A model generated the notes under the pieces. The model was not told the origin of the DNA, did not search any database, and saw only the letters and a list, made by a program, of their open reading frames with translations. From Cladochytrium replicatum (lineage: Eukaryota > Chytridiomycota > Chytridiomycetes > Cladochytriales > Cladochytriaceae), in assembly GCA_025526935.1 (NCBI GenBank), contig JAHLKD010000007.1, positions 186,001-250,000 on the forward strand: DNA of 64,000 bases, written 5' to 3'. The translations under genes and the position numbers were made by a program. Shown here piece after piece: positions 1-64,000 of the stretch. Within the stretch, counting starts at the first letter, position 1, and the number at the start of each line of letters is the position of its first letter.

Positions 1-466
1 CTCTTCTGGTTTAGTTGGCTTATTGAATTCTTTCTCGATTGTCGATCCTACAATTTCTTGATGGCTAGCTTTTACAAACTTATTTGATTTTATTATTCAA
101 CGCGTCACGTCAGCAGAAAATGGAATTGCAGATGCAATGTCTCGTATTGCCTTACCTAATGATGATGTTCCTGATTCTACTGATGCTGAAGTAGAGTTTG
201 ATTATTTCCTCTTTAATTCTAATTCTACTCTTTGGTCCCTTCTATTGCATCTTCAGATTTTGTTGTTGGAGATTATGACAGAGAATGGTGGGGTTTAGGT
301 CATTTTTTGGCAACCAGTGAATGCTGGGAAGAATTGAGTGATTCTGAATGGATAACTCGGAAACTTGCTAAACAGTTTTTACTTCGCAAAGGTCATTTAT
401 TTAAATGTCCTAAGCATTATTTTCAGATTCCTCGTAGAGTTATTGGCACAGAAAAGTTGCGACATA
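1..466 (+). pseudogene. Ty3/gypsy pol remnant: RNase H end to integrase zinc region (5' half)
   Basis: Near 112-153 the plus strand reads RVTSAENGIADAMSRI, which matches the end of the reverse transcriptase-linked RNase H of Ty3/gypsy elements (usual form H-x-x-G-x-x-N-x-x-A-D-A-L-S-R). Further on, around 394-460, LFKCPKHYFQIPRRVIG resembles the stretch just before the integrase HHCC zinc domain. The frame breaks at 467, where a 478-bp element is inserted. Removing that insert with one copy of its target duplication restores the frame into a GGHGGREATLK segment. The copy starts outside the window and has no intact catalytic core here, so it is a dead fragment. Confidence 0.7.
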
Positions 467-944
467 TGTTAAAAACTAGCATATCAGACTGTTCGCTATA
501 CGGGTTATCCTTTGGGTTGTCTTGTTTCTCTTTGATCTGAGAGTTTTTTTGTCAATCCCTCTTCGTTCTTCTCTATGGACTTGTATTTCATGTAACTATT
601 TCCATGTTTGGCATGTTCTGTGTAGAGTGAGGTGGCATTTAGTGGGGAATGTGGTGTGGCTTGGTCCTTTGAGTTGATGTGACCAATGTCTTTGACCACA
701 GGTATGCCCACAGGCACTGTTCACTTGAATATAGGAGTTGATGTGACCAATGTCTTTGACCACAGCATTCCCTGGTTGCCTGACCAGCTTGTGGGTAGTG
801 TACAGCCTGTCTGAGTATTAGGCATATACACACACCTGGGAGAACAGGTACTGAGCCAAGAGACGGAACCTGGAGCTGTTGTGCTAGCTACAGTACAGCT
901 AAAAACACCCTACTGCTGCCAGGAGAAGCCCTTGGTTTTTAACA
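467..944. mobile_element. Solo-LTR-like insertion (TG...CA, 478 bp) inside the gypsy fragment
   Basis: The segment begins TGTTAAAAAC and ends GTTTTTAACA, a perfect 10-bp inverted repeat with the TG...CA ends of long terminal repeats. It is flanked by ACATA on the left (462-466) and ACATG on the right (945-949), an imperfect 5-bp target duplication. Excising it rejoins the integrase zinc-domain reading frame exactly (KLRH then ADLLSLQEG). Inside is a direct duplication of about 30 bp (GTTGATGTGACCAATGTCTT...) near 673 and 738. No coding capacity is visible. A solo LTR fits best; a short MITE is the alternative. Confidence 0.65.
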
Positions 945-1259
945 ACATGCAGATTTATTATCTTTACAAGAAGGCGTTGTAGGTGGTCATGGAGGCAGAG
1001 AAGCAACATTGAAAAAAGATATACATATTGGTGGGCCAATCTTTGGAAGGATGTTGAAAAATTTGGTGAATGATGTCAAGGGCAATCGAACTGTAACGCA
1101 CATGAACAATGTTATCCCTCACTTATTGAAACAGTTAATGCTATTGTCTATTGTGATGCATCTCGTTATCAAGGGTTGACAAAAGCAGTTATTGGTGGGG
1201 TTTGTGCCTTTGTGCGTGGTTACCTTGATGCAGATCCTGTCAAGAAAATTACTCATCAA
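945..1259 (+). pseudogene. Ty3/gypsy integrase remnant (middle part)
   Basis: After the LTR-like insert, the frame reads ADLLSLQEGVVGGHGGREAT followed by a short W/P-containing stretch. This is the H-H half of the integrase zinc-binding domain (GGHxGxxxT). The reading then decays: no clear CxxC half or DDE core can be followed, though the segment near 1100-1250 stays partly open. Bases 1252-1259 (CTCATCAA) are the left copy of the 8-bp target duplication made by the hAT transposon starting at 1260. Confidence 0.55.
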
Positions 1260-1440
1260 TAAGGATCGGCGGGTTTTAGGGTCTTTCGGGTCGGGTCCGG
1301 GTCCATTGACTAAATGTACCCGACCCGAGTGCCGGGTTTTCATGGAAAATTTTCGGGTCGGATCCGGGTCGGGTATCGGGTCCAGTAGGAAAACCCTTCT
1401 CGGGTCAAAAGTCAGACCCGAGTAAAACCCGATGTGATAG
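1260..1440 (+). repeat. Left subterminal CGGGT-rich zone of the hAT
   Basis: The first 180 bases contain many GGGTC/CGGGT units and their complements (GACCC). Five GGG runs fall within about 45 bases right after the terminal repeat (about 1269-1303). The same layout appears in the miniature relative at 23925 and, inverted, at the right end (8396-8564). Such subterminal repeats are often transposase binding sites in hAT elements; that role is inferred here. Confidence 0.8.
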
Positions 1441-1469
1441 AGAATCTAAAACGAAGCTATTGTTCTTTC

Positions 1470-2050
1470 TGTCCACGCGGACACTTTCCAAGAAGACGCA
1501 ATATAAGTTTTGTATGTATCAAACAATTTTGCATCACAACGGACATCGAGGCATGTATTTTCTGTCCACCCGGACACTTTCTCAACTCATTGACGTACTT
1601 CAGTTATCTCTACCCAATACAACTAACCTCTCTATCAATGTTACTAGCAATAAGATTCTGTCCACCCGGACACTTTCTTAACTCATTGACGGTACTTGAG
1701 TGATCTCTATCAAGTACAACTAACATCTCTATCAATGTTACTAGCAATAAAATTATGTCCACCCGGACACTTTCTCAACTCATTGACGGTACTTCAGTGA
1801 TCTCTATCAAGTACAGCTAACCTCTCTATCAATGTTACTAGCAATAGGATTCTGTCCACCCGGACACTTTCTCAACTCATTGACGTACTTCAGTTATCTC
1901 TACCCAGTACAACTAACCTCTATCAATGTTACTAGCAATACGATTCTGTCCACCCGGACACTTTCCAAGAAGTCACAACGGAAGTTCTGTAACAAACAAT
2001 TTCTACCACGACAGACCTCGAGAGCTGTGCTTTCTGTGCACCTGGACATT
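1470..2050 (+). repeat. Left ~97-bp repeat array of the hAT (6-7 units, plus orientation)
   Basis: A motif CTGTCCACCCGGACACTTTC (first and some later copies have CACG in the centre) recurs near 1471, 1561, 1659, 1757, 1855 and 1949, with a degenerate copy near 2036. Units are about 90-98 bp and share a tail with TACTTCAGT and CTCTATCAATGTTACTAGCA. TGTCC and GGACA form 5-bp inverted arms around four central bases, like a dimeric protein binding site. The array ends just upstream of the transposase start codon, so it also forms the promoter region of that gene. Confidence 0.9.
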
Positions 2051-2085
2051 AGAGTCGGTAACGTTCCAGCCACACCACAGCAAAA

Positions 2086-4520
2086 ATGGACGCCGCCTTT
2101 GTTAAACCAAAGCGTAAGGCAGCGTCCGACGCAAGCCAAAGACTAGTGGACAGTCATCCGCTTGACACACGGAAGCGAAGTCTGCCAGCCCCCCAAATTT
2201 CAGAGGCGTCCAGCGAGGGGAACATCATGCAGGACAAACGCAGACGTGTATCAGGACACTGTGGCAACAACAGCGCTCGAGAGCCGAGCTCCACATCTTC
2301 TTCCAATGACTCCAGCGAGTTGGGCCCGGCTTCTCAGCATGCACCACAGCTTCCTGCCGACGTTAGTTTTGCTGACTCTTCAGTGCGACAGGAGCCTGCA
2401 GCTGGATCAGTTCAACCATCAATGCTTTCATCAGACGCAGATGTTGATAGCATGTCGGACTGTAGAGGTAGTCAAGGCGGCATAGCGAAGGATTACTATA
2501 AGGTTGATAATGGTCTGAGAACATGTTTGGTTGCGAAATGCAAGTGGAGCCAGAAGGTCGATAAGATGGGATCAACAAAAAACTTCCTCCGGCATCTGAA
2601 AAACCACCATGGAAGTATTGCCAGGTCGCTTGGACTGTTGGACATCGTCCCCAAGGGACAACATACATTGAATTTCGGCTCACAGGAGAAGGAGCAAAAC
2701 TTTGTGTTCAATCCAGACGTAGCGTGGCGGTCGATTTTGGACTGGATTGCTGCAGACAATCAGGCTTTTACTGTTGTGGAGAACGAGTTCTTTGTCAGCA
2801 TGCTGAAGACTTTTCAGCCAAACTATACACCAAAGTCGGTAAAAGCAGTGAAGCAAAAGGAGATGGATCTTTACGATAGGCAGAAGGAGCTCGTTAAAGG
2901 TCTGATTGTTGGTTCGCCTTCAAAAGTATCAATAACAGCTGACTGTTGGACATCAAAGAACCAGATTTCTTTTCTTGGAATTACTGCCCACTTCATCACG
3001 AAAGAATGGGAGCCGCAGGACTTGCTGCTGCAGATGATTCCGATGGTTGGAAAGCATGAAGGTGTCGCCATGGCTAATCAGCTTGTCAAGTGTCTGGATG
3101 AATTTGGCATGCTATCAGGTGAACGCTTATTGTGCATTACAACCGACAACGGTTCAAACAACTTTACCATGAGTGCTAAGCTGGAGACGCTCTTGGAAGA
3201 TAGGGATATTGCGTGGTCTGCAGAAACTCAACACATGCGGTGTATGGCACACATTATCAATCTTGCAGCAAAGGATTTTATCGATACATTCGCGCCTGCA
3301 GGGGCACAGTCGCAAATGACGATAACTCCGGCGTTAATGTCATAAACCTTCTTCGACGGCTAGTCAGAGGAATCCGGTCTTCCCCAAAACGAAGAAGCTC
3401 ATTTATTGATTCGTGCCAATTTGTGAAACTCGTTCCTCTATTACCAATTATCAATGTGACAACTCGCTGGAATAGCACGTTCTATATGGTCAAACGAGCC
3501 TTACAGCTACGAGAGGCAATGGACAAAATATGCTGGATTGAAGATTCTTTGAAAGATTGGTCAATAAATCCAAAGCAATGGGAGGTCCTACAGAAGATCC
3601 GGGATGGTTTGAGTGTTTTCGAGGTTATATCAAAGGCAATCGAAGGGTCTAGATATCCAACACTTCCGCTTGTTATTCCATTTTACAACGATCTTATCGA
3701 TCAACTGGAGGACCTAGAGGATGCAGAATTAGATGAAACTTTCACCAAAGCATTTCGAAATGCACTAGATAAGCTGAGAATATATTACTCAATCGCTAAG
3801 AGCCCGTGTTTAGCAGTTGCTACGGTACTCGATCCTCGTTTTAAGGATCAATATTATCGATTTTCAAAGGCTTGGGAGAAAGATGTAGGAAGGGATCAGG
3901 TCACCCTAGTGCGGAAAGTCTGGGAGGAATCGTATAAGTCACGGAAAATCAAGAACAGTGGTGCCGATGTTTTTGGAAACACGCCAGAACGTCGACACGA
4001 TTCGAGCGGAGCTTCCGGTGATAGACAGAAAAAAACGGACGCTGAACGCTTGAGAGCCATTAGATCCGTTTTCATCTGGCAAGAAGAGATTCCTGAGGAA
4101 AAAGATGAGCTGGATCGCTATCTTGGCGATCAGGTACTCCGCGGTATTGATTCTGATGGGAAGCCAATCAATATTATGGACTGGTGGAAGACCGTTGGAA
4201 GTGTGAACTTTCCAGCCCTAAGCCAGATGGCAATGGACTATTTAGGAATACCAGCAACAAGCGCTCCAGTCGAACGAAAGTTTTCAGCCGGGGTTGATTT
4301 GGTACCTGCAACTCGCAACCGCCTTGCTCCAAGAACAATAAATGCGTTGATGTGCCGTCATGACTGGTTGCATCAATTGAGTGCTGAAGAACCGTTCAAA
4401 AATGATTCCCTAGATTCAAAAAGTGATGTTAGTGAGGATTTTGTAAAGGTGCATAATTTTGGCGAGGATTTTGATGTGGTATTAGAGTTGGAAGCAACTG
4501 ATGATAACCCACTCTTTTAA
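2086..4520 (+). pseudogene. hAT-family transposase (BED zinc finger, RNase H-like core, hATC domain), frameshifted
   Basis: The start ATG (AAAAATGGAC) follows the left repeat array. The first 419 codons hold a basic, Ser-rich N-terminus and a BED-type zinc finger near residues 145-180 (CLVAKC then HLKNHH). Next come RNase H-like segments with TADCWTS and CITTDNGSNN, which carry candidate catalytic aspartates, and CMAHIINLA, typical of hAT. The frame closes at 3345, but a second frame from about 3303 to 4520 continues with LLRRLV, TTRWNSTFYM and the C-terminal dimerisation domain (SAPVERKFSAG, candidate catalytic Glu). The two parts join by a -1 or +2 shift between about 3300 and 3338. No intron with GT and AG ends fits the gap. 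It is either a recent inactivating indel or a sequence error. Confidence 0.88.
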
Positions 4521-4559
4521 ATATAAATTGTTGTTTAGACTGTTCATCTGTTGAAGTAC

Positions 4560-6156
4560 CGTCCAGGAGTTGAGAAAGCGACCGCCTGGACAGAATCCTA
4601 TTACAAGTAGTATTTGTAGAGAGGTTGGTTGTACTTGATCGAGATCAGTGAAGTATCAGTGAAGTACCGTCAATGAGTTGAGAAAGTGTCCGGGTGGACA
4701 GAATCTTATTGCTAGTAACATTATTAGAGAGGTTAGCTGTACTTGATAGAGATCACTGAAGTACCGTCAATGAGTTGAGAAAGTGTCCGGGTGGACAGAA
4801 TCCTATTGCTAGTAACATTGATAGAGAGGTTAGTTGTATTGGGTAGAGATCACTGAAGTACCGTCAATGAGTTGAGAAAGTGTCCTGGGTGGACAGAATC
4901 CTATTGCTAGTAGTATTTGTAGAGAGGTTAGCTGTACCTGATAGAGATTACTGAAGTACCGTCAATGAGTTGAGAAAGTGTCCGGGTGGACAGAATCGTA
5001 TTGCTAGTAACATTGATAGAGAGGTTAGCTGTATTGGGTAGAGATAACTGAAGTACGTCAATGAGTTGAGAAAGTGTCCGGGTGGACAGAATCTTATTGC
5101 TAGTAACATTGATAGAGATGTTAGTTTGTACTTGATAGAGATCACTCAAGTACCGTCAATGAGTTAAGAAAGTGTCCGGGTGGACAGAATCTTATTGCTA
5201 GTAACATTGATAGAGAGGTTAGCTGTACTTGATAGAGATCACTGAAGTACCGTCAATGAGTTGAGAAAGTGTCCGGGTGGACATAATTTTATTGCTAGTA
5301 ACATTGATAGAGATGTTAGTTGTACTTGATAGAGATCACTCAAGTACCGTCAATGAGTTAAGAAAGTGTCCGGGTGGACAGAATCTTATTGCTAGTAACA
5401 TTGATAGAGAGGTTAGTTGTATTGGGTAGAGATCACTGAAGTACGTCAATGAGTTGAGAAAGTGTCCGGGTGGACAGAATCGTATTGCTAGTAACATTGA
5501 TAGAGAGGTTAGTTGTATTGGGTAGAGATCACTGAAGTACCGTAAATGAGTTGAGAAAGTGTCCGGGTGGACAGAATCCTATTGCTAGTAGTATTTGTAG
5601 AGAGGTTAGCTGTACCTGATAGAGATTACTGAAGTACCGTCAATGAGTTGAGAAAGTGTCCGGGTGGACAGAATCGTATTGCTAGTAACATTGATAGAGA
5701 GGTTAGTTGTATTGGGTAGAGATCACTGAAGTACCGTCAATGAGTTGAGAAAGTGTCCGGGTGGACAGAATCGTATTGCTAGTAACATTGATAGAGAGGT
5801 TAGTTGTATTGGGTAGAGATCACTGAAGTACCGTAAATGAGTTGAGAAAGTGTCCGGGTGGACAGAATCTTATTGCTAGTAACATTGATAGAGAGGTTAG
5901 TTGTATTGGGTAGAGATCACTGAAGTACCGTCAATGAGTTGAGAAAGTGTCCGGGTGGACAGAATCGTATTGCTAGTAACATTGATAGAGAGGTTAGTTG
6001 TATTGGGTAGAGATCACTGAAGTACCGTCAATGAGTTGAGAAAGTGTCCGGGTGGACAGAATCCTATTGCTAGTAGTATTTGTAGAGAGGTTAGCTGTAC
6101 CTGATAGAGATTACTGAAGTACCGTCAATGAGTTGAGAAAGTGTCCGGGTGGACAG
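4560..6156 (-). repeat. Long ~97-bp repeat array of the hAT (about 17 units, minus orientation)
   Basis: GTGTCCGGGTGGACAGAATC repeats about every 97 bp from 4686 to 6150, with unit starts near 4688, 4785, 4882, 4980, 5076, 5174, 5271 and so on, plus one diverged unit near 4573 (CGACCGCCTGGACAG). These are the left-array units in reverse orientation, so the transposase gene lies between inverted arrays. Units differ by a few substitutions and fall into sub-types (for example CCTATTGCTAGTAGTATTTG against CGTATTGCTAGTAACATTGA). The sub-types occur in a higher-order order that suggests segmental amplification. Short open frames across the array arise from the repeat itself and are not genes. Confidence 0.92.
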
Positions 6157-6203
6157 AAATCTGGGAGACTGAGTGTCACTGTGTCTGTCTGGGTAGAATA
6201 GGA

Positions 6204-6442
6204 TTCTGTCCCCCCGGACACTTTCTCAACTCATTGACGGTACTTCAGTAATTTCTATCAGGTACAGCTAACCTCTCTATTAATGTTACTAGCAATAAGA
6301 TTCTGTCCACCCGGACACTTTCTCAACTCATTTACGGTACTTCAGTGATCTCTATCAAGTACAGCTAACCTCTCTATCAATTTTACTAGCAATAAGATTC
6401 TGTCCACCCGGACAGAATCCTCTCTATCAATGTTACTAGCCA
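6204..6442 (+). repeat. Third block of the ~97-bp repeat (3 units, plus orientation)
   Basis: Three units return to plus orientation, with cores near 6208 (CTGTCCCCCCGGACAC), 6302 and 6400, separated from the minus array by about 40 unrelated bases (6157-6200). The last unit is truncated and runs into the promoter region of the second transposon gene. The switch gives the element a second inverted junction that could fold into a hairpin. Confidence 0.85.
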
Positions 6443-6581
6443 GTTTCTTCCCTAGCTTATTATTATTTTCAGATCGGGTAGAAAACTATAGTGTCAGGGA
6501 AGTATTATAGCATACATTCCTGCAACATTCCGGCTAAGAACACCGGGCCAGTATCTTCCCACGACAAACAGTACAAACACC

Positions 6582-8264
6582 ATGCCTCGAACTACAAAGA
6601 AGCGAGCGTTAAAACAATCCAGACCATCATCTGAAAGAGAATCAAGTGCAGAACCTGTGACTGCACCTGAAACATCTCTGGCATCGGGTTCTGAAGTGGA
6701 AGCAGAAGAAGTTGGCCTTGATGTCAAATCGACAGATGTCAAATCGACAGCTCCTTCAAAGAAACCGGCGCGACGTGGTACTAAAGGGGATGCTGACTAT
6801 TTGCTCATCGACGGACTCTGTCCTGCTTCAGACATACGACTTTGGTATCGAAAATTCAAAGCGAGCGGCCACAGCTACGACTCGGAGGCCTTCATCAGCA
6901 ACTGTCAAACAAATCGTGATGAATGCGGCCCAAGATTTGTTCTTCAAGGGTTGATCGACCGACTTAACTCTGACAGCAAGCTAGTTCGTCAAGCCCTGAA
7001 CGAAATTCACGATGAATGCAGTGGACGAACGGAGTTCATAACAGCAGCAAACGCCTATCGTATGGAGTGCTTGAAAAGCTCTTCCTTTCAGAAGGAAACA
7101 ACATTTCTGGACTTTTACAGGCGGCAGGGACACAAGTACGGCATTTACAGAGGAATGCCCGTCACTGCAAAGGTTGATGAGTTCCAAGCGACCATCAAAC
7201 GAGCAGATGAGGACCGTGAAAGGACAAAACAGGTCCTCAAACAGTCAGAACGACTGTTGAACATGACAAAAGATCTTGAAGAGACTGCAATGAACGAGAG
7301 AAGGACCCGCATCGCAGCAGAAGTGCGAGAGAAGGCTCTCATTGATGAATTGGGCAGGGCGGGTGCATTGATTCAGCACGGCGAGCACGAAGAGCTAGCA
7401 AGATTCAGGGAGATCACCGCCGCAATGGAAAGGGAGAAGCAGGCAACTTCCCAGGAGATTTCACAATGGAAATCACGTGTGACCGCCCTGGAGGGAGAGC
7501 TTGCTGCTCTGAAACGACAGGCTGGTCATTCAGAAGCTGCAGCACCTGCGGCGCCAACATCAACAGGCGGCCTAATAAGCATATCGTCGGCTATCAAGGG
7601 GATTGGTAGAATTCCGAAGGTACATCGAACCAGTTCTCCAACGAGTTCCCTTGCATTGCTTAGCCTGCAGCAGCATCGTCGTACGGCTATCCTTTTGGTG
7701 AAAGAGGTCATCCAGGGTATCTGCTTCCAGATGCATAAGATCAATGAGGTTATTTATGACCTTAAATTGCCGTCTCTTCCACCAGCAATCAAGTACGTCA
7801 ATGTAAACTACGAAGTCCTCTCCCGAAATGAGTTTTTACGGCCCATATTTGTTGAATCAGACGACCGCTCAAGCCGAATATCAACTTCAAGTAGCAGTTC
7901 TCGGAGCAGCCTTACTCTTCTTAGGGTGCACATTTTGCTCGGAAACTGGATACGGCACAATAATTCGCTAAGTACGTCTGCCACTATCTATCGCATGTTC
8001 AGGGCATTAGTGGATGCATATCCTTCTGAGTGGCTAAGGTTCTGGACGGCATACATCGGGCATCTTTCGTCCATAACGCTCCCTGAGGTGGATTGGAAAC
8101 CTTGGAAGACAGGTTTAGCCAAGGATTTCATGCTTTCAAATGACGACATTGATCGGTTCATCAGGACTGGGTTGGCGAAGGACGTAACCAGTGGTGGATG
8201 GGACTCTGACGATATGAACCAGATACAGAAGCTGATTTGGGCTGTTCCACCTATCAACTTGTGA
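6582..8264 (+). CDS. Second hAT gene: 560-residue coiled-coil protein of unknown function
   Basis: A single uninterrupted frame starts at CACCATGCC. The first 70 residues are Ser/Thr/Lys-rich with KKRALKQ and KKPARRG, nuclear-localisation-like. Residues about 75-190 form a mixed region with Trp, Tyr and Cys residues (LWYRKFKASG, FLDFYRRQG). Residues about 200-320 are strongly heptad-like (RERTKQVLKQ, EEELARF-type Glu/Lys/Arg-rich runs), a predicted coiled coil. A low-complexity Thr/Ser linker and a helical C-terminal third with several Trp residues follow. I do not recognise a family. The gene lies inside the transposon borders, downstream of the repeat arrays, so it is probably carried by the element. 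It may bind DNA or partner the transposase, but it could be a captured host gene. The intact frame beside a broken transposase is notable. Confidence 0.75.
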   Translation: MPRTTKKRALKQSRPSSERESSAEPVTAPETSLASGSEVEAEEVGLDVKSTDVKSTAPSKKPARRGTKGDADYLLIDGLCPASDIRLWYRKFKASGHSYDSEAFISNCQTNRDECGPRFVLQGLIDRLNSDSKLVRQALNEIHDECSGRTEFITAANAYRMECLKSSSFQKETTFLDFYRRQGHKYGIYRGMPVTAKVDEFQATIKRADEDRERTKQVLKQSERLLNMTKDLEETAMNERRTRIAAEVREKALIDELGRAGALIQHGEHEELARFREITAAMEREKQATSQEISQWKSRVTALEGELAALKRQAGHSEAAAPAAPTSTGGLISISSAIKGIGRIPKVHRTSSPTSSLALLSLQQHRRTAILLVKEVIQGICFQMHKINEVIYDLKLPSLPPAIKYVNVNYEVLSRNEFLRPIFVESDDRSSRISTSSSSSRSSLTLLRVHILLGNWIRHNNSLSTSATIYRMFRALVDAYPSEWLRFWTAYIGHLSSITLPEVDWKPWKTGLAKDFMLSNDDIDRFIRTGLAKDVTSGGWDSDDMNQIQKLIWAVPPINL

Positions 8265-8395
8265 TTGCTCAGTGGAGGTTTGTTTCTTTTTACGATAGTG
8301 TTTCTAAAATACACACTGTCCACACAGACACAAAGTGTTCATGTAAATATCCGTGGTCTAACTCAAAATTCAATCAATCCTCTCCTGGGCAGCAA

Positions 8396-8564
8396 AAACC
8401 CGGCGGGTCAGGGTCGGGTACGGGTTTCAACCACTTCGGGTCCGGGTATTCCCTTTGTACCCGTCAGTGACCCGGCGGGTCCCCAGACAAACACGACCCG
8501 ACCCAAAGGGTTTGGTGCGGGTCGCCACTGAAACCCGGACCCGACCCGGACCCGCCGAACCTTA
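8396..8564 (-). repeat. Right subterminal CGGGT-rich zone of the hAT
   Basis: Dense CGGGT/GGGTC and GACCC units lie before the right terminal repeat, ending GGACCCGCCGAACCTTA. The bases match the right half of the miniature element at 24300-24458, including CCCCAGACA and ACACGACC. A degenerate core motif (CTGTCCACACAGACAC) lies just inside, near 8317. Confidence 0.8.
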
Positions 8565-9055
8565 CTCATCAAGCAGTTTTTAAATTCTTACAATGATGGA
8601 TACCTACGTAGGGTCCATCTGGTCATAAATTTGTTTTTGATCTCGGTCTAGAGTTCAATAATCAACCTGTTAAAATTACTTAAATTCTATGGGTATTGTA
8701 TATACATTTACCTCAGTTGCAAATCCTCTACAGCCCCTATGTCATTTTAAAACTTGGTCACAAGGGAGTAGCTTGGCTTGCTGAATTAGATGGTTCTTCT
8801 TTCGCAAATCCCGTCTCATTAACTCGTTTAGTGTTTTTCAAACAACGTGATAATTCTATTGACAATTTCACTGACACTGTTCACGATATCACCCAGATGA
8901 TTGAAGTGAACAAGAAAACTCTTGCTATTGAAGATGAAGAAAATCAGACCACATCGCACACACACTCTTTAAAACCACTTCCCGCTGTTTCAGCTGTTTC
9001 ACATTTTGATGGAGACTGTTGTGGTGTGCGCCTCAAATGCGGCATTACTGAGTGA
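8565..9055 (+). pseudogene. Ty3/gypsy integrase C-terminal remnant
   Basis: Right of the second target-duplication copy, the gypsy fragment resumes. In the frame from about 8696, PYVILKLGHKGVAWLAELDG and a following NPVSLTRLVFF match the SH3-like C-terminal region of gypsy integrases (GPY...LxxLDGxxLxxPVxxxRLxxF). An acidic tail follows, ending at 9055. Stops occur between 8590 and 8695, so the copy is dead. Joining 1-466, 945-1259 and this part gives a coherent but decayed RNase H-integrase order. Confidence 0.6.
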
Positions 9056-10454
9056 CCTGAAGACTATTTCAGAAGCAGTTGGTTGATTTGCTTGCTCCTA
9101 GTGTTTGGACTGAGCCTTGCGGATTGCTGTAGAAGCAAGGACTGTTACTTGAAGGTTATTTTACTTTCAGGAGACGATTCGACACAGTCATCCACCTAAC
9201 ATGCTCAGAAAGTGTAGATAAAAGCTTTCCCGATTCACCTTCCCACACTTTAATCAACCCTTCTGAGAACCTGGATTTATGACCCATCACGTACAATCTC
9301 GTTCTCACACTCTCCACTGGTGTATATTTCTCCTCTCAACGGTTTGTATTCGAAGCTCAGTATTGGTTTTGGATGTGCTTCCACAATGGTTTGTCTCTAT
9401 TCCATTGCCATAGGATCACAGACATGTTTCTGATCCCACGCCGCATACTTTACTTGAACGTATTAAAGTTGGTGATTTGCTAGCAATCAGAAAAAATTTT
9501 CAAAATTAAAGTTTGTCCTTCCTAAACTTTGTCCTCCCTCAAATTCTTGGTGATATGCGACTGTCGGTGTCCTTCTGTCCTCCACGCTGCTGGCCAGGAT
9601 GTCGCCGTCAAAGTGAGAACTCTGCGATTAAGTATTTCCTCCCCACCGCCTCACCTGACGTACGTCCAGTTTCATCGCCTCTGAACTTCTTTCATGCCCT
9701 ATCTTGCTCTTTGCAGGTGATGAAAGCTTACATAAGGTTACTGCCCCCACCCATTTATCCAAATAGGAGCTTAGAAAACCACTGCTTTCTCAAACGTGCT
9801 GGAAGGGAGCTCAATCCGGTCAGTTTGATGGAATGTAAACATGATCCGGACCACACTTCCTCTCTCACTACCACCAACTTAACCATCGCCAGTGCGGCGT
9901 TCCTGGACCCCGACCACGTCGGCGAAGTTCCAGCATTGTACAACGCCAGTGTGGTTGCCTAAACGGGAGTGTAATCTCGAACCGCAGTCTCAAGGCAGAT
10001 GACGTGAATGGCTGGATAAGTGCGATCACAAGAGGAAAGATCTATAAGCTCGTTTCTGATGCAGATAATCCGATATGGTTTTCTATTGTTCCGGGTTCGA
10101 ATGCCGCAACCACTCTTAGAGGGTTAGTTAGAGTAAGTGCAGCGATTGTTTTGACAAATTGATGAGTAGGTGTCTGGCTCATTAGATTGGACAGCCTAGT
10201 TGAGGCTTTCATGACGGAGCTTGGAGAGTGTGCATGAAAGCATAATCCAGTGGTCAATAGTTGAGTTTCTGCAAGCTGATCTCCAACTCGATCCAGTTGG
10301 TCCAAATGTGATATGCTCTGAACCCACTTCACGTGATCTCGGACAGCGGCCCTTGCCCACAATTGATTGGTGCGTCACAGTGCGTGTGTGAAACGAAAAT
10401 TGATGGCTCAAATCCGTTTGCATCCCAGGAAAATCCTCTCCTCTCAATATCGAT
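9056..10454. other. Gene-free spacer between the mobile-element nest and the methyltransferase cluster
   Basis: No gene is recognised in this 1.4-kb stretch. The longest open frame (9513-9962, plus) has atypical composition and no recognisable motif. A tRNA-like TTCGAAT near 10100 was checked and has no matching T-stem. The right end should contain the promoter of the methyltransferase gene starting at 10455. Confidence 0.5.
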
Positions 10455-12027
10455 ATGGGGAACCAGGTGTCTATCCGTCGGCAACGCGCCGCTGACAACT
10501 CCTATGCCATCTATGCACCGCCAGTCGCTCCATCTGCACATGTTCCTCCGGTACCTAGTTTGTACAGCGGCACAGATGTGTCATCACGTTCGTCAAGGTG
10601 GCCGAACAGCGCACCGAGCTCTGTCTCTGAACGCTGGCCCGTTGCCCCTCCGAGTTTGGCCAGTGAAGGGTGGACAGCATCTGACTATGATCGGAGCAGG
10701 TTCGGGAGTGGACGTGCGCCAGTTCAAGTGGATCCACTGCTCAAGTTCTTCCATCCCGTCAAGGTTTGTTTGGTAAACGCTATTTTACCTACCTTCTTAC
10801 GCGCGATGAAGTACGGTGAAATAACCGAAGGATCGAGGCTCACAATGCAGCAGTTCTATCTCTTAAGAGAATGTTTTAAAAAGAACTATATGGGTGTCTC
10901 TAGATCATCGCTCACTGCTGGAATCAAGGTTTTGGATGCAGGGTATGATCATCTTAACATTTCGAGAGAAACTGGTGATAACCGATGCCGTTTCAGGACG
11001 ACCACAGGAGTCTGGTTAGGGGAGATGGAGCGCGAGTTCCCTGCATCCCGATATTTCGCTGTGGTGTGTGATAACTCCTGATCGATTGCAGTTCATAATG
11101 TTCACATTGAATGATCAGGATCTTGCCGTCAACCTTTGGCCAGACACGTCTTTCATGAACGATAGTGCGAAAGTAAACATTGCGGAAAGCCAGTCTCTCG
11201 GAGTATTACCATGTAAGCTTAAGCGCAGTGTTCGCTGTGATTACTAACGTGTTATCGAATAGTTCCGGACAACACCTTCGATTACGGTGCGCTTTCTCAC
11301 TGCATAATCATTTCATTCCCTAACTCTAAATAGTCCACGAGCAAACCCAGCTCTTTATCACCCCCATTGAAAAATGGTCTTACGTCATCCAGGAGTTTTG
11401 CAGGGTTTTGAAACCTGGAGGGTTTGTTGATATCGTCGAGGTTAGTGCGGTCAGGCAAGGTCAAGTTTAATAGACTAAAACTCCTTTCAGCTCGATCCGT
11501 TTCCGGCGGTAGCTCCCACGCCAAGAGTTGCTCAATACCTTGAAAGATACCTCACACAAATGAGCGGCGGTGGATTTGATCTCCGTGGAGGTAGAGTGGT
11601 ACATTTAAGAGACCCTGCCAACCCTCATTACTTTCCATTTCAGCTTCGAAAATTGCGGACTTCCTCGAAAAAATAGGTGATTTCACGGACATTCAGCTTG
11701 TGCGCCGAAGCGCGGCTATCGGATGGGACAACGATCAAGGAGCACTCTGGCGAATGCACTTGAAAGAAGGTTACATGGCACTTCGTCAAGTGATGGGGCC
11801 AGCTATGAAACCCGGCGCCCCGGTTGTTCCAAGTGAAATAGAGTTTGACCGGTTCCTCGATTCATTTTTCGACGATTGTGCCTTTGGCCAGTCCTACTGC
11901 AACGTGGTACGACAAGAATGTGGTATTCTCTCGTGGCACTATTTTCTCATTCATTCCCTCACAGTTCCGTGTAACCGCACGTAAAAAGGCAGCTAGGAAG
12001 CCGGAACCGTATAGAGTTCTTGGCTAA
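10455..12027 (+). CDS. SAM-dependent methyltransferase MT1 (385 aa, 9 exons)
   Basis: Exons are 10455-10763, 10812-10942, 10997-11063, 11119-11212, 11263-11286, 11334-11440, 11491-11590, 11644-11906 and 11965-12027; all introns are GT-AG and about 45-60 nt. The protein starts MGNQVS, a good N-myristoylation signal, then has a Ser/Pro-rich linker and DPLLKFF. The class I methyltransferase core follows: RLTMQQFYLLRE, motif I VLDAG joined to TTTGVWLGEME, LPFPDNTFDYVHEQ and VLKPGG. A helical C-terminal half ends FRVTARKK. It resembles fungal LaeA/UMTA-like methyltransferases, and the substrate is unknown. The first two introns are multiples of three without stops, so retention would still translate. 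It is first in a cluster of paralogues and has the longest N-terminal linker and C-terminal tail. Confidence 0.9.
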
Positions 12028-12525
12028 ATCCTTTGGTTTTGTATGATTGATTCAAATGTAGCCTGTCACTGCATCTCCCTCAACCCAATTAATTCAATTG
12101 CTTGAACCCTTGCATTCTCTAGTCCTTCGCTGCGGCTGTGATCTCCCTGAATGTTCGTGTGTCGCCGAGCGCGCTTGTGCGCGAGGCTATCACTTTGCCT
12201 ATGTTGCGACATTTGCGGTATTTCTAAAATTCTAACATGCTACGTGCGTCGTGTGACAAGCGACCAGGTTGCGACGTTGCCACATCTACTTCAAGCCTCC
12301 ACTCAACATTCAAAGAACGAAACCCTCAACATACAGCCCTAAACTTCCACCCACACCACTGTCTGTGGTTCTCGTTATTTCTGTGACTCGCTGGACCCTT
12401 CTTTTCTCACGTGGACTACTGAACCAACAGACACACACCACATTTTTGTGGTTTATTAAAATTTGTACCAAAAATATAAGAATGGAAATCGAATCTCCTC
12501 TCCACCTTCTCCACAGTTGGTTCCC
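12028..12525. other. Intergenic region between MT1 and MT2
   Basis: About 500 bp containing the 3' flank of MT1 and the promoter of MT2. No gene is supported. A short frame running into the MT2 start (from 12463) is open, but only the internal MGAQVSK start matches the paralogues. Confidence 0.5.
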
Positions 12526-13955
12526 ATGGGAGCACAAGTCTCGAAATTCTCCCAACGTGCTCGATTTCCATCCAATGGATCTTTGGCACCGAGCTCACCG
12601 CAACAACAAACACAACCGTCACCAAAGCCCAGTCACGCAACCGTAAACTCGCGAAAAGAGCGCAAGGAGCGGCATATGTCCAATATGACATTAGGCTCGG
12701 GCAGCTCATCTGCTGGCCCTGATCCGCTCCTTCGATACTTTCTTCCCGCGCAGGTAGAATGGCCTCCAACTTAAGATGCACAGGCTCACTTGCATACTCA
12801 AAGCCTGGAGTAGTCACGGAAGGGTCACGATTGACCATGCAACAATACTATCTTCTCAAACAAGCTTTCAAAAGCAACTTCATGGGTATCAACCCAGAGG
12901 CATTGGCTGCGGGATCCAGGGTATTAGACGCCGGGACAGCGACAGGTCTCTGGTTGGCAGAGATGGAGCGGGACTTTCCTGTGTCGAAGTATTTCGCTGT
13001 GGTTAGAAAAATAGTCCTCACTGTGTCGGGCTTCGTTTCTCAGCACGCGTTTTAGGACCTTACAGTCAACTTGTGGCCAGACACGGAGCTGATGAACTCG
13101 AGCAGAAGTGTTAACGTTGTTGAAAGTCACTCTCTGGGAAGGCTTCCATGTGAGTTTTTTCTGGCTCTCGTTAGTCCGGCAACATTAACTCTTGAGCTGA
13201 TCTACATAGTCAATGACGGATCATTTGACTACGGTAAGTCAAATCGGGGAACATTATTTCGCAAATTTAAATGATCTATTCACAGTTCATGAACAAACAC
13301 AGCTTTACATAACCAGTCAAGATAACTGGCCCCATGTTATCAACGAGTTTGCCAGAGTACTGAAGCCGGGAGGTTACGTGGATATAGTCGAGGTAATATT
13401 TTCACTCCCGTCATCCTTATTGTATTCATCACCGCCAATGACCCTGATAATAGCTCGATCCATTCCCTGTCATTGCCCCAACTCCCCTCGTCGCTGGCTT
13501 TCTTTCCAGATTGCTCCCACAAATGCTCTCCACTGGCTTCGATTTGCGTGGAGGTAAATCATAGAATGCTTAAACAATTTCCATGAATTTAATTACTCCA
13601 ATTGCCAGCTTGTCGGGTCGCTGACTTCGTCGAGGCGAGCGGTCAGTTTACAGATGTACAAGTAATTCGCCGCACGGCAGCAATGGGTTGGGATGGTAAA
13701 CTCAGTGAATTATGGCTGCTGCATTTGAAGGAAGGTTATTTGGGCTTGCGAAATGCATTCAGTTTTGCGATAAGGCAGAACATGACTGCCCCGCCGAGCG
13801 AACAGGAATATGTGCGATTCATCGATGCGTTTTTTGAAGATTGTGCGAGCGGCCAAGCATATTGCAATGCTGTAAGTTCACCGTGAACTTGGCAACAAAC
13901 AAGTACTCATCCACAAACGTAGTTTCGAGTTACTGCGCGCAAAAAGTACATTTGA
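12526..13955 (+). CDS. SAM-dependent methyltransferase MT2 (348 aa, 8 exons, one intron lost)
   Basis: Exons are 12526-12753, 12804-13001, 13056-13149, 13210-13233, 13286-13392, 13454-13553, 13609-13871 and 13923-13955. The start at 12526 (MGAQVSKF) is chosen because the paralogues begin with the same Met-Gly signal, although the frame is open upstream to 12463. The core keeps DPLLRYF, RLTMQQYYLLK, motif I VLDAGTATGLW, the FDYVHEQ exon, VLKPGG and FRVTARKK. Exon 2 (198 nt) equals the 131- and 67-nt exons of the other copies fused without any change of length, so the intron inside motif I is precisely missing. The protein has a myristoylation-type start and a basic C-terminus; the substrate is unknown. 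Confidence 0.9.
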
Positions 13956-14446
13956 TTCCGAAACTTGCCCCCACACTTTTTGTTTTCCTGTTGCATTTGT
14001 TTAATCGTTAAATGTGGTGCTTATGTGAATAGTTTGTCAACCCTGGCAGTATTTTCTTTCTCTTTTCTTGTTCTTGCAACTCAGCAACTTCATTTCCACA
14101 AGTTCACAATGTATTTCGTTGACACGTTGTAGGCCCTGAGCTCTCTCCCTTATCACCGAGATACAGTTCGAACACACAATATCATTGCGTAAATCAAACT
14201 GAAGTCGCTGAAAAATTTGCGATTGATACTTTCAGGTTTTCAGGTCAGAAAGATCGCTAAATAACTGCTGCCCGTTTGATTACTTCCAACAAGTTGCATT
14301 GGCACCATGTTCAAAAATCCGCCGCCCAGTGTCGCCACGAATTTGGAACGCCAAACATCGTCTCATTACAGTTTACACGTGCGGCATCAGTGTTCCTGTC
14401 AAATTTACAATAAAAGGCGCTCATTTCCTTTGCTGCGGTCCACTGA
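13956..14446. other. Intergenic region upstream of methyltransferase relic MT3
   Basis: No gene is seen. Bases about 14290-14446 resemble the 5' flank of MT4 (about 15385-15572): both contain CCGCCCAGT, AGAACACCAA/GGAACGCCAA, TTACAGTTT and AAGGC(G/A)CT.ATTT.CT before the start. The duplicated unit therefore included the promoter. Confidence 0.55.
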
Positions 14447-15205
14447 ATGGGATCGCAAGTCTCCAAACTAGCCAAAATTGGTCGCGGTACCGGTCCGAGT
14501 GGATCTAATTCTTCGGGTTCCCGGAGGTGGCATCCGTCTCGACACCAAAGCAATGGAGCTGGATATTCACGGGAAGAACGGATGGAGCTGCATATGTACA
14601 ACATGGGCCAAACACTGGAACCGGTTACAATCCGTTGCTTCGCTACTTCGAACCATTGAAGGTGAAGAGCATCAATCACATCTAGATTACGCGGACGGCT
14701 GACATTTCTGCAGATAGACAAACATATAAGGGAAACTTCATGTGGATTCGGCAGAACAACTCGCGGCGGGCGTTAGAGTCCTGAATGCAGGTTATTTTAC
14801 CAAAGACATTTGACAGTGTCTTTTTTTCTTATTCTCGAATCTGAGAAGACCAAAGCATCTGGATCTGATGGAAATAAAGCTCCGCAAGATCTTTGCGGAA
14901 CAAATCTCGGGCGTATCAGCGTCGGCTCCAAAGATCTCAGGCTGCTGTCGAAGTGCTCGGCGGAGTAATCTATCTTCACAGACCACATAAGAGATCTCCC
15001 AATATACTGAGACGATACTCCAACTTGCATTGGACAGCGAAGGTTGTGGCTCACTAAAATTAAGCGAAACAATACTTTGCTGTGGTGAGCGGGGCATGCT
15101 GGCACTCTTTCAAATTTCGACTTAATGTATGCCCAAAAGTGGATGAGATGATGTATATGATGAGTGGAGTCGATCTCTTTGGGAGTACATGGAAATTGTA
15201 TTTGC
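14447..15205 (+). pseudogene. Methyltransferase relic MT3
   Basis: The first 50 codons (MGSQVSKLAKIGRG, then SNSSGSRR and YSREERME) are nearly the same as MT4. A frameshift just before the TGYNPLLRYFEP segment breaks the frame near 14610. After the intron about 60 nt encoding the TEGSRLTMQQYYLL stretch are missing, and the copy resumes with a text like TYKGNFMW and VRVLNAG near 14785. About 270 unrelated bases (about 14800-15070) then interrupt it. Recognisable scraps of the next exons follow (ATACTTTGCTGTGGTGAG near 15070; a decayed LWPDTEMM-like part and TCTTTGGGAG near 15180). Exons 5-9 are gone. It is a dead tandem copy of MT4. Confidence 0.8.
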
Positions 15206-15572
15206 TTCTCGTTGTTCATCGGCCGACGTTCCGAAGTTTCGTTCCCGGCCACCATTTTTACCCCTTCGCATAAACCCTCAAATTCAAGTTCGAAAAAATT
15301 TGCCTTTGACGTTTGTGTTTCACCGGTGTAGAGTTACGGCAACTAATGGATGCCCGATGGAATTACTTCCATAAAAGTGTACCGGTAAACCTGATCAGCA
15401 ATCCGCCCAGTTTTTGCCCCAAATTTAGAACACCAACAAGCGTTCTCTTACAGTTTTACATGTGCCTCCTTACACCAGGACCGGTGCCCAGCTGTCAAAT
15501 TTATCTCCGTTATTTGACGCCAAATAAAAAAGGCACTTATTTGCTCTGATGCAAAAGCTCCTTCTCTGCTGA

Positions 15573-17035
15573 ATGGGTTCACAAGTCTCCAAGCTGACCC
15601 AGCGTGGTCGCGGTGCTGGACCCAATGGATCTAACTCTTCGGGCTCTCGGAGGTCTCAGGCGTCTCCAAACCCCAGCAATGCAACAGGATATTCACGGGA
15701 AGAGCGGATGGAGCGGCATATTTACAACATGGCACCAAGCTCTGGAACCGGTTACGATCCGCTCCTCCGCTACTTCGAGCCAGTGAAGGTGAAGAGCTGC
15801 CATAACATTTAGATCCGCGGATAGCTGACCTTTCCGCGGATAGACGGGCGAGGTTACCGAAGGTTCACGACTGACCATGCAGCAGTACTACCTACTTAAA
15901 CAAACATACAAGGGAAATTTTATGGGCATGTCACCAGAGGACCTTGCGGCCGGTTGTAGAGTCCTGGATGCGGGGTATTTAACTTGGTGTCTCTCTCCTC
16001 ATAGACTCACTGCTCTGTAGGACTGCAACTGGTCTTTGGCTGGCAGAAATGGAGAGGGACTTTCCTGCGTCGAAGTACTACGCTGTCGTGAGTTCAAATT
16101 AGCTCGTTCGTAGGGTGCGGTGCATTGTTGAAACACCATCAGGATCTTTCCGTCAGCTTGTGGCCTGACACAGAGATGATGAATTCAAGCAGTAAAGTGA
16201 GCATGGTGGAAAGTCACTCCTTGGGAAGATTGCCGTGTATGTACATCAAAAGTCCAAATCATTGGTGATTCTCTGTTGAACTTCTTCCAGTTGAGGACCG
16301 CTTTTTTGACTACGGTATGTAGGCTTGCCAATGCAAATAGCCTACCACTAAATCAGTAAACCCAATAGTTCATGAGCAAACTCAACTCTATGTCACATCT
16401 CAAGACCATTGGCCCCTGGTCATAAGCGAGTTTGCAAGAGTTCTCAAACCGGGCGGTATTGTTGATATTAGTGAGGTGCGTTAAGGTTCCGCTTTGCATT
16501 TGTACTGTCATGTACTAAACTACACATATCAGCTCGACCCTTTCCCAATCAATCCCCCGACTCCACTTGTTGCCGGCTATGTTTCTCGCCTTCTTGCACA
16601 AATGCGGTCAACTGGTTTCGATCTTCGAGGCGGTATGTGGAGAGATAAGAAACGTGTCATCATGCAAAGCTGAACGCTTCACATAGCATCACGGGTCGCC
16701 GAATTTGTCGAGGCTAGCGGGCAATTCAGTGATATCCAAGTAGTTCGCCGAACTGCTCCTTACGGCTGGGACGGTAAACTCAGCGAACTTTGGGCCATCC
16801 ACTTGCATGAAGCGTACATCAGTCTTCGAACTGCGTTTGGGTTTGCAATGAACGTGAACAGCACTGTACCGAGCGAATACGAATGGACCAGATTCATGGA
16901 AGTTTACATGGAAGACTGTCGGATCGGCCAGGCATACTGCAACACTGTATGTTCACTTCAATTTTACATCGAACTCCTCACCTATATCCTACCTACTAGT
17001 ACCGTGTCACGGCACGGAAAAAGAACATCTATTAG
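15573..17035 (+). CDS. SAM-dependent methyltransferase MT4 (344 aa, 9 exons)
   Basis: Exons are 15573-15788, 15844-15974, 16021-16087, 16143-16236, 16291-16314, 16369-16475, 16533-16632, 16687-16946 and 17000-17035. It begins MGSQVSKLTQRG, a strong N-myristoylation match, followed by a Ser/Asn-rich linker and DPLLRYFEPVK. The core has RLTMQQYYLLK, motif I VLDAG joined to TATGLWLAEME, a 24-nt exon ending FFDY, VHEQTQLYVT and VLKPGG. The last exon encodes YRVTARKKNIY. Phases close exactly. It is the likely parent or sister of MT3. Product substrate and location are unknown; a membrane-tethered class I methyltransferase is the inference. Confidence 0.9.
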
Positions 17036-17399
17036 AATCTCACCTCTCACGGGTTTTAACCTATTTAGGACAAATTGCTGGTTCTTTTAACTGAGAAGCT
17101 AGTAATACTCTGATTTTTGGTTCATTTCCTTCGATTTCTCTTTAGTGTAGCTTCCATAGCACAATCCTTTCCAAGCCTGCCACGTTCTAGCATCAATTCA
17201 TTCTTGCCACGTTCTAACATCAATTCATTCTCTGGCTCGCCAATCTAACCGGCAAATGTGACTAGATCTGATGGCAGCAACTCCGAAAGACGACTGCTGA
17301 CCAAGGTGCTTAGCTCGAACACCTTCATTCCGCCTGTGGGCGATACTCCCAACACGCCAAAGTGCGTACAAAGATTTAGATCAGGCTTTAATTAATACA

Positions 17400-17660
17400 G
17401 ACAATACTCCAAAGCCATGTGAAGTCACAGAAGGCTCGCGGCTAAATGTGCAGCAGCAATATCTTTTTAAAACGATGTTCGAGACGAACTATTCAGGTTC
17501 TGCACCGCAATCAGGTGTAAGAGTTGTCGATGCGGGGTATGCTATCATTCCAGAACATTGGAGCTGATGCTGATTTTCAATATCGCAAGGACAGCAACTG
17601 GGGTTGTGTGTCGCTGAAATGGAGCAAGGGCGCCCCCAGGGCAGTCTAGCAGCTTCCATG
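17400..17660 (+). pseudogene. Methyltransferase relic MT5 (exons 2-3 only)
   Basis: From about 17413 the text EVTEGSRLNVQQQYLF leads to a motif I-like VRVVDAG, then a GT...AG intron (about 17537-17590) and TATGV. The reading then hits a stop. No Met-Gly first exon or exons 4-9 are seen within 700 bp. It is a truncated, dead copy in the same orientation as MT1-MT4. Confidence 0.75.
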
Positions 17661-18450
17661 GTCAGTGAAAGCACGAGTCATTATCCCACACTCGGATGCG
17701 ACGTTTACGTAAAGTCACAGGAGAATTGTTTGGTCTGTTCTGATGTTGCGGTTTGTTGACGAAACAACTATTCCCCCGACTCGGGCAGGGTCAGCGTCAG
17801 ATCCTTGCAGTCGGGGAGGTCCAATGGGCAACCTCTCTTGCAGCGAAGTCGAAGTCGTAGGTGGATGAGCTCAACTGGTGAGGTCTGACAGACGCTGGCG
17901 TGATCATAGTTTGAGGAGAGCCTTTCATAAACTGCGTGTCGCTAAATGACACTTCATGAAGCTTTGAACCCACGTCTCTTGTGCTTCAAAGTCTGGGATT
18001 TAGTCGCTCAATATAGCAATGGTGGCCTCACCAAGAAGATCATTCGTGAACTTCAAGCAAGACACATAATTCAAATGAGTTGATTAAACCTTGAGTGTAG
18101 TAAGAATAAGCACTTTTCATATGAGCAATTCTTTTTCTCGGTAAATTATCGTTATATGTTAGTTACTGTCAATGAATTGCTCAGCCACAACACTTTGTGG
18201 GTGCAAGGTATCTGCCACGATCGCTTGACTTTTTATAACGTAGTGTTAAAGTAGTTGTGTTGTGGGCTGTGTCTGCATATAGGGGCATTCATTTCATCGG
18301 AATCGATCCCGTTCGAGCATTACCAAAGTCAGGACTCTCATTTTCGCAGTTGCCAATACTATTCGTGCCTCTTATTTGTGGACAATCTCTATCACTACGC
18401 TTAGACCGTTGAAAAGATTCGCATTTTCTTTTCCTCAATTGTTAACTCCA
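17661..18450. other. Intergenic region upstream of GOS1
   Basis: No gene or structured element is seen in these 790 bases. The right end must hold the GOS1 promoter. Confidence 0.5.
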
Positions 18451-19571
18451 ATGGCATCATCGGTTTCTTCCACCGCGTCGCCAACAAACTCATATGCTCG
18501 CAACATGTTACAACACTCCACAACAAACATGGGCAGTACGTCAGCCGTGATCCCTTCGTCCACACTACCGAACTGGGACATGTTGCGAAAGCAGGCGCGT
18601 ACGCTGGAGAATGAAGTTGAACAGAGACTTGTTTCATACTCCCGATTGTCGAGGAGCTCGGTAACCGGTGCAGGAGACTTTGTTGCGTTGAACATGAATG
18701 GTGGGAGCTCTAGTTCAATAGGACCAAGCGGATCCGCGAGCGCCGAAGCTGCGGAGCTTGAAATTGTGGAGCTACTAAAGAAGGTGGGCAATCCACATCG
18801 GGGACTTTAGAGACCTTACTCAGTGGTGAGCGATGCTAGCTTACAACGGTAGTGAATGCAATGGGGGCATGTTTGGAAAATGTACCGCTCTCAGTACCCA
18901 CAAACCCTTCAATGATGCACATGCTCCAACGGCATCGGGACATTCTTTACGACTATTCGAAGGAATTTAAAAAGAACAAGGTACAAGGGAAGTATTGCAA
19001 TGCTTCCCGATCCTAAATTGTTCCGCTATTCCAACAGAGTAAGTTTGCCGAGGCAAGAGAACATGCGGAGCTCTTAAGCTCTATCCACGACGACATTAGG
19101 TTCGTCGCAATGCGGTTTGTCCCAAATCTGCGCTAATATGATTCGCTCCCAGCTCTTACAAAGCTGGAATGGGGGTGAACTCGACCGATTATCTTCTGAC
19201 GGAGCGGGGGAGGATAGACAATTCCCACAAACTCACTGATATGGTTCTCGAGTAAGTTTTGTTTGCTGTCACAGATAGGTGAGTGCTTAGTGTGTTTCCT
19301 GGTTTAGGCAAGCGTATGACACGCGAGATGCGCTGGAAAAGCAGAGGAATACCATGTTTGGTAGTAGAGTTCGGATGGGTAGCATCCTTGGTGAGTTTTT
19401 ATGCGGTTTTGATTGATGAACTGAGCTGATCAGTATTGCCCTGTAGGACGATTTCCTGCACTCAACAATGTAATTGGACGAATTGGAAGCCGGAAACGTC
19501 GTGAAACGATGATCATGGCTGGTGTTATCACGTTCTGTTTGATTGTGTTCCTCTGGCTGGTGTGGAGATGA
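18451..19571 (+). CDS. GOS1: Golgi SNARE GOS1/GOSR1 (280 aa, 6 exons)
   Basis: Exons are 18451-18783, 18840-18980, 19038-19099, 19153-19251, 19308-19390 and 19447-19571. Near the N-terminus NWDMLRKQARTLENEVEQRL matches the start of the GOS-28 family, a Qb-SNARE of the Golgi that works in intra-Golgi and ER-Golgi traffic. A central helical region (HRDILYDYSKEFKK, LTERGRIDNS) precedes the SNARE helix, and NNVIGRIGSRKRRETMIMAG leads into a C-terminal membrane anchor (VITFCLIVFLWLVW). This is the usual order and roughly the usual length (about 220-280 aa). The start at 18451 is preferred over an in-frame ATG 75 bases upstream because the family begins shortly before the NWDxLR motif. It is transcribed towards TAF8, 67 bp downstream. 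Confidence 0.93.
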
Positions 19572-19638
19572 TAATTGTGTAATTTTTGACGGGGCTATTT
19601 TTTAATGAGGGTTTGAACTGCGCCATTAAGCCAGCTTT

Positions 19639-20442
19639 ATGGAATCACCACACCGGCTGGCATACAGGGCAATCGCAGCGAAGTTTTGTAAGGGCGTGGG
19701 GTTTTCAAGCTGTTCGGAAGCTGCACTAGAGCGCTTTTCTGACGTGGTGGGAGCAGGTAAGCATCCAGACGCTCGTGCTTAACAAATATATGGGCTGACT
19801 GTATCCTATTCAGCTCTGGAGCATGTATTTGAAGCTATAGCATCCTCAGCGGAACATTGCGGGAGAAGACAAGTGAATTTAAATGATCTAAGAGTTGCCA
19901 TGAGTAATATCGAGCTCGAAACACATGAATTGTTTGAGACCGCTCAGTGTTTCGCTGGTAGGGAAACACGATGCAATTGTTGGAATCGCATTTTGATTTG
20001 ATTTTTTTCAAGGTGTTCCGCAAACACTCAAGATGACGAATCATTCTGAACCCGAAAATGCTGACGAAGTACACCGCTTTCGGTTCACCTTGTTTCCATT
20101 CGAAGGCCCAATTGAAGCTCCTCCACCACAAATCCCTCCATGGTTTCCACCGTTTCCAACTCGTCACACTTACAGATGGACCCCGGTAAAGGATACATGT
20201 TGAAATACAATTCTGTGTTTGACGATGTTTTCTCCCAGGTTGCAAAAGCCGGAAAGGAGGATGGCCGCGCAGCTCGTGAGCAGAAAGCAGACGAGTTGAT
20301 GCAGATGGAGTGGAACTTGCGCGACTTCCTGGGCAAAAAGGAGATTCAGGATGTAGTTGGGTTGCCGCTGAACTACGAGCATGGGTCCGCTCTCAAGTTT
20401 GGAGATTCTTCAGCATCTCGAAGTGTCACAGAATCATATTAA
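19639..20442 (+). CDS. TAF8: TFIID subunit TAF8 (212 aa, 4 exons)
   Basis: Exons are 19639-19756, 19814-19957, 20013-20185 and 20239-20442; phases close. Residues about 5-95 form a bromodomain-associated histone fold (HRLAYRAIAAKFCKGVGF, ALEHVFEAIASSAEHCGRR, LNDLRVAMSNIEL). The TAF8 C-terminal signature follows: PPWFPPFPTRHTYRWTP, just before an intron, then a charged helix (EQKADELMQMEWNLRDFL). TAF8 pairs with TAF10 in TFIID and helps bridge the lobes of the complex. The protein is short for the family but has both hallmark regions. It is the second gene of a GOS1-TAF8 pair embedded in the methyltransferase cluster. Confidence 0.88.
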
Positions 20443-20649
20443 GCCAGTTTTTGTAGTTCTGGCTCAATTGGGGTGTGGGGTTTAAATTATTTTACAAACA
20501 CGATGATCATCTTCCTCTCTTGATCAGTAACATGTTCGATCGACTTTCTGCTTGAACAGCACAATTAAGCCACAATGCTCTTCTTCCTTGCAGTCACTCG
20601 ATACTGGAGGGTCAGGTTAGCCAAGGACCTTAGTTGTAACGGATACACG

Positions 20650-21060
20650 TACCACTGCAATGAGGGCCACACATGCCGCTGGCATCAAAGAATTCTGGCT
20701 GAATTATCTAAGTTCTTCCGGTGTCGCGGTTGTCGGAGTTCCGTTGTTCATGCCAGCTGCAAACAGTGGAATAATGGCAGCTTGTCCATCTTGCATAAGA
20801 ATCCGGGAAAGCTACCCCAGATCTCCGTCCCAGCCGATCGGAATTGTTTTGCGAATCACTTGGATATCTGTGTACGCGTTACTTGATTGGGAAACTTTGT
20901 TGCTGTTCGTGAGTCGGGTTTGATATTTTGGGTCAACTGCATTACATACCCACACGCCAATGGACACCTCCGAATCGACAGCGGATAGCCCAGCAATGGC
21001 ATGGGAACGGGATGGATTGTTTGCATCTAAACTCGGTGATGGATCAACCTGAGGGAATTG
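20650..21060 (-). pseudogene. Methyltransferase relic MT7 (exons 7-8)
   Basis: On the minus strand, bases about 21050-20945 read VDPSPSLDANNPSRSHAIAG, matching exon 7 of MT6. Bases about 20895-20665 read NAYTDIQVIRKTIPIGWDGD, then an in-frame TAG, then ILMQDGQAAIIPLFAAGMNN and another stop. This is the counterpart of MT6 exon 8 with nonsense changes and a degraded end. It lies just downstream of MT6 in the same orientation, so it is a decayed tandem copy lacking exons 1-6. Confidence 0.8.
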
Positions 21061-21279
21061 AACGATTTGATGGAGTTTCGGATTCGCAACAATTCACAAA
21101 TATCAACAATCAAAAATGCCCCCATCATTTGGTCATTTGGTGCTGCAAGGTCAATGAGATTAAAACGCACGAGGTTTATTAATTTACAGAAATCCGGAAC
21201 GCACATGGAGTTCTACGTCCACAATTGTCAAATGCACATAATAGAAATCCTGCTTGTTCAACCTTTGAAACTTCCCCTT

Positions 21280-22768
21280 CTATTCTTGGTATTTTTTTCG
21301 GGCAGTTACCCGAAACTAATTGTATTCGTTAAACCACATTTATAATTGAAATGACTTTACGCACCGTTAAAATGTATGCCAGCGACTGTCCGCATGCATC
21401 AAAGAATGCCCCGCTAAACTGGCTGAAGTCCTCCGGTGAAGCGTTTGAAGGGGTTCCGTTGTTCATAGCGGCTGCAAGCACCGGCATAATTGCCACCTGT
21501 GCCCCTTCCATGTGAATACGGCAAAGTTGGCCTAGCTCTCCGTCCCAGCCGATCGGTATGGTCCGCCGAATGACCTGAATATCCGTGTACGCATTACTCG
21601 CTTCAACATATTGTGCGACTTTGCTCGCTGGTAGTTATGTACTCGTCAATCTGACTGGAAGAGCCCGATAGTTCAAAAGTACATACCGACACGCCAATCG
21701 ACACCCCCAAAACCGATCGCAGCTTGAGCAGCGAGAGTATGGACAAGGAATGGGGGAATGTCTGCGTTAGGATCGAAGCTCGGAATGGGATCAACCTAAG
21801 GAACGAAACGGTTCGATTTGACTTCTGGTTGTTTGAAAAATCTAACAAACCTCCACAAGGTCCAAAATGCCACCAGGTTTTAGGACCCTAGTAAACTCAC
21901 GAATCGTTTGAGGCCACTCGACCTCTGGGGTAATAAAAAGATTGGCCTGTTCATGAACTGATGTGCGGGTGGTTAGCTCTATGAACCGACTTCGAAAGTG
22001 TTTTTCTGTACCGTAATCGAAAACGTTGGGTTTGACTGTGTCGAAAGCGTCAGAAGAAGAACTATAAATCACATCACTGCCGACTTACACGGAATCCTGC
22101 TGAAAGAATCGGTCTCGACTATTCTTGTTCTTTTGTTTCCAAACATTAACTGCGTGTCCGACCACACTCCGAATGTCAAATCCTTTAAATCAACATCAAG
22201 CTGTGCCAAGCGGACCTCAATTACAAGAACTAACCAGGCCAAAGAATTGCGATTCGGGGAATTCCTGCTCCATCTCAGAAATCCATATCCCTGTTGCAGC
22301 GCTGGAATTCCCTTAGCATATTTGCCGTGGAATAGCTGATCATCTTTACCATCCATCCAGAACCCTTATCCCGGACTGAAGGGCATGTTCAGAAATTCCC
22401 ATAAAATTAGTTCGATAGACTTTTTTAAGGAGAACATGCTGTTGCATCGTGAATCGACAACCATCCGAAACTTCCTTTGCCTGTCAGAACGGGAAGGATT
22501 TCACGTGAGCATACATCACGACAAGAACAATCCTACGCACAGCAGATGGCTGGAAGTATCGAAGAAGGGGATCTTTATGAGGCGGTATTGGACTGAACAT
22601 TCCATCTCCGCCGCTGCTCCCACTGCTTGCTTTTGAAGGAGCGGGGCTCGTTGAGTGGGAGGAATTGACCTTTGTCGCAGACGTCCCGTCGGAGTCTGGT
22701 GCATAGCGACGGGACGATCCCGATCCTCTACGTCGGTGAGTTCGGAGTGTGTCGAGAGTGTTGCCCAT
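21280..22768 (-). CDS. SAM-dependent methyltransferase MT6 (352 aa, 9 exons, divergent paralogue)
   Basis: Minus-strand exons are 22768-22541, 22480-22350, 22301-22235, 22182-22089, 22035-22012, 21957-21851, 21795-21687, 21627-21365 and 21315-21280. The start MGNTLDTL keeps Gly2-Asn3 but has Asp at position 6, a weaker myristoylation match. The core has DPLLRYFQ, RFTMQQHVLLKK, motif I VLDGCAATGIW, the 24-nt exon ending NVFDY, VHEQANLFIT, VLKPGG and FRVTARKKYQE. The splice pattern matches the plus-strand paralogues exactly apart from 109 instead of 100 nt in exon 7. It is more diverged than MT1/2/4 (for example VDPIPSFDP instead of LDPFP-type in exon 7). No inactivating change is seen. Confidence 0.87.
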
Positions 22769-23590
22769 GTTGAACACAACCTACTGAGCCCCTGATGTGG
22801 ATGATGTGTGCGAACACACGAAAAAATTTCTTATGAAACTTTGACATGGCTCACTGATTGGTCTGATGATCGGAAAAGGTCTGAGGAATAAGGACTTTAG
22901 ATGTCCTCTTTGGCTCACCATTATAACACAGGAAGGTTGCTCGAAAAGTTTAAGAATACATTTCAACCTAGTCAGACTGCGGGTGGCCACTCGCCACCGA
23001 CTTCTATTAAAAAACTTTTCTGCACCCTGAACCCTTACAACCTGCAGAAACGCATCGCCACGAGGGAAGCAAATCGAGATAATAAATTCATTACCATGAG
23101 TTTATCAATATTCTCAGTTTATGAGGATCATAAGCTCCAGTTCCTGATTTTCAAGGATCGCTTAAGTCCGGCTTGCTGGCTGGATTTAGCAGATGTGGAG
23201 TACGTGATGGCGCATTTGTGGGCTCCGGCAATGAAATGAAATGTGAATGTCCAGGAGATGGTGGATCTCGAACAAGTTCAGCAACAAGACGTAAAGACAG
23301 GATACGATAATGAGACTGCAAAAGCGAGCATACTTTGCAAAATCTTGTGATCAGTTCAGCTTTTTATTCGAAAAAAAGGCACTGACAAGAAAGAAAAGAT
23401 TCTGAATAATTAACTGTGACCGAGGCAAGATTTTGGGATGAAAGCGCAATTTTTATGAATCCAGTCACCGAGAAACGATACCAAAGAAATCGCAAATTAT
23501 GTCAGCGGCAAACACCTTAGAATCTTTTCCGAGCTGTTATTCAACACTGTTTTTCGATGGTCAGAACATCTGGCGGGTGATGCGTTACTG
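22769..23590. other. Region upstream of MT6 without a supported gene
   Basis: One plus-strand frame of 112 codons (22901-23239) is open but shows no recognisable motif and probably reflects chance. The left end should hold the MT6 promoter. Nothing else is seen. Confidence 0.4.
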
Positions 23591-23599
23591 ATCGATTAC

Positions 23600-23699
23600 A
23601 TGAGAGCAGATCAAATCCGCCTGCTCGCACGAGTGGGAAGACGCGGGAGGTGTAGTTTAAAACAAAAGGAGTTGGGGCAACGACGGGGAGTGGTTCCAT
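23600..23699 (-). pseudogene. Orphan methyltransferase exon MT8 (exon 7 equivalent)
   Basis: An isolated 100-nt minus-strand block, the same length as exon 7 of MT1/2/4/9, is bounded by CAG and GTAATC splice signals. It reads MEPLPVVAPTPFVLNYTSRV and ends GGFDLLS, closest to exon 7 of MT9. None of the neighbouring exons can be found within several hundred bases on either side, so it is a relic. Confidence 0.75.
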
Positions 23700-23924
23700 C
23701 TGGAGGAAGCGCACATCGTTAGAGCATGCGAACGAACCATACAGCAACCAATGTATCATACCTGTCCTTGGGCGTAACCTACGCATTTTTTCCAACCCAC
23801 TGGCTCCTCGGTGGTGGATCTGTTCTTCATGTCTCCAAGTATGGCAGACGAGTGCAAAGAGTTCATCGTTGTGCCCCATGCTGACCACAAATCATGTCTT
23901 CATCCAGCTGGCGATACAGCCTAC

Positions 23925-24458
23925 TAAGGATCGGCGGGTTTTCGGGTCTTCTGGGTCGGGTTCAGGTCCATAATGTACCCGATCTGATAGGCGGGTTTTC
24001 AGGAAAGTTTCGGGTCAGATCCGGGTCGGGTATCCAGTCCAGAAGCAAACCCTTTATCGGGTCGAGCTTTAGACCAGTGTAAACCACGATCTCATAAGAA
24101 AAGATAGAAGGAAGCCATGTGTATTTTCTGTCCACGCGGACACTTTCCAAGCTGACAATCGAGGTGTTGTAACAATCTCTTCTATTCGCAACAGACCTCA
24201 AGAGCTGCACTTTCTGTCCACGCGGACACTTTTCAAGAAGGCACAATCAAAGATTTTGTTTTACCTTCTTCTAGTTCAAGTTAAAACGCAGAAAACAGAC
24301 AGGGTCAGGGTCAGGTACGGGTTTGATAACTGCGGGTCCGGGTTTGGCGCTGCTACCCGCAGTGACCGGGCGGTCCCCAGACATACACGACCTGATATTC
24401 GGGGGTTTTTTTGGGTTGACTCTCTAACCCAGACACGACCTGGACCCGCCGAACCTTA
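23925..24458 (+). mobile_element. Non-autonomous hAT relative (MITE-like, 534 bp) with 8-bp TSD
   Basis: The ends TAAGGATCGGCGGGT and (right end, reverse strand) TAAGGTTCGGCGGGT are identical to those of the large hAT at 1260-8564. CAGCCTAC flanks both sides (23917-23924 and 24459-24466), a perfect 8-bp target duplication. Inside are the same CGGGT-rich subterminal zones and two copies of TGTCCACGCGGACACTTT (near 24131 and 24214), but no gene. The left 230 bases align with the left end of the large element and the right 170 with its right end. It therefore looks like an internal-deletion derivative or long-diverged relative mobilised in trans. Confidence 0.92.
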
Positions 24459-24466
24459 CAGCCTAC

Positions 24467-24720
24467 GGTTCATGAAGCCGCACTACACCGCCACGATCCA
24501 ATTGCGGCCTGGCAGGTGCTGAACATCCACGTACTGCAAGACATGGACCTCCGGAAGATCTTTCACGATCGCATGGCCGAGCGAGGTGCAGTGGTTCTTG
24601 GACAGATGGTCGAACGATTTGGTGAACTGATAACCGGGGCAGCAGAAACGTTGGCGGCTGGCCTGGAGGCACAGACAAAGGTGAATGCGAGTTGGGATCC
24701 GTATAACCATTGAGGAGGGT
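24467..24720 (+). other. Short unassigned open frame next to the MITE
   Basis: From the MITE border to 24713 one plus-strand frame reads through AAWQVLNIHVLQDMDLRKIF and LVERFGEL-like text to a stop. It stays open across the pre-insertion junction if the MITE and one target duplication are removed. I do not recognise the family. It may be the end of an older gene or element broken by the MITE. Confidence 0.3.
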
Positions 24721-24939
24721 GGTGCTGAGGTCCTTGGGACTCAGATGTTGAAACCCCGCACTTCATGTGACTTTTGGGATGCCGACCTGGTGGTGCTTGA
24801 ATGAGATAGACGAGAGGCCTTCCTGGCGTGGCAAAACTTGCCCTTCCCACAGAATGACCCGGCGAAGAAGTAACTGCAGTCCACGTATATCCGACTATCA
24901 CTCATGGCTGACCCACAATGCCCCTGTAAAAAACACACG

Positions 24940-25190
24940 AGCTGGCTCATCTGTGTCATGTGGGCAATTTAGTGGTCAATCATGATAACATTCACTCTTC
25001 CGATGATGTAGCGTTGTCTGCTAAATTGTATTCACAGTGCTTGGGTCCGTTCAAAGTCACTGCAGGTAGACAGTCTGAACGTCACCTTGGATCTCACGCT
25101 TTCATTACCCATTCACCCTACGTTCTAGACCTCAAAGATTCAGCATTATTGGGCGCTGACCAATTTTTTCCCCCCTGAGCACGCCCTCAC
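24940..25190 (+). pseudogene. Possible second Ty3/gypsy integrase C-terminal fragment
   Basis: The plus-strand text GNLVVNHDNIHSSDD followed by KLYSQCLGPFKVTAG and YVLDLKDS resembles the GD.V...KL...GPF.V...LDLP region after the catalytic core of gypsy integrases. It is short and isolated, and bounded by stops. The assignment is tentative. Confidence 0.4.
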
Positions 25191-26862
25191 CTGAACCACC
25201 AGATTGGTAAGGAAATATGATGTCATAGCCACGTGCGCAGAGACTCAGACGCAATGCACTGCAAAACAAGAAACCAAGATGACAATCTGTGGCTGACCCA
25301 CTGGAAAGAGAGGAATGTTCCCCTGTGCACATCGTGATAAGTACAAAGGAAATTCTTTGTAGTTACTATCAGCAGCATCAAGCTGGCCATCAAACTGTTG
25401 GAGCAACCAATGCCAATAAATATCAATCCACCTCGTCTTTGCTCTGCCTTCATAGATGCAGCCAGCACACAGAGATGCAAACAGCATCTGAGGCATGGTC
25501 AAAGCTGGTGCTAATCTCACATCCCCCAGAAACGAAAATGTCGACTCTTCCTTGGGATTTGTCGTGGCTGTTGTCAAGAAAGAGTTGAGATTCAGACTTT
25601 TGCTGGCAACGTGTCACCACAATGTGTATGCTTGATAATGATGGAATTGGTCGCTCTATGTCTAACAACTGCTTCCTCTTGATAGTGCCAGTTCGCCTCG
25701 TGTGCCCAAACATAGCAACAACAGCAACAACCACCCACCGATCCTTAATCCGTTTCCACCAGTGTGGCATGCGTTTAATGAGCTCTGTGCACCACATTTG
25801 CCTTTGATTTATTATGATGGACTCTGCACTGCTCCAGGAGAGTTCCTGCCGAATATCTTAGCCGTACAGAGCACAGAATGCTTGTACTGCTTTCAACATG
25901 CAGTTGATGTTTTACGCTTTAACAGAGTTCCATGCGCTGCTTGTGGCATCATTCTCAGGAAGTGAACAATGTGCCCATCAACTGGATCAACACACATTTT
26001 GACCAGATTATTTTCACCAAGCGTATTCCAAGACTTGATCCAACGAAATTCATTTGACTGCCGCTTCCTGCCAGCTGAGAGGGAGGCCATGACCTTATCA
26101 TTGCCCCGAAAAGCGCTTCCAGCATCATGCTCACCACCGGATCTGAGCAGCTCCGCTTGGAGTCCGTCTTGCCCTGGGGCTCACCCGAATTCATTTGCGT
26201 GATCGAACCGCTGATTGTCATCCCCCTGCCATGGAGAATAGATCTGGATGTTCAACTAGCTCGATTTGGTCTGGGACCGCTGGCGCAACCGCTCCCGCTT
26301 GGGCGGTCACTGCGTTGAAGTGAAGCCTGTTTGACTCCAGCTCGGGTGCTGTGCTACCAAGAGCGCAGCTGGCAGCTATCTGCTCTTTCCGCTGTTTCAG
26401 GTGATGCAGTAGCTTGGACACCTTGGTTGACAATTTTGTGGTAAGGTCTTCAGCAAAGTCCTGAAAGCGAGACTGTTTCTTAACCCTCACTAGCTCCTGT
26501 AGCTCCTTTGCCTTTTGCCATTCTCACTTGCTTTGCTACCTGTCCTTTTATTTGCCTGTCTGGTTCAGAAACTGGCTGATCCCAACATGGTCACATGGAA
26601 GGGAAGGATCTCGCTGCAGCACTACTGATGCACACTCAATGCGCTAGGGTTAGTTACCTGGCGGCCGTTGTTCGCTTCACAGCACACACGCTGTATGCAG
26701 AGGCAAGCCAAGGCACTGGCCTGCGGTTATAGTACATTTCCATGGTAATTTCACGTCTTACAATAATCTCTCATACATATCCCAACCCCCTTCCCTCCTA
26801 CTATTCCGTCTTCCAATCCATCCTCATCAGATCACATAAATCACACAAACACAGCCCGAAAT
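25191..26862. other. Unassigned 1.7-kb stretch with broken open frames
   Basis: Several frames of 80-115 codons occur on both strands (for example 25245-25577 and 26218-26490, minus), but none shows a recognisable domain and none connects through plausible splice sites. Composition is more even than in the neighbouring genes. A decayed mobile element is the most likely content, but no terminal repeats were found. Confidence 0.35.
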
Positions 26863-27347
26863 GCGAAATGGCTGTCATCCCATTGGCGAGCTTGCCGGCC
26901 TTCGAAATCGTCATACAGCTGTGGATAGCCGTTTTATCGCTAGGATGCTTTCTTCTTTCTGCCGCCGTTTGGATTCGAATGTTGGTCACCGTGTCGCTTC
27001 GCAGCCGTCCTGGCACCAAAGATCTCAAACTTCAAAAGATCCGTTACCATTGCGTTCTCTTTGATCTTTGTTGCAAACCTTTTGCATGCAGCAAGATACG
27101 TCGAGATCCTCTTTTTTTTCCTGAGAAACTTTCCAAATCTGCCGACATCCGACTTCAACCATTTCAAGAGCGATCGCCACCGGCACGGTTTCTTTATCTT
27201 CTGACCTTTTCCAGCATTGTCATCGTGCAGATCCACCCTCCACCACACACCGATGTGGAAATCATGTTGGTAATGATTCTCCGTTCGGCGCAAACTGCTT
27301 TTGTCCTCATATTCGACGACACGATCTCTATGTTGCTTGCAGATTAG
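26863..27347 (+). CDS. Hypothetical membrane protein (uncertain model)
   Basis: A frame beginning MAVIPLASLPAFEIVIQLWI contains a strongly hydrophobic segment (residues about 8-40, enough for one membrane span), a basic loop (SLRSRPGTKDLK) and a second hydrophobic stretch near residues 105-155. The frame is open upstream to 26742. Another open frame with a hydrophobic segment (27356-27631, CAFLMVAFSALW) follows in a different phase and might be a further exon, since GT...AG choices near 27250-27330 exist. No family is recognised, and it may not be a gene. Confidence 0.3.
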
Positions 27348-27933
27348 CCTTTGAGGTGCTGGATCGTGCGGTAACTATCCAAAATGCATCAATAATTCGC
27401 CACACAGATCTTCGGCATAAGGATGGGATGCTTTTGAGCAATCGTGACGGAGAAGTACGCGGCCGGACTCGAGTTTCTATCCACTACGGCTGTCGGGTGC
27501 ACATCGCCATCTGCGCTTTCCTAATGGTCGCTTTTAGCGCGTTGTGGACCATGCAACGACGCACATTTCAACCCAAATCTGTACATGCGTACCCTCTCAA
27601 TGAGGATTCCTTTACTCCTCCACAAGGGTAGCAGATGTCTCTCCATTTCTATTTCTCCCTTCTAGGAGTAGCAGAAAACGTGCCTCTCCATCGTTTTAGT
27701 TATTTGCATTGTTGCATACTTTCTTCACGAGAACATTAATAATTATCCTTCCTTCTAACAAGAAGATAACCTAGTGCTCAGATACACTGGCTGTATATGC
27801 TTCTTTGGGTAGTAACTCTTTCAAATTAAGAAATAAACATTAACTGTCCTTGAAGAAAAAAGTCCCGAGAATTATCGACCCAGCATGCGGACACGTGATG
27901 ACGTGCAACCCAACTTTGCTTCAGGTCGAAAAT

Positions 27934-29272
27934 ATGGGAAACAATCTGAAAGGACTGGAGCGCTCGGCATCGCCTACTTCGTCGAGCTCTAATGCTGACT
28001 CTATGCCAAGTGCATTCTATCCTTTGCAGGTAACACATCCACTAGCTTGACGGCACCGAGATAACATTCCCACGTTTTCAGGATGGGGAGACCATCAGTG
28101 CTGCGCGGATGAACGTTCAGCTCAACTACCTCCTCAAGCAGCTGTTCCAGACGAAGTTTATGGGCGTTCCAGCTGCTGCGTTGACAGCTGGGATGAAGGT
28201 TCTACATGCGGGGTACTGTGTTGTTGCTAGCGACCAAATATTTAGGGGTTACTCACACATTTTTCAAGTGCGACATCGGGAAGCTGGCTACTCGAGATGG
28301 AACGTGAATTTCCCGCTTCTAAGTTTTTCGCTGTGGTATGTCTGCGGATTTCTTGAACAGCGCACAGTTCACATTAAACCACGAACAAGAGCTTTCAATT
28401 GAATTTATGGCCCGAAAAGCAGCGGATGAGGGCAACTCGGACCATAACGATCCGTGAGAGCGAATCGCTTGCCAACTTTGCTTGTAGGTGTCACACGTCG
28501 CAATGATATCAAAAGCTAACGGTTGACTTCTAGATGAGGATAGCATGTTTGATTACGGTTTGTGCAACTAACATAGACGATGCGCTTTTTGCTGATTGGC
28601 AGTAGTCTACGAGCATTCTCAATTTTCGATAACCCCGATCATCTTCTGGCCGCAGGGCATAAAGGAGTTTTTAAGAGTGTTGAAGCCTGGTGGGTTTTTA
28701 GACATTGTGGAGGTAATTTTATCTACAAGCTTTCCTGTTGGCGATCTTACGGACTGTTCACATAGCTTGAGCCTTTCCCGGCAGTAGCACCGACTCCCCT
28801 GGTTGCTGGTTACATATCTCGAATTCTACCGCTCATGCGAGCTGGCGGTATCGATCTGCGATCATGTAATCTTTTCTGTCTGACACGTCACTCCATCCAC
28901 GGTTCTGAATATTTCTTTTTTTTAGTTTCAAAGATTGCAGACATACTGGAGGCAACTGGGAGCTTTATGGACATTCAGATACACTGTGCACGTGCCGAGC
29001 TTGGCTGGGATGCTGAAATTGGTGGCCTTTGGCGATTACATTTAAAGGAAGGAAATATGGGTCTTCGCGAGCTCACTGGGATGGCAATGACGGGAGGTAC
29101 AACGGTGCCAACGGTTGAAGAATTCAGCAGATTCCTCGACAATTTCTTCGAAGATTGCGCGAATGGCAATGCATATTGTAACGTGGTATGTGCGAGCGCC
29201 CGTATTGGCTAATTACGCTGAACACTCGATCTACAGTACCGAATTACCGCACGAAAAAAGCTGCTTCAATGA
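27934..29272 (+). CDS. SAM-dependent methyltransferase MT9 (304 aa, 9 exons, short N-terminus)
   Basis: Exons are 27934-28029, 28082-28212, 28269-28335, 28390-28483, 28534-28557, 28606-28712, 28766-28865, 28926-29185 and 29237-29272; phases close and exon lengths match MT4 from exon 2 onward. The first exon is only 96 nt: MGNNLKGLERS, a Ser-rich stretch and no DPLLRYF segment. Motif I is changed to VLHAG joined to ATSGSWLLEME, and the VHEQ motif reads VYEHS. VLKPGG and the last exon YRITARKKLLQ are kept. It is the most diverged intact member, perhaps neofunctionalised or with altered SAM binding. Lys at position 6 makes myristoylation less certain. Confidence 0.87.
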
Positions 29273-29917
29273 TTTCTCCCTTCTTTCGAGCGTACATCTT
29301 TTTTTGCACGATCTGATTGCGCAACAACTTTTGATTCACTTTTCATATGTATTTCCTCCATAGTTTCCTGTCGTCCTAGTTGTGCTGGAAGTAGATTAGA
29401 TTTGCGCATTATATATTTCTTGGTATAGCTTTTCCACTTATTTGCTCCCTCATACTATTTCATGATACTTTTTTTGTCTATTCAGTTTTGGTTTTGCGTA
29501 AACATAGCTTTTACACTCTGTGAAAACTGCCGCTCTTTGTCCTTCAACTTCTCCATTAGCGAGAAAGCGAAGTTAACTTTGGGCTCTGTAAAAAGACATC
29601 GCTACTAACGAGCTTTGTGTTTCTCCAGTGATACATCGGATCGTCATTGAAATTGTCATCGTTGATTACTACAATTAGCTGCTGTGGTCACATCCTTGAA
29701 TGCTGGAACCTATGTTGGTTGTTTATTGTTTGAGCCCGTTTCACAGAAGCGATTCATTCGTCTTCGGGCCGGGAATCGAACATGAAATTTCGGAAGTGTT
29801 AAAGTTTTAGAGTTAGGGTCAAGTATGGGAGATTCGGGGTTTGGCGAGTGCCAAAATTGATCTTGTTATTGCGCTCCCTTTCTCTTATTAGCATAAGCCT
29901 AACCACCTCCAAGCTCG
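29273..29917. other. Intergenic region between convergent MT9 and INO80
   Basis: The 3' flanks of two convergent genes. No gene, repeat or RNA is seen in these 645 bases. Confidence 0.5.
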
Positions 29918-35849
<5,932 letters not shown>

Positions 35850-38647
35850 GAGCGAGCGGTACTTCAAGTATCTGCAGATACTAATGTGCACGATCGCCGT
35901 CCACGAAGGCAGGATTCCGAGACTGTGCGGGCAACTCTCAGGTTTCAGTTGCGGATGTGTGGGGATTGGCAGAGACGCACCCCGGAGGACAGGGACGCTG
36001 CAGCCGGCGATTTGGGACGGGCATTTTGTATTAGAAAGATAGAAAACAATATGTCAAAGCCTCTAGAAGAGGCATATCACAAAGCCACTGATGGGATGGG
36101 TAGGGGCAAATGTCAAAGCCTCTAGAAAAGTTTTGATATCAACTTGTGTAATTTACGTGGTAAGTTCCGGTGCTCTCCAAGATTAGCTGAGCGGAAACAT
36201 CAAGCCGCATCCACCTCCAATTGAATCACCTCATCAACCCCATCTGGCACAACGTGACTGGACGATTTGGCGTGCAAAAATCCCAAGGCTGGACCGGCGG
36301 CCCATTCTCAAGTAGTTTATTTCCTCCTTTTGGTGCTATTAATGAGAGGCTGAGAATCGTAGACCTGCCTCGTTGGTGGTCATGGGGGTGTCTACCGTTG
36401 GTGACGGTTGGGAAGAGATGACACGGGGTCTACCCCTGGGCCTCGTAGATCGTGAACACATCATTGGGTACGAGTGAACCTGGCGCTGCTTGAAGATGAC
36501 AGTGTGGGATACGTAGAGAGTATATTGCAGTATGATGGTACAGTTGGAAGGGTCATCACTGTCCGGCCACTGTGGACAATCGTAATCCTGTAGGATGCGT
36601 ACCTCTGCAAAAGTCAGCATCGGATCTTCAGTTTTGTCATAATGAAGTTTGACCAGGAGCACGCAAATGGCCTTGGCGAGGCCAAACTTTGGAATAATGT
36701 TGGTGCTGGAGATAGATATACTTGCGTCCGATGAGTAGCAGACGGGTCTTCGGTGCAAGTGTCCAGGACATGGCGATTCTGGTAGTGCAGAAGGGCCTGG
36801 CGTCTGCGGTGGCATTGTCGGCAAGGCACCATGTTACTGCAATGAGCACTGGAGATCTTCCGAAAAACGAGACATTGCGATAAGTTTGACGATCCTTGAC
36901 AAGTTGTTAAACATGAGCAAAATCTTCATTCCTGAGCTGACCAATATTGGTTAGTGGTTTGCTGTATTGGATCAGCTTACGCATCAGGGAGGTTGCACTG
37001 TTTTTGGCATCACTCTAATGGCTTAAAAAAATCAACCATAAGAATTGATACATCGTCGCAACTTTGGTGTGCTCTGCATGAATGCTGACCTGAGATTTTT
37101 GAACAAGACAAATCGAGCTGGGATCGACGATACTTCTTATCAGCTGCATATTGTGCACTGACAAACTCATGTAACACTGCTACCCTGTGGTGTGAATGGT
37201 AGTGTTCAGCTCTGTATGGACTTGGTCCACCGGTTCCACGGGAAATAGACTGGAAGGCTGTTTGGATAGAAGAGGGGATCATTGTACTGTTCAGCTGGAG
37301 CAGGGTTGTGACCAACGTAGATATGATGCAATTGTGCCAGTGCGATTGTGCCAGTGATGAGATTTGTTGCAAGATGTTATTGCTGCTACCTTGAACAGAT
37401 GCATCCACAGCACACTGGCGATGAAACAAAGGATTATGATGGTTGGAGCTCGGAGCATGTCCATCGATGAACTAGGTGCGATCTTCCTCAATCAGTGGAG
37501 GGGAACAGTGTTCACCTTCGCGCGCGGACCCCCCACTCCCATTGGTTTTATCCTTTCTGGATCATTGTTCAGTCTTGTTTTTCTCTTTCCCCCTCAAATT
37601 GCTCAACATGCCAACAGCTCACCACGCTTCAATCAAGTGGCAGATCGGGAGACTGCAGTTGACAGTTCAAGTGCAACAGTCCTTGCGGCAAGAAGATGCA
37701 ACCAGTGGAACCCTGGGCGAGAATGGTGCAACTGAACAACATTGATCAGTGGTTGACAAACTGCCCACGCAGGAAACAACATATGGCTGAGCAGCCCAAC
37801 GCTTGTGGGGGGAGTATCAGAGGGAGCGCTGGCATTGGGAGGAGTGTAACCGGAAAATGGTCGGAAGCCCAAGGCATAAACTCGCCTTCGGCAAGACGAC
37901 TATGAACTATGTAAGAAATAGGATCACATTGGAGCAGAGGATTGACCCTCATTGCGGATGTGGATGAGGCGTACCCGATTGATCACTCAAGCATAAACTA
38001 CCAATCCAGGAATACAAGTCTGTCGAACCCTAGGACAGCCTCGCCCATTCACCACCCCCAGTGATAAATTTTGTGAGCAAGCAAGGTGGGGACTTGCTCC
38101 ACGTTTACTTACCGTACTCAACCGTACTCAAACATGTTATCTTCGTCTTAACCGAGTTGAAAATTAAGCGACCTCGAAATCATTGAAACTATTGGTTTAC
38201 TCACAAGTGAGATTGGCAAAAGACTGGCTCTCACGAATAGAAATTCTTTGAGCTGCCTTCATGCGATGCTCTTCTGGCCACAAATTTGTGTAAAAATTTC
38301 TGTGAGGATGTGTTAGCCAAGCAATCGTAGAAAACAGGGTTTTGACAGTACCACTGCGAAGTATTTAGATGCCGGAAATTCGCGCACCATCGGCAGTTCC
38401 ACACAGGCATGCTGCCCGTGACTTTTAAAAAAAATATCACAGAAGAAACATATTGCGATGTATTAGTCTAAAAAGGAATGGCAATAGCAAAATGACATGG
38501 TATCTCGACCAAAAAAGAACAACGGAATCACGCGGATCAACCAAAAATAAGAAAGAATGAACAACATAGATGCATCATCAAACAAAACAATAAACGTTCA
38601 CGCCAAAGTTACAGCATTGAAGAGTCGACTCTTAATTTTGAGAGCTA
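35850..38647. other. Gene-poor 2.8-kb region between INO80 and the kinesin
   Basis: The left edge (35850-36100) is the INO80 upstream region. A short direct repeat, ATGTCAAAGCCTCTAGAA, occurs at about 36051 and 36111. Open frames of 120-160 codons (36339-36824 and 37010-37429, minus) overlap each other and carry no recognised domain. Text such as CTACTTGAACAG... is suggestive of an old mobile element, but no termini were found. No gene is supported. Confidence 0.4.
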
Positions 38648-41600
38648 TCACTTTAGAGGAGCATTAGGGCCTCGCGAGCTGGAAGTATTTGCTAACGCAA
38701 CACGCTGCCCCCCTGGGACTCTCGGCACAGGCATAGATCGAGGACGGTCGCTCGAAGGTGCGCCTTCTTCTGCAACTTCAGCAGCACCAGTTACTGGCTG
38801 GGCCGCCTTTCCGTCGGAGCTCAACAAGATCGGGGCCATGATTGCCAACGGCGAGACGACGGGCGATTGATGCGGAAGTGCAATCTGAGAAGCCAAGTTT
38901 GGCATCAAGGTGCGTTGCACAGACGCACCCAAGTTCTGGTTGGACGATGGAGCAGAGAGAGATTTCCCAGATTTTCCGGGCGGTGGTGGCGGAAGTGGTT
39001 GCTGTGGAGGCGGGTGTGTAAACGCCCATGGGTAGATGGCAACAGCGGCTGGGACAACTTGTGGGTATGCAATCTTGCCGTTGGGAAGCTGAAGGAATGA
39101 TGGAGGCATTGAAGGTCCACCGAATGTAGTGAAATCGAAAGAGTTCGGAATTCCCGGCTCTGATCCCGCATCTGAGAAGAAATCATAGTCGCTAGTCGCT
39201 GAACGAACGGAAGAGCGTGACGACGCAACGGACGCGGCTCCTGCGCCTCCCGACCGACCAGATGCAACAGATGCCGATGCAACAGAACGCATCATCCTCT
39301 TGGCTGCGGCGGACAGCTCGAGCTTTTCTATACGCTTTAGCAGTTCCTCAATAACCTTGTCCCGTGTCTCAGAAAGTGCTGAAATGTTCTCTGCATGCAG
39401 CTTCACTTCCCAGTTCTGGGCCGTCACCCTTTCAAGTTCCTCTCGTGCATGTTCAAGCCTTAACTCAAGCTCAGCGATGGTCTCCTCCTGCGTTTGCTGA
39501 ATCGCCGTGGCAAAGGAAAGCTCTGAAACAAGCGCAAGCGCGTCACGCTCCGGAGTTTCAAATTCTGTCTGACTGCCAATATCCCTCAAAAGAACATATT
39601 CTTCTAACAGCTCACTAACATTTCCACTGTCAACCATCGGTGTATCTGGCCTCGCTGCGCCAATCACCGTTGGGCTAACGGACCTAGCCAGTTCCTCCGA
39701 GACTTCTTCGAGCTCTTGTTGCATCATGGTATTCTCTTGATCAAGCGAAGCCAAATGATCTCGAACACGGTCCCTCTCTTCTTCCAAAAGCGCCATCTCT
39801 CGCTGCAGATCTTCATTAGCAGCGTGCAGATCCAGCACTTTCTGCTCCAATTCTTGTACTTGACGCGCTGTAGTGCTGATCGCCTGTTGCATGTAAGAGT
39901 CTCGAGCACGAAGTCGTGCTTCAGTATCCTTTACTCGATTTTCGAGCATTCGGGCCTTCTCTTCGTTCTCTTCAGACCGCGCGGCAGATTCAAGTACCTC
40001 CGGAGCTGCCAAGCGTGCCTGCAACAACGACTGGGTAAGGTGGTAATCGACTGTGAGCTGCCCCAGCTGTCGGTAAAGCTCTGCGTTCTCGACTGAGCTC
40101 TGTGGAGTTTGGCTCAACGACGACGGAGAGAACTCTACGCTAGCATAACGCCTCATGCCAGGCTGGCTTTGACCTGGAAGGTAAACGATTAAGCAAACTT
40201 TCATAGCGACAGGTTACTACGCTCACCTTGAATATCTCGGCTTTGAGTTGAAAAAATATCATCCTTCTCTCGTGACCGCTGATCCATTTGAATGGGATCG
40301 GCGTAGGTGGTAGATGAAGCCATCGACATTGTCCTAGTGCGTTCAGACGGAGCGCCGAGCTCGCGAGGAGCAGATTGAACGTACGTCGTCGCGATCGCCT
40401 GGTACTCGGTGGACCGTTCAGTCGCTGCTCTGACGAGAACTGAAATTTGATCTGACAACTCCCGGATTTTGTCATCCTTGCTTCGCACGGACTCCTCGAA
40501 TTTCTTTTCAGCAAGGCGGACCTTTTCTTGGAGGTCGCGGACAATGTGGTGATGAACGGCGTCTTTCTTCTCTACTTCCATCTTCGCCGTCGCCAAAACA
40601 TCAGCCATTTTGCGCTCAGACAATGCAACATCTGCCCTAAGCCTTTCAACTTCCGCGCGAAGTGACACCAATTCTCGATCGCTTGCTCCAAGCTTGTCGG
40701 CCGCGTCTGCACTGCCCCTCGTGAGTGTGAAATAGTCAGACTCAAGCTCCACAATGCGAGCTTCATTGCTTTTGATCTTATTCTGGAGCAATTCCAATGC
40801 GCGCCTATGTTCCGCGGACTCCTGCTCCTTTTCGCGAACAGCCTTTTCGATTGCTACTTCATGCTTCTCGACTGCAGTGAGCAGTTCGTTTCTCAAACGG
40901 CCTGCTTCTGCCTTCGCAGCTTCCACATCACGTTCTCGTTTCGACACATCGCCCGCCATTTCATCAGCCTGATGGACTTTTGACTTCACATCAGCATCAG
41001 CAAGCAAGATCCGCTCCTTCAACTCGGCTACTTCCTTCGCGCGATCCGCCTTTTCCAACTCGACCGCACCCTCGGCTGCAATCTTTTGCTGAGCTAGTTC
41101 CTCAACTCGTGCTCGCAAACGCTCAACGGCAACCATGTCATCTTGTTTTGCTCGCTTCAAAACTGCCAGCTCCCGCCGGACTCGATCATGGTCAACTTTA
41201 AGATTCGACAAGTGTCCTTTGAGTGCATCCTTGAACTCGCTGACCTCCTGACGACGCGCGAGTTCAGCTTCCGACGTAGCGGCTTGCAGAAGGTGGTGGT
41301 CAAGTATCTCTTGATGCAAACGAGCTCCAAACTCATTATGTTCCACTGACCTTTCCACACGCTGCACAACGACTTCCAGCGATTGAGAGAGATGGTGGTC
41401 CACCAGCTCCTGATGGAATCGGATCTTCATCGACTCCCCATCTTCACGGGACTTCATCACTTCAGCTTTCAGCGTTTCCACGTCGCTCTTCTGTGCAGCA
41501 GCAGCCTCAGACGCGAACGAAAGCATCAGGTGATGATCAATTAGCTCTTGATGATACCGCGAGTCTGTAACTATAACGACTGTGGTGTCATCATTGGAAC

Positions 41601-44600
41601 TCTCTTTCGCTTCACCAGTAATTCTTGGGAAGGACAATGCCCAATGCAAGTCGACCACACCCTGGTGTACTGTTGCCCTCAGCCTCTCCAGCTCCCTTTC
41701 CCTCTGACCAACCATCTCCACCAAAATCTGCGTGGTTTCCTCTCGCTCCCTCTCCGACTCATCCAGCATCATCCGCGCCTCCTCCAGCTCACCCTGAATC
41801 GCCTCCACGTATGCCTTTTGTTCTCGATTTGACTCCAGAATCCTCTCCACGTCCTTGCGAGCGTTCGCAAGATCCTGCGTCAAACTTTCAATCTTCTCGT
41901 CGTTCTGCTGCATTTCGTCGCCAAGTGTCTCGGTATCACTCAAAGCAGCTGCAAGTCGAGCTTCTAGATCCAAAATTAGTGACTCGTAAATTTCCAATGG
42001 TGCGGCCGGTGTGTCGTTCACGCCCCCACCCAGTGGAGCGTTCCAATCTTCATTCTCCTCACTCCCCATCTCCATAATGTCCTCCTCAATTGATGCAGGT
42101 AGAGGAAGCGCGGCTTGCCGCTTTTGGATGATCACAAGCGATGCTTTATACCTGGTCTTCAACTCGGACATCTGTTCCTTCACAACCTCCACTTTCGCAT
42201 TAAGTCGGATAGCATCTTCGGCAGCATATGACTCTGCAAGGTGCTGGTCAATTAAAAGTTGGTGAGCTTTTACGAAAAGACGCGTGTATTCCCGGGATGC
42301 ACCAATCTCAAACGCGTGCAGCCTAGAGAGTGCATCGTCACGAGCAGACTCGGCTTCAGTGAGTGAGTACTCCAAACTGGCCGACTGATCTATCAACTCG
42401 CCCTCTCGCATCTCCGCATTGCGAACCTGGTCGACAAGCACATCGATCTGGTCCCGCAGTTGCTCAATCTGTTCGCTGAGCCTACGCGCTTCGTCATTCG
42501 CGATCTCTAAGAGCTCCTCCTTGTCCTGGATGGCCTCGTTCAACGACAATAACTCGTCCCGGTGCCCTTGAATGAACACCTCCATATCGGCCATCTGTTC
42601 TTCCGCCGTTTGGTATGCCCGATTGACAGACTGCAAACGGTTCTGAAGGTCGTTGGTTTCCGCAATCAAAGAGATCTGCTTCTGAGTCATTGCTGAAATG
42701 GTCCGTTCTAGTTCCCCAACGAGCCCACGATGAGTTCGCTCGAGCTCTTCACGTTCATTCTGAGCTGTTGTCCGATAATCGTTGAGAGCACGCTCGTGCA
42801 ACTCAGCCAGCGATTGCTCCGCGCCATTCCTTCGAAGACGCTCATTATCAAGCTCCATAACCAAGTTCTGAACTTTGTAGCTGTGCTCCTTAACCATCGC
42901 TTCCAACTTCTCCGTCAGCTCCTCGACGTTGGCGACAAGCCTGTCGTTGCTCGCGTTGGCTTCTTTGAGCATTGTCTCCCGATCTTCTCCTTCTTGCTCA
43001 AGCATCGAAACTCTCGCAGCAAGCTCACGCCTCTTGGATTGAAGCTGCTCGTGTTCAAGTTCCAGCTCGGTTAGAGAATGCTCCAACTTGCGGCGGTCTT
43101 GCTCGAGCTGTGTCTTCTCTTCAATGAGACGATCGATCAACTTTTGCCGCCCCTCGGCCACACTCGACTCTTGGGACGCGAGCTCACCAGCGGCAGCCTC
43201 CATATCCGCGATCCGCTTCTCCAACATCGCAATTTCTTCCTCCGCTTCTCGTTTCAAAGCCATTGCTTCGCCTTCATACTCTTGCGCTGCACGTGCGGCA
43301 TCATTTCGGGCACACTCAAGCTCAATGGTCATGGTGTGCACTTCCTTACGCAGCCGTGCCTCTGTCGCAGACGCTTCGGAAAGCAACCGGTCAAGCTTTT
43401 CTTCGAAAGTCGCTTTCACGTTGACCTTCTGCTTCTCCCGGTCTTCTACCGTTGCGTTAAGCCTCTCGACTTCCTCCCGCATCGTCTGGATCTCCATGTC
43501 AGCACGTACCAACGCCGCAGCTTTCTGCTTCAATACTTCGTCGAGACGCATAGCAGACTCAATTGTGATCTGCTGGATCGACGCTTCCATCGTCTCACGC
43601 ATCCGCTCCTTGTCCGCCTTATGGTCGAGCTCTTTCCTCAACAAATCCTCTTTCATGCGCGCAAGATCCGCTCGAAACTCCTGAAGCTCTCCGGTCGATC
43701 GTTCACCAAGGGCCGCACGCTCTCTCACAAGCTCCGCGAGCTGTGCCTGGCTATCCGCATGGTCTGCTCGTGCTCGCTCAAGCCTGGACTGCAGTTCCTC
43801 CGCCAAGAGCTTAGCCTCTTCCTGCTCCCGCTCATGCCGGCTCCGCATCTCCTTCACAACTCGGTTGTGCTCCGAAGTTCGTTTCTCGATTTCGCGACGT
43901 GCCTGGTGAAGTTCCTCCTCCTGCATCACAAGCGTGGCATCTTTTTCCTCCAGCTGGATATTGAGCTGCTGAATCTTCTCACGCAGCTCACGCTCGACCG
44001 TCTCGAGCCGGGCGCGCATCGTTTCGACCTGTCCTCGCTGCTCCTTCGAAATATTATCGAGCTTCCCACGGTGTTCAGAGCGAGCTCCCTCCATTTCCTC
44101 TTTGTGCACCAACACGCGTCGCTCCATTTCCTCAGCGAGATCTCGCTTCTCTCGCTCTGCACGCGCAATCTTCAACTCGGCCTCGTGCATCGCAAGCCTG
44201 TGTTCTGAAGCAGCATCATCAGCGCGTCTAACTGCCTCCACAAACTCCAGTGTGCGCTCTTCCAGACGACGCCTCAGATCCTTTATGTCACGCTCGTACC
44301 GTTTTGTCGCTTCGGTGTACCGCACTCTTGCAGCTTCAAGGTCCTCCAGCGATCGTTGGTGCGCCGCAGTAGCATGCTCATGTCGAGCTGCAGCCTCGGC
44401 TAACTCTGCATCATACTGCCACATACGTTTCTCAAAGTCTGACGTGTTCGCTCGACCCAGTGAGATGGCATCCGAGTGCTGACGTGATACATCTTCCAGT
44501 TTAGAACGAAGGTCCTCAATCGTCGCTTCGTGCTGCGCTCGAGATGCAGCGAACGCTGCACTACTCGCCTCCGCATCCGCAACAGCCTTGGTATACTCCT

Positions 44601-47600
44601 CAGAGACTTGGTCAAGCAACGCGGTTAGCTCCGCAGCTTTGGCTTGCTGCTCGCGCAACGTCTGCGCATGCTTCCGTGCAGCCTCTTCAGAGGCCGCCAC
44701 AGCACGCTCATACGCCTCTCTCTGCGTATGCACGTCCTTAGTAAGCCGGCTCTTCATCAACTCGGCAGCGGCTCTGTCGTGCTCTCCACGACTGCGTTCG
44801 TCAGCAAGCATCTGCTCCAACTCGCGGAGCTGGGCCATCAAACTCGCCTCCATCGAAGAAGCGGTGCTCCGCTCACGCTTTCCTCGTGCATTTTCATCTG
44901 AAAGCTTCTGCTTTGTTTCTTCAAGCTCAGCCAAAAGTTTCGCCTCACTGGCTTCGGCGTCCTTGCGCCCGCGCTCTCCGTGATGCTGCTCAGCCGCGAG
45001 CTTCCCACGCACACTCACGAGATCCGCGATTAGTTGCTCTTCAGTCGATGCCAAATTAGTCCGGAGGACTTCTGCATTTTCGCGCTCCGACCCGAGCCTT
45101 TGCTCGACTTCGCGAAGGTTGGCAAGTAAGGACGCTTCGGCCGTAGCCGCTGCAGCCATGTTTCGCTCTGATCGCTGCCTCTCTACGGAGAGCTCCTCCT
45201 CGATGTCGCGTATACGACCCGTCATCCACTCTTGCATCTCATTCGAAGCAACCCGATCACGATCGCTGCGCTCCTGCTCCGCCAATAGTATCGCCTCGAT
45301 TTTTCGAAGCTCGGCATTCAGCTGAGCTTGAGTCGCCTCAGCAGCCTTCCGATCATGCTCTCCACGTTCTATCTCATCTGCCAGCTTGCCCTCGACTTCG
45401 AGCAGTAAATCGTTCAACTGTGCTTCCATAGTGTCAGCCGCCTCCTTTGCACGTTGCCTGCAAGCAATTTCGGCTTCTAAGCTCGCCTCGACCTTCTGCT
45501 TCTGTTCAAGCAATTCCGCCTCCCTCTTTCTGGCTTTGCTCCAATCCTGATGCCCAGTTGCAATCTCTTCCTGAAGCTTCCTTTGAATGTCAGACAGTTG
45601 TGCAGTGAGCTCTGCTTTCACGTCAGCAGCCGCTTTCTGTTCTTGGGCTCTTTGCAAAGCCTCAGCGTCAAGCTTGCTCTTCACATCTTGTAGCTGAGAT
45701 TCCAGAGAAGTTCGCGCATCGATTGCAGCAGTGTGCTCACGCCCTGCACGCGCTTTTTCCTCTGCAAGCGTTTTACTTGTGGTTTCCAGCTGGGTAGAGA
45801 GAGCTGCTTCTGTAGTAGAAGCCGTCTCACGATCACGCTTGCTTCGTCCCATTTCGCTGCGCAACGATTCTCTGAGCTCGTGGAGTTCACTTTCAAACTT
45901 GCTCGCTGCGGCTGCAGTTGCCGCTCGGTCCTGTTCGCCACGTGCTTGCTCGGAGGATAGTCGCTCCTGAACTTCTTTTAGTTCGCCAAGTAATTTCTCC
46001 TCCATCGCAGCGGCGTTCGCTCTGTCCCGCGAGCCACGATCGTTCTCAGATGCAAGACGCTCCTCGATCACTCGAGCTTTCTCCTGCAAAGCAGCTTCGT
46101 TCGCTGCAGCAGACTCGCGATCACGCACAGCGCGCTCCCGCTCGCGAGAGAGCTCCTTCTCAATCTCTACGATCCTCATGCTCATCTGCTTCTTAAGTTC
46201 AGCGGCAGCAGCGCGGTCCTTCTCGCCTCGCGCTCGCTCCTCGCTAAGCTTCAACTCGACATCCCTGACCGACTTCTCAAGCGCCTTGACCGTCTCAGCT
46301 GCAACTGTCCTATCTTTTTCTCCTTGAGCTTTCTCAGCAACAAGCATTCCTTCGACACTCCTAAGTTGTCCGAGGTACCCCTCCGCAACCCTCCTCTCCA
46401 ACTCCTTCTGCTCCTCCATCGTCATACGAAGCGCTTCCATCCGGTCTTTCAGCCCCGCAACACGTTGCTCGTATACCTCGCCCTCCGAAATGCGTTTCTG
46501 CTCGACTTCCATTGCAAATGTCTCTTGGAGCTGGTTGTTCACAGCCATCTGGCCCAGCTCACGTTCGCGATCGCGCAAAAACGCCTCGAGGGCACTGGAG
46601 TGGGAGGCGTGAGCTCGTCGCTCGCGCTCGGAAGCTTCCTCGAGCGCGGCCAGATCGTCACGAAGCGTCGCAATGACGTGTGTGTGTTCTTCGATCGAGT
46701 GCTGGAGCACATCCACGGTCTCTTTGTTCGCGACGGCGTCGTTTTGATGGAGGGACATAGTGTAATGGTAGTCGGAGAGCTGCTGGGAATACATTTGCAG
46801 AACGGATTCGAGGCGAGCTTCGATCTCGGCCTTTTGGGATTTAAGACGAAGGTTGTTGTCTTTGAGTGTGCTGATTAGGAGTTGCTCGGCTACGCCTTCG
46901 GCGACCGCGGAATGGTAGTCGATGAGAGTCTGGTTTGCGTATTGCTGGAAAGCAAGTGCTGCATTCTCCGCTTCAACTGCTCGAGATTCAGATTCTACAT
47001 CGAAAGATTAGCAACTACAAAAAATCTGGCGAGTCAGGGAGTTAACCATATTTGACCCGTCTCAATTCGTCCTGAACGCTGATTAGTATTAGCTTCATCT
47101 TTTCGACTTTGGCGTGGTCTTCAATAGTATTTGATTTCACATTGTTCTTGATCTGTCGAGCTCGTGCTGCGTAACGCAGCGTACTCAACGTCTCGAACAA
47201 ATCATCGTGCGCCGGAGAAACACACGCAATCATGAGCGTTTGGCTTCAGAAGTAGGAAATGTTAGTAAAAACAAACACGACGATATGATCCACCTTACCT
47301 ATTTCCACCCAGCGAATCTTTCAGGATTCGGGTGAGTTTGGAATTTCTATATGGGATATGAACTTCTTGCGGCGGCTGCGACACTGCTGCAATCTTTGCT
47401 TTTATTGACATTCCCGATCCACCATCTTCCTTCTCATGGTTGGGAGCTGCCATATCTCGATCAGCTAGTGCGGAAATAACTTTCCCGAGAGCCAGCAAGC
47501 CACCGTTGATCGAAATTCCTTCTTTCTGTCTGTCACCCGTCGCGTTCGTCCGCTTAAGACGCTCGGAGCCGGCAAGATCGACGAAATGGAACTTGGACAG

Positions 47601-49170
47601 CGATGTTACGGTACGTACAATGTGGCGTGCTTCTGGCATGTGCGTCACGTCGACAGTCAGCGGGACGTAGTGTTTCTGCTGGTACAGGTGAAGAGTTAGG
47701 ATTGCGTGAGATCGCGAGGATTGTTCGTTCATGACGGTCGAGGAGGTTCGACGAAGTGTGGTGCCTTTGTTCAGGTACCTGGGTAAAGGAATATCGTAAG
47801 CACAAGCTCATGATTCTGCAAATTACTGGTCTTACTTTAGCACATCGTCGACAGTTGCACATGCTTTCTCCTCAAGACCAGCAACATAAATCGAACCATC
47901 CTTCGCATCTCGGATCATGATTCCTTTCTCGCCATGAGCACCGGTAGATTTCGGCTTCTTCCTTTGCACCGCATTCTTTGCTGCAAACGAGCCGTTCCAC
48001 TCTGGCAACTTTGGCGCAGCTCCAGGAGTTAGCTCCTCTGGCGCTGGTGGATCCGCAAGCAAATCAACTAGATCTTCATTGTACAGCTCCAAGAACGAGA
48101 TCTTCACCGCGTAGGTCATGTAAAGGTTTGCAGTGGGATCATCCGAGAGCCGACGATTGCGGTTAAGCGTTTCGAAGATGTATCGCCCTGCACGTGGGAT
48201 TATACCAAGTTTTGCACGGAGAGACGAGTCAGTAGATGGGAGGGTCATTGCTGAGGAGGTCTCCGCAGAACCCATTGTAAATGTCTTTCCGGATCCGGTC
48301 TGTCCAAAAAAGGTTTTAGAGCTGGTACGTTTGGTTGTCTAACCTTCAACATACCTGACCATAAGCCAAGACAGTGGCGTTGAAACCATTGAGGAACTTT
48401 TCAATCAATGGTTGCGTACACTCGAATAAATCCTCTTGCGAGGCATCGTCATTATATACATGGTCGAATGTGAACGCCTGGTACTCTTTCCGTGCCGTAG
48501 CTCCGGGAATAGCGGATGCACTTCCACCGAAGAACGTGTCCGGGGTGGGCATAGCGAGAATCGGTGACGGAGGTGGAGAAGCGCCGGTCTCGCCCAGTGT
48601 GGCACCATCAGCAGCAGCAGCAGCAGGAGGAACATCTTTTTCTTTTGCAGCAGCTCCAGGCACCACAGGGTCCCTCGCAACAGCCTCGACAATGGTCACA
48701 GTAGTTGGGTCCGTTGGGTCCACACGAACAGCCAGTTTCGAAAGGCGGGCAACCTCCCCAGAAGAGAGGGGTCTAATACGTAAGGCAACCTGTACAGAGC
48801 TGCAGAGATGAGGGTTTGCGGGCGGGACCGGACCTTTTAGAGCGGCATGTGAGGGTGTTGGAGATATAGCTGCGGAGTACTCAGAAGGTGGCGATTGCGG
48901 TTCCGATGGTGGTACGGGAGAAGAGAGAGCAGAGGAGACGATAGATTCTGCAATGCTCTGCTTTCTTGCATACAGTGGTTGCGAAGATGATGGAACTGCC
49001 GGTGCAGATGATAGGGGTTTTGTTGTTGTGGTTGTCCGTTTTGGCAGACCAGACTTCGCCGTCGAGCGAATGGGCGTAGGGATTGACACGCTCACAGCCG
49101 GAGAGGCCGTCCGCCGCGACGACACGGAGGGTTTCATCGAGTCTTGAGCCTCGAATTGTGTGTTCGGCAC
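38648..49170 (-). CDS. Giant kinesin-4-like motor with a ~2,750-residue coiled-coil tail (3,416 aa, 6 exons)
   Basis: Minus-strand exons are 49170-48355, 48299-47836, 47778-47299, 47243-47047, 46994-40227 and 40173-38648; they sum to 3,417 codons with stop and all phases agree. A Ser/Pro-rich leader of about 125 residues precedes the motor ([27 protein letters not shown]-loop [14 protein letters not shown] across an intron, [56 protein letters not shown]). Motor order and [11 protein letters not shown] context fit kinesin-4 (KIF4/KIF21) best. The tail is coiled coil, including 17 uninterrupted 32-residue repeats (residues about 858-1401) and seven dispersed [LIV]-x-D-x-H-L-like motifs. The C-terminus is Ser-rich with a [13 protein letters not shown] run. 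The role is presumably plus-end microtubule motility or microtubule-length control; the cargo is unknown. It is about three times the usual kinesin-4 length. Confidence 0.92.
44749..46380 (-). repeat. 17 tandem 96-bp (32-residue) repeats in the kinesin tail
   Basis: Translated on the minus strand, 17 consecutive blocks of exactly 32 residues align without gaps. Each has a leucine-rich start (xL..xLxxVExxL), a central (A/S)ExxRGExDR and a small-residue end (AAxxxEA). Examples are [13 protein letters not shown]..., [13 protein letters not shown]... and [13 protein letters not shown].... DNA identity between units is modest, so the repeat is old and kept by selection at the protein level. A length of 32 equals three heptads plus one hendecad. 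Confidence 0.9.
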
Positions 49171-49500
49171 GGGGGTAGAATCAAAATACCAAACCGAAAC
49201 CGAAACCCAAAAACCGAGGTAGAAGGAAGGGATGCGGTCACGTGCACTGTAGAGTGTGGTTCGGCGGTGTGTTTGTGGTGAATAATCTACACTAATACCA
49301 ACAATAATAATATAAAAGTATTACTATAGTAATATCGTTCTATTTCAATTGTTCAAGCCACAGACAGATTTTAACAGCTTTTGCTGGAAATGAACCCTGA
49401 AAAGAGATCGTCGGCAACTGCTCAATCAAAGGAACAATGCATCTCTAGCATTAGAAATGTTGGCTCTCGGAGGTAACCCCAGACTCGGACTTGTCGCTCA
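49171..49500. promoter_or_regulatory. Divergent intergenic region between the kinesin and the CEBPZ relic
   Basis: About 330 bp separate the kinesin start from the acidic N-terminal frame of the CEBPZ-like relic. An AT-rich stretch (about 49285-49345) with ATAATAATATAAAAGTATTA could be a core promoter. No specific element can be assigned. Confidence 0.35.
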
Positions 49501-49504
49501 TCTA

Positions 49505-52258
49505 AGACGTGCTTGATGACTCGAACGATGAAATCGACAACGATGATACTGCCACTCCTGGTGATCAGGTACTGGATCAACAAATCTATATATTTTTATC
49601 GCTCTGATCAGAGTAGTTCAGAAAGCACTGGTGGCGGAACTCGAGAAGTTAATGAAAGGCACGCTGAAACTAGATCCGAAACGTTCGGTCGTTCCTGATG
49701 CAGAGGACGAGCCCGAAGATGATGAAGATGGCGAAGATAACGAGCAACAATCTGAAGAAGAAGATGATGACGAAGATGAAAAAGTATGCGACGATGAAGG
49801 CGACGATGAGGAGGATGTGGAGGATGTGGACGACAACTCGGACGAATTCATCCAACACAAGCCGTCAAGAAAATCAGCGTCGAAATCTGGAGATGCGAAG
49901 CCCATGCTCTCCTCTCTTGTTGGAAACACGACCCCTCTGCCAGCTTCCATCGCTTCTCGCTACATAGTCCCTCCCAATCCGCAGTGGCACACAATCACCC
50001 TCCCAAAACTCTCGCCTGGAACAAAGGTTCTCTCCTCTGCCGACGTATCCAAAATCTATGCCCGTGCATCGACTCTCTTCGAAACAGATACAGCAGCCCA
50101 CGCCAAGCACAAACGCATGTCGCACTCGGATCGTGCCTTTGTTTCCACGGTTCTGAAATCGGGTACTGTGACCGATAAAGTGTCCGCACTCACTCTCCTT
50201 ATCCAAGATTCTCCGTTGCACAGTCTTCCGTTTCTGCGCACCAACTTGCTGAACAACATGGCGCGCATAAAGACAAGGAGAGAAACTTTGCTTGCTGTGG
50301 ATGCTATCGTTGATTTTTTTGTTGGGACAATCTTGCCAGATAGAAAGATTAAGTATAGACTCTGAGCGGACAGTTGTTTTGTGAGGTTTACTCACCCTAC
50401 TTGTTAATTACTTCCGTGATCAGCCGCTGAATGGCCCATGTCACCGATCAACATCTCGTGGTATGGTTCTACGAGGATTCCATCAAGAATATTTACTTTG
50501 AGTTCATCCAACTCCTAGAGGTACGTAACGAGTGGTACCAACCTCTTCTCATAGTTCAACTCAACCCAATCGTGTTTTGCAGTTTCGACCAGCACATGAA
50601 CACCATCTTCAGCCACCAACATCTCCAACTTCTCAACTGCAGTCCACGCCCTCACCCTCGTCTTCTCAGTCCAATCTTCCCGCTCCTCCCTCTCCGACCG
50701 TTTCTACCGCACCCTCTACTCCACGCTCTTCGACCCTCGCCTCCCCTCGTCCTCAAAACACGCTCAATATCTCAACCTTCTCTACCGTTCCCTCCGTGCC
50801 GACGTGCGCAGATAGCGCGTCGCGGCATTCGTAAAGCGCAGGGTGCAGTTCTGCGCTGGTTTAGCTACGGAAGTCGCGATCGTGTGTGCGTGCTTGTTTA
50901 TGACTGGACAGTTGCTGAAAGAGCGCGCCGAGGTTCGAGCGCTCGTGAAGATTGGGGAGGCTGGGGCGGATGAGGAAGTGACGTACATTGATGCAGACAA
51001 AGTTGATGAGAGTGCGAAGGGGGAGAGGGATGATGAGGATGGGGATGAGGAGGAGGAAGGTGTGATGATGATGAAGCAAAGACATACTCTGACTCTTACG
51101 ATCGCCGGAAACGCGATCCTTTGTACGCGAACGCAGATAAATCCTGTCTTTGGGAACTGGTGAGTTGCAAGTTGGTAAAGTGAAACTCAATTACATCAGC
51201 TCATTTTGCTCGCTTAGATCGCATTCGCAGCACACTACCACCCCACAATCTCTCTGTACGCCCGCACCATCCTCTCCAGCTCACCCATCCCTTTTCCCGC
51301 AACGGCTCGTACGACCCGCTCCAGAACCACACACTCATGCGATTTCTCGAGCGGCTCGTGTACAAGAAGCCCAAGCGCGTCGCGAGCGCATATAAAGGGG
51401 CTTCACTCATGCAGGCCAAACTCGACGGCGGCAGTGCGGCAGAAGACGGTTTGCTTGTCGGCGGAAGGCGCCGTCGTGGAGTGGTTGTGGTAAGGATGAC
51501 GGCCGAGTTATCCGTTATCTTGGAGGAGGTGTCCCTGTCAACGAGGCGACCTCAATGAAGAAGGTTGGGGATATTTCTGTTGACGAGGTAGATAGAGCTT
51601 GCGATTGACATGCCTGTAGTGCTAATATATATCTGCTCCCTTTATGAAGATGTTTTTCTACCAATACTTTCGAGAGCGGAATGCGAAGAAGCCGCTTTCT
51701 CGCAAGAAACGTGGCAATGGTGAGGGTGGTGATTTAGACGGAGACGGCGGAAGCGATTTTGATGAGGATGAGGTGTGGAAGGCAATGTGGAAGCGCACGG
51801 GGGTCAAAGTGGACGAACCTGACAAAGAGGACGAAGATGACACGCTTGATGACGAGTTAGTAAAAGGGATGGCGGACGACGATGATGACGAAGACATCGT
51901 TGATGATCCAGATGGTAATGAACATGAATGACAATGACACCGAGGTGGGTGCCATGGACGATCTAGGCTGGGACGAAGACGGGGACATGGATGAGGAGGA
52001 TATGGATGAAGGAGGTGACATGGACATTGGGATGATGGGGTCCGAAGAGGGATCCAATGACGACATGGAGCTCATGATCCAAGCATCTGACGAAGAATCT
52101 GAGAAGAAGGAGAAGAAGGAAGATGCATCGAAACGAGGATCAAAGCTTGCAGAGAGGGCTACAAAGCTTGGTTACAAAGGCGACTTTGAAATGATGTTTG
52201 CAGACGCGTCCGAGTTTGAGAAGTTGATGGAGCCTCGTCGTTCAACGTGGTTCATTTG
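49505..52258 (+). pseudogene. Decayed CEBPZ/NOC1 (MAK21) ribosome-biogenesis factor
   Basis: Pieces in family order are spread over three frames. They are an acidic N-terminus after VVQKALVAELEKLMKGTLKL (from about 49617); TPLPASIASRYIVPP and SDRAFVSTVLKSGT with LPDRKIKY (to about 50360); VVWFYEDSIKNIYFEFIQLLE (about 50460-50520); FSTAVHALTLVFSV with SDRFYRTLYSTLFDP (about 50625-50730); VAAFVKRRVQF (about 50820); SLYARTILSSSPI then LMRFLERLVYKKPK (51190-51380); MFFYQYFRERNAKK (51646); and FEMMFADASEFEKLME (52190). Defects include an in-frame TAG at 50813-50815, phase changes near 50360-50430, 51280, 51480 and 51910, and loss of the NKLGD-containing middle between about 50520 and 50620. NOC1 is normally essential for 60S assembly, so an intact copy should exist elsewhere unless these are assembly errors. 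Confidence 0.75.
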
Positions 52259-52640
52259 AGTGAGTGTGGCTTTGTGATGAATTTGCTTTCTAGCGAAATG
52301 TCAAAGCCACTGGATATTTTCTGCTCTACAAATTCAAGGTCGAGCTGTGCGCTAATCTGGGACAACAACGGGTCTGATGAGCTGCTGACGCGTGTGCGCA
52401 ACCTGCGGGTCGCTGTGTACGCTCCCTTTCACTCGGCGTACTAAAGAATTTTGCGGACAACGATTAAAATCTATTGGCGTGGGCTTATGTATTAGATGCG
52501 GATTGACGGCTTTAAGTGGAAAGAATAACGGCCGACTAGCCAAGCGTGTCAAATTACGTCGAGAATATCACATAATGATCTCGAGGGAAGTGAGATTCGC
52601 ACTGATGTATTCATACAAAATTATCGCAGATACCACAAAA
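52259..52640. other. Intergenic region between the CEBPZ relic and the ABC1K gene
   Basis: These 380 bases hold the 3' flank of the convergent minus-strand gene. Nothing is recognised. Confidence 0.5.
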
Positions 52641-55600
52641 TCATAATATCGCCATGGTAGTTTCTGTCCTGCCAAACGATCCACCATCGCGGCCCTCGAC
52701 ATCCCACTCGGCCACCGAGAAACCACAAAGACGGCCCGCAACGAGTCCAAGAACTTTCGCAGTTGTTACACCAGACTGTCCAGTCTTGGGGTCAACAATG
52801 CTGAGGTTATTGACAACGATCGCAATGCTCGTCTGAGACTTCGGATCCGCTAGCGCTAGCGACCCTCCCAATCCACCGTGTCCAATACCAATACGCTTTT
52901 CTCCACTTCCGTCAGCTGGAACAATTGTAAAGCGCTTGAATCCGCCTTCCCAGCCCCAACCATTGTCTGTCAGGATACCGTCCAAAGTACTGGACGTAAT
53001 GAAGGGTGAGTCCAGTTGAATGGCGCTCTGGTAGAATTGTGCTAGGGCACGGGCTGATCCGTTCCCGTTTCCGGCTGGAATCACCGCTCTTCGAACACGG
53101 AGGTGATTAAAGAACGTCTCATTGGAAAATATCAGATAAGGTTTCTTGCAAGGACGGAGAGACTCACCGGGTTGGCCGCCAAAGGATTAAGGCCCGGACT
53201 GACGGGCAAAGATCCTCCATCGCCATCTGCATCAAACAGGTTGAGCGGAACTTCTGGTCCCTCCTCCACAGATGGTGCTGCAGTGGAGCTCGACTCATCC
53301 GCACTCTGCGTGCCTTTGAACTGAGTCATTACTCCTTTAGCGTTTGCCCCTCCTTGTGGTGCAAATCGCGCCATGGCGGGCATTTCTCTGAACTTCATCA
53401 AAATGGCCTTCAGTTCACTGACATCCCAAGTCACGCTCGCAAGTCGCGACTCTTCGCCAACCGGCACACCGAAAAACATCTCATCAGAGATACCCAAGGG
53501 TTTCAGAACACGCTCCGTAACCAACTGCACGAACCCATTGAAAGGCTGCTTTCGTACATTCGGGAATGGTGATGGGGTTTTGGGAGTCTCGGGGACGGTG
53601 ATGTACCCATACTGCAGTGCGATTTTCTCGGCCAAACAGCCAACAAGCCACCCGAAAGACAAAGTATGGTAGCCCCACGCCTTCGGCACCGTGTTTTCGT
53701 CACCATCTGGATCCCCCGCTGGCTCAAAATCTTCCATAAGCTTCCTCATCGCTTCCCAGTCGACGATCGAGAACGCGTCCCTTGCATACTCTGCATTCGC
53801 GGCGTTCTGGAGACCTGCTTTGTGTGCGAGAACGTGTGTGATCGTTGTCTTTTCTTTCCATGCTTTCGCTTGACCCTTCACGCGCGCGGCATACTCTGGC
53901 CAGTACTTAATAACCGCGTCGTCATAGTGAATGTGGCGATCTTTGGGGAAGCGGGTGCGAATGTCGTTGATGAGCCAGTGTAAGGCAGAAGCCGCAACAG
54001 GTTTTCCAGCAGAAAACACCGGGAAGATCGTGTTTGATTCGACAGGTCGAGGATCATAGGTTCCGAGCATTCCGGCAGTAAAATCAAGAAGTGGCTTTCC
54101 GCTTCGGATAACAGAGACCTGTAGACCAAGAATATCGCCGTTGTCGATCATACTCTTCACCATATCATGAAGATCATCACGGACTTTCGCAACCTGTTCG
54201 TCTTCGCCTTCCTTCGTCGCACCGGTCGAGTCGTGAAGAAGCTTGCCGTACTTTGATGTCTCTCCCTGGACCGTTTTCAAGTAGTGCTTAGCAAACGGCA
54301 CCATCAACTCGATGTATGACACGTTGCTTCCAAGAGACAGGCACACTCCACGAAGAAGCTGAATGACCCGGCCAAAGAAGATTAGCACTCCCGGGAATGC
54401 ATTCTGTGTTCCCTGCTTCTTCTTGGTCTCTTTTTCCTTCGCCGCAGCCTTCTTCTGCTTCGCCTGGTCTTCCTTCCTCTTTGCAGCGTTCGCTTCCCTT
54501 TCTTTCCGAAGATCATCAGCTTCTTTCCGAGCATCTTCCATGTTTGAAGAAGGTCTGAAAATTCTTTGCACTATCTCCATCGCCTCCTCTGGGTAGTCGC
54601 TCAGAGAGGTGCCTTCCGGTCCGGAGATACTGAGCCCCATCTCTTGCAAACCTGAAAGCAAGGTAGCGTAATCCAACGACTCTGCCGCTAGTATCATTTT
54701 GCATAAAGCCATAGCTTCTGATGGTGTTGCTCGTCTTGTCAGACCGAAGTCGAGCAGAACAGGCATGTAGATGGTTCTGCTAGTATCAGTGGGGTCCGTA
54801 TCACGAGCAACAAGGAAGTTTCCTGGATGCTAATTAATGATTATGATTAGCTGGGACAAGAATTCCAGTGGCCCGTACGACGTACCGGATCAGAATTCCA
54901 GAATCCGATAGTGAACAACTGGAATGCATACGCTTTCACAATATTGTTCACAATAAAGTCAACATCGATCGATTCTCGGGCGTACGCATCCTTATCGAGG
55001 ATCTTGAATCCATCGATATATTTCATGGTGAGAACCTTCTTGGTAACAAGGGGTCCCACTGGGTCCGCGAATGCACAAGTAATCTCCAAAGACTCATCTT
55101 TCTGATCGCGTTTGTGGAAGCTTCTGGAGTGCTGGAATGTTGCGTCACGAATGGTTTCCGTGCTCTCAGTTTCGATGGTGAAATCCAGCTCCTTTGGAAC
55201 TTCAGTTGCCCATTCGTTCACAATAACTCTGAAATCCCAGTCCGGTTCTGCCCATGCGATAAGTCGGATCAAGAAGTCCAAGTCAACGAGATCCTGCAAC
55301 ACCTAACAATAGAATTCAAATAATAAAGAAAAAGTAAACGACGGTGAATTGCAACACCCACCTTCTCTCGCACGTTGTGATGTTGCACCTTAATCACAAC
55401 ACTCATCCCAGCATAAGGCGCAAGATCTCTCTGGAGACGCTGAACCGCGCTATCGCGTGCTGCTTCAGGAATCATTGGATGCGCATCAATGTTCACCGCT
55501 GATCCCGTTGCGCCGAAGTCCGTTCGAATGGTAGCACGATGCACTTGTGCGATTGAAGCAGTGGCGATTGGTTTTTCTTGGAAATTTTCATAGATTATGT

Positions 55601-56198
55601 CAATCGATGGTATCCCGAGTTCTGCACAAATTGTTGCTTTTGTAACATCAATGGGACGTTCGGGGACCGAATCTTGAAGCCTCATGAAATACTTCACCCA
55701 CGGTGCAGGGAGAACGTCTCCACGCGTAGATAGATACTGTCCAGCTGATCATGCGTCGTTAGAATCATCGCGCACTGAAATGATGGATTGTACTGACCTT
55801 TGATCCAGAGCCCTTGCAGGCTAACGATCGCCTTATATAACATAAGTGCGTTCCTTTCATGAACCGCTTCCCAAAACTCGTCTTCTTTCTCCTAACGCCT
55901 CAAGTCAGCCGTCATGTTGGTTGCTAAGAACTTTGGTACCTTTATCGCTGCAATCTGTGACTCAAACTCAGTCTGGCGTTCCGCGTCACCTGCGTCGAAC
56001 TTTTCTTTGGAAGGTCTCGCAAACAGAGCTTTCCCTCTCCAGTCCGCATACTTGTAGCTGGTGACAAGTCGATGAATGACAACTTTTTGAATTGGGTCGT
56101 GATTACCTGACGTATATCCTTGCAGCCAGCTGGAATATGTATATGCGGCGAAAGAAGAGGTATACTGCCGTCCATGCCCTGGCCATTGCTGTCGCCAT
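52641..56198 (-). CDS. ABC1/UbiB-family kinase fused to a serine beta-lactamase-like domain (1,080 aa, 7 exons)
   Basis: Minus-strand exons are 56198-56107, 56057-55940, 55891-55798, 55744-55362, 55302-54886, 54829-53168 and 53117-52641; phases close. The kinase half has the family KxGQ motif (K-AGQYLSTRGDVLP across an intron), an Ala-rich loop variant IATASIAQVHRA, MSVVIKVQHHNV, PKELDF, HPGNFLVARD and DFGLTRR. After a Lys/Glu-rich linker (about residues 645-695) comes a class C/PBP-like domain with SAGK (S-x-x-K) in FPVFSAGKPVAAS, AHKAGL, YHTLSFGWL (Tyr kept, usual Asn replaced by Thr), VRRAVIPAGNGNGSARALA and HGGLGGS. Similar ABC1-beta-lactamase fusions are known from plants and algae (Arabidopsis At5g24810). 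ABC1 kinases act in quinone/lipid metabolism of mitochondria and plastids. An alternative upstream start lies at 56300. Confidence 0.9.
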
Positions 56199-56446
56199 CT
56201 TGCAATCAGTGCTCAAGTTCGCGTTTTTATCTTTCCGCCAAATTGTTCCACTTTTACCCCCAAATTTTCCGCTGAAACCATCGGTTTTTGGTGACGACAA
56301 AATATACTCTTATAAAATCCGTTTAGAACTTGCTGATGTTCCATTCCCTTCAAGACTACAAAGAAACTAAAACATGGAAGTTAAAGAAGCAACCTTGTCG
56401 TTTGGTATTTAAATTCCCAGGAAAGCGGAGGTTGTGTTGGGTTTTA

Positions 56447-57461
56447 TTATGCAAGATAAATACTATCAAAACTCAGTGGAAGCATGTATTCCGTAAACCT
56501 ATTTCGAGGATATATTAGTCCAACCAGAAAGATCCCTTCACCCCACTTACTTTGCTCGTGGACCTCCATCTCATGTTTTTTGAACGCGTTCAACTCTTCA
56601 CGGATGTGAACTTTCATGCTGGGAGTGAGTTTTCGGAATGTCGCGTTCGAGTCTGGCTTTCTGTTGTATTCGGACTTCCTGAACGTGGTAACTACCTCAA
56701 CCGTTTCGTTGAACTCTAGTGCCCTCCGAACGATTGGGTTTTCTTCATTCGGTCGATCACGAAGTTTGTGGTCCAGTGATAATTCCAACTGAGCACGCTT
56801 GAGTCGTTCCTGGGTCGCAGCAAGTGATGGATCTATATCGGTTGCTGAAGAGGAACATTAGATTGCATATGGTCAAAGTCGATTAAGATTCATTATTATT
56901 TGGATACCTTTCAGAATGTTCACACCTTCCAGTTCTGACTTTTCCGGTCGGCGTTTCAAACAAGATTTTAACTTGGCAGAGCGCTCGTCAAAATTGATGC
57001 TCTTCTCGAGCCCAGTTGCAGACTGATCAAGTGATTCGCTGCTGTCCACTAAACACAAAAACATGAAAATTTCATACGATCGTTTCGCGCACTACTGCGA
57101 CCAACCTCTCAGAATGTTTCTCAGCTTCAGATCCACCTTTGAAGGACGCCGAGCAAGTTTTCGATTCAAAGCCTCGTTAGCTTTTTCCTTCTCCAGAGCC
57201 ATTTTCGCTTGGATAATTGATGGCGATACACTCAGCTCGTCCTCTTTTTTACAAAAATGTCTAGAAAGAGATCCAAACCACATTAATGCGCGTCGACATT
57301 ACCTCTCAGAATATTCCTTTGAACAAGGTCATCCCTCTCCGTCCTCTTCGAAAGCTTCTTGCCGAGCTCTTTGGCCAATTCCAGTTATGCGTTGAACGGT
57401 CGGAACTCCACGTTACCTCCTTACCAAGCACTTTATCTTGCAAACCCTGTGTTTCGACCAT
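56447..57461 (-). CDS. RPEL-repeat protein (about 259 aa, 5 exons, four RPEL motifs)
   Basis: Minus-strand exons are 57461-57425, 57368-57303, 57243-57106, 57048-56908 and 56844-56447. Four RPEL-type motifs are visible: LGKKLSKRTERDDLVQRNIL, LNRKLARRPSKVDLKLRNIL, LKSCLKRRPEKSELEGVNIL and LDHKLRDRPNEENPIVRRAL. RPEL motifs of the MRTF and Phactr families bind G-actin through the R-P and the following helix. The first three each end at an exon border with the same phase-1 split glycine codon. After the last motif the protein is charged (STMKVHIREELNAFKKHEME-like). The first exon (MVETQGLQ) and the 3' end are the least certain: a donor GTAAGT near 56550 allows a shorter C-terminus. The role is presumably actin-linked regulation. 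Confidence 0.75.
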
Positions 57462-57943
57462 CCCTTCTCGGGTTCCTTTCGAGCTTTTGTTTTTGGATTT
57501 GTGAATGGGTGCTGTTCTGCAACGCAAAGAAGTGCGAACGAGTTTTTTGGTGGTATGCGACTCTGATCCAGTTTACTCTGGTCGGTGCCTCGATGGTTGA
57601 CTTTCTCTACAATCGCGAAAGCAGTCACAGCTGTCCGAGAATAGCACATGGCTCTTTATATCACATATTTTGCCCGATCACCTGGTGTGTCATTACAATC
57701 ATTACCACACTGCTATTATTTTGTTCGCCAGCTAAAGCATCAGCACACAGCTTCCCGCAAAACATAGAAACGCAGATTAAACGTAACCCACAGCTTCTGA
57801 AACGAAACAAGCAATGCAACATTTACACGACAACTACGCAACTTCAAAAAGAAAATGAAGTATTGACACTTTCAAAATACTCTGGCCAGAAATTAAGGTT
57901 GATAGTCGCTGAAACTGAAATACCCACTTTTTAATGCCCCCTT

Positions 57944-60900
57944 TCACCGATCATAGGACCCATCTCCTGCCGGAGGACTGGGCGGACCGCGAAGATCAAA
58001 CTCAGACGGAAGCTGCCCCTCTTGCGCATTCAGCAACGGGGTCGTCAAACGGGAACCAACCGGCTGAGCAGGGGGAGCAGCAAGCGGGATGGGAGGCGAC
58101 GCGTTCGCAGATTTCTCAAGCGCCGATCGTGTTAGCGGCCCAAAGCCAATTGCAGCAGCAGCCATAGCTTCCACCAGATCATTAAGCTGAACCGGATTGA
58201 CAGTCTGTGCTCGCGCCACCGCCGCTTGTGCCTGTGCCTGTGCCTGTGCCTGTGCAGGAGTGCTGGCAATGGACGGTCCTCGCTCCATCCTCGGGCTTTC
58301 TGTCTCCTCTTCGAGTGCATTGAGCGGATTAGAAAGAGCTTGTCGGAGGAGTGCACGTCGTCGGATGTATTCTGGACCACTAATCTCGCAGGTCTCGAGC
58401 AATCGGTCCAGATATGCCTCGCCGAACTGGAGGGCAGATGCAACACCACCATCGGCTGACGATCGTCGGGTCGGACTTTCTCCGCTTCCAGAAGAGCTGA
58501 TGGTTCTGGTCCTGCTTTGTCCGACACTTACGAGGTTTTCAGCGCTCGTCCCGTGCGGACCGATCTGCGTCGCCGGCGAATTCGCATACTGCCGCTCTCG
58601 GAAGCTCCCGTGTACCGTTGTTCTAGGACTGGGAGACGAAGAGGTCAAAGTTCCAGGAGAACCACCCGTGGTATTCGTGGCTGCCACCGATGTGCCAGCC
58701 GATTTGCTAGTCGGATTGGCTCGAGGAATTGCTGGAGCGGCGTATGTGGTAGCAGCTGTATCACGACGACCAAAATCATCTACTTTGGACTGTTCTTCCG
58801 CTAGCGACGGCTCTGGCAGCGTTGTATCCGGCGAGTCTGACCAAGCACCGCTTCGACCGGAATGCATTTCTGTATCGATTCCGTACTTCTTTGCCAGATT
58901 ATGCTTTTCAGCAGCTGCTGTGTCGTCGGACGAGGTTTCTGCAATTGAGCCTGTTCTATGCTGCAACTTGCTGTCGTGTACGACATAGGCTGTAATAGAA
59001 TTTATGGGGAATGCGCCAGTTTGCCCAGTCGTCTCGTTCAAACCGAAAGCCCAACCATCCCCGAAAAAGTTGCTTGAAGTGACCACATCAGTTTTCTACC
59101 TAAATGAGTTGAGGTGTAAACTTACGTCACAGCAACAATATCATTGACCGACAATTGAATTTCATCCGGTTGACTGGGAGAGTAGGCTACGATGACGATA
59201 TGCTTTTCCTGGATAGAAATCTGCTCATAAATTGGCAACTCTTCGTCATTTTGTGATTGTCGTTCTGAGTGTGTGAGTTGTCGGTTCGATGAGCTTTCAA
59301 AATAACCAGAGTTTATCTCCGGCATATCAGCAGCCAATTTGATGTATTCCTGATGACGGGCATTGATCTCAGCCTTGATCGTGGCCAGCTCAGAAGAACC
59401 ACCATCCGAGTTTTGAGCCAACAGCAAGTTTGTGTACGTATCGAGAACGGTGTCAGTTTGTTCAAGATCCTGAGAGGGTTGTTCCATCTCCTCCAAAAAC
59501 TGGCGTAAAGTGACAGGGTCCAGTTCACCAATATTGGATGAGCTGACACCAAATATTGAAAGTCGGTTCAGCTGGTCTTCGGTCAACGATCCGTACTCAA
59601 TTTGCGGTGTGGGAACCGTAAATGTGATCGACTCCTGCATAGCCTGTTGGAATTGCTGCTCTTCAGACAAATTTGTCTCTTTCATGGATCTTTGAAGTGC
59701 CTCAATAAACTCAGGGTCTTCATTCGTAGCCCTGACGGGTGCAGGTTGTGCCGCATCCGTTAGAATTGATGAGTTTCCCACTGATTGTGAAGCCAATTCA
59801 GAGGCGGTGATCGCTTGCTTTACTGCAGCCTCTTCATCGAGAACACCGTTAAGCTCCGCAGCTCGTCTTTCCGCCTGTCGATGCTCCGAGTTTCCAGTGT
59901 CATGGGCCTGCGCATTTAGCAGGAGCTCAGGGTTTTCGTTCAATAGCTTCTCGCATGCTGCCACGGTCGCAGGCATAACAACACAGGGGAAGATAAGTTC
60001 CAAAGCCCCGGCATTCCGGAAAGTGACGTTCATCACGACGGAATGTGAGATCGAAAGCGAGCCCCATTTTCCTGAAGGATTGAGCCCCAGCACGGTGGCC
60101 TGCCCCGAGAATTTGCCTGCTGGCCAAAGGGGCGCCTTGAATCGGACCTTTGTAAGTTTCTCCCAAGTATGATTTACGCTCTGCTCCTGAGAAAAATTCC
60201 ATGTGAACACGCTTTTGTTGAGTTCGGTCGGGGGAAGCATTTGAAACGCAGTGCCACCGAATACGACATCCTCCATGAGGTCAACTCTCAGTCCGACCAC
60301 TTGTGCGTCAGACCTAGCATGCTCAAGATCGCGGTGAAGGAACTGATACGTGATTTCCCAGATTTCTCCGGCAACCAGCACTCTTGGAACAGAAACCGTA
60401 AATCTCACCTGTTTCGAAGTGAGTCAGACTGTGAATATGAAAATTAAACATCCCGTATCGGGATGCAAAAGTTCTCACCCCTTCTTGAGTTGTATCGGCA
60501 ACCGTATGCCATCCCTCCATGCCACTCGCATACAAAGCCAACACGGCCGGATCGAACCTAAAGATTCGAACTGGATGCGACTCTTCTAGCGGAGCGGTGA
60601 TATTCTCTTGCTTCAACGTGACCAGCAGACGATACTGCAGCCGACACCAGCGCTGCAAACGCTCAACAGAAAAGCTCGGTGGAACTTCATTGTTCTTATC
60701 CACAAAGACCGTGAAAGCAATGATCAGCTGGCGCTTTCCCGGAATGACGAGAGGCGGCTTGAGATGCATCACAGTCTCCCCCGAAGCTCCCTGCGTCAAT
60801 GTCGGTGAAACGATAGTGTTGAGGTTGGACAGATAAGCAACGATACTCGGCATCCCCATTCCACCACCGACACCGATCACATTCGGGTTGACAGCCTGAG

Positions 60901-61723
60901 CTTTCTTGGGAACAAGAAAGTCGTAGATTGGTTTGTTTATGTCGAGAGTAACGGACTCTTCTGTAATGGGTCGGCTTTCAACTTCGGCAATCTCTTTCAT
61001 AGTTCCAACTAGCCTCGCATCGATGCTCATTATAACCTTTGGACTGGATTCCTGTTTGAAACATGAAGAATTCATTCAAGAACTAAATTCTAGAACATAC
61101 CGGATTGGTGATTGTAATGAGCCCCTCCACGGCAAATTCACCAAGCCCTACAGGAGGTGCGGTTACTCTTATTTATACCTTACAAGGGGAAAGAATTGAC
61201 CAACCTGGGTACCCATGCAGATAACGAGTTGGAACTGTTAAATCGACATTAAGTGGTTTCACATTGCTCCATGGATTAAGTCCACGCAGCAGCCCTCCTA
61301 CACCCTCCTTGACTTGAGCAACAGCCTTTCCCTTGTCCATTTCGGCGGGGTTCCAATCAGTAGAGAATTCTTTGGCACGGATACACCGGAATGTGAAGGT
61401 CAACTGTAACTTTAATTACTGAGCCACTTGTGTGTGTATTCATATGAAAGAATTTTAGAAAAAAGGTAGAAATAAATGGTGGAAACCTCTGGAAAACGAA
61501 CTATCAGATGAAATGATGAAGGGTTTTGTATTTCCCGTAGAAATACTGTGCGAGTAACTCGAAGCACCGGCTCACCTTTTTGCGAACTGTTAAAGAGAGC
61601 CGCACCACCGTAACAAATATAGTCAGACGACGTACAAGGGACTGCATTTGATGAGGAAGAAGCGGGGGTATAATGGCGTAAACACCGATGTTCGTCCCTT
61701 TGGACAAAATATAATGACACCAT
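57944..61723 (-). CDS. Arrestin-like adaptor with two UIMs and a C-terminal-half SH3 domain (1,155 aa, 6 exons)
   Basis: Minus-strand exons are 61723-61487, 61403-61205, 61147-61101, 61051-60479, 60408-59126 and 59072-57944; they total 1,156 codons with stop. The N-terminal 550 residues have arrestin-like beta-sandwich text (LPVP-type LTVPTRYLHGYPG, GEFAVEGLITITNP, PPLVIPGKRQLIIAF, VRFTVSVPRVLVAGEIWEI, MNVTFRNAGALELIFPC). Then come two ubiquitin-interacting motifs, DPEFIEALQRSMKET and EEQQFQQAMQESI. An SH3 domain follows (HIVIVAYSPSQPDEIQLSVND, split by an intron, then NFFGDGWAFGLNETTGQ and GAFPINSI). The last 330 residues are Ser/Thr/Pro-rich with an (AQ)5 run. This suggests an endocytic or ESCRT-linked adaptor recognising ubiquitinated cargo. 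The first exon is the least certain part. Confidence 0.82.
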
Positions 61724-62297
61724 AAAAAAGTTTCTTATTTAAGTGGGAGTCTGGCGTAAGAACTTCAACCGAAGTAAGGCTGCTTAGAAGGAAGAAAAGG
61801 TGATAACAAGTTTTGACTGAAAGAGGGGAGTTGAAAACAAAGCATACTACTTATTGAAAACAGGCAAGAAGGCGACTAGTTCTCACATACGGCTGGAGAA
61901 TGAGAGTGAACACTGCTGCAGGAGAAAGAAAGAAAAAGGCCATACGACCAAAGTTGTTCAAAATGTCATTTGTCACCATCGAGGAATGCTCCGAGGTCAG
62001 TGACCTTACGATTTGTCCTTGAGAATTTGGAGTCCAAAAAGAGAGAAGGTGTGAAATAACCGGAGCGCCAAGAAAATGGTCGCGCAAACGATATTTCTCC
62101 CTGCCATTCTCTGGTGCAAAATCGAACTACGCAACCTGTAGCTACTTTTCGAGAAGACCCAAGTACGGATCTGTTAGGTGAAAAAGGGGTATCGGAAGGA
62201 ATAAAAGAGGAGAGAGAGCATTTGTTGAAAAAATGTAGGCGTCCCGAAGTTCAACTATTGAAATACAATCCGGATCTGAGAGGTTGGCGCCGTCGCA
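61724..62297. other. Intergenic region upstream of the arrestin-like gene
   Basis: These 574 bases hold the promoter side of the arrestin-like gene and the 3' flank of the zinc-finger gene. No gene is recognised. Confidence 0.45.
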
Positions 62298-64000
62298 TTA
62301 TCTCCATTTCTGTAAGCGCGCCGCATCTTCTTGCTCAAAGTCGCCCGGTGGTATTGGCAACGTTTGGGAAGTTTGCTGAAATCCTTCAGGTGCCGGTAAC
62401 CACAGAAATTTCACGATAGAAAAAACCCCAGGATCGGCCGCAGTTGCCACCTCAGATTTGAACGAATAATGATCCTCAACACGTTCATCCGACGATTGAG
62501 ATGTCAGCATTGCTGATTCTCCTCCAAACTCCACCGAAGTTCTGGTTGATGATCGGCCAAGCGGACGACTTGGTTTCGATAGAACATCAGGGTGGTGCTT
62601 TTCCATGTGATACTTCAGCCCACCCGCATTCTTATAGTGCTTCCCGCAACCTTCCTCCTCGCATACAAAAGGGCGATGTTCAAAACCTCTCTTTTTCAAG
62701 TACTCGAGGTGCCTGTCTGTGGCCTCTTTGTCAGCGATCGACCTCTCAACAAGTTTCTGAGCCATTTCATGGATATATCTCGATTTCGGAGAGTTTGATG
62801 ATGAGCTCGATGCAGCGGATTCTCTAACAGCGCCTGCATCCACATCGAGCTCCTGCGAATGTGCCATGAAGCCCCCTTTGGCGATCTCCTCCATCGCCCT
62901 CGAATGATCCAGCACAACATGTCCATGGGTGAGATGATACTTCAATCCGTTTTGGTTGCGGTACACCTTTGCGCATATCAAGCACGAAAATATGCGCTCA
63001 CCAGTTGTCGGATCTACTTGATAGTAAGGAGAATTTCGCTTCGATGCTGCTCGCAGCCCACGCAGCTTGCGCTTCAGCTGCTGACCTGGCGTGAGTTTAG
63101 TCGGTGATTTCTTGCGGCCTTTCTTTTTCGCAACAGGAGGCGGAGGCGATGATGAGTTGGAAACCGAAGTACCGGATTGGAAGTCTGATTCGACTGAAGG
63201 CTCGCGCGATGCCTCCGACTTTGGTGTAAATGACGAACGGCTTACCTCCTCCGCCTTGTCTCCGAGTTCCGCAGCTTCAGCTGCAAGTGGTCGCCATGAT
63301 AAAAGTGGTTCGCCTTCTTGGAGTGACGAAACCATCGCCATGGGCGACATGCTCGACGGCGATGGATTGGAAACAGACGAAAAACTCCCCTTCCTTGACG
63401 CGGGAAGAGCAGGCCAGTTGCACGGAGGAGCGATGGGCACACTTGCCGGCGAATGGTGCGAAAGGCCGGGGGTTGGAGACCCAATTTCAAACTGCGGAAC
63501 ATTCATACGATAAACACCTCCCGAAAGATTTGAACCCATAGCCTGGGTTGGCAAATGATCAGTATGCATATGAATGCCTTTCGCCATTTTAAGCATTGAA
63601 ACTCGTGATCCGTCGTTTATCTGCTCCGATGCGCTGAAAGTATGCTGCGACTGCCCCGCATGGTTGAGGGCCGTTCCAGGATCAAATACATACATCGGAG
63701 ATGTATGAGCCGAAGAGATTTGCGGAGACTGGAGAAAATTATTCGTTGGTTGCAGCGTATCGGTCCAATCAGGAGAGTTATATGAATGTGTAGCCAATCG
63801 ATTAATTGTAATCTGCTGGCCCTCATCTATTGATTCGAATCCAGAAAAAGATGGTGCCATTCTCAGTGGACTGACGAAGGTCGGCTGGTGGATATGCCCG
63901 GGAGAGGCGACCGTAACGTTTACAGTTGGGGTTTGAGCGAGCGATTGATTGTTCATAAACAGTACAGGCTGCGGTCGCAGGAGTACAAAGTGATTGGCTG
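62298..64000 (-). CDS. SFP1-like C2H2 zinc-finger transcription factor (at least 552 aa, 5' end at the window edge)
   Basis: One long minus-strand frame begins at the first internal ATG at 63956 and has no stop between it and the window edge, so the true start may lie outside. The N-terminal 270 residues are Ser/Pro/Gln-rich, with a basic patch VAKKKGRKKSPTKL near residue 275. Two spaced zinc fingers follow: GERIFSCLICAKVYRNQNGL with KYHLTHGH (about residues 320-345) and FVCEEEGCGKHYKNAGGL with KYHMEKHH (about 427-452). The Y-(R/K)-N-x-x-G-L-K-Y-H text is the hallmark of SFP1/JAZF1-type split fingers; yeast Sfp1 controls ribosome-biogenesis genes and cell size. The C-terminus after AADPG may be spliced (GTTTTTTC...TTTCAG), so the last 40 residues are uncertain. 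Confidence 0.85.
   Translation of the reverse strand, partial: ANHFVLLRPQPVLFMNNQSLAQTPTVNVTVASPGHIHQPTFVSPLRMAPSFSGFESIDEGQQITINRLATHSYNSPDWTDTLQPTNNFLQSPQISSAHTSPMYVFDPGTALNHAGQSQHTFSASEQINDGSRVSMLKMAKGIHMHTDHLPTQAMGSNLSGGVYRMNVPQFEIGSPTPGLSHHSPASVPIAPPCNWPALPASRKGSFSSVSNPSPSSMSPMAMVSSLQEGEPLLSWRPLAAEAAELGDKAEEVSRSSFTPKSEASREPSVESDFQSGTSVSNSSSPPPPVAKKKGRKKSPTKLTPGQQLKRKLRGLRAASKRNSPYYQVDPTTGERIFSCLICAKVYRNQNGLKYHLTHGHVVLDHSRAMEEIAKGGFMAHSQELDVDAGAVRESAASSSSSNSPKSRYIHEMAQKLVERSIADKEATDRHLEYLKKRGFEHRPFVCEEEGCGKHYKNAGGLKYHMEKHHPDVLSKPSRPLGRSSTRTSVEFGGESAMLTSQSSDERVEDHYSFKSEVATAADPGVFSIVKFLWLPAPEGFQQTSQTLPIPPGDFEQEDAARLQKWR

Follow-up and report, generated by a model that had tools for sequence, protein, structure and literature searches.

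The stretch of DNA analyzed here (the window; 64,000 nucleotides) carries a minus-strand kinesin gene that we modeled as six exons encoding a protein of 3405 residues and 381 kDa (Table 1). Exon borders were placed at splice sites that two copies of the gene have in common, the start codon is the modeled one, and the C-terminal end of the model is the first stop. Pfam PF00225 scored over its cutoff on three upstream exons, bearing out the kinesin identity suggested in an earlier note on this DNA, and the fourth exon matched in a genome search. The P-loop, SSRSH, and DLAGSE motifs, which are marks of the kinesin superfamily, are visible in the translation and place the protein in it.

Table 1. 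Coordinates of the kinesin gene, its repeat array, and other tail features in the window
Feature	Position in window	Strand	Content and basis
Exon 1	48355..49137	-	N-terminal extension and first motor part; Pfam; 3' end conserved between copies
Exon 2	47836..48299	-	Motor, from P-loop; Pfam and copy comparison
Exon 3	47299..47778	-	Motor, switch regions; Pfam and copy comparison
Exon 4	47047..47243	-	Motor end and neck; PF00225-type match in genome search, copy comparison
Exon 5	40227..46994	-	Coiled-coil stalk, including the array
Exon 6	38648..40173	-	More coil and proline-rich C terminus
Array of 17 gapless 32-residue units	44749..46380	-	Residues 847-1390 of the gene model, inside exon 5
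Coil after array, structure control	42817..44748	-	Residues 1391-2034; period 3.57 over 1391-1934
Cluster of four QxxxDxH motifs	41293..41664	-	Residues 2419-2542

When the spliced motor was compared with PDB sequences, the top scores among the best 60 of 152 matches were those of 7x4n (252 bits; titled a kinesin-like protein, which we take to be the kinesin-4 KLP-12), KIF4 (3zfc; 218 bits), and KIF7 (6mlq; 214 bits), followed by kinesin-5 (188 bits). Because this order places 7x4n, KIF4, and KIF7 ahead of kinesin-5, kinesin-4 appears to be the best label for the motor, as judged from a similarity ranking rather than a tree. Kinesin-4 subfamilies carry recognized tail domains, such as the WD40 domain of KIF21. 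Exon 5 has no Pfam family at 1e-3, and exon 6 has no such domain and only sub-threshold MAD/tropomyosin coil matches; a missing tail domain bears on the subfamily and not on kinesin-4 as a whole. The 50.5-Mb genome contains 100 exon-level kinesin-domain matches. It also matches the intraflagellar transport proteins IFT57 and IFT46 over their cutoffs, and on these matches was taken to be that of a ciliated eukaryote, presumably a zoosporic fungus; in control genomes the IFT57 model responds, below cutoff, in 3 of 14 and the IFT46 model in 0 of 14.

The 17-unit array and its duplicate

From 46380 down to 44749, the minus strand encodes 544 residues, or 17 × 32, uninterrupted by a stop or gap; the plus strand holds stops. 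The interval, unit number, and lack of indels were all as first claimed, and the strand can now be added. Self-identity of the array at lags 32, 64, 96, and 128 is 0.33, 0.29, 0.30, and 0.28, and the runner-up among lags 1 to 129 reaches 0.14; in shuffled arrays (n = 300), the top identity over lags 5 to 129 was 0.152. At lag 32 there are 169 identities, compared to 50.7 ± 6.5 in 5000 shuffles (z = 18). Each of the 17 units fits a profile of the other 16 best at offset 0. In this leave-one-out comparison, 13 units score at least 19 bits; units 8 to 10 score 14.5 to 15.5 bits, which does not surpass the highest maximum from 200 shuffles (15.5 bits; the maxima averaged 2.9), and unit 7 is weak (5.3 bits). 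The 17-unit profile found no extra unit of at least 6 bits among starts lying over 16 residues beyond either end of the array.

Mean pairwise identity between units is 0.315 for protein and 0.453 for DNA, and a DNA-level tandem search did not list the region, in keeping with old, diverged units. Recent turnover of units was considered and rejected: adjacent units are barely closer than distant ones (mean identity, 0.33 versus 0.26 to 0.38), and every unit matches its own counterpart in the other gene copy. An older duplication that copied a block of ten units is possible, but its signal is weak (p = 0.02 for protein and 0.05 for DNA by permutation).

That other copy, a diverged duplicate of the kinesin gene on contig C18, has kept all 17 units in the same order and gapless over 544 residues, and each of the 17 is closest to the same-numbered unit in its counterpart. 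Identity between the copies is 77.4% in the array, 87% before it, and 90% after it. Array and flanks look equally old, since dS between the copies is 0.72 to 0.75 in the array and in both flanks (two motor exons gave 0.47 and 1.04). The corresponding dN/dS values are 0.171 for the array, 0.077 before it, 0.047 after it, and, for the same two motor exons, 0.025 and 0.011; within the array, dN/dS is 0.052 at positions 2, 6, 9, and 13, 0.146 at positions 19 to 24, and 0.21 at positions 26 to 32 and those remaining. Length, phase, and core have been preserved, while surface residues drift.

The absence of gaps is by itself weak evidence: over the other 1718 aligned residues of the ORF that holds the array, gaps opened internally only 3 times, always within a single C-terminal stretch, so that about 0.95 events are expected in 544 residues and the chance of zero is about 0.39 by hand calculation, which is not significant. 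That 17 units remain in register at about 30% mutual identity is the stronger evidence for a held period.

The similarity between the two contigs extends beyond the gene. When C18:160001-249500 was compared with the window, positions 9557-64000 of the window matched C18:177-225 kb in mostly collinear order, with a local inversion near 26.8 to 31.8 kb, tandem gene copies, and no match of more than 150 bases listed at about 31.8 to 38.6 kb; this collinearity probably reflects a segmental or whole-genome duplication.

Coil geometry and predicted structure

Hydrophobicity in the array has its Fourier peak at 3.555 residues, or 32/9 (power of 39.2, compared to 1.8 at 3.5 and 0.3 at 11/3), which upholds the proposal that 32 residues comprise three heptads and a hendecad. 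In sequence, the array fits a coiled coil: its periodicity lies within 3.5 to 3.64, and proline is absent; the 544 residues include 20 glycines, 4 aromatics (F, W, Y), and 214 E, R, K, or D residues (39%). A core assignment by dynamic programming, whose residue scores and penalties we chose ourselves, gave each unit a single 4-4 stutter and no 3-3 step, in agreement with the one phase stutter per unit proposed earlier. This stutter falls at either of two places, ending at position 6 (11 cases) or position 17 (6 cases). A rival fixed core pattern with position 17 instead of 16 has a higher residue score (136 versus 120) but needs a 3-3 step, which makes the placement of the core in the polar half tentative. 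If the helix is straight with 3.60 to 3.65 residues per turn, the estimated supercoil pitch is 20 to 43 nm, compared to 13 to 19 nm for a heptad coil. With nine core turns and one stutter per unit, the supercoil would still be left-handed, wound about half as fast as a pure heptad coil.

Fourier peaks in the flanks lie at 3.525, 3.57, and 3.55, and 220-residue segments starting at residues 701 to 1781 give 3.545 to 3.59; over residues 1391 to 1934, power at exactly 32/9 is 6.0, compared to 31.5 at 3.57. Proline is absent from residue 587 to residue 2271. Because the flanking coil shares a similar mean period and this proline-free stretch, a stiff ruler distinct from the rest of the stalk is not supported; a coil of perhaps 1600 residues runs through this region, and the array is the part of it that is regular rather than a device of its own.

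The halves of each unit alternate between leucine-rich and polar, so that about half of each unit places polar, often charged residues in core register. By our assignment, position 20 lies in core register in 17 of 17 units and positions 16 and 23 in 11 of 17; position 20 is Gly, Ala, or Ser in 15 units. Charged residues make up 20% of core positions in the array, compared to 8 to 11% in three flank stretches, and the array has 9 runs of at least three polar core layers, compared to 1 in the preceding 206 residues, 1 in the following 544, and 0 in the next 336. The share of I, L, V, M, F, Y, and W at core positions (0.52) equals that of the preceding coil (0.53; after the array, 0.59 and 0.62), and the case for a weaker core therefore rests on charges and polar-layer runs. 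These putative polar joints argue against a uniformly stiff rod. The rod of about 80 nm foreseen in the earlier note keeps its length, at about 81 nm if fully helical, but with half of the core polar, uniform stiffness finds no support.

We modeled the array plus 50 residues on each side (644 residues) with AlphaFold, as a monomer from a two-row alignment, and took the best of five models. In this model, 630 of 644 residues are helical (mean pLDDT, 77.7; pTM, 0.28), forming helices 2-165, 170-325, 330-514, and 519-643, which are separated by three four-residue breaks at positions 20 to 23 of unit 4, 20 to 23 of unit 9, and 17 to 20 of unit 15. Modeled as a control, the 644 residues that follow the array likewise break three times, over 4, 8, and 7 residues (mean pLDDT, 75.7; pTM, 0.29), and pLDDT drops below 50 in four stretches, compared to none in the array model. 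Since the control breaks equally often, the number of breaks is nothing special, and only their placement at Gly20 is suggestive. In the monomer model of the array, helix is predicted almost throughout. The first 224 residues of the control (42817-44748) were modeled as two helices, 2-97 and 102-224, of about 90 pLDDT and joined at 98-101; these may fold back on each other as an antiparallel hairpin and not form a straight rod.

Possible roles of the array

We think it somewhat probable that the array serves as a spacer, semi-flexible and constrained in length. It would be one stretch of a coiled-coil stalk of great length, in a giant kinesin-4-like motor that is presumably a parallel dimer and in which each unit joins a short leucine zipper (L2, L6, V/I9, L13) to a polar, often Gly-containing joint (positions 16 to 24). 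Such a stalk would keep the motor heads at a set distance from a cargo or partner region at the C terminus, and selection would preserve its length and core and let surface residues drift. A more specific version is a long shot: the kinesin-4 stalk as a chain of equal segments, each a stiff zipper and a soft polar joint, spaced at 4.75 nm, with the stutter roughly halving the twist and the number 17 fixed by selection because it sets a distance or a compliance, such as one between microtubules or one along the zoospore axoneme. If unit number is selected, the duplicated gene pair would offer a natural test of whether a motor stalk is counted out in whole units and of the way in which regular stutters adjust stiffness; if it is not, the pair is still a clean case of a coil staying exactly in phase despite surface change.

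The same joints could instead make the array a foldable segmented hinge that bends at Gly20 and lets the tail reach the motor for autoinhibition, which we regard as unlikely. All three predicted helix breaks (units 4, 9, and 15) include Gly20, and the concentration of polar core-layer runs in the array, relative to the coil before it and to residues 1391-1934, speaks for bending; but the control coil of equal length breaks three times as well, the breaks come from the best of five models and may be caused by monomer modeling, and position 20 is Gly in only 9 of 17 units.

Periodic charges could also serve as an assembly ruler, with stalks lying side by side at a stagger of n × 4.75 nm or binding a repeating partner. 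The spacing of units is exact; Glu16, like Leu13, is invariant in all 34 units of the two gene copies; position 24 differs between the copies in just 1 of 17 unit pairs; and positions 19 to 24 evolve slightly more slowly than other noncore positions. RGE-DR patches at constant spacing, as described at first, are not what we found, however: the exact RGExDR form is confined to 4 of 17 units, and 11 satisfy a relaxed charge rule that asks for an acidic residue at 16, a basic one at 19, and either an acidic one at 23 or a basic one at 24. Moreover, the array evolves faster than its flanks, and Glu16 is in core register in 11 of 17 units, so that its invariance may be structural. The ruler is thus a possible reading that we do not favor and consider improbable; the spacer is the most likely. 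In the myosin rod, a 28-residue charge repeat is superposed on the coiled coil, a charge periodicity shared with the array; the units differ in length (28 versus 32 residues), and the comparison does not extend to filament assembly.

We consider it very doubtful that the array is a stable single alpha-helix rather than a dimeric coil: its E/R/K/D content and the polar residues in core register over about half of every unit would suit one, but the hydrophobic periodicity is strong and Leu, Val, or Ile is conserved at four positions. A helical-hairpin solenoid with two short helices per unit, as in TPR and PPR proteins, was rejected as scarcely credible, for although TPR and PPR units are of similar length (34 to 35 residues) and Gly20 could be a turn, the modeled helices are 125 to 185 residues long and cross units with no hairpin per unit, prolines are lacking and aromatics few, and exon 5 has no Pfam match at 1e-3.

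Related stalks and neighboring sequence

Within its own genome, the array was found only in the two gene copies (16 candidates scored). Among ORFs of at least 400 residues in the examined loci, lag 32 or 96 is best (0.15 to 0.20) only in these two copies, the best internal lag identity of the other ORFs being 0.08 to 0.14. The array matched no PDB sequence at E ≤ 1; viral contigs yielded 28 pattern-matching stretches, none of them a relative, and one 23-residue match when searched with motor exons.

No kinesin tail with 32-residue repeats was found at the abstract level of the open-access PMC literature, and the available portions of PMC13358043 and PMC8244899 contain nothing on repeats. The assertion that no kinesin is known with such a ruler-like tail nevertheless cannot stand as worded, since a published excerpt describes Leishmania infantum kinesin LINF_140017300 as having 3609 residues and 39-residue tandem blocks, some of them degenerate (PMC8480608). 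As far as that excerpt goes, the Leishmania K39-type kinesin shares with ours its giant size and its fixed-length, partly degenerate tandem units placed after a nonrepetitive part. A unit of 39 is four heptads plus 11, the same arithmetic as 32 with one more heptad. The units differ in length, and array identity at lag 39 is 0.119, compared to 0.33 at lag 32, so that the array lacks the K39-type unit. We regard the array as a stalk of known type that is unusual in its regularity, not as a new kind of machine.

Among fungal kinesin-4 proteins, Schcokin4 of S. commune is given 1978 to 2000 residues in the accessible part of its report (PMC8950801), making the present kinesin about 1400 residues longer. 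A review treats as spacers those coils that keep their length though not their sequence, and the 79-nm kinesin-5 rod resembles our stalk in being a long coil whose length is conserved more than its sequence; a fixed-length sequence unit is not among the features of length-conserved motor rods described in the accessible part of that review (PMC5082667).

The kinesin tail also contains the motif QxxxDxH, often as HQxLxDHHLxxS, nine times; 5000 shuffles averaged 0.23 occurrences and never gave more than 3. The sites are at residues 663, 712, 2220, 2419, 2457, 2503, 2536, 2936, and 3008 (window 46932-39824), and the last is least like the others. A stricter DNA pattern has 15 sites in the genome (3 for a backward control), of which 8 lie in the two gene copies and 7 elsewhere. 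Five of the outside sites, which we fetched (C9, C34, C38, C42, and C143), stand in frames of 20 to 134 residues with one motif each; the remaining two (C44 and C48) have a stop inside the pattern.

Toward the start of the window (1560-6414) lie three tandem arrays of a 97-bp repeat, with 4.2, 15.5, and 2.2 copies, of which the second runs opposite to the other two, and similar arrays occur on C18 near 230.6 to 231.1 kb. The first two arrays flank ORFs at 2062-4520, the second of which matches the hAT transposase dimerization domain. Compared with C18:230573-228440, window 7504-8564 is 98.5% identical and 6437-7503 is 90.2% identical, whereas most syntenic blocks are about 72 to 85% identical; window 6437-8564, whose ORF has no Pfam match, may be a more recent copy, perhaps mobile. 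On the far side of the kinesin gene, the middle to C-terminal part (residues 222 to 468) of the ORF at 53132-54829 matches the Pfam beta-lactamase family, and its N-terminal part presumably resembles an ABC1-type kinase.
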